Assembly: GCF_007785775.2 (NCBI RefSeq)
Contig: NZ_VNIK02000009.1
Coordinates: 1-64,000 of the forward strand
DNA from: Flagellimonas hadalis
Lineage (GTDB): Bacteria; Bacteroidota; Bacteroidia; Flavobacteriales; Flavobacteriaceae
Direction: 5' to 3'
Length of the DNA: 64,000 bases
Below the pieces are notes generated by a model, which saw nothing but the letters and a program-made list of their open reading frames with translations, did no database searches and was not told where the DNA came from. The position numbers and the translations under genes are program-made. Shown in pieces: positions 1 to 64,000 of the stretch; position 1 is the stretch's first letter; every line of letters starts with the position of its first letter.

Positions 1-186
1 GGAAACAATCACGTTGGCATTCCCGTCCTGACCGTTAGTGCCGTCCTGCCCAGCAGGTCCTTGCAGTCCCATTTCACCATTGATTCCATCCTTGCCATCT
101 TCGCCAGAACAGGAGACCAAGGTGATGCCGAGCCCCAAGAAAAGTAAAAGGGCCAATTTTGATACATTTATAAGAGTTGTTTTCAT
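1..186 (-). CDS. collagen-like lipoprotein, 3' end outside window
   Basis: Only the first 62 codons lie in the window; the gene continues past position 1. Translation starts at the ATG at 184-186 with a lipoprotein signal peptide (hydrophobic stretch ending LVSC, lipidated Cys at residue 26). About ten Gly-X-Y collagen-type triplets follow, and then the motif ANVIVS. It is a paralogue of the next gene (328-1059): the signal peptide and the first triplets ([15 protein letters not shown]) are nearly the same, but this copy lacks the long GPQGEQ expansion. An outer-membrane or surface lipoprotein is likely. The function is unknown. Confidence 0.85.
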   Translation of the reverse strand, partial: MKTTLINVSKLALLLFLGLGITLVSCSGEDGKDGINGEMGLQGPAGQDGTNGQDGNANVIVS

Positions 187-327
187 AAAGTAAATATTGA
201 TTAGTAAAAATGAATATGAGGTTGGCATGAGTGGTTTATTTTGGCTTTTTCTTCTCGTCAGCAAACCTGGAAGAGCAATGAATTGATTTTAAACACACAA
301 TTCCAATATTTCCATTTGACCGAAGAC

Positions 328-1059
328 TTATTGTTGAAATCCAAGTAAAGTTGCAGCCTCACTAAAACTTTCGGGCATGTTGTTGGTCAAATCATTGGCT
401 TGGGCAATGTTGGCAGGGACAATTACATACTTAATCAAATAGTTATTGTTATTTTCCATTGAGGATACATTGATCGATTCACCTCTTATGACCAATCCGG
501 GCACAAAAACGTTGGGATCGTTAGAGGTCACTGTATAAAAAAAGAGGCGTTCCGAACCGTCCTCGTGTGGAAGTGGTGTTGTGAAGGTTGCCAAACCGAT
601 ATCACGCCTTAAATAAAGCAGAACGACTCCCCCTGTATCAAGGAACGTCGTGATGTCATTAATACCTGGTATTTCCCCGATGACCATTTCTCCCCAGGTA
701 GGAGGTACATTGTTGTCTACACTGTCCCAAACAATTTGCATCCAATCGGAAACAATCACATTGGCACTTCCATCTTGACCCGGATTTCCTTGAGCCCCCT
801 GTTCTCCTTGTGGCCCTTGTTCTCCTTGAGGCCCTTGTTCTCCTTGCGGGCCTTGCTCCCCAGGTACCCCTTGCTCTCCCTGAGGCCCTTGTTCTCCAGG
901 TACTCCTTGAGGCCCTTGTGCCCCTTGAACTCCTTGGATTCCCATTTCTCCGTTGATTCCATCTGTACCATCTTCACCCGAACAGGAAACGATGAATATA
1001 CCCATTCCCAGTAAAAGGAGAAGTGACATTTTTGATAGGTGTATAAGTGTTTTTTTCAT
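328..1059 (-). CDS. collagen-like (Gly-X-Y repeat) lipoprotein
   Basis: The 243-residue product has a type II signal peptide with lipobox FIVSC (Cys26). Residues 28-97 form an uninterrupted Gly-X-Y tract dominated by GEQ and GPQ triplets. A globular C-terminal domain of about 145 residues matches no family I recognise. Bacterial collagen-like tracts usually form trimeric stalks; here the lipid anchor would be N-terminal and the C-terminal domain the head. The tandem paralogue at 1-186 shares both ends of the repeat (SCSGEDG and GQDG-ANVIVS), so the copies differ mainly in repeat number. No TAnnTTTG promoter box is seen upstream. Confidence 0.9.
769..978 (-). repeat. collagen-coding DNA repeat (9/18-bp periodic)
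   Basis: Codes for residues 28-97 of the collagen-like lipoprotein. From about 793 to 888 an 18-bp unit encoding GPQGEQ recurs in near-identical form. The low-complexity code leaves other frames open on both strands (for example 736-1014 plus, 756-977 minus); these are shadows. The tract is a likely site of repeat-number variation. Confidence 0.85.
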
Positions 1060-1383
1060 AAATAAGATATAAGGTGTATATATAATGTGGGTAAGATTGG
1101 TTTAAAGATTAGTATTGGGATTTGTGTCAATACCTTACTAAGACCAAAATTAGAAACTGGTGTTGAGTATTTTTGGGCCAATTGACGGATGCCCCTTTTG
1201 AGTTGACGGATGTGCGGTTTGGAGAAGTGGAACTGGTTTTTATAGGGCAAGAAATAGACGTTCGTCGGAACCAATTTGGATTTTATGACAAATCTGTGAA
1301 AGGAATAAAATATCCTTATGACTAACCCAAACATGGACCATTGGGTTTCCCTCGTTGGTTTATGAAACGAAAAACAAGCACAC
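1060..1383. other. intergenic region, no recognised gene
   Basis: 324 bases between the start of the collagen-like lipoprotein gene and the YHS gene, which diverge. TTGACGGATG occurs twice, at 1182-1191 and 1203-1212 (21-bp period). A plus-strand frame is open from about 1167 to the stop near 1326 but has no good start codon and no family match. No TAnnTTTG promoter box is visible in either direction. Confidence 0.5.
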
Positions 1384-1830
1384 ATGAAAAAAGCATTCTT
1401 CACCCTTTTTTTGGCCATCGGGGTTTTGGCCCAAGCACAGACCGTTGATTACAATACCCAAAAGGGCTATGCTGCCAATGGATATGACGTGGTTTCCTAT
1501 TTTTCAGGCAAGGCCCAAGAAGGTCGCAAGGAATACACGGCCGAGCATGATGGGATAAAATATAAGTTTATGAGCCAATCCAATATGGAAAAGTTCAAGA
1601 CCAAACCTGAACTATATCTGCCCGAATATGGAGGCTATTGTGCCTATGCGGTAGCCGTATCTGGAAAAAAGGTAAAGGTGGACCCGGAAACTTTTGAGAT
1701 CAGGGAAGGCAAACTGTACCTGTTCTACAACGCAGGCAATACCAATACGTTGGATTTATGGCTCCAAGAATCTCCAAATGACCTGAAAACCAAAGCGGAC
1801 GAGAACTGGAAAAAAATCAAGAAGCCGTAA
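1384..1830 (+). CDS. exported YHS domain protein
   Basis: 148 residues. An N-terminal signal peptide (residues 1-19, ending AQAQ) is followed by a YHS domain: GYDVVSYF at about 28-35, the region equivalent to the heavy-metal-binding core with YGGYCAYAV at about 81-89, and a lysine-rich tail. YHS domains occur in metal-handling proteins and enzymes; single-domain exported forms are common in Bacteroidota and have no assigned reaction. The gene stands alone before the lysE-type operon with a 75-bp gap. A periplasmic location and possible metal binding are inferred. Confidence 0.85.
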   Translation: MKKAFFTLFLAIGVLAQAQTVDYNTQKGYAANGYDVVSYFSGKAQEGRKEYTAEHDGIKYKFMSQSNMEKFKTKPELYLPEYGGYCAYAVAVSGKKVKVDPETFEIREGKLYLFYNAGNTNTLDLWLQESPNDLKTKADENWKKIKKP

Positions 1831-1905
1831 CATTCCGAAGAAATCCAAGTCTAATATGCAGCTTGTTCCTGCATTTTGGAATTCCATTAACAACTAATCC
1901 CTTAT

Positions 1906-2559
1906 ATGCCCAACTACGCAAAAGTCTGTTTTTATGGTTTGTTGATCAGCTTCGTTGGGGCCTTGCCCTTTGGAACGCTCAACCTTACGGCTTTTGACAT
2001 TGCGGCATCACAGGGTTTGATTTCGGCAATTTGGTTTGCCATGGCCGTGGTCTTGGTAGAGCTTTCAGTGGTCAGGATCACCCTCTACGGGAATGAAAGG
2101 TTCCACTTGGGAGCAAAAGCCCTGAAGTATATCCTTCCATTCGGGATTGTTTTTTTGCTCTATTTGTCCTTGTCCAGTTTTATGGAAATGGAGAGCGTTC
2201 CGGTAACCGGTTCCAAAGCGGATTTTTCCCCCCAGATAAAGTCAACCTTTGCATTGGGCCTACTGCTGAGCACACTGAACCCCTTGCAGTTTCCTTTTTG
2301 GTTGACTTGGAACAAAGCACTGGACCACAAAGGGATTTTACAGAGTTCGAACGGTCATTATGTGTCCTACATGCTGGGCATTGGATTGGGGACTCTCATC
2401 GGGTTGGGGATTTTTATCGTTGCGGGTAAGTTTCTTTTTGCCAACTACGGCCACTATCATGCCATTACAAATCTGTTGATGGGGTTGTTGTACCTTGGAT
2501 TTTCTTTCTACCTTATGTTTCTATTCATCAAAAAACGAATTCATCATAAAATTGAGTAA
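1906..2559 (+). CDS. LysE family amino-acid exporter-like protein
   Basis: 217 residues with about six hydrophobic helices and the family's N-terminal pattern (LPFGTLNLTAFDIAASQGL at about 20-38), in which a helix break with Pro/Asn precedes TM2. LysE/RhtB proteins export amino acids or other small solutes across the inner membrane; the substrate here cannot be read from the sequence. First gene of a compact plus-strand operon: the DinB-like gene starts 2 nt after its stop, then NRDE and ATP-grasp follow. Confidence 0.85.
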   Translation: MPNYAKVCFYGLLISFVGALPFGTLNLTAFDIAASQGLISAIWFAMAVVLVELSVVRITLYGNERFHLGAKALKYILPFGIVFLLYLSLSSFMEMESVPVTGSKADFSPQIKSTFALGLLLSTLNPLQFPFWLTWNKALDHKGILQSSNGHYVSYMLGIGLGTLIGLGIFIVAGKFLFANYGHYHAITNLLMGLLYLGFSFYLMFLFIKKRIHHKIE

Positions 2560-2561
2560 GT

Positions 2562-3047
2562 ATGTTCAAATCTTCTTTGGATACCCTTGAGCAGTTTAAG
2601 CACATCCTTTTGGAATTGCCGAAGGATTGCTATGCGCAGTCATGTAGTGTACTCTCCGACTCCAGTATTGGCCAGCATACACGCCATATCATTGAACTGT
2701 ACCTTTGTTTGATCAATGGTTACGAGGCCGCCGATGTTTCCTATGATCGAAGGGAACGCAACCTGAAAATTGCTGAGGAGCTCCCCTTTGCCATTGAACA
2801 ACTGAGTTGGATACAGGCCCGGTTGGAGCGCCCGAACAAGCCTATCAAGGTCAATTATGAACTGGGAGGGGAGGATCTCTGTTTGGAATCCAATTACCAC
2901 AGGGAGGTGATGTACAACCTTGAACATACCATCCACCACCATGCGCTCATCAAAGTGGGCATCCAACATTTTACGGAAAAGCAGCTCCCAGAATCTTTCG
3001 GGGTGGCGCCATCTACCATACAATTTAGAAAAGCATGTGCACAGTAA
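2562..3047 (+). CDS. DinB-like four-helix protein
   Basis: 161 residues. It has the DinB/YfiT-type arrangement of metal-ligand histidines: GQHTRHIIE at about 37-45 in the second helix and NLEHTIHHHALIK at about 119-131 in the third. DinB-superfamily proteins are metal-binding four-helix bundles; some are thiol transferases, most are uncharacterised. The 3' end overlaps the NRDE gene by 13 bp, so co-expression is very likely. Confidence 0.8.
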   Translation: MFKSSLDTLEQFKHILLELPKDCYAQSCSVLSDSSIGQHTRHIIELYLCLINGYEAADVSYDRRERNLKIAEELPFAIEQLSWIQARLERPNKPIKVNYELGGEDLCLESNYHREVMYNLEHTIHHHALIKVGIQHFTEKQLPESFGVAPSTIQFRKACAQ

Positions 3048-3754
3048 GTTTTGTCCCTTCGGGGGATAAGTATATGATCACCTCCAACAGGGATGAGCAT
3101 ATCTCCCGCCCGTTGGCCCATGAACCCAAGGAAGAGACCTTAGGTTCCATGAAAGTGCTCTTTCCCAAAGATCCCAAGGCCGGGGGCACTTGGTTTGCCC
3201 TCAACGAAAATGGGGCCATTGCCGTGTTGCTGAACGGAGCCTTTGTCAAACACAGGTCCATTGGTGATTATGTGAAAAGTCGGGGGTTGGTCCTTTTGGA
3301 CATCATTGGTGCCGAAGATCCCGTGGCCATGCTCTCAGAAATCGATCTTCATAACATAGAACCCTTCACCCTGGTGTTGTTCCATGTCCATTTGTTGGAA
3401 TTCAGATGGGATGGTGGGCAAAAATATTTTAGGCCCTTGGACAAGACCAAAAGCCATATCTGGTCGTCTGTTACCTTGTATGATGATGCCGTTATCGGGC
3501 ATCGGTCTTCGTTGTTCGATAAATTTATGAAAGGAACCCAGTCCGTTGACGCTTCGGATGTGGTGGATTTCCATACCAACAACAACGAGGATTTTGAGAA
3601 TGGATTTGTGATAGATCGCAAAACCGGACTGAAGACCTTCAGTGTCACCCAGGCCATACTGGAACAGGAAGGACAGAACTTGCTGAAGCACATCGACCTG
3701 CTGAACGATAAGGTATTTGAGGTCTCTTTTTCATCGAACCAACTCACCGCTTGA
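3035..3754 (+). CDS. NRDE (TANGO2-type) family protein
   Basis: 239 residues. It begins MCTVSF with the nucleophile-like Cys2 and has the signature SNRDE at about 17-21, followed by GGTWFALNENGAIAVLLN; both are diagnostic of the NRDE/TANGO2 family. This N-terminus resembles that of Ntn hydrolases, but the reaction is not established. Eukaryotic TANGO2 is linked to heme and lipid handling. It overlaps the upstream DinB-like gene by 13 bp and lies 3 nt before the ATP-grasp gene. Confidence 0.9.
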   Translation: MCTVSFVPSGDKYMITSNRDEHISRPLAHEPKEETLGSMKVLFPKDPKAGGTWFALNENGAIAVLLNGAFVKHRSIGDYVKSRGLVLLDIIGAEDPVAMLSEIDLHNIEPFTLVLFHVHLLEFRWDGGQKYFRPLDKTKSHIWSSVTLYDDAVIGHRSSLFDKFMKGTQSVDASDVVDFHTNNNEDFENGFVIDRKTGLKTFSVTQAILEQEGQNLLKHIDLLNDKVFEVSFSSNQLTA

Positions 3755-3757
3755 AGA

Positions 3758-4801
3758 ATGGTTTCCCTAAAATTGAAGTGGCACAAGCTCACCCACTGGG
3801 AATATTGGCCGTTGTGGGTCATTTATTATCCTCTGTTTCCAGTTTGGCTATACTATTCCCTAAAGGCAGGCTCCTTTTTCTTTTTCAATGCCGCCAATCC
3901 CAGCATGAAAAATGGGGGAATGGCCATGGAATCCAAAATGTCGATCTACGGGCTCATACCCCGGCAATATATTCCCAACACGGTGTTTCTTTCCAAGGAT
4001 GAAGCCCCTGATGTGGCCTTGGGCCGGATACGGGCTTCGGGCATAACCTATCCCTTTATTGTCAAACCCGACATAGGCATGAAATCCTTCGGGGTGGAAA
4101 AAATACATGATGAGCTGCAGTTCAGGGAATATGTACGGAAAACCCCTTCACACTATCTGGCCCAGGAACTGATTCCCTATGGAAACGAAGTGGGTGTTTT
4201 TTATGTCCGAAAACCAGGAGAAGCCCTCGGAAAGGTTACTGGAATCGTGTCCAAGGAGTTTCTTTCCGTTGTTGGTGACGGAAAGAGCACAGTATTGGAA
4301 CTCATCAAGAAAAACCCGAGAAGCCATCTCCAATTGCATAGATTGGAAAAAAAATTGGGGGAGCGATTATACACTGTTTTGGAAGAGGGTGATGAGTATA
4401 TCCTGGTTCCCTACGGAAGTCACACAAGGGGTGCCAAATTTGTGGACATCAGCCATCAATTGAACGATGCACTCACCAAGACCATAAATGAAATCTGCAC
4501 TCCCATGGAAGATTTTCATTACGGTAGGTTGGATGTGCTCTACCATACCTTTGATGACCTTTGCCAAGGCAAAAATTTCAGCGTGATCGAGATCAATGGG
4601 GCAGGGGGAGAGGCCACCCACATCTACGACCCCAAGCATTCATTGTGGTTTGCGTGGAAGGAGATCACACGGCATTGGGGCATGATGTGCGAGGTGAGCA
4701 TGCTCAACCATCAAAAGGGGCATTCCTATTTGAGTTTCAGGGATGGAAGGGCCATGCTGCGGGAAAATGGAGTATTGCAGGCACAACTGGAGACCCTCTA
4801 A
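3758..4801 (+). CDS. ATP-grasp ligase-like protein
   Basis: 347 residues. An N-terminal segment of about 50 residues with a hydrophobic stretch (WPLWVIYYPLFPVWLYYSL) precedes an ATP-grasp fold. The phosphate- and base-binding region includes YPFIVKPDIGMKSFGVEKI at about 98-116 and the LAQELIPYGNEVGVFYV strand. The metal-binding end carries the acidic and Asn ligands in FSVIEINGAGGEATHIYDP. This resembles the D-Ala ligase class, but the substrate is unknown. Last gene of the lysE-DinB-NRDE operon. An acid-amine or peptide ligase at the membrane is a reasonable guess, no more. Confidence 0.8.
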   Translation: MVSLKLKWHKLTHWEYWPLWVIYYPLFPVWLYYSLKAGSFFFFNAANPSMKNGGMAMESKMSIYGLIPRQYIPNTVFLSKDEAPDVALGRIRASGITYPFIVKPDIGMKSFGVEKIHDELQFREYVRKTPSHYLAQELIPYGNEVGVFYVRKPGEALGKVTGIVSKEFLSVVGDGKSTVLELIKKNPRSHLQLHRLEKKLGERLYTVLEEGDEYILVPYGSHTRGAKFVDISHQLNDALTKTINEICTPMEDFHYGRLDVLYHTFDDLCQGKNFSVIEINGAGGEATHIYDPKHSLWFAWKEITRHWGMMCEVSMLNHQKGHSYLSFRDGRAMLRENGVLQAQLETL

Positions 4802-4810
4802 ATGACTGTT

Positions 4811-5179
4811 TTACTTCTTGAACATAAAATAGACCGCCAAGATCAAAAAAATAAAGGAGATGATATGGTTTGCCCTAAATGTCTCCGTTTTGAAGACGAC
4901 CAAGGTGAAGATGGCAAAGACCACCAAAGTGATGACTTCCTGGATCACTTTCAATTGAATAAGACTGAACGGTCCGCCGTTTTCCCGAAATCCGATCTTG
5001 TTCGCAGGTACTTGGAACATATATTCAAAAAGGGCAATTCCCCAACTGATCAGTACAATGGAAATCAGACCGAGTTTGTTGAACCATTTCCACTCGTGGA
5101 ATTTGAGGTGACCGTACCAAGCAACCACCATAAAGGTATTGCTCAAAACCAACAGCCCGATGGTGGCAAGTGCTTTCAT
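4811..5179 (-). CDS. DUF486 (DMT-type) small membrane protein
   Basis: 122 residues with four predicted membrane helices and the DUF486 hallmarks WYGHLKF near the N-terminus, SWGIALFEYMFQVPANKIG in the middle and QLKVIQEVITL before helix 3. DUF486 proteins are half-size relatives of drug/metabolite transporters with no known substrate. Convergent with the ATP-grasp gene (9-nt gap, no terminator seen). Confidence 0.88.
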   Translation of the reverse strand: MKALATIGLLVLSNTFMVVAWYGHLKFHEWKWFNKLGLISIVLISWGIALFEYMFQVPANKIGFRENGGPFSLIQLKVIQEVITLVVFAIFTLVVFKTETFRANHIISFIFLILAVYFMFKK

Positions 5180-5285
5180 AGAAGTATACAGAGTTTGATG
5201 TGGATTGTATAGGCTAAGGTAAATCTTTGCCCGAATTTTTGCATGCTTGAATCTCTAATTTGGAAGTGACTTAAAACGAATACAC

Positions 5286-6266
5286 TTACTTTGCGATTGA
5301 TGCTCCTCTTTTTCCAATGGCATCCATAATGATGGGGGCATGGATACGGGAATTTTCGATGAACCATTTATGGGTCTCCATCCCGCCGCAGATCACCCCT
5401 GCCAGGAATAGTCCAGGCACATTGGTCTCCATGGTCTCGGGATCATAGGATGGAATTCGCTTTGCATCATCGGAAAGTGCAATGCCCAGCTTTTCCAAAA
5501 AAGCAAAATTGGGCATGTAGCCGGTCAGTGCAAGGACAAAATCGTTTTCCAAAATGGTCTCTCCCTCTGGGGTATCGATGATGATTTCCTTCGGAGTGAT
5601 CTCTTTCACCGTGCTGTTGTAATACGCCTTGATGCTGCCTTCCTCGATTCGGTTGATGATGTCCGGACGCACCCAATATTTTACCCTTGGACCCACTTCG
5701 GGCCCGCGAATGATAAGAGTGACCTCTGCACCCTTCCGCCAGCATTCGAGAGCGGCATCGATGGCAGAATTGCTGGCCCCGATAACGGCCAGTTTCTGAC
5801 TGGCATAAAAATGGGGGTCCTTATAATAATGGGATACTTTGGGCAAATCTTCACCAGGCACGTTTATCCGGTTGGGCAAATCGTAGAAACCTGTCGCCAA
5901 GACCACATTTTTGGCTCTATACCGGTCTTTGTCAGTGTCCAATTGGAACCAGTCCCCCTCTTTTTCCACCGAAATGACCTTTTCAAACAGATGGATGTCC
6001 AGATTATTGGAGGTGACTATCCGCCGATAGTATTCCAATGCTTCATTGCGCTTGGGTTTGGCCTCCTTGCTGATAAAGGGGATACCATCTATTTCCAATT
6101 TTTCCGAAGAGGAAAAAAATTGCATGTTGATGGGGTAATTGAACAGTGAGTTGACAATGGGCCCTTTCTCGATGATGATATAGCTGAGGCCTCTTTTTTT
6201 GGCCTCCAGCCCGCAGGCAATGCCAATGGGTCCGCCTCCAATGATGGCAACATCAAAATCCTGCAT
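5286..6266 (-). CDS. YpdA-type FAD/NADPH thiol-disulfide reductase
   Basis: 326 residues. Two dinucleotide-binding motifs are visible: FAD motif AIIGGGPIGIACGLEA at about 7-22 and NADPH motif AVIGASNSAIDAALE at about 160-174. A further signature is FNYPINMQFFSSSEKLEIDG. The protein resembles the YpdA family, described as bacillithiol disulfide reductases; whether this organism uses bacillithiol is not shown here. There is no CxxC as in thioredoxin reductase, which fits YpdA. Its ATG shares one base with the rpe stop codon (TAATG at 6264-6268), so translation is probably coupled to rpe. Confidence 0.87.
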   Translation of the reverse strand: MQDFDVAIIGGGPIGIACGLEAKKRGLSYIIIEKGPIVNSLFNYPINMQFFSSSEKLEIDGIPFISKEAKPKRNEALEYYRRIVTSNNLDIHLFEKVISVEKEGDWFQLDTDKDRYRAKNVVLATGFYDLPNRINVPGEDLPKVSHYYKDPHFYASQKLAVIGASNSAIDAALECWRKGAEVTLIIRGPEVGPRVKYWVRPDIINRIEEGSIKAYYNSTVKEITPKEIIIDTPEGETILENDFVLALTGYMPNFAFLEKLGIALSDDAKRIPSYDPETMETNVPGLFLAGVICGGMETHKWFIENSRIHAPIIMDAIGKRGASIAK

Positions 6267-6925
6267 TATAGTGTTCTTTCTTTTAGATCTTTGATGGTCT
6301 CTGTCGGATTTTTACTTTTGAACACAAAACTGCCGGCCACCAAAACATCGGCGCCATGTTCCACCAGTTTCTTGGCATTGGCAGCATTCACGCCCCCGTC
6401 GATCTCGATTAGGGTATTTGCATTTTTTCGTTGGATCAGATTCTTCAGGTCTTTCACCTTTTGATAGGTGTTCTCAATGAACGATTGTCCCCCAAAACCG
6501 GGGTTTACGCTCATCACGAGCACAATATCGATATCTTGGATGGTATCTTCCAATAGGTTGATGGACGTGTGCGGGTTGATGGCCACCCCGGCCTTCATGC
6601 CCTCTGCCTTTATGGCCTGCAAAGTCCTGTGCAAATGGGGGCAAACCTCATAGTGCACGGTAAGATGGTCCACACCCAGTTCCGCAAAGGTTTTGATGTA
6701 ACGGTCGGGATCCATGATCATCAAATGGGTGTCCAATGGCTTTTTGGCATGTTTGGCAATGGCTTCCACCACGGGCATCCCGAAGGAAATATTGGGAACG
6801 AACATCCCGTCCATGATGTCCAAATGGAACCAATCGGCCTCACTTTGGTTCACCATTTCGATATCACGTTGCAAATTGGCAAAATCAGAGGCCAGTAACG
6901 AAGGGGCGATTATTGTCTTGTCCAT
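6266..6925 (-). CDS. rpe: ribulose-phosphate 3-epimerase
   Basis: 219 residues, the usual family length. Interconverts ribulose-5-P and xylulose-5-P in the pentose phosphate pathway (cytoplasm). TIM-barrel signatures: IIAPSLLASDF at 5-15, FHLDIMDGMFVPNISFG with metal-binding His and Asp, DTHLMI, and VMSVNPGFGGQSF on the phosphate-binding loop, with EIDGGV near the end. First gene of a two-gene operon with the YpdA-like reductase. A TAnnTTTG box ends only 4 nt upstream of the ATG, which suggests a leaderless mRNA. Confidence 0.97.
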   Translation of the reverse strand: MDKTIIAPSLLASDFANLQRDIEMVNQSEADWFHLDIMDGMFVPNISFGMPVVEAIAKHAKKPLDTHLMIMDPDRYIKTFAELGVDHLTVHYEVCPHLHRTLQAIKAEGMKAGVAINPHTSINLLEDTIQDIDIVLVMSVNPGFGGQSFIENTYQKVKDLKNLIQRKNANTLIEIDGGVNAANAKKLVEHGADVLVAGSFVFKSKNPTETIKDLKERTL

Positions 6926-6929
6926 GGTG

Positions 6930-6937
6930 CAAAGTTA
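6930..6937 (-). promoter_or_regulatory. -7 promoter box of rpe (TAACTTTG)
   Basis: Exact match to the Bacteroidota TAnnTTTG element on the minus strand. It ends 4 nt upstream of the rpe ATG, so the transcription start would fall at or next to the start codon. No clear -33 TTTG. Confidence 0.55.
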
Positions 6938-6965
6938 GCCAATTACAAGGTTCCTATAAATGAAA

Positions 6966-6990
6966 AAACTCCGGTAATCAGCCGGAGTTT
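6966..6990 (-). terminator. intrinsic terminator downstream of rpoD
   Basis: Perfect 9-bp inverted repeat (6966-6974 with 6982-6990, 7-nt loop). The stem runs into a T-rich tract on the minus strand. It lies about 120 nt after the rpoD stop and before rpe. Confidence 0.8.
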
Positions 6991-7112
6991 ATTCATCAAT
7001 CAAAAAACGAACAGTCATGATTAACTGTTGTAGGTACACAAATTACAACTTTCCTGCCAAAAAAACAATTTAAGGTATGTTTAACTGTAATTTATTGTGT
7101 TTTTTTAGCACT

Positions 7113-7976
7113 TTATCCCAGATATGTCTTTAAAATCTTACTTCTGGAGGTGTGTTTTAGCCTTCGGATGGCCTTTTCCTTGATCTGGCGTACCCTTTCC
7201 CTGGTCAGGTCAAAAGTCTCACCGATCTCTTCCAAGGTCATGGAATGTTGTCCGGCCAAACCGAAATAAAGCCTGATAACATCGGCCTCCCTAGGGGTCA
7301 AGGTCTCCAAGGCACGCTCGATTTCCGTGCGCAGGGATTCGTGCAAAAGTTCCTTGTCCGGGTTGGGGGACTCCCCACTTCGCAATACATCATAGAGGTT
7401 GGAATCCTCACCATCGATCAAAGGGGCGTCCATGGATACGTGACGGCCTGAATTTTTCAGGGATTGCTTCACATCTTCCACGGTCATGTCCAATTCTTTG
7501 GCAATTTCCTCGGCAGATGGGGTACGTTCGTGCGCTTGCTCCAAGAAAGCAAAGGTCTTGTTGATCTTGTTGATGGAGCCGATTTTGTTCAAGGGCAGAC
7601 GTACGATCCTGGACTGTTCTGCCAAGGCCTGAAGAATGGACTGGCGGATCCACCAAACGGCGTATGAAATAAATTTAAATCCACGGGTCTCGTCAAAACG
7701 CTGTGCGGCCTTGATCAATCCCAAGTTCCCTTCGTTGATCAAATCGGGAAGGGTGAGTCCTTGGTTTTGGTATTGCTTGGCCACGGAAACGACGAACCTA
7801 AGGTTGGCTTTGGTCAATTTTTCCAGAGCCACTTGGTCTCCCGCCTTTATCCGTTGTGCCAACTCCACTTCCTCATCGGCGGTGATCAGATCCACCTTGC
7901 CGATTTCCTGCAAATATTTGTCCAACGAAGCGGTTTCCCTATTGGTAACCTGTTTTGTAATCTTTAACTGTCTCAT
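7113..7976 (-). CDS. rpoD: primary RNA polymerase sigma factor
   Basis: 287 residues, the short housekeeping sigma of Bacteroidota. It opens almost directly with region 1.2 ([20 protein letters not shown]) and has no region 1.1. Region 2 includes [20 protein letters not shown] and the -10-recognition helix [10 protein letters not shown] at about 104-113. Region 4.2 is the helix-turn-helix [20 protein letters not shown] at about 247-266. It directs RNA polymerase to TAnnTTTG-type promoters, of which this window has many. Monocistronic, with a terminator downstream and the pnp terminator upstream. Confidence 0.97.
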
Positions 7977-8093
7977 CTAAAAATTTTCCCTTCAAATTAA
8001 GTTTGTGAGCAGAGGCTCATTAGGTTATACGTTGAAAAATTTAAAAAGTTACATTTTGGTAAAATTTCTTTGTGAAAGTTTTCTAAAAACGAA

Positions 8094-8125
8094 AAAAACC
8101 CTGGGAATATTTCCCCAGGGTTTTT
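8094..8125 (-). terminator. intrinsic terminator of pnp
   Basis: Inverted repeat with arms 8094-8105 and 8114-8125 around an 8-nt loop, GC-rich core CCCTGGG. A/T runs on both flanks allow it to work in either direction; pnp ends 20 nt upstream of it on the minus strand. Confidence 0.88.
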
Positions 8126-8145
8126 CTTATAATATGAAAGTTGAC

Positions 8146-10389
8146 TTAGTCCCTTCTGGGCTTTCTGTCACGATCGCCACCTCTGCGGTCACGGTCACCA
8201 CCTCTTCGGTCGCCACCTCTTCTGTCACCACCACGATCATCTCTTGGAGGTCTTTCTTTATAACCTTCCGGTTTGGGCAACAAGGCCTTTCTGGACACTT
8301 TTTCCTTTTTGGTCCTTGGGTCGATACCTAAGTATTTCACGTCAAAGACATCTCCCATGTTGACCACGTCGGAAACATTTTCAGTACGCTCCCAGGCCAA
8401 TTCGGACACGTGGAGCAATACTTCGTTGCCAGGAGCCTCGGTGTATTCCACCACGGCGCCAAATTCCAACATCTTGATGACCTTCACTTCGTAAACGCTG
8501 CCCACTTCAGGCTTGAACATCAACGAGTCTATTTTGGCCAATACCATATTGATGCCATCTTGGTCGGTACCCAAAATTTCCACAATACCTTCTTCGGTAT
8601 CGGGATCTTCGTTGATGACAATCGTGGTCTTGGATTTCTTCTGAAGGTCTTGGATCACCTCTCCACCTTTACCGATCAGTGCACCGATGAACTCACCAGG
8701 AATGATTCGGGTAATGATTTTTGGAGCGTAAGGTTTCACCTCTGGCCTTGGGGCTGCGATCGTGTCGATCAATTCTTTCAGGATATGCAACCTTCCATCC
8801 TTGGCCTGCATCAAAGCCTTTACCAAGATTTCGTAGGAAAGTCCTTTTACCTTGATGTCCATCTGGCAAGCGGTGATACCATCTGCGGTACCGGTCACTT
8901 TAAAGTCCATATCGCCCAAGTGGTCCTCATCACCCAATATATCGGAAAGAACGGCATACTTGCCACTTTCGGTATCAGTGATCAATCCCATGGCGATTCC
9001 GGAAACGGGTTTTTTCAACTGAATACCGGCATCCATCAATGCCATGGTGCCCGAACAAACGGTGGCCATGGAAGAGGAACCGTTGGATTCCAATACTTCG
9101 GAAACCACACGAACGGTGTATGGGCAATCGGCAGGGATCATGCCCTTTAGGGCACGTTGTGCCAAGTTACCGTGTCCAACCTCTCTACGGGAGGTACCTC
9201 GGATGGGTCTTGCCTCCCCTGTTGAGAAAGGAGGGAAGTTGTAGTGCAGGTAGAATGTCTCCTCACCTTCGTAGGAGGGCATGTCGATTTGATTTGCCTC
9301 TCTGGAAGTTCCCAAGGTCACTGTTGCCAATGCCTGTGTTTCCCCTCTGGTGAAGATGGACGAACCATGCACGGATGGCAAGTAATCCACTTCGCACCAA
9401 ATAGGGCGGATGTCGGTGGTTTTCCTTCCATCCAAACGAAGGCCTTCTTCCAGGGTAAGGTTCCTGACAGCCTCTTTTTCAGCTTTGTGATAATATTTGG
9501 AAACCAATCCGCCAATTTCTTCCAATTCCTCTTCGGAAAAAGCGGCCTTGATTTCTTCCTTGATATTGGCAAAGGCCTCACTGCGTTCTTTTTTGGAAGA
9601 ACCGGCCTTGGCCACTTCATAGACCTTGTCATAGGCCATGTCATGGATTTTCTTCTGAAGCGCTTCGTCTTCAACGGCCTGTTCGTACTCTCTGGTTTCT
9701 TTTTTACCAACGGCTTCGGCCAATCTGACCTGTGCGGCGCATTGTACCTTGATGGCTTCGTGGGCAAATTTGATGGCCTCTACCATTTCCTCTTCGGAAA
9801 TTTCTCCCATCTCGCCTTCCACCATCATCACGGAATCTTCGGAAGCACCGATCACCATGTCGATGTCGGACTCCTTCAATTGTGCCATGGTAGGGTTGAT
9901 AACGAACTCACCGTTCACCCGGCCTACACGGACCTCGGAAATCGGGCATTCAAAGGGAATATCGGACAATTGGATGGCTGCGGATGCGGCCAATCCTGCC
10001 ATGGCATCCGGCATTACCTCTTCGTCGTGCGACATCAATTGGATCATGACCTGGGTCTCCGCATGGTAATCTTTGGGGAACAAAGGGCGCAAAACCCTGT
10101 CCACCAATCGCATGGTAAGCACTTCACCATCGCTGGGCCTTGCTTCACGCTTGAAGAAACCACCGGGGTAGCGACCTGCGGCGGCAAATTTTTCACGATA
10201 ATCTACGGTAAGTGGCAAAAAGTCCACATCCGAAGCTTGATAATTGGAGACAACTGTACATAGCAACATACATTTGCCTGATTGGACAACCACAGAGCCA
10301 TGGGCCTGTTTTGCCAATTTTCCGGTTTCGATAGAAATCGTTCTACCGTCACCAAGGTCGATGACCTCTCTAAAAACTTTTGGAATCAT
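8146..10389 (-). CDS. pnp: polyribonucleotide nucleotidyltransferase
   Basis: 747 residues. 3'-5' phosphorolytic RNA decay enzyme, cytoplasmic, trimeric. Order: first RNase PH domain (about 15-230), helical linker, second RNase PH domain (about 330-545, with [18 protein letters not shown]), KH domain ([18 protein letters not shown] at about 570), S1 domain ([17 protein letters not shown] at about 640). The last 35 residues are an Arg/Gly/Asp-rich tail of RGGD repeats. RGG tails bind RNA; on PNPase this is an accessory feature. The upstream leader holds three GC hairpins, and rpsO is the next gene upstream, on the same strand (order rpsO then pnp, as in many bacteria). Confidence 0.97.
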
Positions 10390-10401
10390 AAAAATAATCT
10401 T

Positions 10402-10545
10402 ACCCGATCAATGATGATTCGGGTCGTTAAACATTTGGTCTACCGCCATCCGGGCGGTCGGGTTGTGTTGTTGTTGTGTGCCAAGGGCACTGACCAATGA
10501 AAAACTATAAGTAGCTTTTTGTGTTTGCCCGATTTTTGGATCGGG
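10402..10545 (-). promoter_or_regulatory. pnp leader with three hairpins (candidate autoregulation)
   Basis: Three inverted repeats lie between rpsO and pnp: 10402-10407 with 10419-10424, 10442-10447 with 10453-10458, and 10528-10533 with 10540-10545. The first and third share the arm CCCGAT/A. In enterobacteria pnp is autoregulated through a structured leader; a similar role here is inference only. Confidence 0.35.
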
Positions 10546-10580
10546 ACTTGAAAAAACTGGAATAAATCCAGTAAAATAAA

Positions 10581-10604
10581 AAGGGGAAGCCAAGGCCTCC
10601 CCTT
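10581..10604 (-). terminator. terminator of rpsO
   Basis: Near-perfect inverted repeat (10581-10591 with 10594-10604, one mismatch) 7 nt after the rpsO stop. A T-rich run follows on the minus strand. Confidence 0.8.
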
Positions 10605-10610
10605 CCATTT

Positions 10611-10880
10611 TTATTTTCGGATACCCAACTCTTTGATGAGAATACGGTACTTTTCAATATCTTTTTTCTTCAGATAGTCCAAAAGACTACGTCTTTTACC
10701 TACCAGTCTTACCAAGGAACGCTCGGTATTGTAATCTTTGTGGTTCCTTTTAAGGTGTTCTGTCAAGTGGTTGATACGGTGCGTGAACAGTGCAATCTGC
10801 CCTTCCGTAGAACCGGTGTTGCTCTCAGAGCCGCCGTGTTTCTTGAAAATATCGGCTTTTACTTCTTTGGTTAAATACAT
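10611..10880 (-). CDS. rpsO: 30S ribosomal protein S15
   Basis: 89 residues, exactly the family length. Binds the central domain of 16S rRNA and nucleates platform assembly. Signatures: NTGSTEGQIALFTHRINHLT at about 22-41, the HLKRNHKDYNTERSL segment with its RNA-contacting residues, and LVGKRRSLLDYLKKKD. Its own -7 box lies at 10934-10941, giving a leader of roughly 45-50 nt. A terminator follows at once, so pnp is probably made from its own promoter or by readthrough. Confidence 0.97.
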   Translation of the reverse strand: MYLTKEVKADIFKKHGGSESNTGSTEGQIALFTHRINHLTEHLKRNHKDYNTERSLVRLVGKRRSLLDYLKKKDIEKYRILIKELGIRK

Positions 10881-10933
10881 TCCAATATTTATTTAAATGA
10901 TTTTTATGTATCGATCGACCTTCGATCAGCGCG

Positions 10934-10941
10934 CAAAGATA
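10934..10941 (-). promoter_or_regulatory. -7 promoter box of rpsO (TATCTTTG)
   Basis: Exact TAnnTTTG on the minus strand, 53 nt upstream of the rpsO ATG. Confidence 0.5.
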
Positions 10942-10978
10942 ATTCTTTTTTTGGACTAAGGAGCGAATATGCCCGTTT

Positions 10979-11839
10979 TTACGACCTGATGGGTTGATTG
11001 GTGATCAAATCAATGTAAAGGTTGACATTTTTCTTCAAATCCCTACGATGGGTGATAAAATCCAAAAATCCGTGTTCCTTTAGGAATTCAGCGGTCTGGA
11101 AACCATCCGGAAGGTCTTTTCCTGTGGTATCCTTGACCACCCTTGGTCCTGCAAATCCGATCAAGGCACCAGGCTCAGAAATATTGATGTCCCCCAACAT
11201 GGCATAGGATGCGGTGGTCCCACCCGTGGTAGGGTCCGTACACAAGGAGATGTAGGGTATTTTGGCCTCGGCCAATTGGGCCAGTTTAGCGGATGTTTTT
11301 GCCAACTGCATCAAGGACAGCGCAGCTTCCATCATACGGGCACCCCCGGATTTGGAGATCATCAGGAACGGGATCTTCTTCTTCATGGACACGTCAATGG
11401 CGCGTGAGATTTTTTCACCTACCACACTGCCCATGGAGCCTCCAATGAAAGCAAAGTCCATACAGGAAACCACCAGTTCCTTTCCCATCGACTTGCCCAC
11501 GGCACTCCTGACGGCATCTTTCAGGCCCGTTTTTTGTTCTGCGGCCTTCAGGCGTTCGGAATATTTTTTGGTGTCCACGAATTTTAAGGGATCCTTCGAC
11601 TTTAGGTTGGCATCCAGTTCCTTGAACTTGTTGTCATCAAAAAGGATTTCAAAGTATTCCTTGCTCCCGATCCTGACATGGTAGTCGTCTTCGGGACTGA
11701 CATAGAAGTTTTTGGCGAGGTCCTCGGACTCTACGATCTTTCCTGTGGGGGATTTGTACCATAGCCCTTTCGGGGTGTCCTTTTTCTCCTCGGTTGCTGT
11801 CTGTATTCCTTTTTCCTTTCTTTTAAACCAAGACGACAT
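10979..11839 (-). CDS. accD: acetyl-CoA carboxylase carboxyltransferase subunit beta
   Basis: 286 residues. With AccA it transfers the carboxyl group from biotin to acetyl-CoA, the first step of fatty-acid synthesis. Crotonase-fold signatures: [53 protein letters not shown] and GFAGPRVV. The N-terminal zinc ribbon is present as a region (WYKSPTGK to SPEDDYH, residues 27-54), but all four ligand cysteines are replaced: Ser30, Gly33, Ser48 and Asp51 occupy their places. It lies 33 nt downstream of fbaA, and the two may be co-transcribed. Confidence 0.95.
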
Positions 11840-11872
11840 GTAATCAATATTTAGTTAGATGAGGACTTAGAT

Positions 11873-12940
11873 TTACAGCGTATTTACGTTGTTCAGGTCT
11901 TCAAAAGCTTTTTTCAGGCGTGCAATGAAGGTTTTTTCACCTTCCCTCAACCAAACCCTTGGGTCGTAATATTTTTTATTGGGCTGGTCATCTCCTTCAG
12001 GATTTCCGATCTGGGCCTGAAGGTAGGCCGATTTGTTCTGTACATAATCCCTTACCCCTTCCAAAAAGGCGTATTGGAGGTCGGTATCGATGTTCATTTT
12101 GATGACCCCATATCCGATGGCTTCCCTGATCTCTTCCAAAGTGGAACCTGACCCACCGTGGAAAACAAAATCGATATGGTTGTGTTCCACACCGTATTTT
12201 TCCGAAATATATTCTTGTGAGTTTCTCAAAATCTTTGGGGTCAGTTTTACGTTTCCAGGTTTGTAGACCCCGTGCACGTTGCCGAAAGCTGCCGCTATGG
12301 TGAACCTATGGCTGATTTTTGAAAGCTCTTCATAGGCATAGGCCACTTCTTCGGGCTGGGTGTAGAGTTTGGAATCGTCCACATCGGAGTTGTCCACGCC
12401 GTCCTCTTCACCTCCGGTGATACCCAATTCGATTTCGAGGGTCATGCCCATTTTGCTCATTCGCTTCAGGTATTCCTTGCAGAGTTCGATGTTCTCTTCC
12501 AAAGGTTCTTCGGAAAGATCGATCATGTGTGAACTGTACAAAGGTTTCCCTGTGGCCTTGAAATGTGCTTCGCTGGCATCCAAAAGCCCATCGATCCAAG
12601 GCAACAATTTTTTGGCGCAGTGGTCGGTATGAAGGATAACGGTTGCCCCATAGGCCTCGGCCAGTTGGTGCACGTGCTTTGCACCGGCAATCCCTCCAAG
12701 GATGGCCGCTTTTTGACCTTCATTGGAAAGTCCCTTGCCGGCATTGAACTGTGCCCCTCCATTGGAAAACTGGATGATGACCGGAGAATTTAGTGTGGCA
12801 GCCGTTTCCATTACTGCATTGATGGTGTCAGATCCAATCACGTTTACCGCGGGCAGTGCGTAGCCGTTTTCCTTTGCGTGTTTGAAAATTGCCTGTACTT
12901 CATCACCGGTAGCAACGCCGGGTTTAATGTTATGGGACAT
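11873..12940 (-). CDS. fbaA: class II fructose-bisphosphate aldolase
   Basis: 355 residues, class IIa length. Cleaves fructose-1,6-bisphosphate to DHAP and glyceraldehyde-3-P with Zn2+. Visible motifs: VILHTDHCAKKLLPW (Asp and zinc-ligand His), DLSEEPLEENI, FGNVHGVYKPGNV (zinc His), DFVFHGGSGS (zinc His and phosphate site) and NIDTDLQYAF. A TAnnTTTG box lies 32 nt upstream. accD follows on the same strand after 33 nt. Confidence 0.97.
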   Translation of the reverse strand: MSHNIKPGVATGDEVQAIFKHAKENGYALPAVNVIGSDTINAVMETAATLNSPVIIQFSNGGAQFNAGKGLSNEGQKAAILGGIAGAKHVHQLAEAYGATVILHTDHCAKKLLPWIDGLLDASEAHFKATGKPLYSSHMIDLSEEPLEENIELCKEYLKRMSKMGMTLEIELGITGGEEDGVDNSDVDDSKLYTQPEEVAYAYEELSKISHRFTIAAAFGNVHGVYKPGNVKLTPKILRNSQEYISEKYGVEHNHIDFVFHGGSGSTLEEIREAIGYGVIKMNIDTDLQYAFLEGVRDYVQNKSAYLQAQIGNPEGDDQPNKKYYDPRVWLREGEKTFIARLKKAFEDLNNVNTL

Positions 12941-12972
12941 AGTTTAAGATGGTTTCGAGTTAAAATAGGGAA

Positions 12973-12980
12973 CAAAAGTA
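12973..12980 (-). promoter_or_regulatory. -7 promoter box of fbaA (TACTTTTG)
   Basis: Exact TAnnTTTG on the minus strand, 32 nt upstream of the fbaA ATG, which gives a leader of about 25 nt. Confidence 0.5.
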
Positions 12981-12994
12981 ATAAAATATTTCCT

Positions 12995-15586
12995 CTAGAA
13001 AGGATAATTGATCCCTATATTGAGGACCGCATTCCTGAAGTTATATTCGTTGAACCAACGATCGGACCCCACTCTTGCAGGATTGTAGGTCTTGAACCCG
13101 ACATCCAAACGGAACACAAAATAGGTGAAGTCATAACGAAGGCCCAGTCCCGTGCCCAGCGCTATATCTGCCAATGATGAGATTCCTTGAAATATGGCAT
13201 CGGGGTTACTTTCGTTGTCAAAAACGTTCCAGATGTTGCCCGCATCCGCAAAGAAAGCCCCTTTTACGTCCCCGGCAATGGGGAATCGATATTCCACGTT
13301 GAAGGCCATTTTCAGGTTGGCCTCGTTGAAATCGTTGATGTTGCTGGTCTTCCCGGGTCCAAGTTCGTAGGCGTTCCATGCCCTGTTGTCGTTGGAACCC
13401 CCTGCAAAATAACTCCTCACAAAGGGAATGTTGTCCGAATTTCCATAGGGAACCGCCATGCCCAAAAAGCTCCTGAACGCGATCACCTGTGAATCGCCGA
13501 TTTCCCAATGCCGAATATAGTCGAACTCCGACTTGATGTATTGGGAAAACGGAACCCCGAACACCAAAAGTTGTCCATTGTCATTTTTGTTATAGGGCAC
13601 AATGTTGGACATGAGCGACAGGACGTTCCCGGCACTTTCCAATTTGATACGGTATTGGTAAAAATCGTTGTCATTGATGCCCGACTTGCTGTTCTTGGTA
13701 TGGGTAAAGTTACTGGCAAAGATCAGGTTGTTGTCCGTCAATCGTCTTCTGCGCTCCGCAATGCTGTTCACCTCGTCCAACTGATCGGGTGACAGTCCGG
13801 TGATATTCCCATCCAGGGCATCCTGTACAAAGGTGTTTGCACCTTCAGGGATGGTGAGGCGAAGGGAATCGACATTATTGTCAACAATTTCAAAAAGATC
13901 TGCATATTGCGGGTCGTCCTGAAAATCATCCGCAATGTTGTCCAGGTTGGAAAAGGTGTTGCGGTACACATTGTAGAAGTTGTCGGGGTTCACGTTGCGC
14001 ACAAACTCCACGTTCAACAGTTCAAGGTTGTTCTTCAGCCTGTCCGTTGGGGACCAGTTGTACGATAATATGGAATTCAGCGATTGTTTGTCCAGCCCAA
14101 TGTTCCTCTGGAAATTGGTACCGGCCAATAGCCTGCTCTGTGGCAACATATAGCCGGGGATTATTTTCTCTGTATTGAAAGGGAACCAGATCCTTGGGAA
14201 GGTGATGTTGATGTCCCCGCCAAGTTCCGAAGTGAAGGTTTCATTGGAGAGCGACGCATCGCTCAAAAGACCGATAGATCCCCTTGCCGAAATGTTCAAA
14301 GTCTCCGCGCCTCCAAATACATTCCGCGTGATCACAGATGTACTGAAAGCCGTTCCCACTTGTTGGATATTGGAATGTGTGACATCAAAATTCAGGTTCA
14401 ACGAGAATTTGGGCTTTGCGGCCAAATAGATATTGGAAACCAGCTCCGTTTGGGTGGAATCTGCAATAAATTCAATGTTGGGGTACTTAAAGGTGTTCAG
14501 GTTGGTAATCTGTCTGTAGGTCCTGATCCGGTCCAAGTCCCTATAGATGCTGTCTTTTTGAAAGAAAATGGCATCGGTGAGCGCTTTGGGCCTGTACCTG
14601 AGTTTATCATTATAATGAATGGTGTAATTTTCGTAATCCAACGTTTTTAGGGAATCAGGGCCGCCATTTATGGTGTGATCCGCATAAATGTTGATTTTTT
14701 TGAGACGGGCTATCCTATAGGGCGCATTGGTGTCGGAACTGTCCGTGGTGCTCCTGAACTTTTTGATGTTCAGTTGCACGTCCATGAGCTGGTCATCGGC
14801 ACTTTTGATGGTGTCCCTTAAAATATCGTAATTGATGGAGCTTTCCTGAAAGTTATAGACCCCCGAATTCCTAAAAAGGGTGGTCAACCGTTCCCGCTCC
14901 AAGGTGAAGTTGTTCAGGTCGAACTGATCCCCTTTTTTTACATAACTCCGTCTGGCGGAAATGTTGTAGATGGAATCAAGTTCGGGCGAGGTGATGTTTT
15001 TCTGGACGGTATCAATGATGTAGGGTTTGTTCAGGGTCATGTTGTATTCCACCTCGGCCTTTCTGTTTTTTTTGCCCTCGACTATTTCATAAGAACCATT
15101 GTTGTTGAAATACCCCTTGCTGTTGTAGTAGGCTTCCAACCGCTCAACGGACTTTCGGGTAAGCGAGGTGTCGATGACCACCGGTGGCTCGCCGACCCGC
15201 TCCAGAAATTCACTGGCCCCTTTTACGATGAAGGATTCCTGCAATCGGTTCACTTGTTTTTGGGAAAGGAGGTTGTTCAGGCGCTTTTCCCTTTTTTCCT
15301 TTCTGTGCAACCAGTCTTGGAACGAAGAATCGGGATTTTCCTTGGCGAGATTGTACAGGTTCAGGCGGAGGGGATAACCAAGGACACTGCTGTTGGGTTT
15401 TTGGGAAATGAGGCCTTTGATCTCGCTCGTGGAGACTTTCTCCTCATTCACATAAATGGAGTTTTTGGTAAGCAATAATTCATCTTCCCCCACCTTTTTG
15501 AGCGTATTGCAACCCATTGTGCTCAACATAAGCAACAATAGCCCTATTTTTGCACGGTTGCCCATTAGACCTAAAGAACCCCTCAT
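12995..15586 (-). CDS. tamL: TamL-like lipoprotein of the BamA/TamA (Omp85) family
   Basis: 863 residues from the chosen start. The ATG at 15584-15586 is preferred over one at 15628 because a -7 box sits at 15593-15600 and the upstream start would overlap the divergent trmH gene. A lipobox STMGC closely follows the hydrophobic segment KIGLLLLMLSTMGC, so the protein is a lipoprotein, as described for TamL in Bacteroidota in place of TamA. POTRA-like modules fill the N-terminal half, and a C-terminal Omp85 barrel ends in NIGINYPF with terminal Phe. Likely role: outer-membrane protein or lipid assembly together with TamB, which is not in this window. Confidence 0.85.
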   Translation of the reverse strand: MRGSLGLMGNRAKIGLLLLMLSTMGCNTLKKVGEDELLLTKNSIYVNEEKVSTSEIKGLISQKPNSSVLGYPLRLNLYNLAKENPDSSFQDWLHRKEKREKRLNNLLSQKQVNRLQESFIVKGASEFLERVGEPPVVIDTSLTRKSVERLEAYYNSKGYFNNNGSYEIVEGKKNRKAEVEYNMTLNKPYIIDTVQKNITSPELDSIYNISARRSYVKKGDQFDLNNFTLERERLTTLFRNSGVYNFQESSINYDILRDTIKSADDQLMDVQLNIKKFRSTTDSSDTNAPYRIARLKKINIYADHTINGGPDSLKTLDYENYTIHYNDKLRYRPKALTDAIFFQKDSIYRDLDRIRTYRQITNLNTFKYPNIEFIADSTQTELVSNIYLAAKPKFSLNLNFDVTHSNIQQVGTAFSTSVITRNVFGGAETLNISARGSIGLLSDASLSNETFTSELGGDINITFPRIWFPFNTEKIIPGYMLPQSRLLAGTNFQRNIGLDKQSLNSILSYNWSPTDRLKNNLELLNVEFVRNVNPDNFYNVYRNTFSNLDNIADDFQDDPQYADLFEIVDNNVDSLRLTIPEGANTFVQDALDGNITGLSPDQLDEVNSIAERRRRLTDNNLIFASNFTHTKNSKSGINDNDFYQYRIKLESAGNVLSLMSNIVPYNKNDNGQLLVFGVPFSQYIKSEFDYIRHWEIGDSQVIAFRSFLGMAVPYGNSDNIPFVRSYFAGGSNDNRAWNAYELGPGKTSNINDFNEANLKMAFNVEYRFPIAGDVKGAFFADAGNIWNVFDNESNPDAIFQGISSLADIALGTGLGLRYDFTYFVFRLDVGFKTYNPARVGSDRWFNEYNFRNAVLNIGINYPF

Positions 15587-15592
15587 AGACGC

Positions 15593-15600
15593 CAAAAATA
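15593..15600 (-). promoter_or_regulatory. -7 promoter box of tamL (TATTTTTG)
   Basis: Exact TAnnTTTG on the minus strand, 6 nt from the tamL ATG at 15586. It excludes the longer start at 15628 and suggests a leaderless mRNA. Confidence 0.55.
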
Positions 15601-15610
15601 CACGATTTAG

Positions 15611-16327
15611 ATGGTTACAAAAAACCAAATTAAACTAGTTGTAAACCTAAAGCAAAAAAAGTACCGAACTCAACACGGACTCTTTGTGGTTGAAGGTGAA
15701 AAATTGGTGAAAGAGTTGCTGCAGGCGGGCGTGGCACCGTTCAAAATTTTAGTGGATGGGACATGGAAGGGGAGTGGGCTTGGGGAAACAGAACTCGTTT
15801 CCGGGGCCATTCTGAAACAGATGAGCAGTTTGAAACAGCCCAACGGGGTACTGGGGGTGTTTCATATGCCCAAGCTGCTAAAAACAGAAGTGTCGGATTG
15901 GGTAGTGGTCTTGGATGCCGTGCGCGATCCGGGCAACTTGGGGACCATCATACGCTTGTGCGACTGGTTTGGGATACGGCAATTGGTATGTTCGGAGGAC
16001 ACGGTGGATTGTTACAACCCGAAGGTGCTTCAGGCCACTATGGGTTCCATAGCAAGGGTAAACATAGTTTATACTCCTCTTCATGAATTTTTGAAAAGTG
16101 CCGATCAACCCGTTTTTGGTGCTTTCATGGATGGTGAACCGGTGTATGGGAAAGCACTTCCTTCCAAAGGTGTTTTGGTGATGGGCAATGAGGCCAATGG
16201 CATTTCCGATGAGGTAGGTGCGTGGGTCACGGAGCGGATCTCCATTCCGCAGTTCGGGGGCGACACCGCCGAAAGCTTGAACGTGGCCACTGCCACTGCG
16301 ATCCTTCTCAATGAAATAAGGAGGTAG
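15611..16327 (+). CDS. TrmH/SpoU family RNA 2'-O-methyltransferase
   Basis: 238 residues. An N-terminal L30e-like substrate-binding region (QKKYRTQHGLFVVEGEKLV) is followed by the SPOUT knot with its three motifs: DAVRDPGNLGTIIRLCDWFG at about 98-117, VMGNEANGISDE at about 191-202, and the SAM-binding end IPQFGGDTAESLNVATATAI at about 210-229. Methylates the ribose 2'-OH of a tRNA or rRNA nucleotide using SAM; the site cannot be told from the sequence. Divergent from tamL, with only 24 nt between the start codons. Confidence 0.92.
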   Translation: MVTKNQIKLVVNLKQKKYRTQHGLFVVEGEKLVKELLQAGVAPFKILVDGTWKGSGLGETELVSGAILKQMSSLKQPNGVLGVFHMPKLLKTEVSDWVVVLDAVRDPGNLGTIIRLCDWFGIRQLVCSEDTVDCYNPKVLQATMGSIARVNIVYTPLHEFLKSADQPVFGAFMDGEPVYGKALPSKGVLVMGNEANGISDEVGAWVTERISIPQFGGDTAESLNVATATAILLNEIRR

Positions 16328-16388
16328 TTGGATTTTTAGATGATTGGATTCTTGGACTTACAGAAGTATAAATATTCAATAATCCAGT

Positions 16389-17087
16389 TTATTCAAACGT
16401 AAAATTGATGAAGATGCCCCGCGTCCGCATGGCATTGATGTTCCCCGTCCATGGACTGTTGGGGTCGTTGTCAGGGACGAGTTCATCCGTAAGGGCAAAA
16501 ACACCCCTTATCGAAGGCGAGAACTTAAAATATTCCGTGTAAAAATCGATGCCGAAGCCCAATTCATAGCCATAGACGTTTTTCTTCATACGGAACTCCC
16601 CACTGCTGTTGTCGTCCAAACTGTCCTCTTTGCTCCCAAGGTTCATCGAAGTGTAAACACCGCCCACGATAAAGGGTTTCCAGTTACCGATCCTTTTGGT
16701 GCTGGCCTTCAGCAAAAGAGGAAAGCGGATGTAGGTGGAGCGCACTTCGCGAATGGCATCGGCCTGGGTGGTGAAGCCAGGGAATCCAAGGGTGCGTGCG
16801 GTATACAGGAGGCCCGGTTCAAAACGGGCATCCAGAAATTCGTTGATGCGCAACTCGCCGATCAAACCTACATTGAACCCAAAACTCTTGTCGACCAAGA
16901 TGTCCCGGCCCACATCGTCCTTGTACTCGAACTGAAAATCATATTGGTTAAAACCCAGATAATAGCCCCAGTTCAAAAATCTTTTGTCCTCGTTCTGAAG
17001 GTTGAGAATGGGATCTTCCCCAAATTGTGCGTTGGATTTTGGACTTGTCAGGATCAGCAGCCCAAACAGGATAAGGACGTTTTTCAT
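16389..17087 (-). CDS. porT: PorT-family outer membrane beta-barrel protein
   Basis: 232 residues from the ATG at 17087, which places the signal peptide (MKNVLILFGLLILTSPKSNAQ) at the N-terminus; a start at 17108 would overlap menG. The rest is a small beta-barrel with alternating aromatic strands ending in GIFINFTFE. PorT is an outer-membrane component needed for type IX secretion and gliding in Bacteroidota. The gene lies 4 nt downstream of menG and is convergent with trmH; the menG-porT pairing is one I associate with Flavobacteriaceae genomes. Confidence 0.85.
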   Translation of the reverse strand: MKNVLILFGLLILTSPKSNAQFGEDPILNLQNEDKRFLNWGYYLGFNQYDFQFEYKDDVGRDILVDKSFGFNVGLIGELRINEFLDARFEPGLLYTARTLGFPGFTTQADAIREVRSTYIRFPLLLKASTKRIGNWKPFIVGGVYTSMNLGSKEDSLDDNSSGEFRMKKNVYGYELGFGIDFYTEYFKFSPSIRGVFALTDELVPDNDPNSPWTGNINAMRTRGIFINFTFE

Positions 17088-17091
17088 CAAA

Positions 17092-17820
17092 CTATTTTGT
17101 GGCGACATAGATGGAGGCTACTCCCAACGTCTGGGGTTTGTTCTCTATTCCTATAAACCCAATTTTGGCCAAAATATTGTTGAAGGCCTGCCCATGTGGA
17201 AAAACCGAGGCGGATTCACATAGATAAGAGTAGGCCGAGCGGTCTTTGGAAAAGATCTTTCCAATCAGGGGAAGGATGTATTTGGTATAGATGCGATATC
17301 CTTGCTTGAACGGGGTCTTGGTGGGTACCGAAGTTTCTAAAATGACCAGATTTCCCCCTTTTTTCAGTACCCTTCGTATTTCTTCCAGTCCTTTTTCGAG
17401 GTTTTCAAAGTTCCGGACCCCGAAGGCCACCGTCACGGCATCAAAGGAATTGTCCTCAAAAGGAAGGTTCTCGCTGTCGCCCACCACCATTTCGATGGTG
17501 TCCTGCAGTTTTTTTCTCGAAACCTTTTCCTTTCCCACCTCCAGCATTCCGGGGGAGAGATCCAGGCCAATGATTTTCTCCGCACCCGTGGGAGCCAGGG
17601 CTATGGCAAGGTCACCCGTGCCGGTTGCAATGTCCAGAATGGTTTTTGGGGATTTTTCCTTTAAAAAGGAAACAATGCGCTTGCGCCATTTAATGTCGGT
17701 GCCAAAGGAAATCACCCTGTTCAGTCCATCATAATCTTCGGAAATGTTATCGAACATTTGCCTAACTTGCTCTTTTTTTCCCAGTCCGGATTCTTTATAG
17801 GGGGTCACTTTTTCTGACAT
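17092..17820 (-). CDS. menG: demethylmenaquinone / ubiquinone methyltransferase
   Basis: 242 residues from the ATG at 17818-17820. A -7 box at 17837-17844 lies between this ATG and a possible upstream start at 17871, so the shorter form is chosen. C-methylates demethylmenaquinone with SAM in the last step of menaquinone synthesis. Class I methyltransferase motifs: DIATGTGDLAIALAP, IIGLDLSPGMLEVG, VVGDSENLPFEDNSFDAVTV and FGVRNFENLEKGLEEIRRVL. Bacteroidota use menaquinone, so MenG fits better than UbiE. Followed at 4 nt by porT. Confidence 0.93.
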   Translation of the reverse strand: MSEKVTPYKESGLGKKEQVRQMFDNISEDYDGLNRVISFGTDIKWRKRIVSFLKEKSPKTILDIATGTGDLAIALAPTGAEKIIGLDLSPGMLEVGKEKVSRKKLQDTIEMVVGDSENLPFEDNSFDAVTVAFGVRNFENLEKGLEEIRRVLKKGGNLVILETSVPTKTPFKQGYRIYTKYILPLIGKIFSKDRSAYSYLCESASVFPHGQAFNNILAKIGFIGIENKPQTLGVASIYVATK

Positions 17821-17836
17821 GGCTTTTATTTGCTGG

Positions 17837-17844
17837 CAAATATA
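17837..17844 (-). promoter_or_regulatory. -7 promoter box of menG-porT (TATATTTG)
   Basis: Exact TAnnTTTG on the minus strand, 16 nt upstream of the chosen menG ATG. Confidence 0.5.
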
Positions 17845-17954
17845 CAACTTAGCCATCTGGGAGGAAGACAAAAATATTTGTGTAATTTTGCCGAGGAATA
17901 GCGGAAACTTTCCGTATTATGTTAATAGTATGTCATTTAGACTTCAATGACCAT

Positions 17955-17983
17955 TTTGTGGCGTACAAGGCGGAATTATTTGG
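17955..17983 (+). promoter_or_regulatory. possible trkA promoter
   Basis: TTTG at 17955-17958, then after 18 nt TATTTGG at 17977-17983, a shortened form of the -7 box. The trkA ATG is 22 nt downstream. Confidence 0.3.
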
Positions 17984-18004
17984 AAACACATCTTATTCTA
18001 ATCA

Positions 18005-19354
18005 ATGAGGATCATTATTGCAGGAGCTGGTGAGGTAGGCTTTCATTTGGCAAAACTTTTGTCCTATGAGGCCCAGGATATTACATTGATCGACACGGAC
18101 AAGGAGAAACTGTCCTACGCGGACAACCATTTGGACATACGTGTCCTGAGGGGGGATGCCACTTCCATCCAAGTGTTGCAGGATGCCGATGTGGACGGTT
18201 CGGATTTGGTGATTGGGGTCACGGCCTCGGAAACCACGAACCTTACCCTTTGCCTATTGGCCAAACAATTGGGCTGCAAAAGGACCATGGCCCGGATATC
18301 CAACACGGAATTCATGGACAATCGGGACATCCTCAAGTTTGAAGAGTTGGGAATTGATGAGCTTATCTCCCCAGAGCGTTTGGCCGCCATGGAAATCCAG
18401 TTGATGTTGAACCAGTCGGCCTTCAACGACACTTATGAATTTGAAGGCGGTGTGTTGACCATGTTCGGTGTGATTCTGCCCAAGACCGCACCCTTTGTGG
18501 GCAAAATGGTCAAGGAGGCTGCCCGCATTTTCCCGGAACTGCACTTTATGCCCATTGCGTTGCAGCGGATGGGCACGCAATTTACCCTCATTCCACGCGG
18601 GGATACCGTTTTCAAGGAAGGGGATCAAGTCTATTTCATCACTTCGGACAAAGGGGTGGAGGAACTGTACAAACTCACTGGCATGCAGAAGCAGGAGATC
18701 AAGAACGTGATGATCTTGGGTGGGAGCAAGGTCGGTTTCAAGACTGCACGGGACCTCTGCAGCAAAAAATTCAATGTCAAACTGATAGAAAAGAACAAAG
18801 AAAAGGCGTTCGACATTGCCGATGAGCTTCCCCATGCGCTGGTCATCAATGGGGATGGTAGGAACGTGGAGCTTTTGGAGGAGGAGAGCCTCGAGTCCAT
18901 GGATGCCTTCATTGCCGTCACCGGAAACTCGGAGACCAATATCATGTCCTGTCTGGTGGCCAAGAACAAAAAGATAAAAAAGACCATAGCCTTGGTGGAG
19001 AACATGGATTATTTCCAGTTGTCACATTCCATTGGGGTGGATACGCTCATCAATAAAAAGCTGTTGGCCGCCAACAGCATATTCCGGTACATTCGAAAAG
19101 GTGAAGTGCTGGCATTGACCCGTCTCAACAACCTCAATGCAGAGATATTGGAGTTTGAAGTGAAGGCTACCTCATTGGTGAACGGCGAGATCATCAAAGA
19201 ACTGAACTTTCCACGCGAAGCGAGCATAGGAGGGGTAATCCGAAATGGAGAGGGTATCATCGCCCTTGGAGATTTTAGAATAACCCAAGGGGACAAAGTA
19301 GTGGTCTGTTGCCTGCCCAAGGCCATACCCAAGATAGAAAAGCTGTTCCTGTAA
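18005..19354 (+). CDS. trkA: Trk system K+ uptake regulatory subunit TrkA
   Basis: 449 residues in two RCK repeats. NAD-binding motifs are IIIAGAGEVGFHLAKLLSYE at residues 2-21, with LIDTDKEK, and VMILGGSKVGFKTARDL at about 235, with LIEKNKEKA. Each is followed by an RCK_C module (residues of about 140-220 and 370-449). TrkA is the cytoplasmic ring that gates TrkH. Stop and start overlap with trkH (TAATG), so the two are translationally coupled. Confidence 0.96.
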   Translation: MRIIIAGAGEVGFHLAKLLSYEAQDITLIDTDKEKLSYADNHLDIRVLRGDATSIQVLQDADVDGSDLVIGVTASETTNLTLCLLAKQLGCKRTMARISNTEFMDNRDILKFEELGIDELISPERLAAMEIQLMLNQSAFNDTYEFEGGVLTMFGVILPKTAPFVGKMVKEAARIFPELHFMPIALQRMGTQFTLIPRGDTVFKEGDQVYFITSDKGVEELYKLTGMQKQEIKNVMILGGSKVGFKTARDLCSKKFNVKLIEKNKEKAFDIADELPHALVINGDGRNVELLEEESLESMDAFIAVTGNSETNIMSCLVAKNKKIKKTIALVENMDYFQLSHSIGVDTLINKKLLAANSIFRYIRKGEVLALTRLNNLNAEILEFEVKATSLVNGEIIKELNFPREASIGGVIRNGEGIIALGDFRITQGDKVVVCCLPKAIPKIEKLFL

Positions 19355-20844
19355 TGAGGCTCAACACACGAATCATTATCCATATTATGGGGCTTTTGCT
19401 CCTTTGTAACGGCTCTTTCATGCTTTTGGCCGCTTTTGCCAGTGCCATTTATAAGGATGGGGCGACGTTGGATATTGCTCTTGCCGCCATTGTTACCATG
19501 CTTTTTGGGATCATGGCCATGTTCTATACCCGAGGGCATAAAAAGGAAGTGAAGCGAAAAGAAGGGTATATCGTGGTGACCTTCGGATGGATCGTGATGT
19601 CCATTTCCGGGATGTTGCCCTATCTTTTTTCAGCGTCCATCCCTTCCATTACCGATGCCTTTTTTGAGACCATTTCGGGCTATACCACTACCGGGGCCTC
19701 CATTTTGGATGATATTGAGGTACTTCCCGAAGGAATCTTGCTTTGGCGGAGCCTTACCCACTGGATAGGAGGTATGGGGATCATTGTGCTGGCCATAGCC
19801 ATTTTGCCATTGTTGGGTATCGGGGGCATGCAGTTGTTCGCGGCGGAAGCACCCGGCCCGGGAGGTGACAAACTACATCCAAGGATCACGGACACGGCCA
19901 AACGACTTTGGCTCATCTATTTTGGATATACGGTATTGGAGACACTATTGTTGAAATTGGCGGGTATGACCTTTTTTGATGCGATCAACCATTCTTTGGC
20001 GACCATGTCCACAGGTGGTTTTTCTACTAAAAATGCCAGTTTGGCCTATTGGAACCACCAACCCATCATCCAATACATCACCATTCTCTTCATGTTCTTG
20101 GCAGGTAGCAATTTTGTATTGAGCTATTTTGCGTTAACAGGAAGGGTGCAGCGCATTTTGAAAGATGAGGAATTCAAATATTACCTTTGGTTTATATTGA
20201 TCTTCAGTATTTTATCGGCATTTGGAATTTATTTTAAGGCTGATGTTGCCATTTCTGAGTACCATCCTATGATCTGGGGCGAGGCAGAAAGTGCCTTTAG
20301 GCATGCACTTTTTCAAGTCGTCTCGGTCATCACCACAACGGGTTTTGTGTCTGCCGATTTCACGGCTTGGACACCCTTTTTGACCGTTCTCTTTTTTGGA
20401 TTGATGTTCTTGGGAGGCTCGGCAGGCTCCACGGCAGGGGGCATCAAGGTGATGCGTCACTTGATCATCATCAAAAATGGTGTTCTGGAGTTCAAACGGA
20501 CCTTGCACCCCAATGCGATCATCCCTGTGCGTTACAATGAAAAGACGGTGACAGAGCACATCGTGTACAATGTGATCGCTTTTTTTGTGCTCTACATGTT
20601 GCTTTTCATCATAGGGTCACTGGTACTGGGCTTTTTGGGCCTTGACTTTATCTCCGCAGTGGGCGGAGCAGCCTCTTCATTGGGCAATGTGGGCCCTGCT
20701 TTTGGGGATTTGAACCCTGTGAGCAACTACAACAGTCTTCCCCCGGCAGGAAAATGGTGGTGCGGTTTTTTGATGTTGTTGGGCCGTTTGGAACTATTCA
20801 CCGTATTGATTTTACTTACCCCATATTTTTGGAGAAAGACCTGA
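19354..20844 (+). CDS. trkH: Trk K+ uptake membrane subunit TrkH
   Basis: 496 residues from the ATG at 19354, which overlaps the trkA stop (TAATG). An earlier in-frame start at 19309 lies inside trkA and is less likely. Polytopic inner-membrane K+ channel subunit with four pore-loop units; selectivity-filter-like segments are SGYTTTGASI, STGGFSTKNA, ITTTGFVSADF and LGNVGPAFGDLNP. Partners with TrkA immediately upstream. Confidence 0.96.
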   Translation: MRLNTRIIIHIMGLLLLCNGSFMLLAAFASAIYKDGATLDIALAAIVTMLFGIMAMFYTRGHKKEVKRKEGYIVVTFGWIVMSISGMLPYLFSASIPSITDAFFETISGYTTTGASILDDIEVLPEGILLWRSLTHWIGGMGIIVLAIAILPLLGIGGMQLFAAEAPGPGGDKLHPRITDTAKRLWLIYFGYTVLETLLLKLAGMTFFDAINHSLATMSTGGFSTKNASLAYWNHQPIIQYITILFMFLAGSNFVLSYFALTGRVQRILKDEEFKYYLWFILIFSILSAFGIYFKADVAISEYHPMIWGEAESAFRHALFQVVSVITTTGFVSADFTAWTPFLTVLFFGLMFLGGSAGSTAGGIKVMRHLIIIKNGVLEFKRTLHPNAIIPVRYNEKTVTEHIVYNVIAFFVLYMLLFIIGSLVLGFLGLDFISAVGGAASSLGNVGPAFGDLNPVSNYNSLPPAGKWWCGFLMLLGRLELFTVLILLTPYFWRKT

Positions 20845-20887
20845 TTGGCTAAGATGCTGTCAGTTCAAGTTTTTTTCAAAGAAAAAA

Positions 20888-20933
20888 GTATCGAGAACAA
20901 GTATTTCCTTTAGGAATTTACCATTCTCGATAC
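20888..20933. terminator. bidirectional terminator between trkH and aminotransferase
   Basis: Arms 20888-20897 and 20924-20933 form a perfect 10-bp stem. The apex holds a smaller hairpin (TTCC/GGAA). A-run before and T-run after serve both convergent genes. Confidence 0.75.
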
Positions 20934-20992
20934 CCACTTTTTGTTTTACAAAAATCACTCGAATTGACAAGTGATTTGATATGCGAAAGTTA

Positions 20993-22180
20993 TTACACCA
21001 CTGCCTTGATACGGGCAATGGCTTCCCTTAATTCCTTTTCCGAAGCCGCATAGGAAATACGGATGCAGTTGGGGTTTCCAAATGCTTCACCTGTTACCGT
21101 GGCCACATTGGCGTGTTCCAACAAATACAACGCAAAATCCTCAGCGCTATTGATGGTGGTCCCTTTCAATGTTTTTCCGAAGAATGCGGAAATATCAGGG
21201 AACACATAGAAAGCACCTTCGGGTACATTGAGTTTGAACCCATCGATCTCACCCAACAATTCGAGTACAAGGTCTCTTCTTTTGTGGAACTCATCGATCA
21301 TGTACTGGATTTTGCTCACTGGCGCTTCCAAAGCGGTGATCACGGCACGTTGTGCAATGGAATTGGCTCCACTGGTCACCTGTCCCTGAAGTTTGTTACA
21401 GCCCTTGGCGATCCACTCCGGGGCTCCAATATATCCAATTCGCCATCCGGTCATCGCGAAGGCCTTGGAAACACCGTTCACGGTCACCGTTCTATCATAC
21501 ATTCCATCGATTCCGGCAATGCTCACGTGTCCACCTTTGGTGAAGTTGATATGTTCGTAGATTTCGTCGGAGACCACATAGATGTCCGGGTATTTTTTCA
21601 AGACCTCGGCCAAACCTTCCAATTCCGCTTTGCTGTACACCGAACCACTGGGGTTGCAAGGTGAACTGAACCAGAACATACGCGTTTTTGGGGTAATGGC
21701 AGCTTCCAATTGCTCTGGCGTCATTTTGAAATCGGTTTCGATGCCAGTTGGTACTTCAACGGGAATCCCTTCGGCCAATTTCACGATATCGCTATAGCTC
21801 ACCCAATAAGGAGCGGGAAGTATCACTTCATCACCTGGGTTCAACACTACCATGGCTACATTGTACAGGGATTGTTTTGCCCCTGTGGAAACCACGATCT
21901 GGTTGGGTCCATAGTCCAGGTTATTGTCCCTTTTGAATTTGAGGGTGATGGCCTTCTTCAGCTCGGGATACCCATCCACTGGGGTATAGCTGCTATAATT
22001 TTCATCAATGGCCTGTTTTGCGGCCTCTTTTATGAAATCGGGGATATTGAAGTCGGGCTCTCCCAAGCTCAACCCTATGATATCCTTGCCTTCATTCCGT
22101 AACTCCCTGGCCTTGGCCGCCATGGCCAAAGTTGCTGACGTGGACATGTTCTGTATCCTGTCAGATAGATGGTTGCTCAT
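20993..22180 (-). CDS. class I PLP aminotransferase (aspartate-type)
   Basis: 395 residues, fold type I. Motifs: GLSLGEPDFNIPDFIKEA at about 37-54, the substrate loop YTPVDGYPELKKAI, WFSSPCNPSGSVYSKAEL, YVVSDEIYEH with the PLP-contacting Asp and Tyr, and the Schiff-base lysine in NGVSKAFAMTGWRIGYIG. This pattern fits the Ig subfamily of aspartate/prephenate aminotransferases. Substrate preference is not decided by sequence. It follows the desaturase gene by 15 nt on the same strand, so co-transcription is likely although the functions look unrelated. Confidence 0.93.
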   Translation of the reverse strand: MSNHLSDRIQNMSTSATLAMAAKARELRNEGKDIIGLSLGEPDFNIPDFIKEAAKQAIDENYSSYTPVDGYPELKKAITLKFKRDNNLDYGPNQIVVSTGAKQSLYNVAMVVLNPGDEVILPAPYWVSYSDIVKLAEGIPVEVPTGIETDFKMTPEQLEAAITPKTRMFWFSSPCNPSGSVYSKAELEGLAEVLKKYPDIYVVSDEIYEHINFTKGGHVSIAGIDGMYDRTVTVNGVSKAFAMTGWRIGYIGAPEWIAKGCNKLQGQVTSGANSIAQRAVITALEAPVSKIQYMIDEFHKRRDLVLELLGEIDGFKLNVPEGAFYVFPDISAFFGKTLKGTTINSAEDFALYLLEHANVATVTGEAFGNPNCIRISYAASEKELREAIARIKAVV

Positions 22181-22195
22181 GTGATATGCTTGTTT

Positions 22196-23299
22196 TTACT
22201 GGTACTGAAGCTCTGGGTTTTTGCCCAGTTCCTTCAAATGTTTGAAGTGCGAAATTATAGCTTTTCTGGTAGTTTTATATTCGTTGTAGGGCAAATTAAA
22301 CTCCTTGGCCGTCTGTTTCACAATTTTGGAAATTTTTGTGTAGTGGATATGGCTGATGTTGGGGAAAATGTGATGCTCCACTTGATGGTTCAAACCTCCC
22401 GTGAACCAGTTCACTATCTTGTTCTTCGTGCCAAAGTTTACGGTGGTGAACAGTTGGTGGATGGCCCAGGTATTCTTCATGTTGCCCTCTTCATCGGGAA
22501 GAGGTTGGTCCGCATGGTCCACAATGTGCGCCAATTGGAAAACCACACTCAGGATCACACCGGCCACATAGTGCATGATGAAGAACCCAAGAAGCACTTG
22601 CCACCAGGCAATATCGGCAAAAATCAGAGGAAGGACTATCCAAATGGTGATGTAGAGCACTTTGGTGATGACCAGTGTACTCCAGTTGATCACGGGGTTT
22701 GGAAGTTTGCCGTAGCTCAGTTTGCGCTTCATGTAGCGGTACATCTGCTGGAAATCCGTGGTAATGGCCCAGTTGAAGGTCAATAATCCATAAAGCAGAA
22801 TGGAATAGTAATGTTGGAACTTATGGTGTTTTCTCCATTCCGCATGCTTGGAGAACCTTAATATTCTTCCGGCTTCCATATCCTCGTCATGTTCGTGGAT
22901 GTTGGTGTAGGTGTGGTGCAGTACGTTGTGCTGTACCTGCCAGTTGTACACGTTACCTGCCAAGATATAGATGCTGCTTCCCATGATCTTGTTCACCCAT
23001 TTCTTGTTGGAATAGGAGCCATGGTTGCCATCGTGCATCACGTTCATGCCCACTCCGGCCATACCTACTCCCATGGTGATGGAAAGTAAAAGATAGGCCC
23101 AAAAAGGCAGGTTCAAGGTCAACATTAAAAAATAGGGGGTCAAAAAAACGGCAAACATCACTATGGTCTTGAGGTGAAGTTTCCAGTTTCCGGTTTTTTT
23201 GAGATCATTTTCATTGAAGTATTCGTTCACTCTTTTGTTCAGTGTCTTAAAAAACTGTGCTGAATCCTTTCTTGAAAACCGGATGGTATTCTTATCCAT
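22196..23299 (-). CDS. membrane fatty acid desaturase (acyl-CoA/acyl-lipid type)
   Basis: 367 residues with four hydrophobic helices and the three histidine boxes of the di-iron desaturases: HDGNH at about 88-92, HNVLHH at about 123-128 and HQVEHH at about 306-311. The third box with Q in place of the first H is typical of front-end or linoleoyl-CoA-type desaturases. There is no fused cytochrome b5. It introduces a double bond into a fatty acyl chain at the inner membrane; regiospecificity is unknown. A TAnnTTTG box lies 14 nt upstream. Confidence 0.93.
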   Translation of the reverse strand: MDKNTIRFSRKDSAQFFKTLNKRVNEYFNENDLKKTGNWKLHLKTIVMFAVFLTPYFLMLTLNLPFWAYLLLSITMGVGMAGVGMNVMHDGNHGSYSNKKWVNKIMGSSIYILAGNVYNWQVQHNVLHHTYTNIHEHDEDMEAGRILRFSKHAEWRKHHKFQHYYSILLYGLLTFNWAITTDFQQMYRYMKRKLSYGKLPNPVINWSTLVITKVLYITIWIVLPLIFADIAWWQVLLGFFIMHYVAGVILSVVFQLAHIVDHADQPLPDEEGNMKNTWAIHQLFTTVNFGTKNKIVNWFTGGLNHQVEHHIFPNISHIHYTKISKIVKQTAKEFNLPYNEYKTTRKAIISHFKHLKELGKNPELQYQ

Positions 23300-23313
23300 A
23301 AAAAAAATTTTTA

Positions 23314-23321
23314 CAAAGGTA
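23314..23321 (-). promoter_or_regulatory. -7 promoter box of the desaturase operon (TACCTTTG)
   Basis: Exact TAnnTTTG on the minus strand, 14 nt upstream of the ATG. A TTG occurs about 21 nt further upstream (minus-strand reading of 23343-23345). Confidence 0.55.
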
Positions 23322-23413
23322 ACTATTATTGCCCGTTAAAGGCAACAACTACCTGTTAGAACGGTGTTAAGGTCTTTAAAAGTATTAATTTTACCTAAAT
23401 TAACACTAAAGGC

Positions 23414-24049
23414 ATGAATGCAGACCTTGTTTTCAAATATTTTACGACGCTCACCGACTCACAAAAGAAACATTTTAAGGAGTTGGAGGTATTGTACAAG
23501 GACTGGAACACCAAGATCAATGTGGTTTCCCGGAAGGACATTGACGAGCTGTACCTTCGCCATGTGCTCCATTCCTTGGGCATTGCCCGTATCCAGACCT
23601 TCAATGAAGGAAGCCAAATATTGGACGTGGGTACCGGAGGGGGATTCCCTGGGATACCGTTGGCCATTTTGTTTCCGAATGTGGAGTTCACCTTGGTGGA
23701 TGCCATTGGAAAAAAAGTAAAAGTGGTGCAGGAAGTGGTAGACGGACTGAAACTTGAGAACGTTACTGCCGTCCATACCAGGGTCGAGGATTTGCCGGGC
23801 CAATATGATTTTATCGTGAGCCGTGCAGTGGCCGCCATGCCCACCTTTGTGCACTGGACCAAGGGCAAGATCAAAAAGGATTCATCGCACGAGCGAAAAA
23901 ATGGCATACTCTATCTCAAAGGTGGAGACCTTGCCGAAGAACTAAAAGATTACACCACCATCCAGACCTTTGATCTGAAGGAGTATTTTGAAGAGGATTT
24001 TTTTGAGACCAAGAAAGTGGTCTATCTACCGCAAAAATTCAAGGGATAA
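23414..24049 (+). CDS. rsmG: 16S rRNA (guanine-N7) methyltransferase
   Basis: 211 residues. Methylates N7 of G527 (E. coli numbering) in 16S rRNA with SAM. Family signatures: YKDWNTKINVVSRKDIDELY at about 29-48, SLGIARI, the SAM motif ILDVGTGGGFPGIPLAILFP at about 71-90, and FIVSRAVAAMP near 136. Single gene, divergent from the desaturase operon. Confidence 0.96.
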   Translation: MNADLVFKYFTTLTDSQKKHFKELEVLYKDWNTKINVVSRKDIDELYLRHVLHSLGIARIQTFNEGSQILDVGTGGGFPGIPLAILFPNVEFTLVDAIGKKVKVVQEVVDGLKLENVTAVHTRVEDLPGQYDFIVSRAVAAMPTFVHWTKGKIKKDSSHERKNGILYLKGGDLAEELKDYTTIQTFDLKEYFEEDFFETKKVVYLPQKFKG

Positions 24050-24051
24050 TA

Positions 24052-24174
24052 TTAGATGCTGTACATCCGTTGATAGACCAGCCTACATTTTCTTGAATAT
24101 TCCTTGGCATATTGCCACATACGGTCATATTTCTTGATCATCAAATTTCCCCATGCATTGATTCGTTCTCTCAT
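24052..24174 (-). CDS. small basic protein, 40 residues, uncharacterised
   Basis: An uninterrupted 40-codon frame from the ATG at 24172-24174 to a TAA whose last base is 3 nt past the convergent rsmG stop. The product is rich in Lys, Arg, Tyr and Trp (MRERINAWGN at the start, YAKEYSRKCR in the middle), has no signal peptide and looks helical. The composition is protein-like, and the region between rsmG and the creatininase gene is otherwise empty. I recognise no family. Evidence is the frame and composition only. Confidence 0.5.
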   Translation of the reverse strand: MRERINAWGNLMIKKYDRMWQYAKEYSRKCRLVYQRMYSI

Positions 24175-24291
24175 GACTACAATGATTTGAAAGCGTTAAG
24201 TTACTGAAGTTACATTCAATTTACAATTACTTAACGTTAATTTTACATTTAAATTATTAGGGCGCTTTGATGATCTATAGTAAAACAACCG

Positions 24292-25056
24292 TCATTCATA
24301 GAGATTTTCCATGTCCGCTTCGGCAATATCGATGAACAGCTTTGCCATTTTTGTGCAAATGGCATCAAAAAACATTTTTCCCTTCTCGGCAGTCGCTTTG
24401 GATGGGTCGCCGACACCGGTATCAGTGCTTATTTTGGACCAAGGGCGCTCGGTCCAGGCCCAACCTTCGGAGAAAGCCTTGATCTTGTTCTTGAATTCTT
24501 TTCCATCGCCCCAATGTTCCTTGGGAAGCACCAATTCTGGCGCTAAATGGAGGATGAGACTGGTTTCCATTTCATCGGCATGGTCACCGGGGTTTTCAAA
24601 AATGTCCTTTTTTTCCACCATTTTGAACCAATTGGTCACACAGATGAACATTTTGGGGAAGAGTAGCCCCAATTCCCGTACCAATGCTTCCCAATTGTTG
24701 CCACCATGACTGTTGAGGATCATGAACTTATGGATGCCCTGTCTGTCCAAAACACTGACAATGTCCTTCAAAATGGCCAATTGGGTGCTGGGGTTGAGGT
24801 TCATGTCCAAATAAATATCGGATTGCCCCGTGTTCACCCCAAAAGGAATGGTGGGGAGCACCACGACCTTGCTGCCATGTTCCCAAGCCAGTCTAGCCGA
24901 TTCCTCGGCGATTGCAGTGCCCTCAATGGTGTCCGTGGCATAGGGAAGATGGTAGTTGTGCGCTTCCGTGGCGGCCCAAGGGAGGACGGCCAAATCAAAG
25001 GATTCGTCTTTCAAATGTTTCCAGTTGGTCTCTGCCAAAATAAAGGGTCTGGGCAT
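24292..25056 (-). CDS. creatininase-family amidohydrolase
   Basis: 254 residues. Metal-ligand positions of the creatininase fold are visible: Glu in WAATEAHNYHLPYATD at about 28-43 with His and Asp ligands, ILNSHGGNNWEALVREL at about 112-128, and the acidic site DHADEMETS at about 156-164. The family includes creatinine amidohydrolase and enzymes of cofactor biosynthesis such as mycofactocin MftE and FAPy deformylase; the substrate here is unknown. The enzyme would be cytoplasmic. Confidence 0.88.
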   Translation of the reverse strand: MPRPFILAETNWKHLKDESFDLAVLPWAATEAHNYHLPYATDTIEGTAIAEESARLAWEHGSKVVVLPTIPFGVNTGQSDIYLDMNLNPSTQLAILKDIVSVLDRQGIHKFMILNSHGGNNWEALVRELGLLFPKMFICVTNWFKMVEKKDIFENPGDHADEMETSLILHLAPELVLPKEHWGDGKEFKNKIKAFSEGWAWTERPWSKISTDTGVGDPSKATAEKGKMFFDAICTKMAKLFIDIAEADMENLYE

Positions 25057-25081
25057 TTTGTTGGGTTTAAAGAATGAAAAA

Positions 25082-25108
25082 GGCCACTATTCCCTTGGAA
25101 TAATGGCC
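25082..25108 (-). terminator. terminator of pruA
   Basis: Inverted repeat 25082-25093 with 25097-25108, one mismatch and a 3-nt loop. T-rich run follows on the minus strand, 26 nt after the pruA stop. Confidence 0.75.
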
Positions 25109-25134
25109 ATGAATTTAATGAATAAGCTTTTAAT

Positions 25135-26763
25135 CTATCCCAAAAATGGGTAACGATAATTTTCAGGGGTCACAAAAGTCTCCTTGATCAACCTAGGGGA
25201 AACCCAACGAAGCAAGTTCTGCATGGAACCTGCCTTGTCGTTGGTGCCTGATGCCCTTGCGCCGCCAAATGGCTGTTGGCCCACAACTGCCCCTGTCGGC
25301 TTGTCGTTGATGTAGAAGTTTCCGGCGCAGTTTTGCAAAGCCTTAGTGGCCTCGTCAATGGCGTAGCGGTCTTTGGCCAACACGGCCCCGGTCAATCCAT
25401 ATTCGGATGTGCCGTCCACCAGTTCCAATGTTTTGCTCCAATCCTTGTCCTCATAAACATAGACGGTCACAACAGGACCGAAAAGTTCGGTGCACATGGT
25501 GGTGTATTTGGGGTTGCTGGTCAAAATCACGGTAGGCTCCACAAAGTATCCCACAGATTTGTCGTATCCACCACCTACAATGATCTCTGCATCCTTGTCT
25601 GCCTTGGCCTGATCGATGTACTTGGCCAATTTGTCAAAAGAACCCTCGTGGATCACCGCGGTGATGAAGTTGCTCATATCGGCAGGAGAGCCCGGTTTGT
25701 TGAAAGAATTCACATCGGCTTTCACCAAATCCAAGATTTCGTTCGCGGTGGATTTGGGCAGATAGACCCTAGAAGCCGCACTACATTTTTGTCCTTGGAA
25801 CTCAAAGGCACCTCGTGTAATGGCCGTGGCCACTTGTTGGGGCTTTGCGGTAGGGTGGGCTATGATAAAATCCTTTCCTCCGGTCTCGCCAACGATCCTC
25901 GGATACGTTTTATACGTGTGGATGTTGTTCCCGATCTGTTTCCAAAGTTCCTTGAAGACATGGGTGGATCCTGTAAAGTGTATCCCGGCAAAATCTGGAC
26001 TGGCCAGCAAGGTGTCGGAAATCATCACCGGGTCGCCATAGATCACATTGATGACGCCATCGGGAAGTCCTGCCTCCTTGAAAACGTCAACGATGACCTT
26101 GGCGGAAAACACTTGGCTGTCACTGGGCTTCCAAACCACCACGTTGCCCATCATCGCGGCACTGGCCGGAAGGTTTCCGGCGATAGCGGTAAAGTTGAAC
26201 GGGGTGATGGCGTACACAAAGCCTTCCAGTGGCCTATATTCCACACGGTTCCAAATCCCTTCGGAGGATTCGGGCTGCTCGGAATAGATCTGGGCCATAT
26301 ATTCCACATTGAACCTCAAGAAGTCCACGAGCTCGCAGGCGGAATCAATTTCTGCCTGATAGATGTTCTTTGATTGTGCCAACATGGTCGCGGCGTTCAT
26401 TTTGGCGCGGTAGGGGCCTGCAATGAGTTCGGCTGCCTTCAGGAAGATGGCGGCACGCTGTTCCCATGTGAGGTCTGCCCAGGCCTTTCTGGCCTCCAAA
26501 CAGTTGGAGATGGCCTGTTCCACATGTTTTTTTTCGGCCAAATGATAGTGGCCCACAACATGCTTGTGCTCGTGCGGAGGGGACATGGGTCTGGTGTTTC
26601 CGGTCTTGATCTCTTCACTGCCAATATAAAGAGGAACCTCAACCTTTCCATTATAATAGGCCTCGTACTGTTTTAATACTTCTTCGCGCTCCGGACTGCC
26701 CGGGGCGTAACTTTTTACCGGCTCGTTGACTGCGGTTGGAACTTGAAAAAATCCTTTTCCCAT
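25135..26763 (-). CDS. pruA: L-glutamate gamma-semialdehyde dehydrogenase (P5C dehydrogenase)
   Basis: 542 residues. NAD+-dependent oxidation of glutamate semialdehyde to glutamate, the second step of proline breakdown. ALDH signatures: YAITPFNFTAIAGNLP, VVWKPSDSQ, FTGSTHVFKELWKQIG, catalytic Glu in VGETGGKDF and catalytic Cys in FEFQGQKCSAASRVYLP. The N-terminal 60 residues fit the P5CDH1 group found in Bacteroidota and eukaryotes. It is a stand-alone enzyme with no fused proline dehydrogenase, which must be encoded elsewhere. Monocistronic. Confidence 0.95.
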   Translation of the reverse strand: MGKGFFQVPTAVNEPVKSYAPGSPEREEVLKQYEAYYNGKVEVPLYIGSEEIKTGNTRPMSPPHEHKHVVGHYHLAEKKHVEQAISNCLEARKAWADLTWEQRAAIFLKAAELIAGPYRAKMNAATMLAQSKNIYQAEIDSACELVDFLRFNVEYMAQIYSEQPESSEGIWNRVEYRPLEGFVYAITPFNFTAIAGNLPASAAMMGNVVVWKPSDSQVFSAKVIVDVFKEAGLPDGVINVIYGDPVMISDTLLASPDFAGIHFTGSTHVFKELWKQIGNNIHTYKTYPRIVGETGGKDFIIAHPTAKPQQVATAITRGAFEFQGQKCSAASRVYLPKSTANEILDLVKADVNSFNKPGSPADMSNFITAVIHEGSFDKLAKYIDQAKADKDAEIIVGGGYDKSVGYFVEPTVILTSNPKYTTMCTELFGPVVTVYVYEDKDWSKTLELVDGTSEYGLTGAVLAKDRYAIDEATKALQNCAGNFYINDKPTGAVVGQQPFGGARASGTNDKAGSMQNLLRWVSPRLIKETFVTPENYRYPFLG

Positions 26764-26808
26764 GTTTTGCTTTTAATTTTTGTTAGAATATTTATTACAC
26801 AGTGGCAA

Positions 26809-26816
26809 CAAAGTTA
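26809..26816 (-). promoter_or_regulatory. -7 promoter box of pruA (TAACTTTG)
   Basis: Exact TAnnTTTG on the minus strand, 45 nt upstream of the pruA ATG. Confidence 0.45.
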
Positions 26817-26851
26817 CTAAAAGCAAAATCGATTTGGAAAGGAAGTGCGGC

Positions 26852-27238
26852 CTAGTTTATGGCAAAAGGGGCGGAGAACTTGAACGTTGGGATCTCCACT
26901 TCAAACTCCTCGGCATTGGTGAAATTCACCATGTGGTAATGGCCCTTCATGGCCCCAATGGGTGATGCCAGCAAACAACCTGAGCTATAGGTATGGGACT
27001 TTCCGGGCTTTATCACCGGCTTTCGGCCGATAACTCCCTCGCCGTCCACTGTCTCAGGGTCTTTTAAGGCATCAAAGATGTCCCAGTGCCTTGCGGTGAG
27101 TTGCACCGTGTCCTTGCTTAGGTTTTCTATGGTTATGGTGTACCCGAAGGCATAGTGCATCCTATAATTTTTGAAGAACGTGCCCTCAAAACTCGTCTGT
27201 ACCGATACCTTTATCCCTTTGGTGACTTGAGTGAACAT
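26852..27238 (-). CDS. apaG: ApaG-domain protein
   Basis: 128 residues, the usual length. The fibronectin-III-like ApaG fold shows as YTITIENLSKDTVQLTARHW at about 34-53, the glycine-rich VDGEGVIGRKPVIKPG and YSSGCLLASPIGAMKGHYH. The gene name comes from association with Co2+/Mg2+ phenotypes in enterobacteria; molecular function is not settled. It starts 3 nt after the DUF3667 stop, which itself follows the T9SS plug gene by 36 nt, so these three may form one transcript. Confidence 0.92.
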   Translation of the reverse strand: MFTQVTKGIKVSVQTSFEGTFFKNYRMHYAFGYTITIENLSKDTVQLTARHWDIFDALKDPETVDGEGVIGRKPVIKPGKSHTYSSGCLLASPIGAMKGHYHMVNFTNAEEFEVEIPTFKFSAPFAIN

Positions 27239-27241
27239 AAG

Positions 27242-28492
27242 TTAGTTATAGATAAAAACGCTTCCCGTGAACAACAATACCGCCATGAACAATGCCAATA
27301 TCATGAATGTAGTGTTCAGAAAGAGATATTTCACAATAGTTTTAAACCTTCCTTGCCCATAAAACCGACGCATTGCCTTGTAGAGGTAAATACTGAATAC
27401 CAATACAAAAAACCATGCACTCGATATATTGAAAGCCATGTCGATCAGCAGGCTAAGGATGAGCAAGATAAACAACAATGACTGATTGTGGAAGCTAAAA
27501 ATAAGATGATCGGTGTAGGTGTATTTTTTTCTGATGTACACCAGCCAAATAAAGATGGTGAACAGCGGCATGAAGAAGAAGATGACGAACGGCAGTTTGG
27601 AAATGGTGTTCTTCACGAAGATGCTCGGCCGTTGCATAATGGTCAAAATATTATTGGAGGAATTGAAGGCCATTTTGTTGGACAAGGTACTTTCAATAGT
27701 GTACTTCTCTTTGGCTTGGTCAAAGGAGAACAGGGTGTCCTTTTTGATCATGTGCACAAAAAATTCCACCTTGTCCGAAAAGGCATTCATGCCCTTTCGC
27801 TTGCTGATGCTGTCAAAATAATGGGAAGGGTCTGCTTCCATCAACGAATCCTTGTTCACTCTTGGTTTTAGGTTCTTCAAGTGGGAGAGGGAATCCAACA
27901 TACTGAAAGAACGCGCCACTTCGGGGTCGGAGTTCCGTATCGAATCAAACTTTTTCAACCCAAAAGTAATGTTGGAGTTGGATTGCTCAATGGAATCCAG
28001 GGATTTCAATACGGTCTCGGCCTGCTGTTTCAACTTTAGACTGTCCACCGTCACATCGCCTGATTTTACATTATAAGAAACTGGGGTGCCCCCGTTAATG
28101 TTCCCATCAAATGATTTGGCGGCCTTATCGAGGTCTGAAAATTGATTGTCGAAGGTGAACATCAAAAAGTAGATGAAAGCCAAGCTCAACAAAAACCGAA
28201 AGGGGTTGGTATAGGTGACCCTTTTGCCATTGATGTAGTCCCTAGTGATGTTCCCGGGTCTCAACAGCAATATGGAAAGTGTCTTGAACAGCTTGGAATC
28301 GTAATTGAACAGGCTGGACATGAACTCGTTGAAAAAGTCCTTCAGGGTCAGTTTTTTGGTGCTGTTGGCCTGTGAACAATTGGGGCAATACTTGTCGCTC
28401 ATGTCCAGTGGGTGGCCGCAATTCAGGCATTCAACGCCCCGGAACCTGAGTTCGTACCGGCCTTTGCTGATCAAGCTGCCTTTTTTGTCCAT
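27242..28492 (-). CDS. DUF3667 zinc-ribbon membrane protein
   Basis: 416 residues. An N-terminal zinc ribbon (CLNCGHPLDMSDKYCPNC at about 22-39) leads into the DUF3667 segment (LTLKDFFNEFMSSLFNYDSK, LRPGNITRDYINGKRVTYTN), and the first membrane helix follows. A region of about 170 residues with little hydrophobicity follows, then a cluster of three or four membrane helices at the C-terminus. The family is common in Bacteroidota and uncharacterised. It sits between the T9SS plug gene and apaG on one strand. Confidence 0.85.
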   Translation of the reverse strand: MDKKGSLISKGRYELRFRGVECLNCGHPLDMSDKYCPNCSQANSTKKLTLKDFFNEFMSSLFNYDSKLFKTLSILLLRPGNITRDYINGKRVTYTNPFRFLLSLAFIYFLMFTFDNQFSDLDKAAKSFDGNINGGTPVSYNVKSGDVTVDSLKLKQQAETVLKSLDSIEQSNSNITFGLKKFDSIRNSDPEVARSFSMLDSLSHLKNLKPRVNKDSLMEADPSHYFDSISKRKGMNAFSDKVEFFVHMIKKDTLFSFDQAKEKYTIESTLSNKMAFNSSNNILTIMQRPSIFVKNTISKLPFVIFFFMPLFTIFIWLVYIRKKYTYTDHLIFSFHNQSLLFILLILSLLIDMAFNISSAWFFVLVFSIYLYKAMRRFYGQGRFKTIVKYLFLNTTFMILALFMAVLLFTGSVFIYN

Positions 28493-28528
28493 GTTTGGTT
28501 TGTGGTTGGATTTTGGTACTAAAGATAG

Positions 28529-29773
28529 TTAATTGCTGATAGTTGCGGAATTGACGGAGCCTATACCTATTATACTGTCATACATGTCGCCAAAATCCCT
28601 GTAATAGACCAAGATGAGGTAATTGTTCTCCGTAAAGTGGAAATTTCCACTCACAAAGTTGGGCTCCACTGTGCCATCTTGGCGCTCCACCTCGTACCTG
28701 TAATTGTAAAAGCCCTGTTTGATCATGAGCGTGAGTTCAAACTTGCCGCTTTCTTCGTTGTAGGTCATTCTGTTTTCCTCTTCCAGGGCATAGTTGTTGA
28801 ACTTTCCCGTAACATACACGTTGTCCAGCCCAATTTGGTTGGAGTAGGGCAGGCTAAAATGCACCTTGGAATATTCGGCCTCCCTGGAAACATCGTCACC
28901 CTGCAGGGTGCGCACCACAAAATCGCCATTGATGTCGGGGAAATAAGTGTAGGGCCTGTCGTTACGGTATTCGTTGGTGAACAGGTAGTGATTGTACACT
29001 TGGCCCATTTCTATCCTCGATATCGCAAAGGTGGGCGAGCGAAGATCCTTGGTGTCAAAGTTCAGGAACTCGTTGCCACCAAAAAAAGCGGTTTCCTTAT
29101 CATATTTATAGACCAGCTCCGTGCCAATGGTGAATTGGGGCTTTATGTTGAAGAGGGCCGTGGGCCAAAAATGATTTTGGAGAATGGCCACCTTTACCTC
29201 GTTCTTGGGGTTCACCACTGGGAAACCTCCCGTGTTGATGGTGAACTGGACCACTTGTTTTTCGTTCAAAAAGTTGAAGTCCCTGGAGCGCTTGACCACG
29301 CCTGCCACGGTAACGGCATCGCGGTACACCACGAACCTTCTGGAAAACTGAAGTTCCCCATAGCTGTTATGGATCTCGAGCACATAATTGCCGGTAACTT
29401 TAAGGCCTACATTTTCATTAGGGATGGTCAATCGGTAGTTGGAGTAGGGCTGCAGGGTCGTGTAGCTGTTCTCGTAGTCGATGATACGCTGGTTGTCGGC
29501 CCCTGATAGGTATTGTGACTTCAGCAACTGGGATGGGGTCCAATCATAGTCGCAATGAATGATCGTGTAGTAATAGTCCTGTTCGCTGGCGGTAAGGTCA
29601 TCAAACTCCAAGGTCATCGTTTCCCCCAATTGCACCACGGGAAACTGGTCCTCGGTGGGACCCTTGAAAATGATGGTCTTGATGTTCTCGGGAGGGTTTA
29701 CCTCTTCCTGCACTTGGGCAAAAATGCCATCTACCAAAAAAAGCAGGAAAAATAGTTTGATCAAAATGCGCAT
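28529..29773 (-). CDS. type IX secretion system plug protein (DUF5103)
   Basis: 414 residues. Signal peptide at 1-19 (LFFLLFLVDGIFAQ), then the DUF5103 region with FDDLTASEQDYYYTIIHCDY, WTPSQLLKSQYLSG and a carbohydrate-binding-like beta domain. The C-terminus contains YNYRYEV and YDSIIGIGSVNS. In Flavobacterium johnsoniae a protein of this family occludes the SprA translocon pore from the periplasmic side. Divergent from the nqr operon with a 151-nt shared upstream region. Confidence 0.88.
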   Translation of the reverse strand: MRILIKLFFLLFLVDGIFAQVQEEVNPPENIKTIIFKGPTEDQFPVVQLGETMTLEFDDLTASEQDYYYTIIHCDYDWTPSQLLKSQYLSGADNQRIIDYENSYTTLQPYSNYRLTIPNENVGLKVTGNYVLEIHNSYGELQFSRRFVVYRDAVTVAGVVKRSRDFNFLNEKQVVQFTINTGGFPVVNPKNEVKVAILQNHFWPTALFNIKPQFTIGTELVYKYDKETAFFGGNEFLNFDTKDLRSPTFAISRIEMGQVYNHYLFTNEYRNDRPYTYFPDINGDFVVRTLQGDDVSREAEYSKVHFSLPYSNQIGLDNVYVTGKFNNYALEEENRMTYNEESGKFELTLMIKQGFYNYRYEVERQDGTVEPNFVSGNFHFTENNYLILVYYRDFGDMYDSIIGIGSVNSATISN

Positions 29774-29859
29774 TTGGGGCCAGAATTTTGGGTAAAGTTA
29801 AACAAAAAGTGGGTCTGGGGAATTTAGCTCGACATAATCCCATTTTTATGGACAATTAT

Positions 29860-29890
29860 TATGAAAACAATCCTTTAAGTGCTAAATTTG
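29860..29890 (+). promoter_or_regulatory. promoter of the nqr operon
   Basis: -7 box TAAATTTG at 29883-29890 is an exact consensus match. TATG at 29860-29863, 19 nt upstream, is one base away from the -33 TTTG. The predicted start is near 29896, giving a leader of about 28 nt before nqrA. Confidence 0.65.
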
Positions 29891-29924
29891 CGACCGATTT
29901 TGATAACAAAAGGTCTACAACAAT

Positions 29925-31277
29925 ATGTCTAAAGACATCCGGATTAGAAAGGGGTTGGATATCAACCTCATCGGGGCAGCAGAGCAGACTACTTCCAAAG
30001 CCGTTACCAGTAACGTTTATGCCCTAAACCTAGATGATTTCCACGGAATCACGCCAAAAATGTTGTTGAAACAAGGGGAAGAAGTGAAAGCGGGCGAGCC
30101 CCTCTTTTACAACAAGAACAAAGAGGAAATGCACTTTGTGTCCCCTGTGAGCGGTGAATTGGTGGAGATTGTGCGTGGTGCAAGAAGAAAAATTTTAACC
30201 CTCAAGATCCTTGCGGACAAAACGCAGGATTATGTAATCAACAAAGTGCCCGATCTGGACACTGCCGAGGCTCCTGCAATCAAGAATTTTTTATTGCAAT
30301 GTGGTGGTTGGCCGTTCATCAAGCAGCGTCCCTATGACGTGATTGCAGATCCTGATGTGACCCCCAAGGCCATTTTTATCTCAGCCTATGCAACGGCGCC
30401 TTTGGCGGCCGATGTGGATTATGTGTTGAAGGACAAGGAGCAGGAACTTCAGGTTGCTGTCACTGCCTTGGGCAAGTTGACCCCAGGAAAGGTACACGTG
30501 TCCGTGGGAAGGTCGAACCGATCTCCCTTCCGGAACATCAATGGGATTGAGCTTCACAAGGTTTCGGGTCCCCATCCGGCTGGATTGGTGGGCACGCAGA
30601 TCAACCAGATCGACCCCGTCAATAAAGGAGAAATGGTGTGGACCATATCCCCCCAGGATCTGTTGATCCTTGGTGAATTGCTCTTGACCGGGAAATTCAA
30701 TGCGGAAAGGACTATCGCCCTTGCAGGATCTGTTATCAAATCCCCTAAATATTACACCACGAAGATAGGTGCCGAAATTTCCACTTTTTTGTATGCCAGT
30801 GGGGTGAAGGAAGATAGGTTCAGGTTGATCAATGGAGACGTGCTGACTGGTTCAAAGACCCATACGGAAGGTTATTTGGGCTTCTATAACAATACTGTCA
30901 CTGCCATTCCCGAGGGAGATGATTACGATTTCTTTGGATGGAACAAGCCGATCTTCAATAAAATTTCGAACACCAGGGCCTTGACCTTTTCATGGTTGAT
31001 GCCCAAAAAGAAATATGACCTGGACACCAATACCAACGGTGAACACAGGGCTTTTGTGGTGACTGGCCAATATGAAGAGGTGTTTCCTATGGATATTTAC
31101 CCACTCCAATTGCTGAAGGCATGCATGGTGAAGGATTTGGACGAGATGGAACAATTGGGACTCTACGAAGTGGCCCCGGAGGATTTCTCGTTGACCGAAT
31201 TTATCTGTATTTCAAAACAACCACACCAACAGATCATCAGGGAAGGCTTGGATTTGTTGCAAAAAGAACTTGGATAA
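29925..31277 (+). CDS. nqrA: Na+-translocating NADH:quinone reductase subunit A
   Basis: 450 residues. Peripheral cytoplasmic subunit of the Na+-pumping NADH:quinone oxidoreductase, with RnfC-like sequence but no Fe-S cysteines. Signatures: IRKGLDINLIGAAEQ at the N-terminus, the barrel-sandwich region GEEVKAGEPLFYNKNKEEMH and LKACMVKDLDEMEQLGLYEV near the end. First gene of nqrABCDEF, with its own promoter. Confidence 0.97.
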   Translation: MSKDIRIRKGLDINLIGAAEQTTSKAVTSNVYALNLDDFHGITPKMLLKQGEEVKAGEPLFYNKNKEEMHFVSPVSGELVEIVRGARRKILTLKILADKTQDYVINKVPDLDTAEAPAIKNFLLQCGGWPFIKQRPYDVIADPDVTPKAIFISAYATAPLAADVDYVLKDKEQELQVAVTALGKLTPGKVHVSVGRSNRSPFRNINGIELHKVSGPHPAGLVGTQINQIDPVNKGEMVWTISPQDLLILGELLLTGKFNAERTIALAGSVIKSPKYYTTKIGAEISTFLYASGVKEDRFRLINGDVLTGSKTHTEGYLGFYNNTVTAIPEGDDYDFFGWNKPIFNKISNTRALTFSWLMPKKKYDLDTNTNGEHRAFVVTGQYEEVFPMDIYPLQLLKACMVKDLDEMEQLGLYEVAPEDFSLTEFICISKQPHQQIIREGLDLLQKELG

Positions 31278-31278
31278 T

Positions 31279-32535
31279 ATGGGCATGAAAGAAAAATTAC
31301 ATCAGCTTAAGTTAAAGTATCAGGGCAAAAAGATGGCGCCTGCCTTCAATGCCCTGCATACCTTTCTTTATACACCTAACGAGACCACGCATAGCGGTGC
31401 GCATGTTCGGGCAGCCGACGATTTGAAGCGTACCATGAACACCGTGATCATGGCCTTGGTGCCCTGTTTGCTGTTCGGTATGTTCAATGCGGGATACCAG
31501 CATTACTCGGCCATCAACGGATTTCCGGAAAATTTTGACCTTTTTGAGCATTTCCTCACTTGGGACAACTTCTGGTTGGGGTTGGTCACCGTACTTCCTT
31601 TGGTAATCGTATCCTATGGTGTGGGTCTTGCCATTGAGTTCTTGTTCGCTGTGATCAAGGGCCACGAAGTGGAAGAGGGTTACTTGGTGACCGGAATGTT
31701 GGTGCCGTTGATCGTGCCTGTGGATACCCCGCTTTGGATGTTGGCGATTGCCGTCGCATTCGGTGTGGTCATCGGAAAAGAAGTGTTCGGAGGTACAGGG
31801 ATGAACATCCTCAACCCGGCATTGACCATTCGTGCCTTTTTGTTCTTCGCCTATCCGACCTGGATGAGTGGGGACAAGGTTTGGGTACACGGGGCCGTGG
31901 AAAGGGCCGGTACGGCGGATGCCATTTCCGGGGAGACCGTATTGGGCTTCTTGGCGCAAGGAAACGCTTCGGAGATCAGCTATACCCTGTCGGATATGTT
32001 CTATGGATTCATTCCGGGGTCTGTTGGGGAAACCTCCAAACTGTTGATCCTTTTGGGAGCCCTGTTCCTGATATTTTCCAAAATAGCCTCTTGGCGCATC
32101 ATGGTGAGTGCCGTGATCGGGGCTTTGACCATGGGATTGATTTTCAATGGTGTTGTGGAAGCAGGTTGGTTGCCCGAATACAGTAAGTTCTACGAATTGA
32201 TGAGCTTTGACTTCTGGAAACACCTATTAGTGGGCGGATTGGCCTTCGGTATTGTCTTTATGGCCACGGATCCCGTGACCGGTTCCCAGACCAATAGGGG
32301 CAAATGGTTCTATGGATTCTTTATAGGGCTCCTGTCTGTGATGATAAGGGTGTTCAATCCAGGATATCCAGAAGGTGTTTTCTTGGCCATTTTGCTGATG
32401 AACGTGTTCGCGCCGACCATTGACCACTATGTGGTAAGGGGCAACATCAAAAAGAGATTGAAAAGGTTGAAGACAGCCACCATATATCCAAAAACTTCCG
32501 ATGAGGTTGATTCATTAAAAACGGAAACAGCTTAA
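31279..32535 (+). CDS. nqrB: Na+-translocating NADH:quinone reductase subunit B
   Basis: 418 residues from the ATG at 31279, one base after the nqrA stop. A TTG at 31270 is also in frame but overlaps nqrA. Integral membrane RnfD-like subunit with about ten helices; carries covalent FMN and noncovalent riboflavin and forms part of the Na+ path. VFGGTGMNILNPALTIRAFL marks the family. The expected FMN-threonine motif reads ADAISGETVL, with Thr220 in SGET rather than the usual S/TGAT. Confidence 0.96.
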   Translation: MGMKEKLHQLKLKYQGKKMAPAFNALHTFLYTPNETTHSGAHVRAADDLKRTMNTVIMALVPCLLFGMFNAGYQHYSAINGFPENFDLFEHFLTWDNFWLGLVTVLPLVIVSYGVGLAIEFLFAVIKGHEVEEGYLVTGMLVPLIVPVDTPLWMLAIAVAFGVVIGKEVFGGTGMNILNPALTIRAFLFFAYPTWMSGDKVWVHGAVERAGTADAISGETVLGFLAQGNASEISYTLSDMFYGFIPGSVGETSKLLILLGALFLIFSKIASWRIMVSAVIGALTMGLIFNGVVEAGWLPEYSKFYELMSFDFWKHLLVGGLAFGIVFMATDPVTGSQTNRGKWFYGFFIGLLSVMIRVFNPGYPEGVFLAILLMNVFAPTIDHYVVRGNIKKRLKRLKTATIYPKTSDEVDSLKTETA

Positions 32536-32540
32536 GTATT

Positions 32541-33290
32541 ATGGCCATCAACACAGATAAAAATAGCTATACCGTGATTTTCGCGGTGATCATGGTAATC
32601 ATTGTGGGTTCTGTCCTGGCTTTTTTCGCATCAGGTCTTAAACCAAAGATCGACGAGAACGTACGTTTTGAAAAACAGCAGAACATCCTGTATGCCATGG
32701 GTGTCAATAACAATGAAGGAAGCGGCAGCGTTGATTTTATCCCCACCACCGAAGTGGAGGAGGAGTTTGCCAAGTATATCAAAAAACAATTGGTCGTCGT
32801 AGGTTCCGAAGCAAAGGAAAAAGATAACGCCTACCTGATCGATGTCCAGAAGGAGCTCGCCAAGGTGAAAAGCGGACAGAGTGCCGAATTGCCCTTGCTT
32901 GTTGGGGAAAAAGATGGTAAGGAATACTACATCATCCCCATGTACGGTAAAGGACTTTGGGATGCCATTTGGGGCTTTATGTCCGTGGACTCGAACATGA
33001 AAGTGCAAGGAGTGTACTTTGACCATAAAGGGGAAACCCCTGGATTGGGTGCCAATATCAAGCAGCGCTTCTTTATGGACGATTTCGAAGGGGAAACCAT
33101 TTTGGATGGGAACAGCTACGTGGGTGTGACCGTTGCGAAAGGAAACAACGACCCTTTGAACAACGACAAAGAGGACAACCAAGTAGATGCTTTGGCCGGG
33201 GCCACCATTACAGGAAATGGGGTGACCGCCATGATCAAAGAAAGCCTGAAGCTTTACAAACCTTATTTAGAAACTATTAGAACCAAGTAA
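32541..33290 (+). CDS. nqrC: Na+-translocating NADH:quinone reductase subunit C
   Basis: 249 residues. One N-terminal membrane helix (residues 10-30) and a periplasmic FMN-binding domain. The flavinylation motif DALAGATITGNGV places covalent FMN on Thr222. The FMN-binding region GKGLWDAIWGFMSVD and GETPGLGANI are also seen. ApbE, encoded four genes downstream, would attach the FMN. Confidence 0.96.
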   Translation: MAINTDKNSYTVIFAVIMVIIVGSVLAFFASGLKPKIDENVRFEKQQNILYAMGVNNNEGSGSVDFIPTTEVEEEFAKYIKKQLVVVGSEAKEKDNAYLIDVQKELAKVKSGQSAELPLLVGEKDGKEYYIIPMYGKGLWDAIWGFMSVDSNMKVQGVYFDHKGETPGLGANIKQRFFMDDFEGETILDGNSYVGVTVAKGNNDPLNNDKEDNQVDALAGATITGNGVTAMIKESLKLYKPYLETIRTK

Positions 33291-33291
33291 T

Positions 33292-33939
33292 ATGGCGCTA
33301 CTATCAAAAAAAGATGCGAACCTGATATTGGATCCCTTGGCGGACAATAACCCCATTACCATTCAGGTGTTGGGTATCTGCTCCGCTTTGGCAATTACCG
33401 CCGAGCTGAAGGCTTCCGTGGTAATGGCAGTATCCGTAATGTTTGTCCTTGCCATGGGAAATGTGGTCATCTCATTGATGCGTAACATTATCCCATCAAA
33501 GATCAGGATCATTGTGCAATTGGTGGTCGTGGCCACCTTGGTGATCATTGTGGACCAAGTGCTCAAGGCCTTTGCCTACGAACTCAGCAAGACCCTATCG
33601 GTCTTTGTGGGACTGATCATTACCAACTGTATCATCATGGGACGTTTTGAGGCCTTTGCCTTGGGTAACGGACCGTGGAAATCCTTCTTGGATGGTTTGG
33701 GGAATGCCGCAGGATATGGGATCATATTGGTCATCGTCGGATTTTTTAGGGAACTTTTGGGTTCCGGGACCCTGTTTGGGTTCAAGGTACTGGGAGATCC
33801 TGTGACCAAGACAGGCCTTTACTCCATCGGATACGAGAACAATGGTTTCATGATCATCCCTCCAGCGGCATTGATCGTGGTGGGAATCATCATCTGGGTA
33901 CAACGTTCCAGAAACAGGTCATTAATTGAAGAAGCATAA
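33292..33939 (+). CDS. nqrD: Na+-translocating NADH:quinone reductase subunit D
   Basis: 215 residues, about six membrane helices, RnfE-like. Contains the two intramembrane cysteines (Cys30 in LGICSALA, Cys113 in ITNCIIMGR) that together with NqrE hold the membrane Fe-S centre. Starts 1 nt after the nqrC stop. Confidence 0.96.
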   Translation: MALLSKKDANLILDPLADNNPITIQVLGICSALAITAELKASVVMAVSVMFVLAMGNVVISLMRNIIPSKIRIIVQLVVVATLVIIVDQVLKAFAYELSKTLSVFVGLIITNCIIMGRFEAFALGNGPWKSFLDGLGNAAGYGIILVIVGFFRELLGSGTLFGFKVLGDPVTKTGLYSIGYENNGFMIIPPAALIVVGIIIWVQRSRNRSLIEEA

Positions 33940-33950
33940 ACTGAGGAAGC

Positions 33951-34694
33951 ATGATAGAGCATTTAGAACTTTTTTTTAAGTCGATCTTCATAGACAATAT
34001 GGTGTTCGCGGTCTTTTTGGGAATGTGTTCCTATTTGGCCGTTTCCAAGAAAGTGTCCACCGCCGTAGGTTTGGGCGCAGCCGTAATATTCGTTTTGGGT
34101 GTTACCGTGCCGCTCAACTGGTTGTTGGACCAATATTTGCTGAAGGATGGCGCCTTGGTTTGGTTGGGTCCCGAGTATGCAGATTACAACCTCAGCTTCC
34201 TTTCGTTCATCCTGTTCATCGCTACCATTGCCACCATGGTGCAATTGGTGGAGATCGTGGTCGAGAAATTTTCACCTTCCCTATACAACTCATTGGGTAT
34301 TTTTTTGCCCTTGATCGCTGTGAACTGTGCCATCTTGGGAGGTTCCCTGTTCATGCAGGCCCGTGAGATCCCAAACTTGGGACTGGCCCTGAATTATGGC
34401 GTGAGTTCAGGGATAGGATGGTTCTTGGCCATTTTGGCCATAGCCGCTATCCGTGAAAAGATCAGATATTCCAATGTGCCGGCACCATTGCGTGGACTTG
34501 GGATCACTTTTATCATCACAGGATTGATGGGTATCGGTTTCCAGAGTTTTGGTGGAATGCTAACCGGTGACAATGAGCCACCTGAAGAGCCGACCGCTAC
34601 CACTACCGCGAAGGCCAAAGAAGAAAAAGAGATTAAAAAGGAACTGGAGGACGAGGAAAAAACAGTCTCCTATAACGAAGTTATAAACAAGTAA
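33951..34694 (+). CDS. nqrE: Na+-translocating NADH:quinone reductase subunit E
   Basis: 247 residues, RnfA-like with six membrane helices; Cys26 (FLGMCSYLA) and Cys126 (AVNCAILGG) match the Fe-S ligands. After the last helix (ends near residue 205) comes an unusual charged tail of about 40 residues (EEPTATTT then Lys/Glu-rich) that typical NqrE proteins of about 200 residues lack. The tail would be soluble. Confidence 0.95.
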   Translation: MIEHLELFFKSIFIDNMVFAVFLGMCSYLAVSKKVSTAVGLGAAVIFVLGVTVPLNWLLDQYLLKDGALVWLGPEYADYNLSFLSFILFIATIATMVQLVEIVVEKFSPSLYNSLGIFLPLIAVNCAILGGSLFMQAREIPNLGLALNYGVSSGIGWFLAILAIAAIREKIRYSNVPAPLRGLGITFIITGLMGIGFQSFGGMLTGDNEPPEEPTATTTAKAKEEKEIKKELEDEEKTVSYNEVINK

Positions 34695-34696
34695 AG

Positions 34697-36007
34697 ATGA
34701 TTTTAGCCGCAAGTACCGGAGGTACCATTCTGATTACCGTAGTAGCCTTTTTGGTTTTGTTGTTGTTGTTGGTGGCATTGTTGCTTTTTACAAAGGAAAA
34801 ATTGTCTCCTTCAGGTCCAGTTACCATTACGATCAACGGTGAGAAAAAGATAGAGGTCGGATCCGGAAGCTCGCTTCTGTCCACCTTGGGTAACCAAAAA
34901 ATATTCCTGCCTTCCGCTTGTGGAGGAGGTGGAACCTGTATCCAATGCGAATGCCATGTGCTATCGGGCGGAGGTGAGGCATTGCCTACCGAAACTCCCC
35001 ATTTCTCCAAAAAAGAATTGCAACATGGGGCCAGATTGGCCTGCCAGGTGAAGGTAAAACAGGATATGGAGATCACCATTCCTGAAGAGGTATTCGGGAT
35101 CAAGAAATGGAATGCCAAAGTGGTCAGGAACTACAACGTGGCCTCTTTCATCAAAGAGTTTGTGGTAGAGATTCCCGAAGAAATGAACTACAAAGCAGGG
35201 GGCTATATCCAAATTGAGATACCTCCGTGTGAAGTGAAATATTCGGATATCGATATTACCGCCCACCCAGAGGAACATGAAACCCCGGACAAGTTCAAGA
35301 ACGAATGGGACAAGTTCAACCTGTGGCCCTTGGTCATGAAAAACCCTGAAACGGTAGAGCGTGCCTATTCCATGGCCTCTTACCCTGCCGAAGGAAGGGA
35401 GATCATGTTGAACGTACGTATCGCGACGCCACCATGGGACCGTTCCAAAAATGGATGGATGGATGTGAATCCTGGGATCGCCTCTTCATACATCTTTGGG
35501 TTGAAACCAGGTGACCCAGTCGTGATTTCAGGTCCGTTCGGTGAATTCTTCATCAACGAATCCGAATCCGAAATGCTTTATGTTGGTGGTGGTGCAGGTA
35601 TGGCACCGATGCGTTCGCATTTGTACCACTTGTTCAAGACCCTACGGACCAACAGAAAGGTGACCTATTGGTATGGTGGACGTTCCAAGAGGGAGTTGTT
35701 TTACATCGACCACTTCAAGCAATTGGAGAATGAATTCCCCAACTTTAAGTTCTATATGGCTCTTTCGGAGCCCTTGGAAGAGGACAACTGGAAGGTGAAG
35801 AAAGATATCAATGACGAAGCAGGTGATGGTTTTGTTGGGTTCATCCACAATTGTGTCATCGAAAATTATTTGAACCACCATGATGCTCCTGAGGATATTG
35901 AGCTCTATTTCTGTGGACCACCGTTGATGAACAAGGCGGTAGAGAAAATGGGCCAGGATTTTGGTATTCCAGATGAGAATATCAGGTTCGATGACTTTGG
36001 AGGATAG
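34697..36007 (+). CDS. nqrF: Na+-translocating NADH:quinone reductase subunit F
   Basis: 436 residues. NADH-oxidising subunit: an N-terminal membrane helix (10-31), a plant-type [2Fe-2S] domain with Cys75, Cys81, Cys84 and Cys116 (spacing C-x5-C-x2-C-x31-C), then a ferredoxin-reductase module with the FAD motif RAYSMASYPAEG and the NAD motif YVGGGAGMAPMRSHLYHL. It ends in the expected IRFDDFGG. Last core subunit gene; two hairpins follow. Confidence 0.97.
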   Translation: MILAASTGGTILITVVAFLVLLLLLVALLLFTKEKLSPSGPVTITINGEKKIEVGSGSSLLSTLGNQKIFLPSACGGGGTCIQCECHVLSGGGEALPTETPHFSKKELQHGARLACQVKVKQDMEITIPEEVFGIKKWNAKVVRNYNVASFIKEFVVEIPEEMNYKAGGYIQIEIPPCEVKYSDIDITAHPEEHETPDKFKNEWDKFNLWPLVMKNPETVERAYSMASYPAEGREIMLNVRIATPPWDRSKNGWMDVNPGIASSYIFGLKPGDPVVISGPFGEFFINESESEMLYVGGGAGMAPMRSHLYHLFKTLRTNRKVTYWYGGRSKRELFYIDHFKQLENEFPNFKFYMALSEPLEEDNWKVKKDINDEAGDGFVGFIHNCVIENYLNHHDAPEDIELYFCGPPLMNKAVEKMGQDFGIPDENIRFDDFGG

Positions 36008-36040
36008 ACCAAAAGTTAAAGACTTGACCTCAAGGGCTTG

Positions 36041-36060
36041 CCCCGAACTTGGTTTCGGGG
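36041..36060. repeat. REP-like palindrome after nqrF
   Basis: 7-bp perfect stem (36041-36047 with 36054-36060) with loop CTTGGT. The sequence CCGAACTTGGTTTCGG resembles the palindrome at 41163-41183, so this is probably a dispersed intergenic element. It sits 34 nt after the nqrF stop. Confidence 0.5.
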
Positions 36061-36088
36061 CGGTCAACGAGGAGAATATATAAAACCG

Positions 36089-36114
36089 ACCGATGCCCAA
36101 AGCATCGGTTTTTT
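36089..36114 (+). terminator. intrinsic terminator after nqrF
   Basis: Perfect 8-bp stem (36089-36096 with 36102-36109, 5-nt loop) followed by six T (36109-36114). It ends 7 nt before the start codon of the next gene, so that gene and apbE depend on readthrough, or the hairpin acts as an attenuator. Confidence 0.8.
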
Positions 36115-36121
36115 GTTGCTT

Positions 36122-36481
36122 ATGGGAAGAGAATTGACAGAACAGGAACTGCACAACCTGGCCATGAACATTGTGGGACGCGAACTGGAGGCCGATGGTT
36201 TTGAGTTTATGGCCATCAACAGTAAATTGAAGAAAAACCCCCAGTATGTGTGCCTCAAGGAAAAATTGCTGCATTTTATTGTGGTGCGCAATGTGGGGTT
36301 CCCTTTGGATCCAAGGGAATATGATGCTGAATTGATGCAGACCGTAAAGGACCATGCCCTCAAATTCGAGGCAAGGACGTTTTATGCCGGAGTAGGGCTT
36401 TCCAATGCTTCGGACAGGGGGCTTCCATTGTATCTGGATGAAGAATATATTGTGGACTATCAAGGCTTAATAGAGATCTAG
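36122..36481 (+). CDS. small Nqr-associated protein (often annotated NqrF-like)
   Basis: 119 residues from the ATG at 36122 (MGRELTEQELHNLAMNIVG); an earlier in-frame ATG at 36038 would read through both hairpins and is less likely. No Fe-S cysteines, no FAD or NAD motif and no membrane helix, so it is not a second NqrF even though such proteins are sometimes labelled so. Features: YVCLKEKLLHFIVVRNVGFP and FYAGVGLSNASDRGLPLY. Placement between nqrF and apbE suggests a role in Nqr assembly or cofactor loading; that is inference. Confidence 0.8.
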   Translation: MGRELTEQELHNLAMNIVGRELEADGFEFMAINSKLKKNPQYVCLKEKLLHFIVVRNVGFPLDPREYDAELMQTVKDHALKFEARTFYAGVGLSNASDRGLPLYLDEEYIVDYQGLIEI

Positions 36482-37486
36482 ATGATGAAAAAAGCATTTT
36501 TATTAGGAGCGGCCCTGCTGTTTTTGGGTTGTGGCAAAGGGCAATGGACCAAAAACCAAAACTGGGGCAATGCACTCGGAACCACCTATTCCATCATTTA
36601 CATTTCGGATAGGGAACTGGATTATCAACAAGAGATCGATTCTGTTTTTCAAGTGGTGAACCAATCCATGTCCACCTACATCCCCACATCGGACATCTCC
36701 AAGATCAATGCAGGTGACTCCACCATTGTTGTGGACGATATGTTCAGAGAGGTCTTTGATATCTCGAACAAGGTACACAAGGCCTCAAACGGCTATTTTG
36801 ACCCCACTGTGGGCGTTTTGGCCAATGCATGGGGATTTGGCCCTGGGGAACAGATGGAGCTCGATAGCCTGAGGGTAGATAGCCTCTTGGCCTATGTGGG
36901 ATGGGACAAAGTGGCCATCAATAAGGACAATACAATATTCAAGGCACACCCGGCCATCCGTTTTGACTTTAATGCCGTGGCCAAAGGCTACGCCATAGAC
37001 CGCTTGGGAGCCATGCTGGACGCCAAGGGCATAAAGAACTATTTGGTGGAAGTGGGCGGAGAAGTGCTCGCAAAGGGCACCAATCTGGTTTCAGAAAAAC
37101 AATGGACGGTGGGTATCGATGACCCACAAGTGGAGGAAGGCCGCCAACTCAAGCAGATTGTTTCACTTAAGGATAGGGCCATGGCCTCATCGGGCAACTA
37201 CCGAAAATTTAGGGTGGACCCTGAAACGGGGAAAAAGTATGTGCACACCATCAACCCAAAGACGGGATATACCAAAAGTTCCAATGTGTTGGCCACCAGT
37301 GTCGTTGCGAACACCTGTGCCTTGGCCGACGCCTTTGCCACCACTTTTATGGCCATGGATTTGGAAGAATCCCAAAAACTGCTGGGGGAACATGAGGAAT
37401 TGGAGGCCTATATCATTTATCTGGATGAAGAGGGAAATACCACTGAATTTATGACCCCCGGGTTCAAAGCATTGGTAAAGCAGTGA
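36482..37486 (+). CDS. apbE: FAD:protein FMN transferase (lipoprotein)
   Basis: 334 residues. Transfers FMN from FAD to Thr in S/TGAT motifs of NqrB and NqrC. Lipobox LFLGC (Cys17) anchors it in the envelope. Signatures: NALGTTYSIIYI, MSTYIPTSDISKIN, GYFDPTVGVLANAWGFG, DFNAVAKGYAIDRLG, NYLVEVGGEVLAKG and the metal-site end HTINPKTGY with VVANTCALADAFAT. Starts on the stop codon of the preceding small gene (TAGATG) and closes the nqr cluster. Convergent with the methyltransferase, with no spacer. Confidence 0.96.
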   Translation: MMKKAFLLGAALLFLGCGKGQWTKNQNWGNALGTTYSIIYISDRELDYQQEIDSVFQVVNQSMSTYIPTSDISKINAGDSTIVVDDMFREVFDISNKVHKASNGYFDPTVGVLANAWGFGPGEQMELDSLRVDSLLAYVGWDKVAINKDNTIFKAHPAIRFDFNAVAKGYAIDRLGAMLDAKGIKNYLVEVGGEVLAKGTNLVSEKQWTVGIDDPQVEEGRQLKQIVSLKDRAMASSGNYRKFRVDPETGKKYVHTINPKTGYTKSSNVLATSVVANTCALADAFATTFMAMDLEESQKLLGEHEELEAYIIYLDEEGNTTEFMTPGFKALVKQ

Positions 37487-38251
37487 TTATTTTCTCACCA
37501 AAGGAATGATCTCCCCTTTCGCCAATCGGTATTTTTCCACATCTTCCTTTGGAAGAACGGAAGTGTAATCCACTTCCTCGACGGTGAATCCCATGCTGCG
37601 GAGTTTGTCAAAATAGTCCCTTCCGTAAATACGCACATGGTCGTATTGTCCAAAGATTTTGGCCCGTTCCTTTTTATCGGTGATGGTGTCGTCCTCAAAG
37701 GTGTTTTCCCTTTTTAAGTCCTGTGGAATCTGGAAAATGCCCCATCCGCCCGGTTTCATCACTCGGTAAAGCTCCTGCATGGCTTTGGTGTCATTTGGGA
37801 TATGCTCCAGCACATGGTTGCACAAGATCACATCAAAAGCATTGTCTTCAAAAGGCAAATTGCAGATATCGGCCTTTACATCCGCTAACGGGGAATTAAG
37901 GTCGGTGGTGGTATATGCAATGTTCCTCAACCTTCTGAACCTTTTGTAAAAGGCCTGTTCGGGTGCAAAGTGGAGCAGTTTGAGCGGTTTGGTAAAGAAA
38001 TCCGTTTCGTTTTTGAGATAGAGCCAGAGCAAGCGGTGTCTTTCCAGGGAAAGGGTGGAAGGGGAAAGTACATTTTCCCGCGGGTTCTCATAGCCATAGG
38101 GAAGAAAACTCCTGAAACTTTTTCCATCGATGGGGTCAGTGAAGTTTTTTCCCTTTAGGGAAAGGGCAATCAAGGGACGTACCCAGTAGCTCAATCGAAT
38201 TAGAAGGGGTCTTGGAATAAGATTGAGAAGGTATTTAAATAGTTTTGACAC
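37487..38251 (-). CDS. class I SAM-dependent methyltransferase
   Basis: 254 residues. Starts with GTG at 38249-38251; a stop lies two codons upstream and no other start exists for about 160 codons. Methyltransferase core: KLLHFAPEQAFYKRF, CNLPFEDNAFDVILCNHVLE, HIPNDTKAMQELYRVMKPGG and a C-terminal YGRDYFDKLRSMGF. The basic N-terminus (KLFKYLLNLIPRPLLIRLSY) could bind membrane. The substrate is unknown. The GTG lies inside the left inverted repeat of the GxxExxY element, so the element abuts or created the start. Confidence 0.85.
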   Translation of the reverse strand: MSKLFKYLLNLIPRPLLIRLSYWVRPLIALSLKGKNFTDPIDGKSFRSFLPYGYENPRENVLSPSTLSLERHRLLWLYLKNETDFFTKPLKLLHFAPEQAFYKRFRRLRNIAYTTTDLNSPLADVKADICNLPFEDNAFDVILCNHVLEHIPNDTKAMQELYRVMKPGGWGIFQIPQDLKRENTFEDDTITDKKERAKIFGQYDHVRIYGRDYFDKLRSMGFTVEEVDYTSVLPKEDVEKYRLAKGEIIPLVRK

Positions 38252-38695
38252 GAATTACACAAATTTACACGAATGGCTTAAAGTAAAACTCTCTTATACG
38301 TAAGTTGATCCTCGCCAAAATTGATGATCAAGCCCAGTTTCATTTTGGATGCAGCCAAGTAATTCATAGTCTGCTTCACATGGCTACTACTAATATTTTC
38401 AACTGCTTTGAGTTCCAATATGATTTTATCATCAATAATAAAAATCAGCAAAGTAGTGGTGCTTTAGCAGCTCTCCTTTATAGATAATGTCAAATTTGAC
38501 TTCTTTTCTGAAAGGAACACCATTGGATTTCAGTTCAATTTCCAATGCATCGCTATACACTGCCTCACTAAAACCCTTGCCCAATTCATTGTGGATATCC
38601 ATGCACAGACCAACAACAAAATAGGACTCATTTTTATATAGGATTTGGGACATATAAATTTGAGAAATTAGTGAAAATTCGTGGGATTCGTGTCA
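38246..38695. mobile_element. putative GxxExxY-carrying repeat-bounded element
   Basis: Left arm 38246-38274 and right arm 38667-38695 are inverted repeats, 24 of 29 positions identical when one is reversed. Each arm is built of about three copies of a 9-10 bp motif like ATTCGTGT. Between them is only the GxxExxY gene; there is no transposase or integrase. I infer a small non-autonomous or intervening-sequence-like element. No target duplication was identified. Confidence 0.5.
38278..38653 (-). pseudogene. GxxExxY protein gene, frameshifted
   Basis: The first 71 codons read as a GxxExxY protein (MSQILYKNESYFVVGLCMDI at the start, signature GFSEAVY, then KHHYFADF). The frame then hits a stop. 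Shifting by one base at the five-A run at 38440-38444 restores the rest of the family (IIDDKIILELKAV, MNYLAASKMKLGLIINFGED, YKRVLL) and gives 124 residues, the usual size. The lesion is thus one extra A/T in a homopolymer: a true frameshift or a sequencing error. Function of the family is unknown; the D-ELK pattern recalls PD-(D/E)XK nucleases. Confidence 0.85.
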
Positions 38696-38714
38696 GCAAA
38701 AAGACTGTTGGGGC

Positions 38715-39533
38715 CTAAAGCACCAATTTCTTGCTGCGGAATTCATCCTCCTCATCACTGGTAATGCCGAGGGCCTCATAGATATATTGATAAGTGGAGA
38801 GCAGTTCCGGTTTTCCGTCGACCAAGGCCACATCGTGTTCAAAGTGCGCACTGGGCTTGCCGTCCGCGGTCAGAATGGTCCATCCGTCCTTCAACTGCTT
38901 GATGCGCCTAGTCCCCATATTGATCATGGGCTCTATGGCGACCACTGTACCATTGACGAACTTTTTCCCACGTCCCCTTTTGCCATAGTTGGGCATCTGG
39001 GGATCTTCATGGAGTTCTTTTCCCAAACCGTGGCCCACCAGTTCGCGCACCACGCCATAGCCATGGTCCTCACAATACTTTTGGATGGCATAGCCCACAT
39101 CGCCTACTCGGTTTCCTTCCTTGAATTCCCGGATACCGATGTAAAGCGACTCCTTGGTCACCCGAAGCAGTTTTCTGGTCTCCTCTGCCACCTCGCCCAC
39201 TTCAAATGTGTAGGCATGGTCCCCGTAATAGCCGTTTTTGAGCGCTCCGCAATCCACGGACACGATATCACCTTCCTTAAGGGGGTCGTTGTTCGGGATT
39301 CCGTGTACCACTTGGGCATTGGGACTCCAGTTCAGGGTATTGGGAAAATCGTACATGCCCAAAAATCCGGGAACGGCGCCCTGTTCCCTGATGTATTCTT
39401 CGGCCATTTTATCCAGATGCAGGGGATTGGCGCCCGGTTTGATCTCCTTGGCCAACATGCCCAAGGTCCTGGAGACCACGAGGGCACTTTCCCGCATCAA
39501 TTCAATTTGCTCTGCTGTCTTGACTTGAATCAT
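38715..39533 (-). CDS. map: type I methionine aminopeptidase
   Basis: 272 residues. Removes the initiator Met from nascent proteins using two metal ions. Ligand-bearing motifs in order: HGIPNDDPLKEGDIVSVDCG-type segment (IVSVDCGALKNGYYGDHAYT), LVGHGLGKELHEDPQMPNYG, GTVVAIEPMINMG and AHFEHDVALV. A TAnnTTTG box lies 5 nt from the ATG, consistent with a leaderless mRNA. It follows gpmI on the same strand with a 44-nt gap. Confidence 0.96.
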   Translation of the reverse strand: MIQVKTAEQIELMRESALVVSRTLGMLAKEIKPGANPLHLDKMAEEYIREQGAVPGFLGMYDFPNTLNWSPNAQVVHGIPNNDPLKEGDIVSVDCGALKNGYYGDHAYTFEVGEVAEETRKLLRVTKESLYIGIREFKEGNRVGDVGYAIQKYCEDHGYGVVRELVGHGLGKELHEDPQMPNYGKRGRGKKFVNGTVVAIEPMINMGTRRIKQLKDGWTILTADGKPSAHFEHDVALVDGKPELLSTYQYIYEALGITSDEEDEFRSKKLVL

Positions 39534-39538
39534 AGTTG

Positions 39539-39546
39539 CAAAGATA
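39539..39546 (-). promoter_or_regulatory. -7 promoter box of map (TATCTTTG)
   Basis: Exact TAnnTTTG on the minus strand, ending 5 nt before the map ATG. Confidence 0.55.
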
Positions 39547-39577
39547 AATTGATTCTATGGATTTTGGCCATGTTTGT

Positions 39578-41095
39578 CTAAACGAGTGGTTTTTGGGTCA
39601 TTGCTTCAGGCTGTGCCACTCCCATCAGTTTTAATATGGTCGGGGCAATGTCCCCAAGAACTCCACTTTTTATCTGTTTCAGATCCTTGTCCACCAAGAT
39701 CAAAGGGACGGGGTTGGTGGTGTGTGCCGTATTGGGGCTGCCATCCGGATTGACCATGGTGTCACAGTTGCCATGATCGGCAATGACAATGGTGGTGTAT
39801 CCATTTTCCAGTCCAGCAGTAATCACATCCTTGGCACATTCGTCCACCGTTTCACAGGCTTTGATGGCTGCTGACATCACCCCGGTGTGGCCAACCATGT
39901 CAGGGTTGGCAAAATTGAGGCAGACAAAATCAACTTCTCCTTTTTGAAGTTCGGGGATGATGGCGTCGCGTATTTCGTAGGCACTCATTTCGGGCTGGAG
40001 GTCGTAGGTGGCCACCTTTGGTGATGGACACAGGATGCGTTGTTCCCCTTCAAAAGGTTCTTCCCGTCCACCATTGAAGAAAAAGGTCACGTGCGGATAT
40101 TTCTCCGTTTCCGCGATCCGGATCTGCTTCTTTCCATTTTTGGCGAGCACTTCTCCCAAGGTTTCCTTGATGTTGTCCTTGTCATAGATTACCTTGACCC
40201 CCTTGAAGGATTCGTCATAGTTGGTCATGGTGACATAGTACAGGTCCATTTTGTGCATGTTTTGCTCGTGGAAGTCCTGCTGGCTCAACGCTTGGGTAAG
40301 CTCCCTTCCACGATCGGTCCTGAAGTTGAAGAAGATGACCACGTCCCCGGGCTGTATTTTGGCCAAGGGTTGCGCATTGCTGTCCGTCAAGACCAAAGGT
40401 TTGATGAACTCGTCGGTGACCCCTTCGTCATAGCTTTCCTGCATGGCCTTGCCGATGTCCTGAATTTTTTCGCCCTCGGCGTTCACCACCACATCATAGG
40501 CCAATTTTACCCGTTCCCATCGTTTGTCCCGGTCCATGGCATAGTACCTGCCGATCACTGTGGCCAGTTTGGTGCTTTTGTCGGAACAGAAATTCGTTAG
40601 GTCCACCAAAAAGCCTTTACCGCTTTTCGGATCTACGTCCCTGCCATCGGTAAAGGCATGTACGAATGCGTTCTTGACACCGCTTTCATCGGCGGCCTTG
40701 ATCAGTGCTTTTAGGTGGTCTATGTGACTATGCACGCCACCATCGCTCACCAGGCCAAGAAAGTGTACGGCCTTGTTGCTGCCCTTGGCAAAGGCAAAGG
40801 CCTCCTGGATCACCTTTTCGTTTTTCAGGGTATCTTCCTTTACGGCCTTGTTGATCTTGGCCAGGTCCTGATAGACGATCCTACCGGCCCCAAGGTTCAT
40901 GTGCCCAACTTCGCTATTGCCCATTTGTCCCTCGGGCAGGCCTACGTTCATCCCGTCGGTGAGCAGGTCTGCATTGGGGTATTGGGCGTATAGGGAGTCC
41001 ACAAATGGGGTATTTGCCTGAGCAATGGCAGAAACTTTGGGGTCTGGGGATTTTCCCCAACCGTCCAAAATCATTAAAATGACCTTCTTGTTCAT
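39578..41095 (-). CDS. gpmI: 2,3-bisphosphoglycerate-independent phosphoglycerate mutase
   Basis: 505 residues. Interconverts 3- and 2-phosphoglycerate in glycolysis with two Mn2+. Alkaline-phosphatase-like motifs: LMILDGWG at the N-terminus, the phosphoserine site GQMGNSEVGHMNLGAGR at about 56-72, HAFTDGRDVDPKSG, RTDRGRELTQAL, FANPDMVGHTG and ADHGNCDTM with the metal-binding His and Asp. Single gene with its own -7 box. Confidence 0.97.
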   Translation of the reverse strand: MNKKVILMILDGWGKSPDPKVSAIAQANTPFVDSLYAQYPNADLLTDGMNVGLPEGQMGNSEVGHMNLGAGRIVYQDLAKINKAVKEDTLKNEKVIQEAFAFAKGSNKAVHFLGLVSDGGVHSHIDHLKALIKAADESGVKNAFVHAFTDGRDVDPKSGKGFLVDLTNFCSDKSTKLATVIGRYYAMDRDKRWERVKLAYDVVVNAEGEKIQDIGKAMQESYDEGVTDEFIKPLVLTDSNAQPLAKIQPGDVVIFFNFRTDRGRELTQALSQQDFHEQNMHKMDLYYVTMTNYDESFKGVKVIYDKDNIKETLGEVLAKNGKKQIRIAETEKYPHVTFFFNGGREEPFEGEQRILCPSPKVATYDLQPEMSAYEIRDAIIPELQKGEVDFVCLNFANPDMVGHTGVMSAAIKACETVDECAKDVITAGLENGYTTIVIADHGNCDTMVNPDGSPNTAHTTNPVPLILVDKDLKQIKSGVLGDIAPTILKLMGVAQPEAMTQKPLV

Positions 41096-41114
41096 GTGAT
41101 GGAAATTATGTTTT

Positions 41115-41122
41115 CAAAAATA
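41115..41122 (-). promoter_or_regulatory. -7 promoter box of gpmI (TATTTTTG)
   Basis: Exact TAnnTTTG on the minus strand, 19 nt upstream of the gpmI ATG. Confidence 0.5.
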
Positions 41123-41162
41123 TTGAATATCCGTTTATACGTAACGATCTCTTTTTCTCGTC

Positions 41163-41183
41163 ATTCCGAATTTGTTTCGGAAT
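41163..41183. repeat. REP-like intergenic palindrome
   Basis: 8-bp perfect stem ATTCCGAA/TTCGGAAT (41163-41170 with 41176-41183), loop TTTGT. The loop-and-stem core CCGAATTTGTTTCGG closely matches the hairpin at 36041-36060. Confidence 0.5.
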
Positions 41184-41466
41184 CCCATAACATAGAAAAT
41201 CAGTAATCCAATGAGAACTTGAAACGAGTTCAGGCTGATAAAAGTTTTGTTTTTGATAAAATCTGGGCAATCCACAAAATTAAAATGATCTGCTTGGATG
41301 CCCTAGGGATTCGCTATTTTTCTGATTGCGAAATTGTTAATTATTTTATGTTAATATTGAAGGGTTGTTAAAGTTTAGTTATTTAAGTGTTAATCATGTA
41401 ACATCTTGCTTTTTGGGGAGTCTACTTTTATAGAAGTTTTAATTCATTAATCAAAAAACAATCATC

Positions 41467-41847
41467 ATGAAAAAAACAATTTTTGCAGTAGCTGCATTTT
41501 GCATGCTAGCAGTGACCGGCGTTTCCGCCAACGAACTTCCTTCCAACGAAAATCCGAACCTTATTACATCGGTTCCCGAACTTAGCAGCTTTTGTAAGGC
41601 TGTGATGCAGGGCGATGTGGAGACCGTAAAAAAACTTATCGAACTTGGAGAGGACGTGAACCAAAAATCTTTGGGTATGGCCCCCATACATTTTGCGGCA
41701 CGTTACAACAAAGCTGAAGTGTTGCAAGTGCTGATTGACAATGGAGCCGATTTGAAACAGCGCTGTGACAAGGGCTATTCGGTAAAAAAACATGCCGAGT
41801 TGTCCAATGCCACCGATGTACTTGCTGTTTTGGAAACCGCTATGTAA
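41467..41847 (+). CDS. secreted ankyrin-repeat protein
   Basis: 126 residues. Signal peptide 1-21 (MKKTIFAVAAFCMLAVTGVSA), then about three ankyrin repeats: FCKAVMQGDVETVKKLIELG, GMAPIHFAARYNKAEVLQVL and a degenerate third (GYSVKKHAELSNATDVLAVL). Ankyrin repeats mediate protein binding; a periplasmic partner is expected but not identifiable. Monocistronic, with a strong terminator. Confidence 0.9.
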   Translation: MKKTIFAVAAFCMLAVTGVSANELPSNENPNLITSVPELSSFCKAVMQGDVETVKKLIELGEDVNQKSLGMAPIHFAARYNKAEVLQVLIDNGADLKQRCDKGYSVKKHAELSNATDVLAVLETAM

Positions 41848-41875
41848 AAAGAAAAGGAGTTTATTCGTCCAAACA

Positions 41876-41908
41876 AAAAGGCCCATCCTTAAGGATGGGC
41901 CTTTTTTT
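41876..41908 (+). terminator. strong terminator of the ankyrin gene
   Basis: Perfect 15-bp palindromic stem (41876-41890 with 41891-41905), which can fold with a small terminal loop, followed by a run of T to 41908. It lies 28 nt after the stop. Confidence 0.92.
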
Positions 41909-41961
41909 TGCCTCATTTTACCTATTTATAGTGTCCTAGCAAAAGAGTATGTCATCGTGGC

Positions 41962-42129
41962 CTAGAATTCAAAGCCAGTAAAAGCCCTGTACAAAAATGC
42001 ATATACCGCCATGAACAGCATAACCGCACAAAAGATGGAGTACCCCTTCAAAAAAAGTACCACAAAGCTTGGTTTACAATCGTCGAATGCCTCAAAATAG
42101 AGGTGCTTAAAGTGTAATAGTGTTCCCAT
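41962..42129 (-). CDS. small membrane protein (DUF6747-like, tentative)
   Basis: 55 residues from the ATG at 42129 (MGTLLHFKHLYFEAFDDCKP); an in-frame start at 42156 would add nine unlikely residues. One membrane helix (YSIFCAVMLFMAVYAFLY) near the C-terminus and the ending FRAFTGFEF-like (RAFTGFEF) recall short Flavobacteriaceae proteins of the DUF6747 type. No function is known. Confidence 0.7.
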   Translation of the reverse strand: MGTLLHFKHLYFEAFDDCKPSFVVLFLKGYSIFCAVMLFMAVYAFLYRAFTGFEF

Positions 42130-42252
42130 AATGTGTTCTCTCGTTTTGGATAGCACAAATGGGCAAGCAAATGGATGGTTTACGATTTGGGGTCATTCCA
42201 AAGATAGTGAAATCTAATGACTTGGGTCCTTTTATCGATGAACGTGCCGATT

Positions 42253-43017
42253 CTATCGACCTGAATATTTTTCGATGGCCTCCCTTATTTTTTCTATTCT
42301 ATTTTCTGGGTCGGGGTGGGTGCTCTGGAATTCAGGGACCCGATTTGGACTAGCGGCGGCCTTCAAAATTTCCATTACTGTAATCATTTCTTGGGGGTCG
42401 TAACCGGATTCGATCATGAACAGTACGCCAAGGTCATCGCTCTCCAGTTCGTCACCACGTCCATTTTTCAACAAGGTGTTCTGTCCAATGCCGCTCACCA
42501 CACTTCCCATGTCGCCACCCACGGATGCGCCAGTGGCCAAGGTCTGCCAAAATCCGCTCTCGGCAATCCGTTCTGCGGAGTGCCTACCGATGACGTGGCC
42601 GATCTCGTGCCCAAGCACGCCGGCCAATTGGGCCTCGTTGAGTTGGGAGAACAGGGCGTAGGTAATGAAGATCTGTCCACCCGGAAGGGCAAAGGCGTTT
42701 ATAGTGCGGTCGTCCGCCAACAAATGGAAATCATACTTATAAGGGGTCTCGCTGGCAATGCTGTTCTGTACAAGTCGGCTCCCCACTTGGTCCACCAAGT
42801 TCTGCAAACGCTCATCGGGATACAGTCCTCCGTGCTGTTGCGCCATTTCCGGGGCGCTCTGCAGCCCAATGGCGATTTCCTGCTCGGTGGTCATGTCAAT
42901 GTTCTGCACCCTGCCGGTGTAAGGGTTCTCCTCTTGGTTGCTGCAACGGCGGATAAAGGCAAAGGCCACAATGGCAAGGCCTATCAGGATTCGGATCCTC
43001 CAACTTCCTCTTCTCAT
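42253..43017 (-). CDS. M48 family metallopeptidase
   Basis: 254 residues. An N-terminal membrane anchor (residues 8-22), then the zinc site HEIGH at 137-141 and the third ligand Glu in RGDELESDDLGVLFM. It also has GGQIFITYALFSQLNEAQLA and the His-rich FQSTHPDPENRIEKI. The domain order matches BepA/LoiP-like periplasmic proteases, minus TPR repeats. A role in envelope protein quality control is inferred. An M15 peptidase gene follows upstream on the same strand. Confidence 0.9.
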   Translation of the reverse strand: MRRGSWRIRILIGLAIVAFAFIRRCSNQEENPYTGRVQNIDMTTEQEIAIGLQSAPEMAQQHGGLYPDERLQNLVDQVGSRLVQNSIASETPYKYDFHLLADDRTINAFALPGGQIFITYALFSQLNEAQLAGVLGHEIGHVIGRHSAERIAESGFWQTLATGASVGGDMGSVVSGIGQNTLLKNGRGDELESDDLGVLFMIESGYDPQEMITVMEILKAAASPNRVPEFQSTHPDPENRIEKIREAIEKYSGR

Positions 43018-43059
43018 GGTGTTCGTGTTTACCGATAATGGAAGATACGAAAAAAGGGA

Positions 43060-43794
43060 CTACAAAAGTTTGGGATTGATGTCCAAAATATGGTCCTGGA
43101 CATAGGTCCGCACAAAGCCGGCCGTAAAGTGCTCAATGCCCAAAAACTCTTCTTCCTGCATCAGTTTCAGAACGTTCAGCTTTCGGTATGCCGTGAGCAT
43201 GGGGATGGAAATGGGCGCATAGCTATAGTGCCAAGGCTCATATTTGAAACCACGTCGTCGGGGATCGTTCGTGTAGACCAGATAAAAGCCGAACTTTTCC
43301 GAGTTTTCGTCCAGCCAAAGTTTTAGCCCTTCGTAAGGCCCGCCACTTTCAAATTTTCCAGGGACCAACACATCTCCCGATGCTTTGGGATAACCGTCTA
43401 TGATATCGATGTCCGTGCCCCAGTGGTGCCTGCTGGTACCGGGAATGGTGGAATACTCTATGATCTTGTCGATGGCATCCAGGGGAGACATGCGCTCATC
43501 TTCGGTGTAGCTGAGGTATTTGCGTTCCCAAATGCCCTCCTGCCGGTAGAAATCCCGATAGCTGGACACGATCTTGATGTCGAACCCGTCCGAATAGGCG
43601 GCCTTTTTCATTTCCAAAAAGGCATCGTGTGCTGCTTTTCTCAAGTTGATGCCCTCTCCAAAAAGCTCCACTTTGGCTTTTCCCATCAACTCTTCGGTCG
43701 TGTATTCATCTTTGGTGGGGAAAGTAAAAAATGGGGGCAGGGCACAGGCCAGGCCCGATACGGAGGTGGTTTTTAAAAAAGTCCTTCTTTTCAT
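43060..43794 (-). CDS. M15 family D-Ala-D-Ala carboxypeptidase-like protein
   Basis: 244 residues. The N-terminus MKRRTFLKTTSVSGLACALP is a twin-arginine signal (RRTFLK), so it is likely exported folded by Tat; a TatA gene is at 53034. The zinc peptidase site shows GTSRHHWGTDIDI with His and Asp ligands, and YEPWHYSYAP with Glu and His. VanY/DacC-type M15 enzymes trim peptidoglycan stem peptides. Lies 42 nt upstream of the M48 gene on the same strand. Confidence 0.9.
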   Translation of the reverse strand: MKRRTFLKTTSVSGLACALPPFFTFPTKDEYTTEELMGKAKVELFGEGINLRKAAHDAFLEMKKAAYSDGFDIKIVSSYRDFYRQEGIWERKYLSYTEDERMSPLDAIDKIIEYSTIPGTSRHHWGTDIDIIDGYPKASGDVLVPGKFESGGPYEGLKLWLDENSEKFGFYLVYTNDPRRRGFKYEPWHYSYAPISIPMLTAYRKLNVLKLMQEEEFLGIEHFTAGFVRTYVQDHILDINPKLL

Positions 43795-43950
43795 CGTAGC
43801 TCGTTATTCGGTTATTAGATCTTCGTCCATCAAACAACGTAAAAATCGCAATAATCTGTCAATGAAGCCAAAAAGAGATCAAAATTTATCCATTGTGCAT
43901 TTGCGGATGAAGGCGGATTTTTCGAATCTTCGACCTTCCCTTCGTTGGCC

Positions 43951-43967
43951 CCTTCGACTGCGTTCAG
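43951..43967 (-). repeat. dispersed intergenic repeat, copy 1
   Basis: On the minus strand reads CTGAACGCAGTCGAAGG, matching the consensus CTgAGCGnAGyCGAAGg shared with copies at 49826, 55095 and 55144. It lies between the M15 gene and the type B sorting-domain gene. Confidence 0.6.
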
Positions 43968-44003
43968 GGTGACAGCTCGATACACTGTGCGATGTTTTCC
44001 CGA

Positions 44004-45179
44004 TCAGCGGTCCAAGAAGAGATAGCCAGTGTATTGCAGGTTCAGGTCGTCCAGGGTAACAAGGTAATAGTAGACCCCTTCGGGCAAGCCAATGTCCTGG
44101 CTCATGATAAGGCTCCCGGTATTGGAATCGCCCCGGAACTCGTTGGTGTAGTTGATCTTCTCAAAGACCTTTTGGCCAAACCGATTAAAAATGCGCAGGC
44201 TGTTGTTGGGTGATTCGTCCATGTTGTCGATCATCAGAAAATCGTTCACCCCATCACCGTTGGGACTGAGAAAATAGTTGCCCAAGGTAGGGTTGTTCAC
44301 CGCAAAGGTGTCCGTGGGGAGTGGAATGGTGCCAAAGGTAATGGCCGCATAATCGCTGGGCAGAAAAGTGTCGGACGTAACGAACCCTTGGTTGATATCA
44401 CCGCTGAAGGCCGTGTTGCCAAGGACGACCCATTGTTTGGAAGACTTTAGCCAACCCACCACGATGACCGATTCGGCCGTGGCATTGGGGATAAGGGCCA
44501 GTCCGCTGCCCACATTCCAGCTTATCGTGACCTTTGCGGGCACATCGCTTTGAAATATCCAAAATTCGCGCTCGGATATGGTGCCGATGTCCCTTACTTT
44601 CCGATCGGTATCCAAGCTTTGTGGAAGAAACGAGGGGGTAGCTGGGTTTTCATCAAAATAGGCGCAAATGGCCAAAGGTGTTGCCCCTTCGGACTCAAAG
44701 GTCAAGGGTCTCAACAAGGCGTTATCCCCAACGGGAAACGAAAAAAAGCTGCGGTTGTTGATGGCGGCAAAGCCCGTGACCTTGGATTGATCGTTTTCAC
44801 CGGTAAAGAACCCTTGGTCCATAAAGTTGAGGAAAACGGCCTGGTTGTCCTTTGGGCTCAGGAAATTGCCATCCACAAAGTTGACATTGTTCTTTACGTG
44901 GAGCGTGTTCTGCAGAAAAACCCGGTCGAGGATCATGATTTCGGTGTCCCACAGATGGGCGGGTGTGTTGCCCGATACTTCGATCGTGGTATTGCCATAG
45001 AAGCCTACCAGCCCCTCGGACTGATCAAAGACGGCATTGTTGATAAAGTTGGTGTGCAGGCCCAGCCCGCGGTTGGGGCCGCCATTATGTACCTGCATGT
45101 TGCCGGCATGGTGCAGTGCGCTCTGGGCAGAAACGCCTTGGGCGAACAAGAGAAATGCTATGAGGTGGAGGGGTTTCAT
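44004..45179 (-). CDS. T9SS type B sorting domain (gliding-motility-associated C-terminal) protein
   Basis: 391 residues from the ATG at 45177-45179. A signal peptide (MKPLHLIAFLLFAQGVSAQ) is followed by about 280 residues of beta-rich sequence. The C-terminal 90 residues are the type B CTD: NYFLSPNGDGVNDFLMIDNM, NSLRIFNRFGQKVFEKINYT, LPEGVYYYLVTL and the end YTGYLFLDR. Such domains direct secretion by type IX and retention at the cell surface. The ATG overlaps the stop of the upstream decapeptide-repeat gene (TAATG), so the two are translated together. Confidence 0.9.
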   Translation of the reverse strand: MKPLHLIAFLLFAQGVSAQSALHHAGNMQVHNGGPNRGLGLHTNFINNAVFDQSEGLVGFYGNTTIEVSGNTPAHLWDTEIMILDRVFLQNTLHVKNNVNFVDGNFLSPKDNQAVFLNFMDQGFFTGENDQSKVTGFAAINNRSFFSFPVGDNALLRPLTFESEGATPLAICAYFDENPATPSFLPQSLDTDRKVRDIGTISEREFWIFQSDVPAKVTISWNVGSGLALIPNATAESVIVVGWLKSSKQWVVLGNTAFSGDINQGFVTSDTFLPSDYAAITFGTIPLPTDTFAVNNPTLGNYFLSPNGDGVNDFLMIDNMDESPNNSLRIFNRFGQKVFEKINYTNEFRGDSNTGSLIMSQDIGLPEGVYYYLVTLDDLNLQYTGYLFLDR

Positions 45180-47704
45180 TAAAAATCTGTAATAGTAAAG
45201 AACCAACCAGCGTCAGCATTTGAATAAGTTATGTCAGGTACTGTAAATGAATTCACAGTCCCAGTATGAGTATGGCTATCGGCACCTCCAGGATCTGTAA
45301 TAAGCAATGGTGATATCGGTACTGTATTGATCACAGGTTCGGAAATGGAAACTGTAAACTGAGTTGTAGATTGAGAGGTGACTTGAATAGTGGAACCTGT
45401 TGATGAATTGAACAAGGTTAGTTGAATGATGTATTCTGCATCTGGTCTAGCAGTATCAAAGGTTACAGTATAACTTCCAGTACTGTTTTGGATTACACTT
45501 GCGCCATTTGCGTTAACTATACTTGCATCGCTATTTACCTTGCCCATGGCCACAACTGCTGGAGCTTGCCAACTAACAATACCACCTATGGTGGTAAGTA
45601 CATCGCCATCTGTTGGAGAAGAGGAAGGTTCTATTTTTGCTGGGGTGACATTTGCATCGGCTATCTTGTTAGTGATAACTGCGCCATCTGCAATTTTATC
45701 ACTTGAAACACCACCATCGGTTATCTGAACCCCATTGGCGGCATCTACTTCAAGTGTATTATTGTCTACATTGACTTGAAGATCCATTGACACTAGAGCA
45801 GCATTGTTTTGTACACCCGAGATAGATCCATCAGTTGATACAACATTTTGTCCAAGTCCTGTGACAAGTGAGGCCTCTTCCCATGTGGTGGTTAAGGCAT
45901 TCCATCTTATGATATTATTGTCGACGGTCCCATCGGCAAGTTTCGCAAGGGTGACGTTTGCATCGGCTATCTTGTCCGTCATGACTGCCCCATCTGCAAT
46001 TTTATCAGTTGATACACCACCGTCAATTATCTGTATTCCGTTTGTAGCTTCTACTTCAAGAGTCACATTATCCACATCAACATCAAGTGCTCCACTTCCA
46101 TTCTGGATCAATCCGTTTCCAGCCACATCGATATTTATGGTGGCCGCATTGACGGCATCGGCTGCAATGTCCGTTGACCCCACTGCCCCGGTTGCTATTT
46201 TATCGGTTGTCACCGCATCCGCCTGTATGGTTGTCACGCCAAGGTTGTCAATGTTGACATCACCTGTCATAGGAACCCCACTTGCAACATTGGACCCATT
46301 TCCTACGAATATCTGACCATTGTTAAGGGTAGAGGAGGCGAAGTTGGCCCTGTCCTCCCACAAGGGGTCTCCAGTTGCATTCGTGGTGAGTACCCTATTG
46401 GCATCAGCCGCGCCAAGGGTTCCAATTTTGTCAATGTTTACCGCATTGTCTGCAATATCAATTGTGGCAATGGTGCCATCCAGTATTTTAGCTGATGTGA
46501 CTGCGCCATCCGCTAGATCAGCAGCAACAATGGCCCCGTCAGCAATTTTTGCCGAGTTGATAGCATTGTCGACTATATCAATTGTGGCAATGGTGCCATC
46601 CAGTATTTTTGCTGATGTGACTGCACCATCTGATAAATCCGCAGCGATGATAGTCCCATTTATAATCCTTCCAGAGTTAATGGCATTGTTGGAAATCTTA
46701 TTCGTGGTTATGGCCCCATCAGCAATATCGGCTGTAGCAATGGTGCCATCCAGTATTTTGGCTGAGGTGATGGCATTATCCGCCACATCAATGCCCACAT
46801 TTTCCAAAAGTGAGCCACTTGGGGTTCCCGTAAGGGCAATGGTGCTTGCAGGAGAAGATAGGGACCCATCTCCTACAAGATCGGAAACCACAACTTCCAG
46901 CGAACCGTCCGCCGCTTGGTTGAGGCCGTTGCCTGCAACATTTGCATTTATTTTTTCATTGGTCACTGAATCATCGGCCAACTCATTGGTGCCAATTCCT
47001 AAAGGAGAAACACCTAGGGTATAGGGAATATCAATCCCATTACCTGTTCGGGTCAAGGTACCGTCAGTAGCATCTACCACTTCGTTTCCAATGATACCAT
47101 CCACTTCGGTGATACTAATATCCGCTTGGTTGATCAGCGTCCATGCGCTTCCATTCCATTGGAAAAGGTCGCCATTGGCACCTCCATCCTGCAAATGGGA
47201 GAGCCCCACCGAGCGAGGGGCCAAATCTTGGCTGCCCACGGTCCCGTTTTGGATCTTGTCCCCGTTTATCGCGGAGGGGGCAATGTTGGCCCCGTTAAGG
47301 ATGCCCACTTCAAAGTTATAGTTGATGCTGCCATCCGGGTTGGGTGTTTCCGTGATCACCACAGTGTCGTCCAGCGCATTGGGGTTGATGGGTCTCATGT
47401 GTTCTGCCAACGTGCTCACGGTGAACGAATTGTCCAGTGATTCGCAAATGTTGATCCATTCGTCCCCGTTGTAATAGTGCAAACAGTTTTGGTTCGTGTT
47501 GTAGACCAATGCACCGCGCAAGGGGGTGATGGCGTTCATTTGGACATCGGTCACCCTTGTGATCACCAGCACACTTGAGGTGCTTTCCAATTCCAGAATA
47601 GAAGAAGGATTCAATGTTTGGGGATTGTCCCCTATCTTGACCTGCGCGGTCAGGGTGTGGGTCATCAGTAGGGCAATGACCAAGTAGCTAATGTACGTTT
47701 TCAC
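45179..47704 (-). CDS. large decapeptide-repeat (fibre-like) surface protein
   Basis: 841 residues from GTG at 47704, chosen because a -7 box covers the alternative GTG at 47740 and because it gives a clean signal peptide (KTYISYLVIALLMTHTLTAQ). A short N-terminal domain (LELESTSSVLVITRV, NQNCLHYYNGDEWI) resembles those of flavobacterial tail-fibre-like proteins. The body has many 10-residue units of the type DGAVTSAKIL/DGTIATIDIA; twelve follow without a break at 46421-46780, and shorter runs occur on both sides. A unique C-terminal domain of about 120 residues ends WFFTITDF. The period suggests an elongated repetitive beta fold. It has no CTD of its own. Confidence 0.85.
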   Translation of the reverse strand: MKTYISYLVIALLMTHTLTAQVKIGDNPQTLNPSSILELESTSSVLVITRVTDVQMNAITPLRGALVYNTNQNCLHYYNGDEWINICESLDNSFTVSTLAEHMRPINPNALDDTVVITETPNPDGSINYNFEVGILNGANIAPSAINGDKIQNGTVGSQDLAPRSVGLSHLQDGGANGDLFQWNGSAWTLINQADISITEVDGIIGNEVVDATDGTLTRTGNGIDIPYTLGVSPLGIGTNELADDSVTNEKINANVAGNGLNQAADGSLEVVVSDLVGDGSLSSPASTIALTGTPSGSLLENVGIDVADNAITSAKILDGTIATADIADGAITTNKISNNAINSGRIINGTIIAADLSDGAVTSAKILDGTIATIDIVDNAINSAKIADGAIVAADLADGAVTSAKILDGTIATIDIADNAVNIDKIGTLGAADANRVLTTNATGDPLWEDRANFASSTLNNGQIFVGNGSNVASGVPMTGDVNIDNLGVTTIQADAVTTDKIATGAVGSTDIAADAVNAATINIDVAGNGLIQNGSGALDVDVDNVTLEVEATNGIQIIDGGVSTDKIADGAVMTDKIADANVTLAKLADGTVDNNIIRWNALTTTWEEASLVTGLGQNVVSTDGSISGVQNNAALVSMDLQVNVDNNTLEVDAANGVQITDGGVSSDKIADGAVITNKIADANVTPAKIEPSSSPTDGDVLTTIGGIVSWQAPAVVAMGKVNSDASIVNANGASVIQNSTGSYTVTFDTARPDAEYIIQLTLFNSSTGSTIQVTSQSTTQFTVSISEPVINTVPISPLLITDPGGADSHTHTGTVNSFTVPDITYSNADAGWFFTITDF
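46421..46780 (-). repeat. twelve consecutive decapeptide-coding 30-bp units
   Basis: Twelve units of exactly 30 bp encode decapeptides following the pattern D/N-x-A/T-h-x-x-x-x-I/L-x. DNA copies such as the segments near 46458 and 46578 are almost identical and exactly 120 bp apart, showing recent duplication of a four-unit block. Further isolated units lie at about 45600-46030 and 47160-47280. Confidence 0.88.
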
Positions 47705-47739
47705 GGTGTCAGTATTTGAGGTTTTCCTAACGTAATCCA

Positions 47740-47747
47740 CAAAACTA
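47740..47747 (-). promoter_or_regulatory. -7 promoter box of the decapeptide-repeat operon (TAGTTTTG)
   Basis: Exact TAnnTTTG on the minus strand, 35 nt upstream of the GTG at 47704. It overlaps the alternative start at 47740 and so argues against that start. Confidence 0.5.
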
Positions 47748-48206
47748 ACCTTATCGATCCATTTTTATGTCATTTCCCGTCCAAATGCGAAGTTCAGGGG
47801 TGAACGGGTTGCGGGTTTCGAGTTGGGACAAAAGACGATGGACGATAGATAATAGACGAGAGACAAGAAACATCAGACAAGAGGCAAGAAACGCGAAACC
47901 TCAAACCTGAAACCTGAAACTTGAAACCTGAAACCTGAAACCTTGTGACCATGAGAGCTAAACTGCGTACCGCCCACTGTAATCTGCCTACTGGACAAAT
48001 AGAATTAACAAAAGTTTAGAACCCCTATATTTTTTTATATGCGCTTCAAAGGTTTTCTTTAACTTGTGCTAATGTTTTCTTGATAAGAAACGGTTGGCAT
48101 ACTTGTCATGCAGGTGTGGTCGGGAACTTTGGGGTCCCTATCTTATGGCCTGTGGCGATAAGCATTTGTTCTGGCCCAGAAGGGCATCACACTAAAAACC
48201 CACACC
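47748..48206. other. long intergenic region upstream of two divergent surface-protein loci
   Basis: About 460 bases with no supported gene. It contains a purine-rich stretch (47825-47893), a 7-bp tandem repeat (47895-47943) and AT-rich sequence near 48020. A plus-strand frame at 48080-48325 overlaps the next gene and has no protein-like features. No exact plus-strand TAnnTTTG was found. Confidence 0.5.
47895..47943. repeat. heptamer tandem repeat, 7 x GAAACCT
   Basis: Seven copies in a row of GAAACCT, two with one substitution (CAAACCT, GAAACTT). Likely variable in copy number. It lies upstream of both divergent operons. Confidence 0.85.
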
Positions 48207-48947
48207 ATGAAAAATATACTTTTGGTCCTTTTCTCCCTATTGATTTCCGCTGCGTCACTGGCGCAGGACGGTGGTCAATTGCTACGGGGAAAAGTGCTTT
48301 ACCGAAGTACGAACGTGCCCAATGAGAACGTGATCAATTCCACTTCGGGCGAGGCCACGATCACCAACAATGATGGGGAGTTTGCCATTGTGGTAAAAGA
48401 GGGTGACGAGTTGGTGTTCACGGCGGTGAACTACCAATTGATGGTGGTGAAGATCACCCCGGAAATTCTGGCGAACAACCGATTGGTGGTCGAGGTCAAC
48501 GAAAAGGTGACGGAGCTGGACGAAGTGATCGTGACCCCAGAGAACCAAGAAGGTTTTCTTCGGGTAAAGAACGAGGACTTCAAACAGTTCGACTACGAAA
48601 TAGACCGGGGCACCGAGGTGGTGAACGTGGCGGAATCCCAAACCGTTCGCGGCATGCAGAACGGACTCAACATCAAGAACATTTTCAAGGCCCTTTTCAA
48701 ATCCCGCGAAGTGGATGGGCAGGAACGGGAGCCGCTCAAAGTGAGCGAAGTGCTCAGGCATGTCTACGACGATGAGTTTTTTGTGCTGGACCTGAAGCTT
48801 CCGCAGGACAAAATAGATGCCTTTTTGATCTATTGTGATGACAAGATACCTTCACAGACCTTGCTCAGAAAGGACAACGAGTTCCAACTGATCGACTTTC
48901 TGGTCACACAGAGCAAGGAATATTTGGAAACCTTGAATGAGGAATGA
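48207..48947 (+). CDS. carboxypeptidase-regulatory-like domain protein, copy 1
   Basis: 246 residues. Signal peptide 1-19 (LFSLLISAASLAQ), then a CarboxypepD_reg-like beta-sandwich (LLRGKVLYRSTNVPNENVIN, TNNDGEFAIVVKEGDELVFT) and the segment VTELDEVIVTPENQ. The latter resembles the TonB-box and plug entry of SusC-type receptors, but no plug or barrel follows; the C-terminal 120 residues (YDDEFFVLDLKLPQDKIDAF and on) are of unknown fold. Its stop overlaps the start of the paralogue downstream (ATGA), so the pair is coupled. Confidence 0.85.
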   Translation: MKNILLVLFSLLISAASLAQDGGQLLRGKVLYRSTNVPNENVINSTSGEATITNNDGEFAIVVKEGDELVFTAVNYQLMVVKITPEILANNRLVVEVNEKVTELDEVIVTPENQEGFLRVKNEDFKQFDYEIDRGTEVVNVAESQTVRGMQNGLNIKNIFKALFKSREVDGQEREPLKVSEVLRHVYDDEFFVLDLKLPQDKIDAFLIYCDDKIPSQTLLRKDNEFQLIDFLVTQSKEYLETLNEE

Positions 48948-49753
48948 AACATTTTTTTCTTCCCTTGCTGTGCTTCACGGCTTTTTTTGCCACTGCCCAG
49001 GATACGCCCGTCAAAACATTACGGGGAAGGGTCACCAGTGCCGATAAGGATGTGGTAGGGGTAGTGGTGCAGAACATCAGTTTGGAAGAGGCGGTGATCA
49101 CCGATATGGACGGGAACTTTGCCATCAATGTGCAATTGGGGGACACACTGGTCTTTTCGGCGGTCCATTACCAAAGAAAAATGGTGCCCGTCACCGAAGT
49201 GCTGTACAAGACCAGTTTTGTGGAAGTGCCCATGGAAGAGTTCGTGAACGAACTGAAGGAAGTGGTGGTGCGACCCTATAACCTTTCGGGGGACCTGAGC
49301 CAGGATTTGGGCAAACTGACTTTGGAAAAGGATGTCAGTGCATCGGCCTTGGGCCTGCCCAATGCGGATGTGAAGCCCCTGACCCAAAGTGAACGGCTGC
49401 TTCGGGAAGCATCGTCCATGACCATGACGGCGGGCGGCGGTGTTGGCGGGGCAGGCGGCGGAATGTCGCTCAACCCCATCATCAATGCCATCACGGGGCG
49501 CACCAAAATGCTGAAGAACCGGGTGAAAGTGGACAATACCTACGCCAGGACCCAACGTGTACAGGATTTTTATGTGGACTCCCTGTTTGTGGTGACCCTG
49601 AAGATCCCTTCGGAAAAATTGGATGACTTTATGTACTTCTGCGAAGTGGACGAAGCGTTCCAAGAAACGGTCGATACCCACGACAAGCTAAAGATTTGGG
49701 ACTTTATGGTGGAAAAGAGCCGAGTCTATCGGAAGAACAATAATTTGGATTGA
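48944..49753 (+). CDS. carboxypeptidase-regulatory-like domain protein, copy 2
   Basis: 269 residues, paralogue of the preceding gene with the same order: signal peptide (LLCFTAFFATAQ), CarboxypepD_reg-like domain (LRGRVTSADKDVVGVVVQNI, TDMDGNFAINVQLGDTLVFS), NELKEVVVRPYNLSGDLSQD and a C-terminal part with VDSLFVVTLKIPSEKLDDFM. A Gly-rich stretch (GGGVGGAGGGMS) lies between, at about 164-175. Likely periplasmic or outer-membrane associated. A paired function with copy 1 is inferred from the 4-nt ATGA overlap. Confidence 0.85.
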   Translation: MKHFFLPLLCFTAFFATAQDTPVKTLRGRVTSADKDVVGVVVQNISLEEAVITDMDGNFAINVQLGDTLVFSAVHYQRKMVPVTEVLYKTSFVEVPMEEFVNELKEVVVRPYNLSGDLSQDLGKLTLEKDVSASALGLPNADVKPLTQSERLLREASSMTMTAGGGVGGAGGGMSLNPIINAITGRTKMLKNRVKVDNTYARTQRVQDFYVDSLFVVTLKIPSEKLDDFMYFCEVDEAFQETVDTHDKLKIWDFMVEKSRVYRKNNNLD

Positions 49754-50057
49754 AGGTTGGGAAGTTGGAAGTCAGAAATCGGATGTTGAACTGTTGTCTT
49801 GAACTGTCACTCTGAGGGTTGGTTGCTGAGCGTAGCCGAAGCAAGTCGAAGCGGCAGGAAACCCAAGTCCAAGTTCAAGTTCCAAAATGTCAAATTCCAA
49901 TAAACCAATGACCCGGTAACAAAGTTTTTTACGAGCAGTATTTGGTCTAGTATCTTATGTCTCAAATCTTACGTCTGGAAAAAGTCGTTTTGGCAAACAA
50001 ATTGCAGATAACCCTATAAAACTGTAACATTGCCACAGAAATAACGTCAAATAAACC
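49754..50057. other. intergenic region
   Basis: 304 bases without a supported gene. It includes a dispersed repeat copy at 49826-49841. A weak promoter-like TATTTGG lies near 49940, upstream of the DUF6702 gene. Confidence 0.5.
49826..49841 (+). repeat. dispersed intergenic repeat, copy 2
   Basis: CTGAGCGTAGCCGAAG, matching the consensus of the copies at 43951, 55095 and 55144. Confidence 0.6.
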
Positions 50058-50576
50058 ATGATGAAGCGGAAAATTGCAAAAGTATTGGTCTTGCCTTTGG
50101 CAATGGCCCTTTTTTTGTCCTTCACCACCGCGCATAAATTCTATGTGAGCGTCACCAACATGTTCTATGCAGAGGATGAGGAAGCATTTCAGATCACCTC
50201 CCGTATTTTTATAGACGACTTGGATGCCCTTTTGGCCGAACGCTATGGGATCAAGGCCAAGTTGGCCACCCCTGATGAGACCAAGGTGGCCGATGAATAC
50301 ATTGAAAAATACCTTCGGGCCAAATTCCTGGTCCTATTCAACGGGGAACCGGCCCAGTATACCTTTTTGGGAAAGCGGTACGATAAGGATGTGGTCATCT
50401 GCTATCTGGAAATTCCGAAGGTGAAACTATCCAGTATCAAGACCATGACCGTGGAGAACGATGTGCTCACCGACCTGTTCGATGAACAGCAGAACGTGGT
50501 CCATGTGAAATGGAAGGGAAAAAAAAAGAGTTTTGTGCTGATGAAGAGTAATAATAAAGGAATGTTAAACTTATAA
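50058..50576 (+). CDS. DUF6702-like exported protein
   Basis: 172 residues. A signal-peptide-like N-terminus (VLVLPLAMALFLSFTTAHKF) leads into the DUF6702 pattern: HKFYVSVTNMFYAEDEEAFQ, ITSRIFIDDLDALLAERYGI and HVKWKGKKKSFVLMKSNNKG at the C-terminus. The family is conserved in Flavobacteriaceae, often beside an M1 peptidase gene as here (next gene, same strand, 60 nt away). Function unknown; a periplasmic location is likely. Confidence 0.82.
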   Translation: MMKRKIAKVLVLPLAMALFLSFTTAHKFYVSVTNMFYAEDEEAFQITSRIFIDDLDALLAERYGIKAKLATPDETKVADEYIEKYLRAKFLVLFNGEPAQYTFLGKRYDKDVVICYLEIPKVKLSSIKTMTVENDVLTDLFDEQQNVVHVKWKGKKKSFVLMKSNNKGMLNL

Positions 50577-50579
50577 CGC

Positions 50580-50613
50580 TTTGTTAACAATTGGTTAAAA
50601 TGCGTTACTTTAC
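50580..50613 (+). promoter_or_regulatory. possible promoter of the M1 peptidase gene
   Basis: TTTG at 50580-50583, then after 22 nt TACTTTAC at 50606-50613, one base off TAnnTTTG. The M1 ATG is 23 nt downstream. Confidence 0.35.
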
Positions 50614-50636
50614 ACCCTCATAAAATCAAATTGAAA

Positions 50637-52952
50637 ATGAACAGAATCAAACACTACGTAGCTGCCCTGCTCTTTCTTTTTGGTGCCGTGGCCATGGCAC
50701 AGGAAGGAGAGGCCAAAAAAGAGCGGGAGCCAGGACACTACAACCAAAGCAGGTTCAAACAAATGTACGAGGAGTTCGCTACTCCGAACACGTATCGGTC
50801 GGCTTCCGGTGCCCCTGGACCAGACTACTATCAGCAGCAGGCAGATTATGTGATGAACGTGGAGCTGGACGACAAGAATGCCAAACTTTATGGTGAGGAA
50901 ACCATCACCTACCACAACAATTCACCGGACAATCTAGAATTCCTTTGGGTACAATTGGACCAGAACGTCCGTGCCAAGGATTCCAAATCCCCACTGAGGG
51001 ACGGTAATGGCGTGAACATCGCCTATACTGCCGGCAATTTTGCCGAAACCTACATCAGTGAGCCTTTTGACGGAGGTTTCAACATTGAGTGGGTGAAGGA
51101 TGCCAGCGGCAAGCCATTGTCCTACACCATCAACCAGACCATGATGCGGGTAAACATTCCCCAAGCCCTAAAAAGCGGGGAGAAGATTTCCTTTTCCATC
51201 AAATGGTGGTACAATATTCCCGATCATACCGTAAACAGGGCCCGTTCCGGATATGAGTATTTCCCCAAGGACGGTAACCGTGCCTATGTGATCGCACAGT
51301 TCTTTCCAAGGATGGCGGTCTATAGCGATGTGGAAGGATGGCAGAACCATCAGTTTTGGGGAAGTGGCGAGTTTGCCCTGCCTTTTGGAAACTATGATGT
51401 GAGCATCACCGTGCCCGCAGACCATATTTTGGATGCGACCGGGGTATTGCAGAACAGGGAGGATGTATTCTCCAAAGAAATGATGAAGCGTTACAAAGAA
51501 GCCACCAAGTCGTATGACAAGCCGGTGATCATTGTGACCCAAGAAGAAGTGGAGGCTTTGGAAAAAGGCTTCGCCACAGATAAAAAGACATGGAAGTTCA
51601 AGGCGACCAATGTCAGGGATTACGCTTTTGCCACTTCACGAAAGTTCATCTGGGACATGCAGGCCGTCAAAATAGGCGGAAAGGATGTTATGGCCGTTTC
51701 CATGTATCCCAAGGAAGGAAACCCATTGTGGGAGGACATGTCCACCAAGGCCGTGGTCCAGACCTTACAGACCTATTCAGCGCACACGTTTGACTACCCT
51801 TACCACAAGGCCATCTCCGTACACGCCAAGAACCAAGGAATGGAATATCCCATGATCTGTTGGAACTATGGACGCCCCAATGAGGACGGTACCTATTCCG
51901 ATAGGGTGAAATACGGTATGATCAGTGTGATCATCCACGAGGTGGGACACAACTTCTTCCCGATGATCGTCAACTCCGATGAGCGACAGTGGGGATGGAT
52001 GGACGAAGGTTTGGATACCTTTATGCAATACTTGGCAGAACAGGATTTTGGAAAAACCTATCCCAACATTATCGCCCCCAACGGAAAATATCCTTCACAA
52101 AGGGGTGAGCCAGCTGCCATTGTACCTTACATGAGCGGTGACCAGAGTTTTATCTCGCCCATCATGTCCAACCCAGAAAACGTCTACCAATTGGGACCCA
52201 ATGCCTATGCCAAGCCTGCCACGGGGTTGAACATCTTGAGGGAGACCATCATGGGCAAGGAACTCTTCGACCATGCTTTCAAGACCTATGCGCAGCGTTG
52301 GATGTTCAAGCACCCTACGCCCGAGGATTTCTTCCGCACCATGGAAGATGCATCCGCAGTGGATTTGGATTGGTTCTGGAGAGCTTGGTTCTATACCACC
52401 GATTATGTGGATATAGGGGTCAAAGGAGTTAAAAAGTACTACGTGGCCAGCAAACCCACCAAGGAAATGGAGAAGTACATGGCCGATAGGAACCTTACCG
52501 AGGCCGACCTTCCCCCATTGGTATATTTGGCGGAAGAGGAAAGTGAGGACTTTATGCCGGAGCTTAAAGGAAAATCGCCAACGGAGACATCAAAGAACTT
52601 GAAGGAATTTATGATGGACAACATGACAGAGGCTGAAAGGTCCCAGGTGAAGGAGCCCAAATATTTCTATGAGATCACTTTTGATAAACCGGGAGGCGTT
52701 CCCATGCCATTGATCGTCGAGTATACCTATGCCGATGGTAGTAAGGAAAATGTGACCTATCCCCCAGAAATCTGGAGAAAGAACGATGCCGAGGTCAAAA
52801 GGGTCATTGCTTCACAAAAGGAATTGGTAGGTATAGCTGTGGATCCCAAAATGGAAACCGCTGATATTGACACGACCAACAACTCTTGGCCCAAGAAAGA
52901 CGAAAAATCAGACTTTGATAAGTTCAAGGAAAATATCAAAGGCGAGAAATAG
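50637..52952 (+). CDS. M1 family zinc aminopeptidase
   Basis: 771 residues from the ATG at 50637. Signal peptide 1-21 (HYVAALLFLFGAVAMAQ), then an M1 N-terminal beta domain and the catalytic domain with HEVGHNFFP and the third ligand Glu in WMDEGLDTFMQY, exactly 18 residues after the second His. The usual GAMEN exopeptidase loop is replaced by GMEYPMICWNYG. Likely a periplasmic or surface peptidase for protein scavenging. Preceded by the DUF6702 gene; its own terminator follows. Confidence 0.93.
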   Translation: MNRIKHYVAALLFLFGAVAMAQEGEAKKEREPGHYNQSRFKQMYEEFATPNTYRSASGAPGPDYYQQQADYVMNVELDDKNAKLYGEETITYHNNSPDNLEFLWVQLDQNVRAKDSKSPLRDGNGVNIAYTAGNFAETYISEPFDGGFNIEWVKDASGKPLSYTINQTMMRVNIPQALKSGEKISFSIKWWYNIPDHTVNRARSGYEYFPKDGNRAYVIAQFFPRMAVYSDVEGWQNHQFWGSGEFALPFGNYDVSITVPADHILDATGVLQNREDVFSKEMMKRYKEATKSYDKPVIIVTQEEVEALEKGFATDKKTWKFKATNVRDYAFATSRKFIWDMQAVKIGGKDVMAVSMYPKEGNPLWEDMSTKAVVQTLQTYSAHTFDYPYHKAISVHAKNQGMEYPMICWNYGRPNEDGTYSDRVKYGMISVIIHEVGHNFFPMIVNSDERQWGWMDEGLDTFMQYLAEQDFGKTYPNIIAPNGKYPSQRGEPAAIVPYMSGDQSFISPIMSNPENVYQLGPNAYAKPATGLNILRETIMGKELFDHAFKTYAQRWMFKHPTPEDFFRTMEDASAVDLDWFWRAWFYTTDYVDIGVKGVKKYYVASKPTKEMEKYMADRNLTEADLPPLVYLAEEESEDFMPELKGKSPTETSKNLKEFMMDNMTEAERSQVKEPKYFYEITFDKPGGVPMPLIVEYTYADGSKENVTYPPEIWRKNDAEVKRVIASQKELVGIAVDPKMETADIDTTNNSWPKKDEKSDFDKFKENIKGEK

Positions 52953-52973
52953 CGAAAAATTTAACTAAAAGAG

Positions 52974-53000
52974 GCCCTGTGATTTCACGGGGCTTTTTTT
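52974..53000 (+). terminator. terminator of the M1 peptidase gene
   Basis: 8-bp stem (52974-52981 with 52986-52993, one G-T pair), ATTT loop, then seven T. Confidence 0.85.
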
Positions 53001-53021
53001 ATTTTCCTACCAAGTTCTCAT

Positions 53022-53029
53022 TATATTTG
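53022..53029 (+). promoter_or_regulatory. -7 promoter box of tatA (TATATTTG)
   Basis: Exact TAnnTTTG ending 4 nt before the tatA ATG. It suggests a leaderless transcript. Confidence 0.55.
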
Positions 53030-53033
53030 TTGT

Positions 53034-53312
53034 ATGTATTTTCTATTCATTAGCGGCGCGGAGATATTCTTCATCCTATTTATAGTGGTGATGGTCTTTG
53101 GTGCCGACAAAATTCCCGGAATAGCCAAGGGACTTGGCAAGGGAATGCGCCAGTTGCGGGATGCCACGGACGATATCAAACGAGAGATCCAGAAAAGTGC
53201 CGAGAAACAGGGCATCGATACGGATTTCACCAAAGATATCCGTAATGAGTTGAACGAGGTGAAGAAGAATGTGGACGAAGTGACAGGCTCCATCAAAAGA
53301 AGCTCCAAATAA
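53034..53312 (+). CDS. tatA: Sec-independent translocase protein TatA/TatE
   Basis: 92 residues. One N-terminal membrane helix (residues 6-24), the hinge FGADKIPGIAKGLGKGMRQL with the conserved FG and amphipathic helix, then a charged coiled tail. TatA oligomers form the pore for folded proteins with RR signals; the M15 peptidase at 43060 is one candidate substrate. Followed after 3 nt by a PAP2 phosphatase gene. No tatC in the window. Confidence 0.93.
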   Translation: MYFLFISGAEIFFILFIVVMVFGADKIPGIAKGLGKGMRQLRDATDDIKREIQKSAEKQGIDTDFTKDIRNELNEVKKNVDEVTGSIKRSSK

Positions 53313-53315
53313 TCC

Positions 53316-53888
53316 ATGCTTGAAAAATTGCTCCAATGGGATCGGGATACTTTTGTCTATCTCAACAGTTTGGGCATTGAAAGATATGATGGTTTTTGGT
53401 CCTTTGTGACCAATATTGCCACATGGACACCACTTTTTGTTCTTTTTTTGGTGCTATTGTATGTGAAATTTCCCAAAAAGGAAGCCCACTATAAATTCTT
53501 GACGATGTTGGGTTTGGTAGTTTTTGTGACGGTCATCACCCATTTGACCAAAATTTCAGTGGCACGGTTACGACCGAACAACACAGAGGAGATCAACACC
53601 TTGATCCGCATCCTGAAAAGCCCCACCGATTATAGTTTTTTCTCGGGTCATGCCTCCAGTTCCTTTTCCATTACCATGTTGATGTATCTTTTTTTGCGGA
53701 CAAAATTGAAATGGGCTTTCCTTTTCTTCATTTGGCCCATACTTTTCGCCATGAGCCGCATCTATGTCGGCGTCCACTTTCCCATTGATATCATTGTGGG
53801 CATGATGGTGGGCATCTTTTCCGGTATCTTGTTCTATCTGCTTTACGGACGATTTATAGCACCCGGGTCAGTGTCAGTCCGTCCCTGA
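53316..53888 (+). CDS. PAP2-family membrane phosphatase
   Basis: 190 residues with five or six membrane helices. The three phosphatase motifs are KISVARLRP (K-x6-RP) at about 74-82, FSGHASSSFS and SRIYVGVHFPIDI. Family members dephosphorylate undecaprenyl-PP, phosphatidate or phosphatidylglycerophosphate; which applies here is undecided. Operon with tatA. The last 35 nt overlap the convergent O-methyltransferase gene. Confidence 0.92.
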   Translation: MLEKLLQWDRDTFVYLNSLGIERYDGFWSFVTNIATWTPLFVLFLVLLYVKFPKKEAHYKFLTMLGLVVFVTVITHLTKISVARLRPNNTEEINTLIRILKSPTDYSFFSGHASSSFSITMLMYLFLRTKLKWAFLFFIWPILFAMSRIYVGVHFPIDIIVGMMVGIFSGILFYLLYGRFIAPGSVSVRP

Positions 53889-54495
53889 TGGGCAACAGCA
53901 CCGTTTCCACCCTTGGGTCCTCTTTGAGTTTTTGGTTATAGGCCAATAGTGCCGCAGTGGCCTTGTCGGATTTGTCAAGGGGTTCCACCACTTTGCCCGA
54001 CCACAGTACATTGTCGGAAAGAATGACACTGCCCTGCTTTGTTTTTTTTATTACGGCCTCAAAATAATCATCGTAGTTCACCTTGTTTGCATCAATAAAA
54101 ACAAGATCAAAGCCCAGCTCCAAATGGGGTATGATTTTCAAGGCATCCCCTGTGTGTTGCACGATCTGTTCCCCAAATCCACTCCTGTCAAAATAGTTTC
54201 GCTGCATTTGATGGAGCTCCTCGTTCACTTCAATGGTATGCAACTGTCCCTCTTTTTGCAGTCCTTCGGCCAAACAAAGTGCCGAATACCCCGTGTAGGT
54301 ACCAATTTCCAGAATATATGTTGGAGCAATGATCTTGGACAGCATACTGAGTACCCTTCCTTGAAAATGTCCCGTGATCATGCGGGGTTGAACCACTTTC
54401 AGATGGGTTTCACGGGTCAGTTCCTGTAACAGTTCAGGTTCAGGTTCCGAATGGTCGGCGATATAACTTTCCAACAAAGGGGAGAGGAAATGCAT
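53854..54495 (-). CDS. class I SAM O-methyltransferase
   Basis: 213 residues from the ATG at 54495 (MHFLSPLLESYIADH). Catechol/caffeoyl-CoA-type fold: ILEIGTYTGYSALCLAEGL at about 61-79, TIEVNEELHQMQRNYFDRSG, VFIDANKVNYDDYFEAV with the metal-binding Asp, and ILSDNVLWSGKV with the second metal site. Methylates a hydroxyl group of a small molecule, with divalent metal; the substrate is unknown. It has a -7 box 13 nt upstream and overlaps the 3' end of the convergent PAP2 gene by 35 nt. Confidence 0.92.
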   Translation of the reverse strand: MHFLSPLLESYIADHSEPEPELLQELTRETHLKVVQPRMITGHFQGRVLSMLSKIIAPTYILEIGTYTGYSALCLAEGLQKEGQLHTIEVNEELHQMQRNYFDRSGFGEQIVQHTGDALKIIPHLELGFDLVFIDANKVNYDDYFEAVIKKTKQGSVILSDNVLWSGKVVEPLDKSDKATAALLAYNQKLKEDPRVETVLLPIRDGLTLTRVL

Positions 54496-54508
54496 GATCA
54501 AGTTTTCG

Positions 54509-54516
54509 CAAAAATA
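54509..54516 (-). promoter_or_regulatory. -7 promoter box of the O-methyltransferase (TATTTTTG)
   Basis: Exact TAnnTTTG on the minus strand, 13 nt upstream of the ATG at 54495. Confidence 0.5.
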
Positions 54517-54562
54517 GGGAAAAGAAGTACATTCGACATTTGTTCATCTATTTGAAAAGACC

Positions 54563-55024
54563 ATGTCAAAAAAGATTGGAATAAGACAGGCCACAAAGGA
54601 AGACCTACCCACATTGCTGCAATTTGAACAAGAGATCGTCAAGGTGGAGCGTCCTTTTGATATCACCATCAAGGAAGGTCACGTGAGCTATTACGACCTG
54701 GCCCAAATGGTGCAGGATCCCGAGGCCCATGTGGTTGTGGCCGAGATTGATGGAAAACTTGTGGCCTCTGGCTATGCCATCCCCAAGAAAGCAAGGCACT
54801 ACTTGGACCACGAGTGGTATGCCTATTTGGGGTTCATGTACACCGACCCGGAATACCGTGGGTTGGGCATCAACGCCAAAATTGTGGATGAACTGAAACA
54901 ATGGTCGATCCAAAAAGGGTTCAAGGAAATACGGTTAACGGTTTACAGCGATAACCTACCTGCTATCAGGGCCTATGAAAAAGTTGGGTTTAAAAAACAT
55001 ATCATAGAAATGCGGTTGGAGTGA
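54563..55024 (+). CDS. GNAT family N-acetyltransferase
   Basis: 153 residues. The GNAT fold with the acetyl-CoA pyrophosphate loop is seen as YLGFMYTDPEYRGLGINAKI at about 92-111 (motif RGLGIN), followed by IRLTVYSDNLPAIRAYEKVG typical of motif B. Transfers an acetyl group to an unknown amine. Stands alone between an O-methyltransferase and the kynU locus. Confidence 0.9.
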   Translation: MSKKIGIRQATKEDLPTLLQFEQEIVKVERPFDITIKEGHVSYYDLAQMVQDPEAHVVVAEIDGKLVASGYAIPKKARHYLDHEWYAYLGFMYTDPEYRGLGINAKIVDELKQWSIQKGFKEIRLTVYSDNLPAIRAYEKVGFKKHIIEMRLE

Positions 55025-55094
55025 TTTTTTTATCGATTACACACAATTGTACCAGTTGCCTTGATGGTTTGTGCCAATGTTCTGTCTTTGTCCT

Positions 55095-55112
55095 CTTGAG
55101 CGCAGTCGAAAG
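55095..55112 (+). repeat. dispersed intergenic repeat, copy 3
   Basis: CTTGAGCGCAGTCGAAAG, consensus form with one insertion, 31 nt before copy 4. Confidence 0.6.
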
Positions 55113-55143
55113 GTAGACAAAGACATCTCGACTTTAGTTTACC

Positions 55144-55160
55144 CTGAGCGAAGCCGAAGG
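55144..55160 (+). repeat. dispersed intergenic repeat, copy 4
   Basis: CTGAGCGAAGCCGAAGG, the closest to consensus of the four copies. Confidence 0.6.
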
Positions 55161-55214
55161 GATCGATGTGACATTTGAATTGACCATTGGTACAATTACG
55201 GATATACAATTTCT

Positions 55215-55248
55215 TTTGCATGGATTACTTTCTCAAATCGTATTTTTG
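55215..55248 (+). promoter_or_regulatory. promoter of kynU
   Basis: -33 TTTG at 55215-55218 and -7 TATTTTTG at 55241-55248 (22-nt spacer). The -7 context CGTATTTTTGAA recurs exactly upstream of kmo. Confidence 0.6.
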
Positions 55249-55265
55249 AAACAAACCAAAAGCAC

Positions 55266-56534
55266 ATGACATTCCAAAACACACTGGAATTTGCACAACA
55301 GCTTGATGCAGCGGACCAGCTTTCCAAATACAAGCAAGAGTTCCACTATCCGCAGGTAAATGGCAGCGATGTCATCTATTTCACTGGAAATTCCTTGGGA
55401 CTTCAACCCAAAAGAACACAAAAATATGTGGACGAGGTGATGAAGGATTGGAGGGAACTGGCCGTAGAGGGGCATTTTTATGCTGAAAAACCGTGGTGGG
55501 ACTATCATGAAAGACTTGCTGAAGGATTGGCCAAAGTGGTGGGTGCACAGCCCAAAGAAATTTCGGTGATGAACACACTCACCGTGAACCTACACCTATT
55601 GATGGTATCCTTCTACAGGCCAACTGCAAAACGGTTCAAGATCATCTGTGAGGAAAAGGCCTTTCCATCTGACCAATATATGTTGCAAAGTCAAGTCCGT
55701 TTTCATGGCCTGGACCCAAAAGAAGCCATTGTTGAAGTGAAAAAAAGAGATGGAGAGCATGCTTGGCGCACGGAGGACATCATCCAAAAAATCGATGAGG
55801 TAGGAGAAGAGCTGGCCCTGGTGCTGATGGGCGGAGTGAATTACTATAACGGTCAAGTGCTGGACATGCAGACCATCACCGCAGCCGGAAAAGCCGTTGG
55901 GGCCTTTGTGGGTTGGGACTTGGCGCATGCCGTAGGAAATGTAAAACTCAACCTGCACGATTGGAACGCTGATTTTGCTTCGTGGTGTAGTTACAAATAC
56001 ATGAACAGTGGTCCGGGGAATGCTTCCGGGATCTTTGTCCATGAGAAACATCTGGGCAAGAAGGATATCCCCCGTTTTGAGGGATGGTGGGGCAACAAAA
56101 AGGAGACCCGTTTTTTGATGAAGCCCGAGTTTGATCCCATTGCTTCGGCCGATGCCTGGCAGTTGAGCAACCCGCCCATACTGTCATTGGCCCCCTATTT
56201 GGCCTCTTTGGAACTGTTCGATGAGGTGGGTATGGATGCTTTGATCGAAAAGCAAAAGACCATCGTGGCCTATCTGGAATTTATTCTCCATGAGATAGAC
56301 AAGCAGGTGGACAGTACTTTTGAGATCATCACCCCAACGGAAAGGGGCTGCCAGCTGTCCGTATTTTTGCACGGTGAGGGCAGGGCCCTTTTTGATTACC
56401 TGATGGAAAATGGGGTGATCACCGATTGGAGGGAACCCAATGTAATCCGCTTGGCTCCGGCTCCGTTCTATTGTTCCTACGAAGATATGTACCGTTTTGG
56501 GCAGATCTTGAAACAAGGCACACAAAACAAATAA
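55266..56534 (+). CDS. kynU: kynureninase
   Basis: 422 residues. PLP enzyme that cleaves (3-hydroxy)kynurenine to (3-hydroxy)anthranilate and alanine. Motifs: YFTGNSLGLQPKRTQKYVDE at about 38-57, the substrate loop WWDYHERL, VMNTLTVNLHLLM, GWDLAHAVGN and the Schiff-base Lys244 in WCSYKYMNSGPG. With kmo at 62073 in the same window, it supports a kynurenine route to quinolinate/NAD or tryptophan breakdown; the dioxygenase steps are not here. Confidence 0.97.
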   Translation: MTFQNTLEFAQQLDAADQLSKYKQEFHYPQVNGSDVIYFTGNSLGLQPKRTQKYVDEVMKDWRELAVEGHFYAEKPWWDYHERLAEGLAKVVGAQPKEISVMNTLTVNLHLLMVSFYRPTAKRFKIICEEKAFPSDQYMLQSQVRFHGLDPKEAIVEVKKRDGEHAWRTEDIIQKIDEVGEELALVLMGGVNYYNGQVLDMQTITAAGKAVGAFVGWDLAHAVGNVKLNLHDWNADFASWCSYKYMNSGPGNASGIFVHEKHLGKKDIPRFEGWWGNKKETRFLMKPEFDPIASADAWQLSNPPILSLAPYLASLELFDEVGMDALIEKQKTIVAYLEFILHEIDKQVDSTFEIITPTERGCQLSVFLHGEGRALFDYLMENGVITDWREPNVIRLAPAPFYCSYEDMYRFGQILKQGTQNK

Positions 56535-56577
56535 GCGTTTACTACCTTTATATGAACCCAACCAACCGTCCACCTTT

Positions 56578-57726
56578 ATGAAGTCCCTCAAATTGATTCT
56601 GTCCAATCCAAGATATTTTGGAGCGGCATGGGTTTTTACCAGTATCAATATCTGGTTTGGTACCTGGGCCATATATATCCCCACCGTAAAAGAAAAGTTG
56701 GGCATAGATAAGGCGGATTTGGGGATTGCCTTGTTCTGTCTGTCCCTCGGCGTGTTCACCATTATTCCGGTGGCATCGAAGTTCATCAACAAAATTGGAG
56801 TGGGCAGGGCTTCTTGGTTTGGTGTTGTAGGCGTCACCGCTACGGCCATGCTGCCGCTTATGGCCCCTAATTATAATCTGTTGATGGCGGCACTGTACCT
56901 ATTTGGGGCGGGCAATGGTTTTATTGATATTGCCATAAACACCTTGGTGACCGAGATTGAAAAAGAGGACAAGCAAAATTTCATGTCGGCGGCCCATGGT
57001 TTTTTTAGTCTGGGTGGTATTTTGGTGGGGCTGGGCAGTTTCCTGATCCCTGTTATTGGCAGCCCGGTGCTGCACATGGGCATTACGGTAGTGTTGGTGT
57101 TTATCCTCAATCTGTATTTTAGAAAACATTATATCCATATTGTTGCCGCTCCCGTGGAAAAAGAACCGTTTAGTCTCAAACTTTTTAAGCCTTTGCTGCT
57201 GTTGGGCATCATTGGTTTTGTTTCTTTTGGAAGCGAAGGTGCCATCATCGACTGGAGCGGGCTTTACCTCAAAGAAATGACCATGGCACCCGAATTGCTG
57301 ATTGGCGCAGGGTTCTTGGCGTTTTCCACGACCATGACCTTGGGCAGATTTCTTGGTGATGGGATCAGTGCTAAAATTGGACCCATTAAAATTGTGGGGT
57401 TGGGCGCCTTTATCGCTGCTTTGGGCTATTTGTTGGTACTCACGCAGCATACCACATTGTCCATTATTGGATTTGCCTTTAATGGCCTTGGGTTTTCGGT
57501 CATTGTGCCCGAATTGTTCCGGATAGGCGGGAATGTAAAGGGAGTGGACTCTTCCCAAGGAGTTGCCTTTATTGCAGGCTCGGGTTATATCGGTTTTTTG
57601 TTGGGCCCTGTCATTCTGGGGTTCATTGCAGAAAGTGCTTCGTTGAGGTATAGCTTTATGCTGTTGTTGGGTATGGCTGTATTGGTTATGGGAGTTACTT
57701 TTTTTCTGGGTAAGAAGCGGAAATGA
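56578..57726 (+). CDS. MFS transporter (FucP/YbjJ-like)
   Basis: 382 residues with about twelve membrane helices in two six-helix halves. WFGTWAIYIPTVKEKLGIDK leads into the first-half signature, and GAGNGFIDIAINTLVTEIEK is the helix-4 pattern of the FucP/YbjJ group. A cytoplasmic linker with FSLKLFKPLL and LGRFLGDGISAKIGP begins the second half. Substrate unknown. It follows kynU by 43 nt on the same strand, so it could be co-transcribed; whether it moves kynurenine-pathway metabolites is open. Confidence 0.88.
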   Translation: MKSLKLILSNPRYFGAAWVFTSINIWFGTWAIYIPTVKEKLGIDKADLGIALFCLSLGVFTIIPVASKFINKIGVGRASWFGVVGVTATAMLPLMAPNYNLLMAALYLFGAGNGFIDIAINTLVTEIEKEDKQNFMSAAHGFFSLGGILVGLGSFLIPVIGSPVLHMGITVVLVFILNLYFRKHYIHIVAAPVEKEPFSLKLFKPLLLLGIIGFVSFGSEGAIIDWSGLYLKEMTMAPELLIGAGFLAFSTTMTLGRFLGDGISAKIGPIKIVGLGAFIAALGYLLVLTQHTTLSIIGFAFNGLGFSVIVPELFRIGGNVKGVDSSQGVAFIAGSGYIGFLLGPVILGFIAESASLRYSFMLLLGMAVLVMGVTFFLGKKRK

Positions 57727-57857
57727 AAAATTGGTTGTTTTGAAATTTGGTGAAAAATGACCTTGCATGTTGCTTATGATGGTTTTTAAAACACTTCTCT
57801 GCTCGCTTACATAACAACTCAATTTTGGCCATTCTGGCCATTTTACATTCAGTCCTA

Positions 57858-58058
57858 TTAGATGTCAAATCCAATAGTTTCCTTTTCAATCAAGCTTAAT
57901 GCGATATACATTGCTTTAATCCTGCGTTTAAGCAAAGTTTGTTGAGAAGATTTTTCCTTTAATTTAGGTAATGCTTTTTCGCATTTGTGTATGATGGAAA
58001 TAATTGCAACTTTAGCTTCATCCAGTTCTTCTCTACTATACGCATCATATGTTTCCAT
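57858..58058 (-). CDS. small helical protein of the DUF4180 islet
   Basis: 66 residues, strongly helical and charged (SREELDEAKVAIISIIHKCE, LKRRIKAMYIALSLIEKE), no signal peptide. Starts 9 nt after the DUF4180 stop on the same strand, so probably co-transcribed. Family not recognised. The stretch is more AT-rich than flanking genes. Confidence 0.7.
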   Translation of the reverse strand: METYDAYSREELDEAKVAIISIIHKCEKALPKLKEKSSQQTLLKRRIKAMYIALSLIEKETIGFDI

Positions 58059-58067
58059 TAATGTTGG

Positions 58068-58427
58068 TTATTTTGACAGAGCTTTTATAGCTTCTGATTT
58101 TGATATGGCAAAGTTGATATGTTTTCCTTTGTTGCTCTCAAAAATAAAGTCATTTAAACTCTTACTTTCAAATTTTGAAAAATCCCCAACAATGGCTAAA
58201 GGCATTCCGTATTGTGCGAACTTTTGAAGTATTTCACCTGCAATCTTTGTTTTTAAATCAAAAAAGTCAGGAATTATATTTTTCTCGTACAGGATGATTT
58301 TATCAAACCCTTGGTAATATAGGTTTCCAAAAATTTCCAGTCCGTCTTCCGGTGTTTTTAAAATGATTTGGTCCGAGATGAGTTCGCCTATTTTTATACT
58401 ATTTATGGTGTGGGTTTCAATTTTCAT
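58068..58427 (-). CDS. DUF4180 domain protein
   Basis: 119 residues. DUF4180 hallmarks: TPEDGLEIFGNLYYQGFDKI, EKNIIPDFFDLKTKIAGEIL, QKFAQYGMPLAIVGDF, followed by SLNDFIFESNKGKHINFAIS. The family is small, cytoplasmic and uncharacterised, with patchy distribution. AT-rich relative to neighbours and located in an islet with two other small frames, which hints at horizontal acquisition. Confidence 0.85.
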   Translation of the reverse strand: MKIETHTINSIKIGELISDQIILKTPEDGLEIFGNLYYQGFDKIILYEKNIIPDFFDLKTKIAGEILQKFAQYGMPLAIVGDFSKFESKSLNDFIFESNKGKHINFAISKSEAIKALSK

Positions 58428-58428
58428 T

Positions 58429-58563
58429 TCAACCTTTTGAATTGATTAATTTTGGTCCAATTTTTTGATGCTGTTCAGAGTCCGCTATCAATGTTTCCAT
58501 CAGTTCTTTCATTTGTAATCCACATCCGTTTTTTAGATCACAAGAATCGAATAGGACTATCAT
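58429..58563 (-). CDS. small 44-residue frame upstream of DUF4180 (possible remnant)
   Basis: An open frame from the ATG at 58563 to a TGA one nucleotide before the DUF4180 ATG. The product is MIVLFDSCDLKNGCGLQMKE, then a helical charged part ending INSKG. The frame stays open a little further upstream before a stop, so it may be the C-terminal remnant of a longer, truncated protein, for instance a regulator. No family recognised. Confidence 0.35.
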   Translation of the reverse strand: MIVLFDSCDLKNGCGLQMKELMETLIADSEQHQKIGPKLINSKG

Positions 58564-58717
58564 GAGTATCAAAAACCCATATTTGTTCCTATTCTTCTAA
58601 ACTTTTCTTTTCTGAATTTAGACAACGGATTGGATAACAACTTGCTTATATGGATGCAAAGAACACCGATATATCCAAAATGGAATATAAAAGATGTAAT
58701 GGCTCATACTTGTGTTC

Positions 58718-59398
58718 TTACTCCTTTTTTACCGTCAACCCCGTAAAATACAGTTTGGTGCCCCCTTCGGGTCTGTTGTATTCCTGTGCCAGTTTCAGCC
58801 CGCCCACATCGGTATAATCCTCCCAACTGGCGGTCAGCGAAGGCTCTTCTTGGTTGGACTTGCGATAGACCCATTCCCGGATGATATGGTCGTCTTTGAA
58901 ATAAAGATCATAGGCATCCCCCGGGGTATAGCCACCCTCGTTCTTGTACACGATGGTCAGTTTTTGCATCTGCTCCCCACTGATGGGTGCCTTTGCGTCC
59001 GCTGAGTGCTCAAACGTATAGCTCTTGGAGTCCCACATCAGGTTGAAGGGCGCCAACAGCCAGTATCGGTCATTGATAAAACCTGCATTGGTCTTGTAGG
59101 CGATGGAATCCATGTCCCCTTTGTTATAGATCAAGGTGTCCTGGCCGGAAATGGCGGTCACTTCGTTCAGTTTGGGCCTCCATGCCCAGCTGCGCTCAAA
59201 GTGCATGGAATCCCTATCCACGTTGAAGGTAAAGGTAATCTCCTTCACCGATTTCCAGTTTTGGAAACCATGCGCATCCGCCACCAGTTCGGGGACGGTT
59301 TTTTCAGGCTCAGTGGCCTCTTCCGTTTTTTTGGTTTCGGTTTTGCAGCCCATCAAAAGGATCAGGGAGCACATTCCAACGAGGTAAACAGTCTTCAT
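58718..59398 (-). CDS. lipoprotein with LolA-like beta fold (DUF6503-like, tentative)
   Basis: 226 residues. Lipobox LLMGC (Cys18) after a short hydrophobic signal, then a Thr/Glu-rich linker (residues 19-34). The rest is beta-rich with aromatic strands: VKEITFTFNVDRDSMHFERS, WAWRPKLNEVTAISGQDTLI, YTPGDAYDLYFKDDHIIREW and DVGGLKLAQEYNRPEGG. The curved-sheet pattern resembles LolA/LppX-type lipoprotein or lipid carriers. Divergent from the ECF sigma gene. Function not established. Confidence 0.75.
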   Translation of the reverse strand: MKTVYLVGMCSLILLMGCKTETKKTEEATEPEKTVPELVADAHGFQNWKSVKEITFTFNVDRDSMHFERSWAWRPKLNEVTAISGQDTLIYNKGDMDSIAYKTNAGFINDRYWLLAPFNLMWDSKSYTFEHSADAKAPISGEQMQKLTIVYKNEGGYTPGDAYDLYFKDDHIIREWVYRKSNQEEPSLTASWEDYTDVGGLKLAQEYNRPEGGTKLYFTGLTVKKE

Positions 59399-59412
59399 AT
59401 CTGGTTTTTAAC

Positions 59413-59420
59413 CAAATATA
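59413..59420 (-). promoter_or_regulatory. -7 promoter box of the lipoprotein gene (TATATTTG)
   Basis: Exact TAnnTTTG on the minus strand, 14 nt upstream of the ATG at 59398. Confidence 0.5.
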
Positions 59421-59484
59421 CCTGAAATTCCACTATTTTCGCGCCCATTTTCGAAAGACCACTATAAATTAAATCGACCCTGGA

Positions 59485-60114
59485 GTGACTTTTCTCAAAA
59501 AACTGTTTCTAATACTGATAAGTAACCCCGACAAAACGTTTTTGGAAGCAGAAGACCTTTATGCCCATCTGTCGGATGAGGAATTAGTGGAACAGATTGT
59601 TGCGAGCAACGACCCTTTGTTGTTCGAGAAGTTGTATGACCGCTATGCCAAGATGGTGTACAACAAATGCTATGGATTTGCAAAATCCGATGACGAGGCC
59701 CAGGACCTGACACAGGACGTTTTTCTCCAACTTTTCATTAAGTTGCGGACGTTCAAGGGGAAATCCAAGTTCTCCACCTGGCTATATTCTTTTACCTATA
59801 ACTTTTGTGTCAACTATATCAACCGGAACAAACAGCGAAAAATACAGGACCAGTCCGTACAGGTCGAAGAGACCGAATATAAGCTCACCGAAGACGTGCC
59901 CGATGAGAGCCTCTACGAAATGAAGGCGGACCGGCTCAAAAAAGCCCTCGAAATGATCTCTGTGGAGGACAAGTCCCTGTTGTTGTTGAAATATCAAGAC
60001 GGTGCCAGTATAAAGGACCTGGTCAACTTGATGGACTTAGGGGAGAGTGCCGTGAAGATGCGGTTGAAGAGAGCAAAGGAAAGATTATTGGAAATCTACA
60101 ATACCCAGGAATAG
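59485..60114 (+). CDS. ECF-type RNA polymerase sigma factor
   Basis: 209 residues, probable GTG start at 59485 (no ATG before residue 50 in frame). Region 2: LYDRYAKMVYNKCYGFAKSD, DEAQDLTQDVFLQLFIKLRT and the -10 recognition part FSTWLYSFTYNFCVNYI. Region 4: LLKYQDGASIKDLVNLMDLG and ESAVKMRLKRAKERLLEI. An N-terminal extension of about 40 residues precedes region 2. No membrane anti-sigma follows; the next frame is a 62-residue soluble protein starting right after the stop. Confidence 0.92.
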   Translation: MTFLKKLFLILISNPDKTFLEAEDLYAHLSDEELVEQIVASNDPLLFEKLYDRYAKMVYNKCYGFAKSDDEAQDLTQDVFLQLFIKLRTFKGKSKFSTWLYSFTYNFCVNYINRNKQRKIQDQSVQVEETEYKLTEDVPDESLYEMKADRLKKALEMISVEDKSLLLLKYQDGASIKDLVNLMDLGESAVKMRLKRAKERLLEIYNTQE

Positions 60115-60303
60115 ATGGCAGAGCAACACAAAAACCCGTTCAAAGAGCTGGAGGCCTCACTTAGGGAGGCCCCGCCCGGCATGAAAAAGAAAATCATGAA
60201 CGACATTGCGGCCGCAAAGTTGGTCATGGACATGGCCTCTTTGTTTTCCATCAACTTGGGAAGTGCCCTGCGAAAACTTTTTAGGACACTGGGAGAAAAC
60301 TGA
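60115..60303 (+). CDS. small soluble protein downstream of the ECF sigma
   Basis: 62 residues; its ATG directly follows the sigma stop (TAGATG). Mostly helical and charged (NPFKELEASLREAPPGMKKK, IMNDIAAAKLVMDMASLFSI), no signal peptide, only weakly hydrophobic at the end. In the place where anti-sigma genes usually sit, but with no zinc motif and no membrane helix. A regulator of the sigma factor is an inference from position. Confidence 0.75.
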   Translation: MAEQHKNPFKELEASLREAPPGMKKKIMNDIAAAKLVMDMASLFSINLGSALRKLFRTLGEN

Positions 60304-60339
60304 AACCTATCAACAACACTATATAAATAAACATCAATT

Positions 60340-61167
60340 ATGGAAACAATCAACAACTGGAAGAATATTGCATTCGATTCCCTCTCGGCCATGGGCAAGG
60401 AAGTGGCACAGGTATTTCCAAAAATAATCGGGGCCACTGTGATCATGCTCCTGGGATGGCTGGTCATCAAAATTGTCATGTTTTTGTTGGGCCGCATATT
60501 GAGACTGGCCAAGGTCAACCTCCTCAACGATAAGATAAATGGCATGGGCATGACAAGCAAAGGGGATTTTAAGATCGATGTGAGCAAGATCATCCTAGGT
60601 TTTGTCAAATGGCTTTTGATCTTGGTATTTTTGATCGTGGCCGCGGATATCCTCAACTGGCAGATCATTTCGGTTGAGATCGGCAACCTGCTCCATTACC
60701 TGCCCCGTTTCTTCAGTGCGCTGGCCCTGCTCATGATCGGGTTCTACATCGGCAACTTTGTGAAGAACACCGTAAAGCGGTTGTTCGATTCCTTGGAGTT
60801 TGGCGGATCCAACCTGGTGAGCAACCTTTTGTTCTATGTCATTGTCATCTTTATGTCCGTTACCGCCTTGAACCAAGCTGGGGTGGACACGACCATCATC
60901 ACCAACAACATCACCTTGATCATGGGTTCCTTCCTTTTGTCCTTTGCGCTGGGGGTTGGATTGGGATCCAGGGAAATCATTGCCGATTTGCTAAGGTCCT
61001 TTTATACTCGAAAAACATATGCGGTCGGCGACAGGATCGTGATCGGGGAAGATGAGGGCACTATAGAATCCATTGACAACAATAGCCTCACCTTGGTCAC
61101 CTACAAGGGCAAGTTCGTTATCCCGATAAAGGATGTGGTGTCCCAAAAAGTGGAGATACTGTCATAA
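60340..61167 (+). CDS. small-conductance mechanosensitive channel (MscS family)
   Basis: 275 residues. Four or more membrane helices; the pore-lining helix and beta domain show as GSFLLSFALGVGLGSREIIA, DLLRSFYTRKTYAVGDRIVI, then EGTIESIDNNSLTLVTYKGK and FVIPIKDVVSQKVEIL. It lacks the larger C-terminal cage of E. coli MscS (286 residues) and ends soon after the beta domain, so it is a short MscS-like protein. Releases solutes under hypo-osmotic shock. Lies 36 nt after the small gene, probably in the sigma operon. Confidence 0.88.
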   Translation: METINNWKNIAFDSLSAMGKEVAQVFPKIIGATVIMLLGWLVIKIVMFLLGRILRLAKVNLLNDKINGMGMTSKGDFKIDVSKIILGFVKWLLILVFLIVAADILNWQIISVEIGNLLHYLPRFFSALALLMIGFYIGNFVKNTVKRLFDSLEFGGSNLVSNLLFYVIVIFMSVTALNQAGVDTTIITNNITLIMGSFLLSFALGVGLGSREIIADLLRSFYTRKTYAVGDRIVIGEDEGTIESIDNNSLTLVTYKGKFVIPIKDVVSQKVEILS

Positions 61168-61214
61168 TAGTTCCATTGTGGCAAGGTCGTGGCGCAATTT
61201 CCTTGGAATTTGAT

Positions 61215-61222
61215 TATTTTTG
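61215..61222 (+). promoter_or_regulatory. -7 promoter box of clpP (TATTTTTG)
   Basis: Exact TAnnTTTG, 20 nt before the ATG at 61243; it rules out the longer start at 61189. Confidence 0.5.
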
Positions 61223-61242
61223 AGGTTCACAACAATAAAAAA

Positions 61243-61791
61243 ATGAGTTCAAAAAAAGGAAAGGTACAGGAATTGATCCAAGAGAAGTTGCTCGATGAGC
61301 GCAAGATATTTTTGTGGGGCCAAGTAGATGATGATTCTGCCAAGCATGTCATAGATCGTTTGCTCTATTTGGATCTTCAGAACCATAAGGAGATCCAATT
61401 GATCATCAACAGTCCAGGAGGTTATGTGACCTCTGGCTTTGCCATTTACGACACCATCAAGCAGATCAAAAGCCCGGTTTCCACTGTTTGTAGTGGATTG
61501 GCGGCCTCCATGGGTTCCATTCTTCTGTCCGTGGGTGAAAAGGGGAGAAGGTTCATCCAGCCCCATGCACGGGTGATGATCCACCAGCCCAGTGGTGGTG
61601 CCAGGGGCCAGGCCTCAAACATCGAGATACAGGCCAAGGAGATCATCAAGACCAAGGAGTTGGGGGCACGTATTTTGGCGGACAATTGCGGGCAATCCTT
61701 CGAAAAGGTAATGAAGGATTTTGATCGTGATTACTGGATGGGTGCCGAAGAATCCGTGGAGTACGGAATCGTTGATGGAATCTTGAAATAA
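61243..61791 (+). CDS. clpP: ATP-dependent Clp protease proteolytic subunit
   Basis: 182 residues from the ATG at 61243 (MSSKKGKVQELIQEKLLDER). Catalytic Ser89 in SGLAASMGS, His114 in VMIHQPSGG and Asp in KDFDRDYWMG; the oxyanion-loop NSPGGYVTSG precedes them. It has no propeptide. Such ClpP proteins often occur as a second copy in Bacteroidota; clpX is not next to it here. Forms tetradecameric barrels with Clp ATPases in the cytoplasm. Followed by a strong terminator. Confidence 0.92.
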   Translation: MSSKKGKVQELIQEKLLDERKIFLWGQVDDDSAKHVIDRLLYLDLQNHKEIQLIINSPGGYVTSGFAIYDTIKQIKSPVSTVCSGLAASMGSILLSVGEKGRRFIQPHARVMIHQPSGGARGQASNIEIQAKEIIKTKELGARILADNCGQSFEKVMKDFDRDYWMGAEESVEYGIVDGILK

Positions 61792-61812
61792 AAACCACAG
61801 GGCCTAAAAGGG

Positions 61813-61849
61813 AAAAAGTCCTTCGCAAATTTTTGAGAAGGACTTTTTT
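61813..61849 (+). terminator. terminator of clpP
   Basis: 12-bp stem (61813-61824 with 61837-61848), AT-rich 12-nt loop, ends in a run of T. It lies 21 nt after the clpP stop. Confidence 0.88.
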
Positions 61850-62031
61850 CATATATATGGACGCCGAAGCGGGATATTTGTAATATATACGGCCGGATTG
61901 GAGAAAAGGGATTTCAAGGGCCTGTTAAAAATTCCTAAACATGGGCCAATGGTAGATTCCATCTTCCTTTTACAGACTTGGGCAGGAATTGTATAATGAA
62001 CAAGTTACAGGGAATACAAGTGAAAAATCCG

Positions 62032-62039
62032 TATTTTTG
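62032..62039 (+). promoter_or_regulatory. -7 promoter box of kmo (TATTTTTG)
   Basis: Exact TAnnTTTG, 33 nt upstream of the kmo ATG. The 12-mer CGTATTTTTGAA around it is identical to that at kynU. No clear -33. Confidence 0.55.
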
Positions 62040-62072
62040 AAGCTTAACTAGAATTGGCCCAAACGGGCATTT

Positions 62073-63419
62073 ATGGCACAGACTCCCAAAAATATAGCCA
62101 TCATCGGTTCCGGATTGGTGGGCTCGCTCTTGGCAATTTATCTTCGAAAAAAGGGACACACGGTTACGGTTTTTGACAGAAGGCCCGATATCAGGACCAT
62201 CAAATTTTCTGGCCGATCCATCAATCTGGCCATGAGCAATAGGGGTTGGCGCTCCCTCGAGCAAGTAGGTCTCGAAGCAAAGATCAAGGAAATAGCCATT
62301 CCTTTGGACAAGCGTGCCATGCACGTGAACGACAAACCGGTGTATTTTCAGAAATATGGTAAGGAAGGGGAGGCCATTTGGTCCATTTCCCGGGGCATCC
62401 TGAACAAGCGAATGATCGATTTGGCGGAAGAGGAAGGGACCGAGTTCCGTTTCAATGAAAAAGTATGGGACATTGATCTACCCACAGCAAGATTATATAC
62501 GGGCGAATCCGAAAAAGGGGAGTGGAAGGAATATCAGTACGATCTCGTGTTCGGCTGTGATGGGGCATTCTCAAGGGTCAGGCACAAGATGCAACGCCAG
62601 AGCAGGTTCGATTATTCCCAAGATTTTATAGATGTGGGCTATAAGGAACTTACCATTCCGGCCAATGAGGACGGTACCCACAAATTGGACAAAAACTCTT
62701 TCCACATATGGCCCAGGGGTCAGTTCATGCTCATAGCCATGCCCAATGTGGATGGCAGTTTCACCTGTACGCTTTTTTTGCCTTTTGAAGGAGAAGTGTC
62801 CTTTGAGAGCATTGCAACGGAAGATGATGCCCGTGCGTTTTTCAAGGAATATTTCCCCAATGTGCGAAAGGATATCGAGGATTTGACCAAAGATTTTTTC
62901 AATAACCCCACAAGTGCCATGGTCACCATGAAATGTTATCCGTGGACCTATTGGAACAAAGTGGCCTTGATCGGGGATTCCGCCCATGCCATTGTACCCT
63001 TTTATGGGCAGGGCATGAACGCGGGCTTTGAGGACATTTATATGCTCGATAAGTTGATGGATGCCCACGGGGACGATTGGGACACTATTTTTTCGACCTA
63101 TCAAAAAGAGCGTAAGCCCAACGCAGATGCGATTGCGGAACTCAGTTACAGGAATTTTGTGGAAATGAGCAGTAAAACGGCCGATCCCAAATTTCTACTG
63201 CAAAAAAAGATTGAGAAACATTTTGCGGCAAAACATCCAGAGAAGTGGGTGCCAGTCTATAGCCGGGTCACTTTTTCCGAAAGGCCTTATGCAGAGGCAT
63301 TGGCCATTGGGGACCAGCAGGAAAAGATCATGAAGGAGGTCATGGGAATGCCCCATATTGAAGAAAAATGGGACTCCCAGGAAGTGGAGCATAAAATATT
63401 GGAACTGTTAGGGGAGTAA
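62073..63419 (+). CDS. kmo: kynurenine 3-monooxygenase
   Basis: 448 residues. FAD- and NADPH-dependent hydroxylation of kynurenine to 3-hydroxykynurenine. FAD motifs: IAIIGSGLVGSLLAIYLRKK at residues 8-27 and VFDRRPDI; the flavin-pyrophosphate motif ALIGDSAHAIVPFYGQGMNA is at about 304-323. Substrate region FSGRSINLAMSNRGW and DGAFSRVRHKM are as in the family. The C-terminal ~50 residues are amphipathic. Product is the substrate of KynU, whose gene is 6 kb away. Confidence 0.95.
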   Translation: MAQTPKNIAIIGSGLVGSLLAIYLRKKGHTVTVFDRRPDIRTIKFSGRSINLAMSNRGWRSLEQVGLEAKIKEIAIPLDKRAMHVNDKPVYFQKYGKEGEAIWSISRGILNKRMIDLAEEEGTEFRFNEKVWDIDLPTARLYTGESEKGEWKEYQYDLVFGCDGAFSRVRHKMQRQSRFDYSQDFIDVGYKELTIPANEDGTHKLDKNSFHIWPRGQFMLIAMPNVDGSFTCTLFLPFEGEVSFESIATEDDARAFFKEYFPNVRKDIEDLTKDFFNNPTSAMVTMKCYPWTYWNKVALIGDSAHAIVPFYGQGMNAGFEDIYMLDKLMDAHGDDWDTIFSTYQKERKPNADAIAELSYRNFVEMSSKTADPKFLLQKKIEKHFAAKHPEKWVPVYSRVTFSERPYAEALAIGDQQEKIMKEVMGMPHIEEKWDSQEVEHKILELLGE

Positions 63420-63510
63420 TAAAGTCCCCCATCGTTGTACATATTGACGGTTTTGGTATAAGAGACCTCCCCAAATGCCCAGCGGGGTCAAAGTAATCTG
63501 CAAACCAACA

Positions 63511-63537
63511 AAAAAGCCACCCTTTGGGTGGCTTTTT
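63511..63537. terminator. bidirectional terminator between kmo and the zinc-ribbon-family gene
   Basis: Perfect 12-bp stem (63511-63522 with 63526-63537), loop TTT, A-run before and T-run after; it serves both convergent genes. Confidence 0.88.
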
Positions 63538-63558
63538 TGTTATCTAGTGAAAATGCAA

Positions 63559-64000
63559 TTAAAACTTAGCGAAAAGCTCTTGCATTTTTTCCTGTTCTTC
63601 CTCGGCCAAAAGCGGGTCTACCAAAATCCTGCCACTGTGCTCATCGGTGATGATCTTCTTGCGGGAAGCGATCTCTACCTGTACCTGTGGTGGAATGGTG
63701 AAGAAAGAACCTCCTGAGGCCCCACGCTCCACGGCAACCACGGCAAGACCGTTTTTCACATTGTGACGGATCCTTTTGTAGGCTTGCACCAATCTGTCCT
63801 CAATCTTGTCCTCGAATTCCTCTGATTTTTTCAAAAGGGCTTTTTCCTCTTTTTCGGTCTCGGCCAAAATAGCGTCCAACTCCCCTTTTTTATGCTTTAG
63901 GTGTCCCTCACGCTCGGTCAGTTTGTCCTTGGTCTGGGCAATCACCTCTTTTTTCTGCTCAATCTGCACCTTGAACTCCTTGATGTTCTTCTCGGCCAAT
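63559..64000 (-). CDS. DUF164/zinc-ribbon-family coiled-coil protein, 5' end outside window
   Basis: 146 codons are in the window; the gene continues beyond 64000. A charged coiled coil (KEFKVQIEQKKEVIAQTKDK and on) leads to the globular end LVQAYKRIRHNVKNGLAVVA. In this family that is normally followed by a CGGC and a C-x2-CGRI zinc ribbon. Here those sites read ERGASGGSFF and ITDEHSGRIL, so all four cysteines are replaced, and the tail extends with AEEEQEKMQELFAKF. The family is annotated as a nucleic-acid-related C4 zinc ribbon protein; function unclear. Confidence 0.82.
   Translation of the reverse strand, partial: LAEKNIKEFKVQIEQKKEVIAQTKDKLTEREGHLKHKKGELDAILAETEKEEKALLKKSEEFEDKIEDRLVQAYKRIRHNVKNGLAVVAVERGASGGSFFTIPPQVQVEIASRKKIITDEHSGRILVDPLLAEEEQEKMQELFAKF

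Follow-up and report, generated by a model that had tools for sequence, protein, structure and literature searches.

How is a fibre-like protein with a signal peptide related to the predicted type IX secretion system (T9SS) cargo encoded immediately downstream of it? This question is raised by two genes, here A and B, in a 64,000-nucleotide stretch of DNA from the marine bacterium Flagellimonas hadalis (hereafter the window), for which a preliminary description had proposed a two-part surface structure made of a long rod and an anchored partner. All features discussed below lie on the minus strand of the window.

Gene structure of the fibre-partner operon

Fibre gene A occupies positions 45179..47704, stop codon included, and encodes 841 residues from the GTG at 47704, with a signal peptide recognised by eye (...LTAQ); reading from an alternative GTG at 47740 gives 853 residues. 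The sequence TAGTTTTG (47740..47747) matches TAnnTTTG, which we take to be the consensus of the Bacteroidota-type -7 box, and is the candidate promoter element of the fibre-partner operon. Because this box sits directly at GTG 47740, and because several homologues of A start with VKT at the place of GTG 47704, the latter is the likelier start. No -33 TTTG occurs at the usual spacing from the box in the window. Among relatives, 53 of 90 genes encoding the conserved head of A have the motif in their upstream 120 nt (6.9 expected from shuffles), as against 6 of 111 partner genes.

Partner gene B (44004..45179, 391 residues, stop codon included) starts, as previously claimed, inside the stop codon of A: the two genes overlap in TAATG, where the TAA of A (45181-45179) and the ATG of B (45179-45177) have one base in common. 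Phase variation through a 7-base repeat upstream of A was considered and dropped, since TRF, run on the 450 bases upstream of head genes at 20 genus loci, listed a repeat in the window alone.

Architecture of the fibre protein

The N-terminal head of A (residues 21-95; 47420..47644) is the constant module of the fibre family, with 12 invariant columns in 45 heads. In the structural model, residues 21-45 have low confidence, and residues 46-88 superpose on the N-terminal domain of phage Mtd (Z 6.0, rmsd 2.1, 43 residues); the head also aligns with the trimer domain of collagen XV (Z 5.0, rmsd 5.5, 51 residues). These matches are middling, with Z of 5-6 over about 45 residues, and on this basis the head is probably a trimerisation domain.

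The head is followed by a repetitive region. Twelve exact, consecutive decapeptide units span residues 309-428 (46421..46780), the stretch first reported as residues 321-440 counted from GTG 47740, with a hydrophobic residue at every fifth position. Inspection for repeats confirmed further units at residues 561-600 (45905..46024) and 663-692 (45629..45718), together with single ones. The periodicity is evident in the self-identity of A, which reaches 117 at lag 10 and 115 at lag 20, the larger of both not exceeding 93 in 1000 protein shuffles. The PHROG tail-fibre family phrog_892 matches A with an E-value of 2e-35, its best stretch covering residues 344-462. In the single-chain AlphaFold2 model the rod has a pLDDT of about 39-52 and no confident rod is formed. 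The hydrophobic residue per five positions suggested a helix resembling that of pentapeptide repeats, for which Pfam gave no match at E-values up to 1.

At the C-terminus, residues 715-841 (45182..45562) are modelled as a beta sandwich similar to tailspikes and H-type lectins. This tip aligns with the phiAB6 tailspike (Z 8.9, rmsd 2.6, 87 residues), a second tailspike tip (Z 8.8) and Helix pomatia agglutinin (Z 6.6); the best Foldseek E-value is 0.014, and Pfam Gp53-like_C falls below its cut-off (E 0.17). Collagen is a trimer, and the predicted tip and head folds, together with the collagen-bearing relatives described below, suggest that A may form a homotrimeric fibre.

Family searches with the whole of A yielded no Pfam match above cut-off and no NCBIfam match at E-values up to 1, and neither A nor B matched solved structures searched by sequence at E-values up to 1. 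A sorting domain was said to be lacking in A, and Pfam and NCBIfam indeed detect none in A; a profile of the T9SS C-terminal domain likewise finds none among 116 related fibres, of which some are truncated (best E 0.21).

The partner is a predicted T9SS type B cargo

B carries at residues 302-391 (44007..44276) the type B T9SS C-terminal domain (CTD) previously assigned to it, scoring 88.6 bits with CHU_C (curated cut-off 27) and 38.5 with TIGR04131 (cut-off 35), its sole Pfam and NCBIfam matches. Among solved T9SS CTDs, 8glk (Z 7.5) and PorZ (Z 7.8) align with the modelled CTD, with some unrelated proteins scoring equally well. The conserved body (residues 20-295; 44295..45122) is modelled mostly at pLDDT 92-98 and has no clear match among solved folds: Foldseek returned no match for B at E-values up to 0.001, and VIA-align gave mostly CTD rows; the weak rows at Z 5-6, GAIN/ZU5-like over about residues 110-287 and tailspike-like over 17-216, were not used.

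The genome encodes SprA (2917 bits), and thus has a T9SS translocon. PorP-like proteins hold type B CTD proteins, according to PMC9143113; none of the 15 PorP/SprF genes of the genome adjoins the A-B pair. The genome has 20 type B genes, 12 of which have an adjacent PorP/SprF gene by coordinates and eight of which are orphans. PMC12618676 describes T9SS substrates as having a C-terminal signal in addition to a signal peptide, and type B cargos as mostly just predicted adhesins; we found no described role for orphan type B cargos in the open literature.

The head and partner genes form a conserved pair

Adjacency in related genomes was the test named beforehand on which the proposal could fall. 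The two genes are neighbours in relatives, and the pair is a conserved unit. Among 111 close B homologues, 74 have a head gene less than 200 nt upstream (56 strong heads and 18 looser ones, with E-values above 1e-20), and 13 more have one at 200-3000 nt; two of these 13 are also looser, several represent one fibre gene split by N runs or a frame break, and others have real genes in between. No head was seen for 16 homologues lying less than 3 kb from a contig end, and none was recognised for eight with at least 3 kb of upstream DNA examined. Three of these eight (L107, L127 and L130) follow a very long ORF that leaves the examined stretch or the contig, which in L130 does have a head; L116 and L124 have another secreted protein upstream of B, and nothing was seen upstream in L074, L131 and L139.

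Across 249 Flavobacteriaceae genomes, a strong head and a close B occur together in 56, one alone in five (two and three) and neither in 188. These counts per genome use strict limits (E-values up to 1e-20 for the head and up to 1e-50 for B) that were chosen after seeing the gap in E-values; Fisher's p for them ignores shared ancestry. Co-occurrence weakens at looser limits, at which 90 genomes have a head (E up to 1e-10), 64 have B (1e-20) and 58 have both. Roughly one in four of the Flavobacteriaceae genomes sampled thus has the two-gene cassette. Within the genus, 33 of 36 genomes have a full-length B orthologue. There are up to four copies of B per genome, and the order of head gene then B is kept there and in other families.

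The distances among heads and among partners are correlated over the 77 cassettes with a strong head no more than 4 kb upstream that were included (r 0.636; maximum of 2000 permutations 0.199). When partners were swapped only within the 20 multi-cassette genomes, 2000 trials reached at most 0.46, compared to 0.626 observed.

Seven more distant B-like proteins (L141-L147, one near a contig end) have no head gene detectable by profile. Upstream of L143 and L146 lie genes whose beginning resembles a looser head; these two were left out of the counts. At class level we looked at 20 places hand-chosen from a longer list, most of them for a match in the body of B. The order of head gene then B-body gene is found in other Bacteroidia as well, where L251 and L256 have a type A CTD. 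In 14 of the 20 loci the B body is part of a large protein, and there is no head gene; no fusion of a fibre head with a B body was present in this sample. Open frames of B measure 339-450 residues.

Shafts and tips are exchanged on a constant head

Compared with the window, 18 genus orthologues share 59-78% identity in the head and 58-71% in B, and rod and tip align just in parts. The N-terminal head and the partner are therefore the constant elements of the cassette, and rod and tip vary or give way to collagen. Decapeptide rods and collagen rods go mostly with different ones of two partner classes, and the collagen rods reach 578 Gly-X-Y triplets. Classes were assigned from six reference cassettes of the genus, with 10 of 77 assignments differing between head and B and with a class difference of at most 0.05 for many distant cassettes, including two of the 12 collagen cassettes (L086 and L128). 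The two collagen rods on a cassette head that were scanned, from class 2 (L086 and L089), match PF01391 with E-values of 5e-148 and 3e-265. The longest open frame of a head-bearing fibre is 3849 residues. Some cassettes have optional second fibre genes. The proposed combination of a rod and an anchored T9SS partner stands as the best reading of a conserved pair, with the amendment that decapeptides make up just one of several kinds of shaft.

A model for fibre display and its alternatives

We consider it probable that A forms a homotrimeric fibre on the cell surface and that B is a dedicated partner, exported by the T9SS, which holds this fibre at its head. The two proteins would be made from one promoter and cross the inner membrane by Sec. 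A would fold as a homotrimer with the N-terminal head as trimer clasp, the decapeptide stretch as shaft and the C-terminal lectin-like domain as adhesive tip, which presumably binds glycans. The T9SS would export B through its type B CTD, and B would remain on the outer membrane, together with a shuttle of the PorP/SprF type. The conserved body of B would grip the head of A, itself constant, which would allow shaft and tip to be exchanged in evolution with the anchor unchanged. A may pass the outer membrane together with B, the most economical route given that A has no sorting signal. Surface display and the function of the fibre are likewise putative. A stronger form of this model, which we put forward tentatively, is that the fibres are T9SS passengers without a sorting signal, bound at the head to a short CTD carrier that exports and then anchors the trimers, some of them collagen helices that may measure around half a micrometre.

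Co-transport with B would be demanding because the fibres are long, with an open frame of up to 3849 residues, and possibly folded. This favours a somewhat unlikely alternative in which A crosses the outer membrane by another route and B serves as a cap for assembly or tethering, anchoring A but not carrying it, for which B needs just its expected surface position. Such a cap calls, however, for a further exporter of a CTD-less protein, and an unsystematic look at the cassettes revealed no third gene common to them, optional second fibre genes aside. An unlikely reading is that A and B are independent adhesins of one operon, with B alone on the surface, A released or displayed otherwise, and co-regulation as the sole link between them. 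Linked genes can diverge jointly without contact, and both the B-body domains of large proteins without a fibre gene and the more distant B-like proteins without a head gene by profile are in agreement with independence. Against it stand the close co-occurrence across genera at strict limits, the head-then-B order kept with several B copies per genome and in other families, and A itself, in which we found no known export or anchoring signal beyond the signal peptide.

It is very unlikely that an unrecognised signal in its C-terminal domain makes A a T9SS substrate in its own right, as the described pairing of signal peptide and C-terminal signal would have it: BLAST groups the C-terminal pieces from 103 fibres into 20 clusters with no common signal seen, and the CTD profile matches none of the 116 fibres, some of them cut. 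The resemblance of the rod and tip of A to phage tail fibres could also point to a remnant of a phage or phage-tail-like particle, an origin that we regard as highly improbable. Of 50,697 phage records, only three match the head, weakly and over half of the query, and one matches B, over 10% of the query; none of the nine window ORFs scanned, closest neighbours included, matches a phage family, their matches all being to families of housekeeping, peptidase, Omp85 or collagen type, and a full-length B orthologue is present, as noted above, in 33 of the 36 genomes of the genus.

Should the favoured model of a partner-held fibre be true, the B family would be an anchor for modular fibres, and the Flavobacteriaceae would have surface fibres whose shafts and tips are swapped like those of phage tail fibres. 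There would also be an exception to the rule by which each T9SS effector bears a signal of its own. Under the tentative signal-less passenger reading, cargo and sorting signal would be separate in the T9SS, and the cassette would constitute a general platform for interchangeable fibres. A display platform could also be based on the conserved head and anchor.

Comparison with known systems

The pairing of a rod with a CTD protein had been put forward as a system not known to be described, and we found no description of it in full-text searches of open-licence PubMed Central; a possible link to Muricauda appendages turned up nothing usable in the same corpus. Like the T9SS type B cargos SprB, PG1035 and Fjoh_1123/1720/4934, B has a type B CTD above curated cut-offs, and like the three F. 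johnsoniae orphans of PMC12618676 it has no adjacent PorP/SprF gene. SprB, as portrayed in PMC9143113, is a single long repetitive chain with its own CTD, whereas here the fibre is separate and CTD-less.

Phage tail fibres and tailspikes (phiAB6, Pam1, AP22 gp53, PHROG 892 and Mtd) resemble A in repeat sequence and possibly in the modelled tip fold and a trimer head; unlike them, A is a cellular gene with a signal peptide, paired with a T9SS cargo. Collagen rods (PF01391) are shared between class 2 cassettes and bacterial collagen-like adhesins, but A itself has no PF01391 match, and the class 2 fibres add the cassette head and the adjacent T9SS cargo. Two-partner secretion (type Vb) is likewise a two-gene operon, but B is not an Omp85/TpsB protein by Pfam or NCBIfam. 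Trimeric autotransporters (type Vc) have a trimeric rod with an adhesive end, as A may have; A nevertheless has no YadA-type anchor (Pfam, E up to 1), and where type Vc proteins have this anchor, its C-terminus models as a lectin-like tip.

Closest to the A-B pair in working principle, by analogy, appears to be BclA-BxpB of the Bacillus exosporium, in which, according to PMC10470788, a separate basal protein holds the N-terminal domain of a trimeric collagen-like filament. That system belongs to a Gram-positive spore coat with no T9SS, and the likeness is one of principle, with no relation of the anchors seen. The building blocks of the cassette are thus already known, and their combination looks like an undescribed way of placing fibres on the cell surface.

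The fibre gene and its partner

The fibre is encoded by gene A (45179-47704, minus strand; 841 residues counted from the GTG at 47704), which overlaps the partner gene B (44004-45179, minus strand; 391 residues) by one base, TAATG. By eye, protein A begins with a predicted signal peptide (...LTAQVKIG); twelve decapeptides in a row occupy residues 309-428, with more units at 561-600 and 663-692. No Pfam family above cut-off and no NCBIfam family was found for A, and its repeat region matches PHROG tail-fibre families (phrog_892, E 2e-35). Protein B carries a type B T9SS C-terminal domain (CTD) above curated cut-offs, and its best named relative among the matches listed is from Allomuricauda abyssi (65% identity), which suggests that the window belongs to that genus or a near neighbour of it. 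Separately from this pair, the window encodes a collagen-like protein of 243 residues (328-1059, minus strand; Pfam Collagen, E 3e-16) with a lipoprotein-like signal, VSCS, seen by eye.

Conservation of the pair

Full-length B orthologues are present in 33 of the 36 genus genomes, the window's own included, at 59-78% identity (own protein apart), and a B paralogue of 36-43% identity in 18 of the 36. In the family sample, B was found in 64 of 249 genomes and 60 of 235 genera (E <=1e-20). ORFs of fetched genus and family loci were searched with profiles for B and for the head, the conserved N-terminal module of A that precedes rod and tip. The neighbourhood proposed in the preliminary description recurs: a head gene lies less than 200 nt upstream in 74 of 111 distinct close B proteins (56 strong and 18 looser heads; gaps -71 to 137 nt, median 3) and 200-3000 nt upstream in 13 of the 111 (11 strong, 2 looser). 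Another 16 show no head but are less than 3 kb from a contig end; the profile search also revealed no head for the 8 that have more upstream DNA, nor for any of 7 distant B-like proteins. Contigs of draft assemblies often break off in or beside these head-B cassettes, as long repeats would predict; cassette counts are lower bounds. In some cassettes, main fibre and B are separated by one or two smaller fibre genes whose head is of the looser kind; such second-type genes occur at L036, L037, L039, L101, L129, L134 and other loci, and some have their own tip families.

Twenty class-level loci with a B body were also read, of which one (L255) proved to be another of the family's cassettes. In five of them, B-body genes lie downstream of a head-like gene in other Bacteroidia families (L251, L252, L256 and the weakly scoring L257) and likewise in the window's own family (L254); the CTD is of type A in L251 and L256. 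In 14 of the 20 (L239-L250, L253 and L258, from other Bacteroidia families), the B body sits within a larger protein of 671-2443 residues without a head gene.

The preliminary description had counted A from an upstream GTG, at which a TAnnTTTG box (TAGTTTTG, 47747-47740, minus strand) is located; the inner start is favoured because of this coincidence. Of 90 strong head genes, 53 have the box in the 120 nt preceding them, where shuffles expect 6.9; in 45 of those 53 it stands at 25-49 nt. Among 111 B genes it precedes 6; the DNA before B genes is mostly coding, and the shuffle expectation refers to the head genes only. The 7-base unit GAAACCT is repeated seven times at 47888-47943, some 150-200 bp before the fibre gene; when the DNA preceding the head genes was scanned with TRF at 20 genus loci, a repeat was listed in the window only.

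Co-occurrence and joint divergence

Using limits chosen after the score gap was seen (strong head, E <=1e-20; close B, E <=1e-50), 56 of the 249 genomes carry both and 188 neither, with B lacking a strong head in two (G161, G164) and a strong head lacking B in three (G064, G095, G140); the Fisher value is 2e-49, shared ancestry ignored. At looser limits, heads occur in 90 genomes, B in 64 and both in 58, so heads of the looser kind also exist without B. Across 77 cassettes, the head and B distance matrices correlate with r 0.636. Partner swaps within genomes, which keep species history (41 cassettes from 20 genomes having at least two; 2000 trials), lowered r to 0.167 on average and 0.46 at most, against 0.626 observed. 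Head-B pairs travel and diverge jointly, for which physical linkage could by itself be enough.

Constant ends, variable shaft and tip

In 18 genus orthologues, head and B retain 59-78% and 58-71% identity to the window's proteins, and rod and tip are alignable only in parts. The fibre ORFs of genus orthologues span 366-1050 residues, several short ones being broken by N runs or a frame break; across the family, the longest head-bearing fibres reach 2483 residues in fetched loci and 3849 as an open frame in a genome-wide head search. C-terminal 140-residue pieces of 103 fibres formed 20 BLAST clusters, some of which are cut-gene artefacts. One cluster of 20 fibres (L046, L052, L071, L076 and others), six of which were listed, shares an end domain, HLPGIKSA...LEKIEELFLHTIEQEKK, which looks like the S74-type chaperone tail found on phage fibres; Pfam gave no match in L046.

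Collagen runs (at least 20 Gly-X-Y triplets) form part of 12 of the 77 cassettes, all in the second of two B classes, two of them narrowly assigned; the first class includes 20 cassettes with decapeptide-rich rods (at least five units), the second 2. Pfam Collagen confirms both fibres scanned (E 5e-148 and 3e-265). Among its PHROG matches, the collagen fibre at L089 likewise has many phage tail fibres. At the collagen rise of 0.29 nm per residue, the longest run (578 triplets, L086) would measure roughly 500 nm. A constant head beside a constant B, with all distal parts exchangeable, is the pattern that we would expect of an anchor interface.

Predicted structures

The B model is confident (mean pLDDT 92, 112 sequences), and its CTD aligns with the T9SS CTDs of NucA (Z 7.5), PorZ (Z 7.8) and mirolase (Z 6.2); streptococcal proteases match equally well (Z 8.3), so this alignment is a fold match only. 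The B body had no clear match among solved folds. The A model is weak overall (mean pLDDT 54, 27 sequences), with values of 74-85 in head residues 51-90, below 50 in residues 21-45, about 39-52 in the rod, and 74-94 (711-800) and 83-90 (821-840) in the tip. The tip aligns with those of the phiAB6 (Z 8.9, rmsd 2.6, 87 residues) and Pam1 tailspikes (Z 8.8, rmsd 1.9, 69 residues), with Helix pomatia agglutinin (Z 6.6), and with AP22 gp53 and R-pyocin fibres. Head residues 46-88 align with the Mtd N-terminal domain (Z 6.0, rmsd 2.1, 43 residues) and CBA120 TSP3 (Z 5.2), and the head with the collagen XV trimer domain (Z 5.0, rmsd 5.5, 51 residues). These structural matches of tip and head are trimers. 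A BFVD search returned 34 matches at E <=0.001, phage tail fibres included.

Export and comparison with known systems

The genome encodes SprA, 15 PorP/SprF genes and 20 type B CTD matches, 19 of them above cut-off. By coordinate comparison, a PorP/SprF gene adjoins 12 of the 20 type B genes; the 8 without one (orphans) include B and its C2 contig paralogue. The head profile found two heads in the genome (E <=1e-10), one preceding B and the other upstream of the C2 paralogue, from which two other signal-peptide genes separate it. Six further orphan cargo genes lie on C54 (two), C56 (two), C7 and C2, and the same profile found no head at them.

PorP-like proteins were found to bind type B cargos and are thought to hold them at the surface (excerpts of PMC9143113); excerpts of PMC12618676 describe the CTD as setting the destination of type B cargos, and one shuttle as common to three orphan type B cargos of F. 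johnsoniae. A may cross the outer membrane together with B or by itself; we regard joint export as a real possibility, though less likely than not.

No description of a fibre paired with a T9SS partner was found by searches of open-licence PubMed Central full texts. Outside this system, BclA-BxpB offers a precedent for a two-part collagen filament (excerpts of PMC10470788). We rate the parts as being of known kinds; the pair itself would be a T9SS surface adhesin, with the pairing as its new element.
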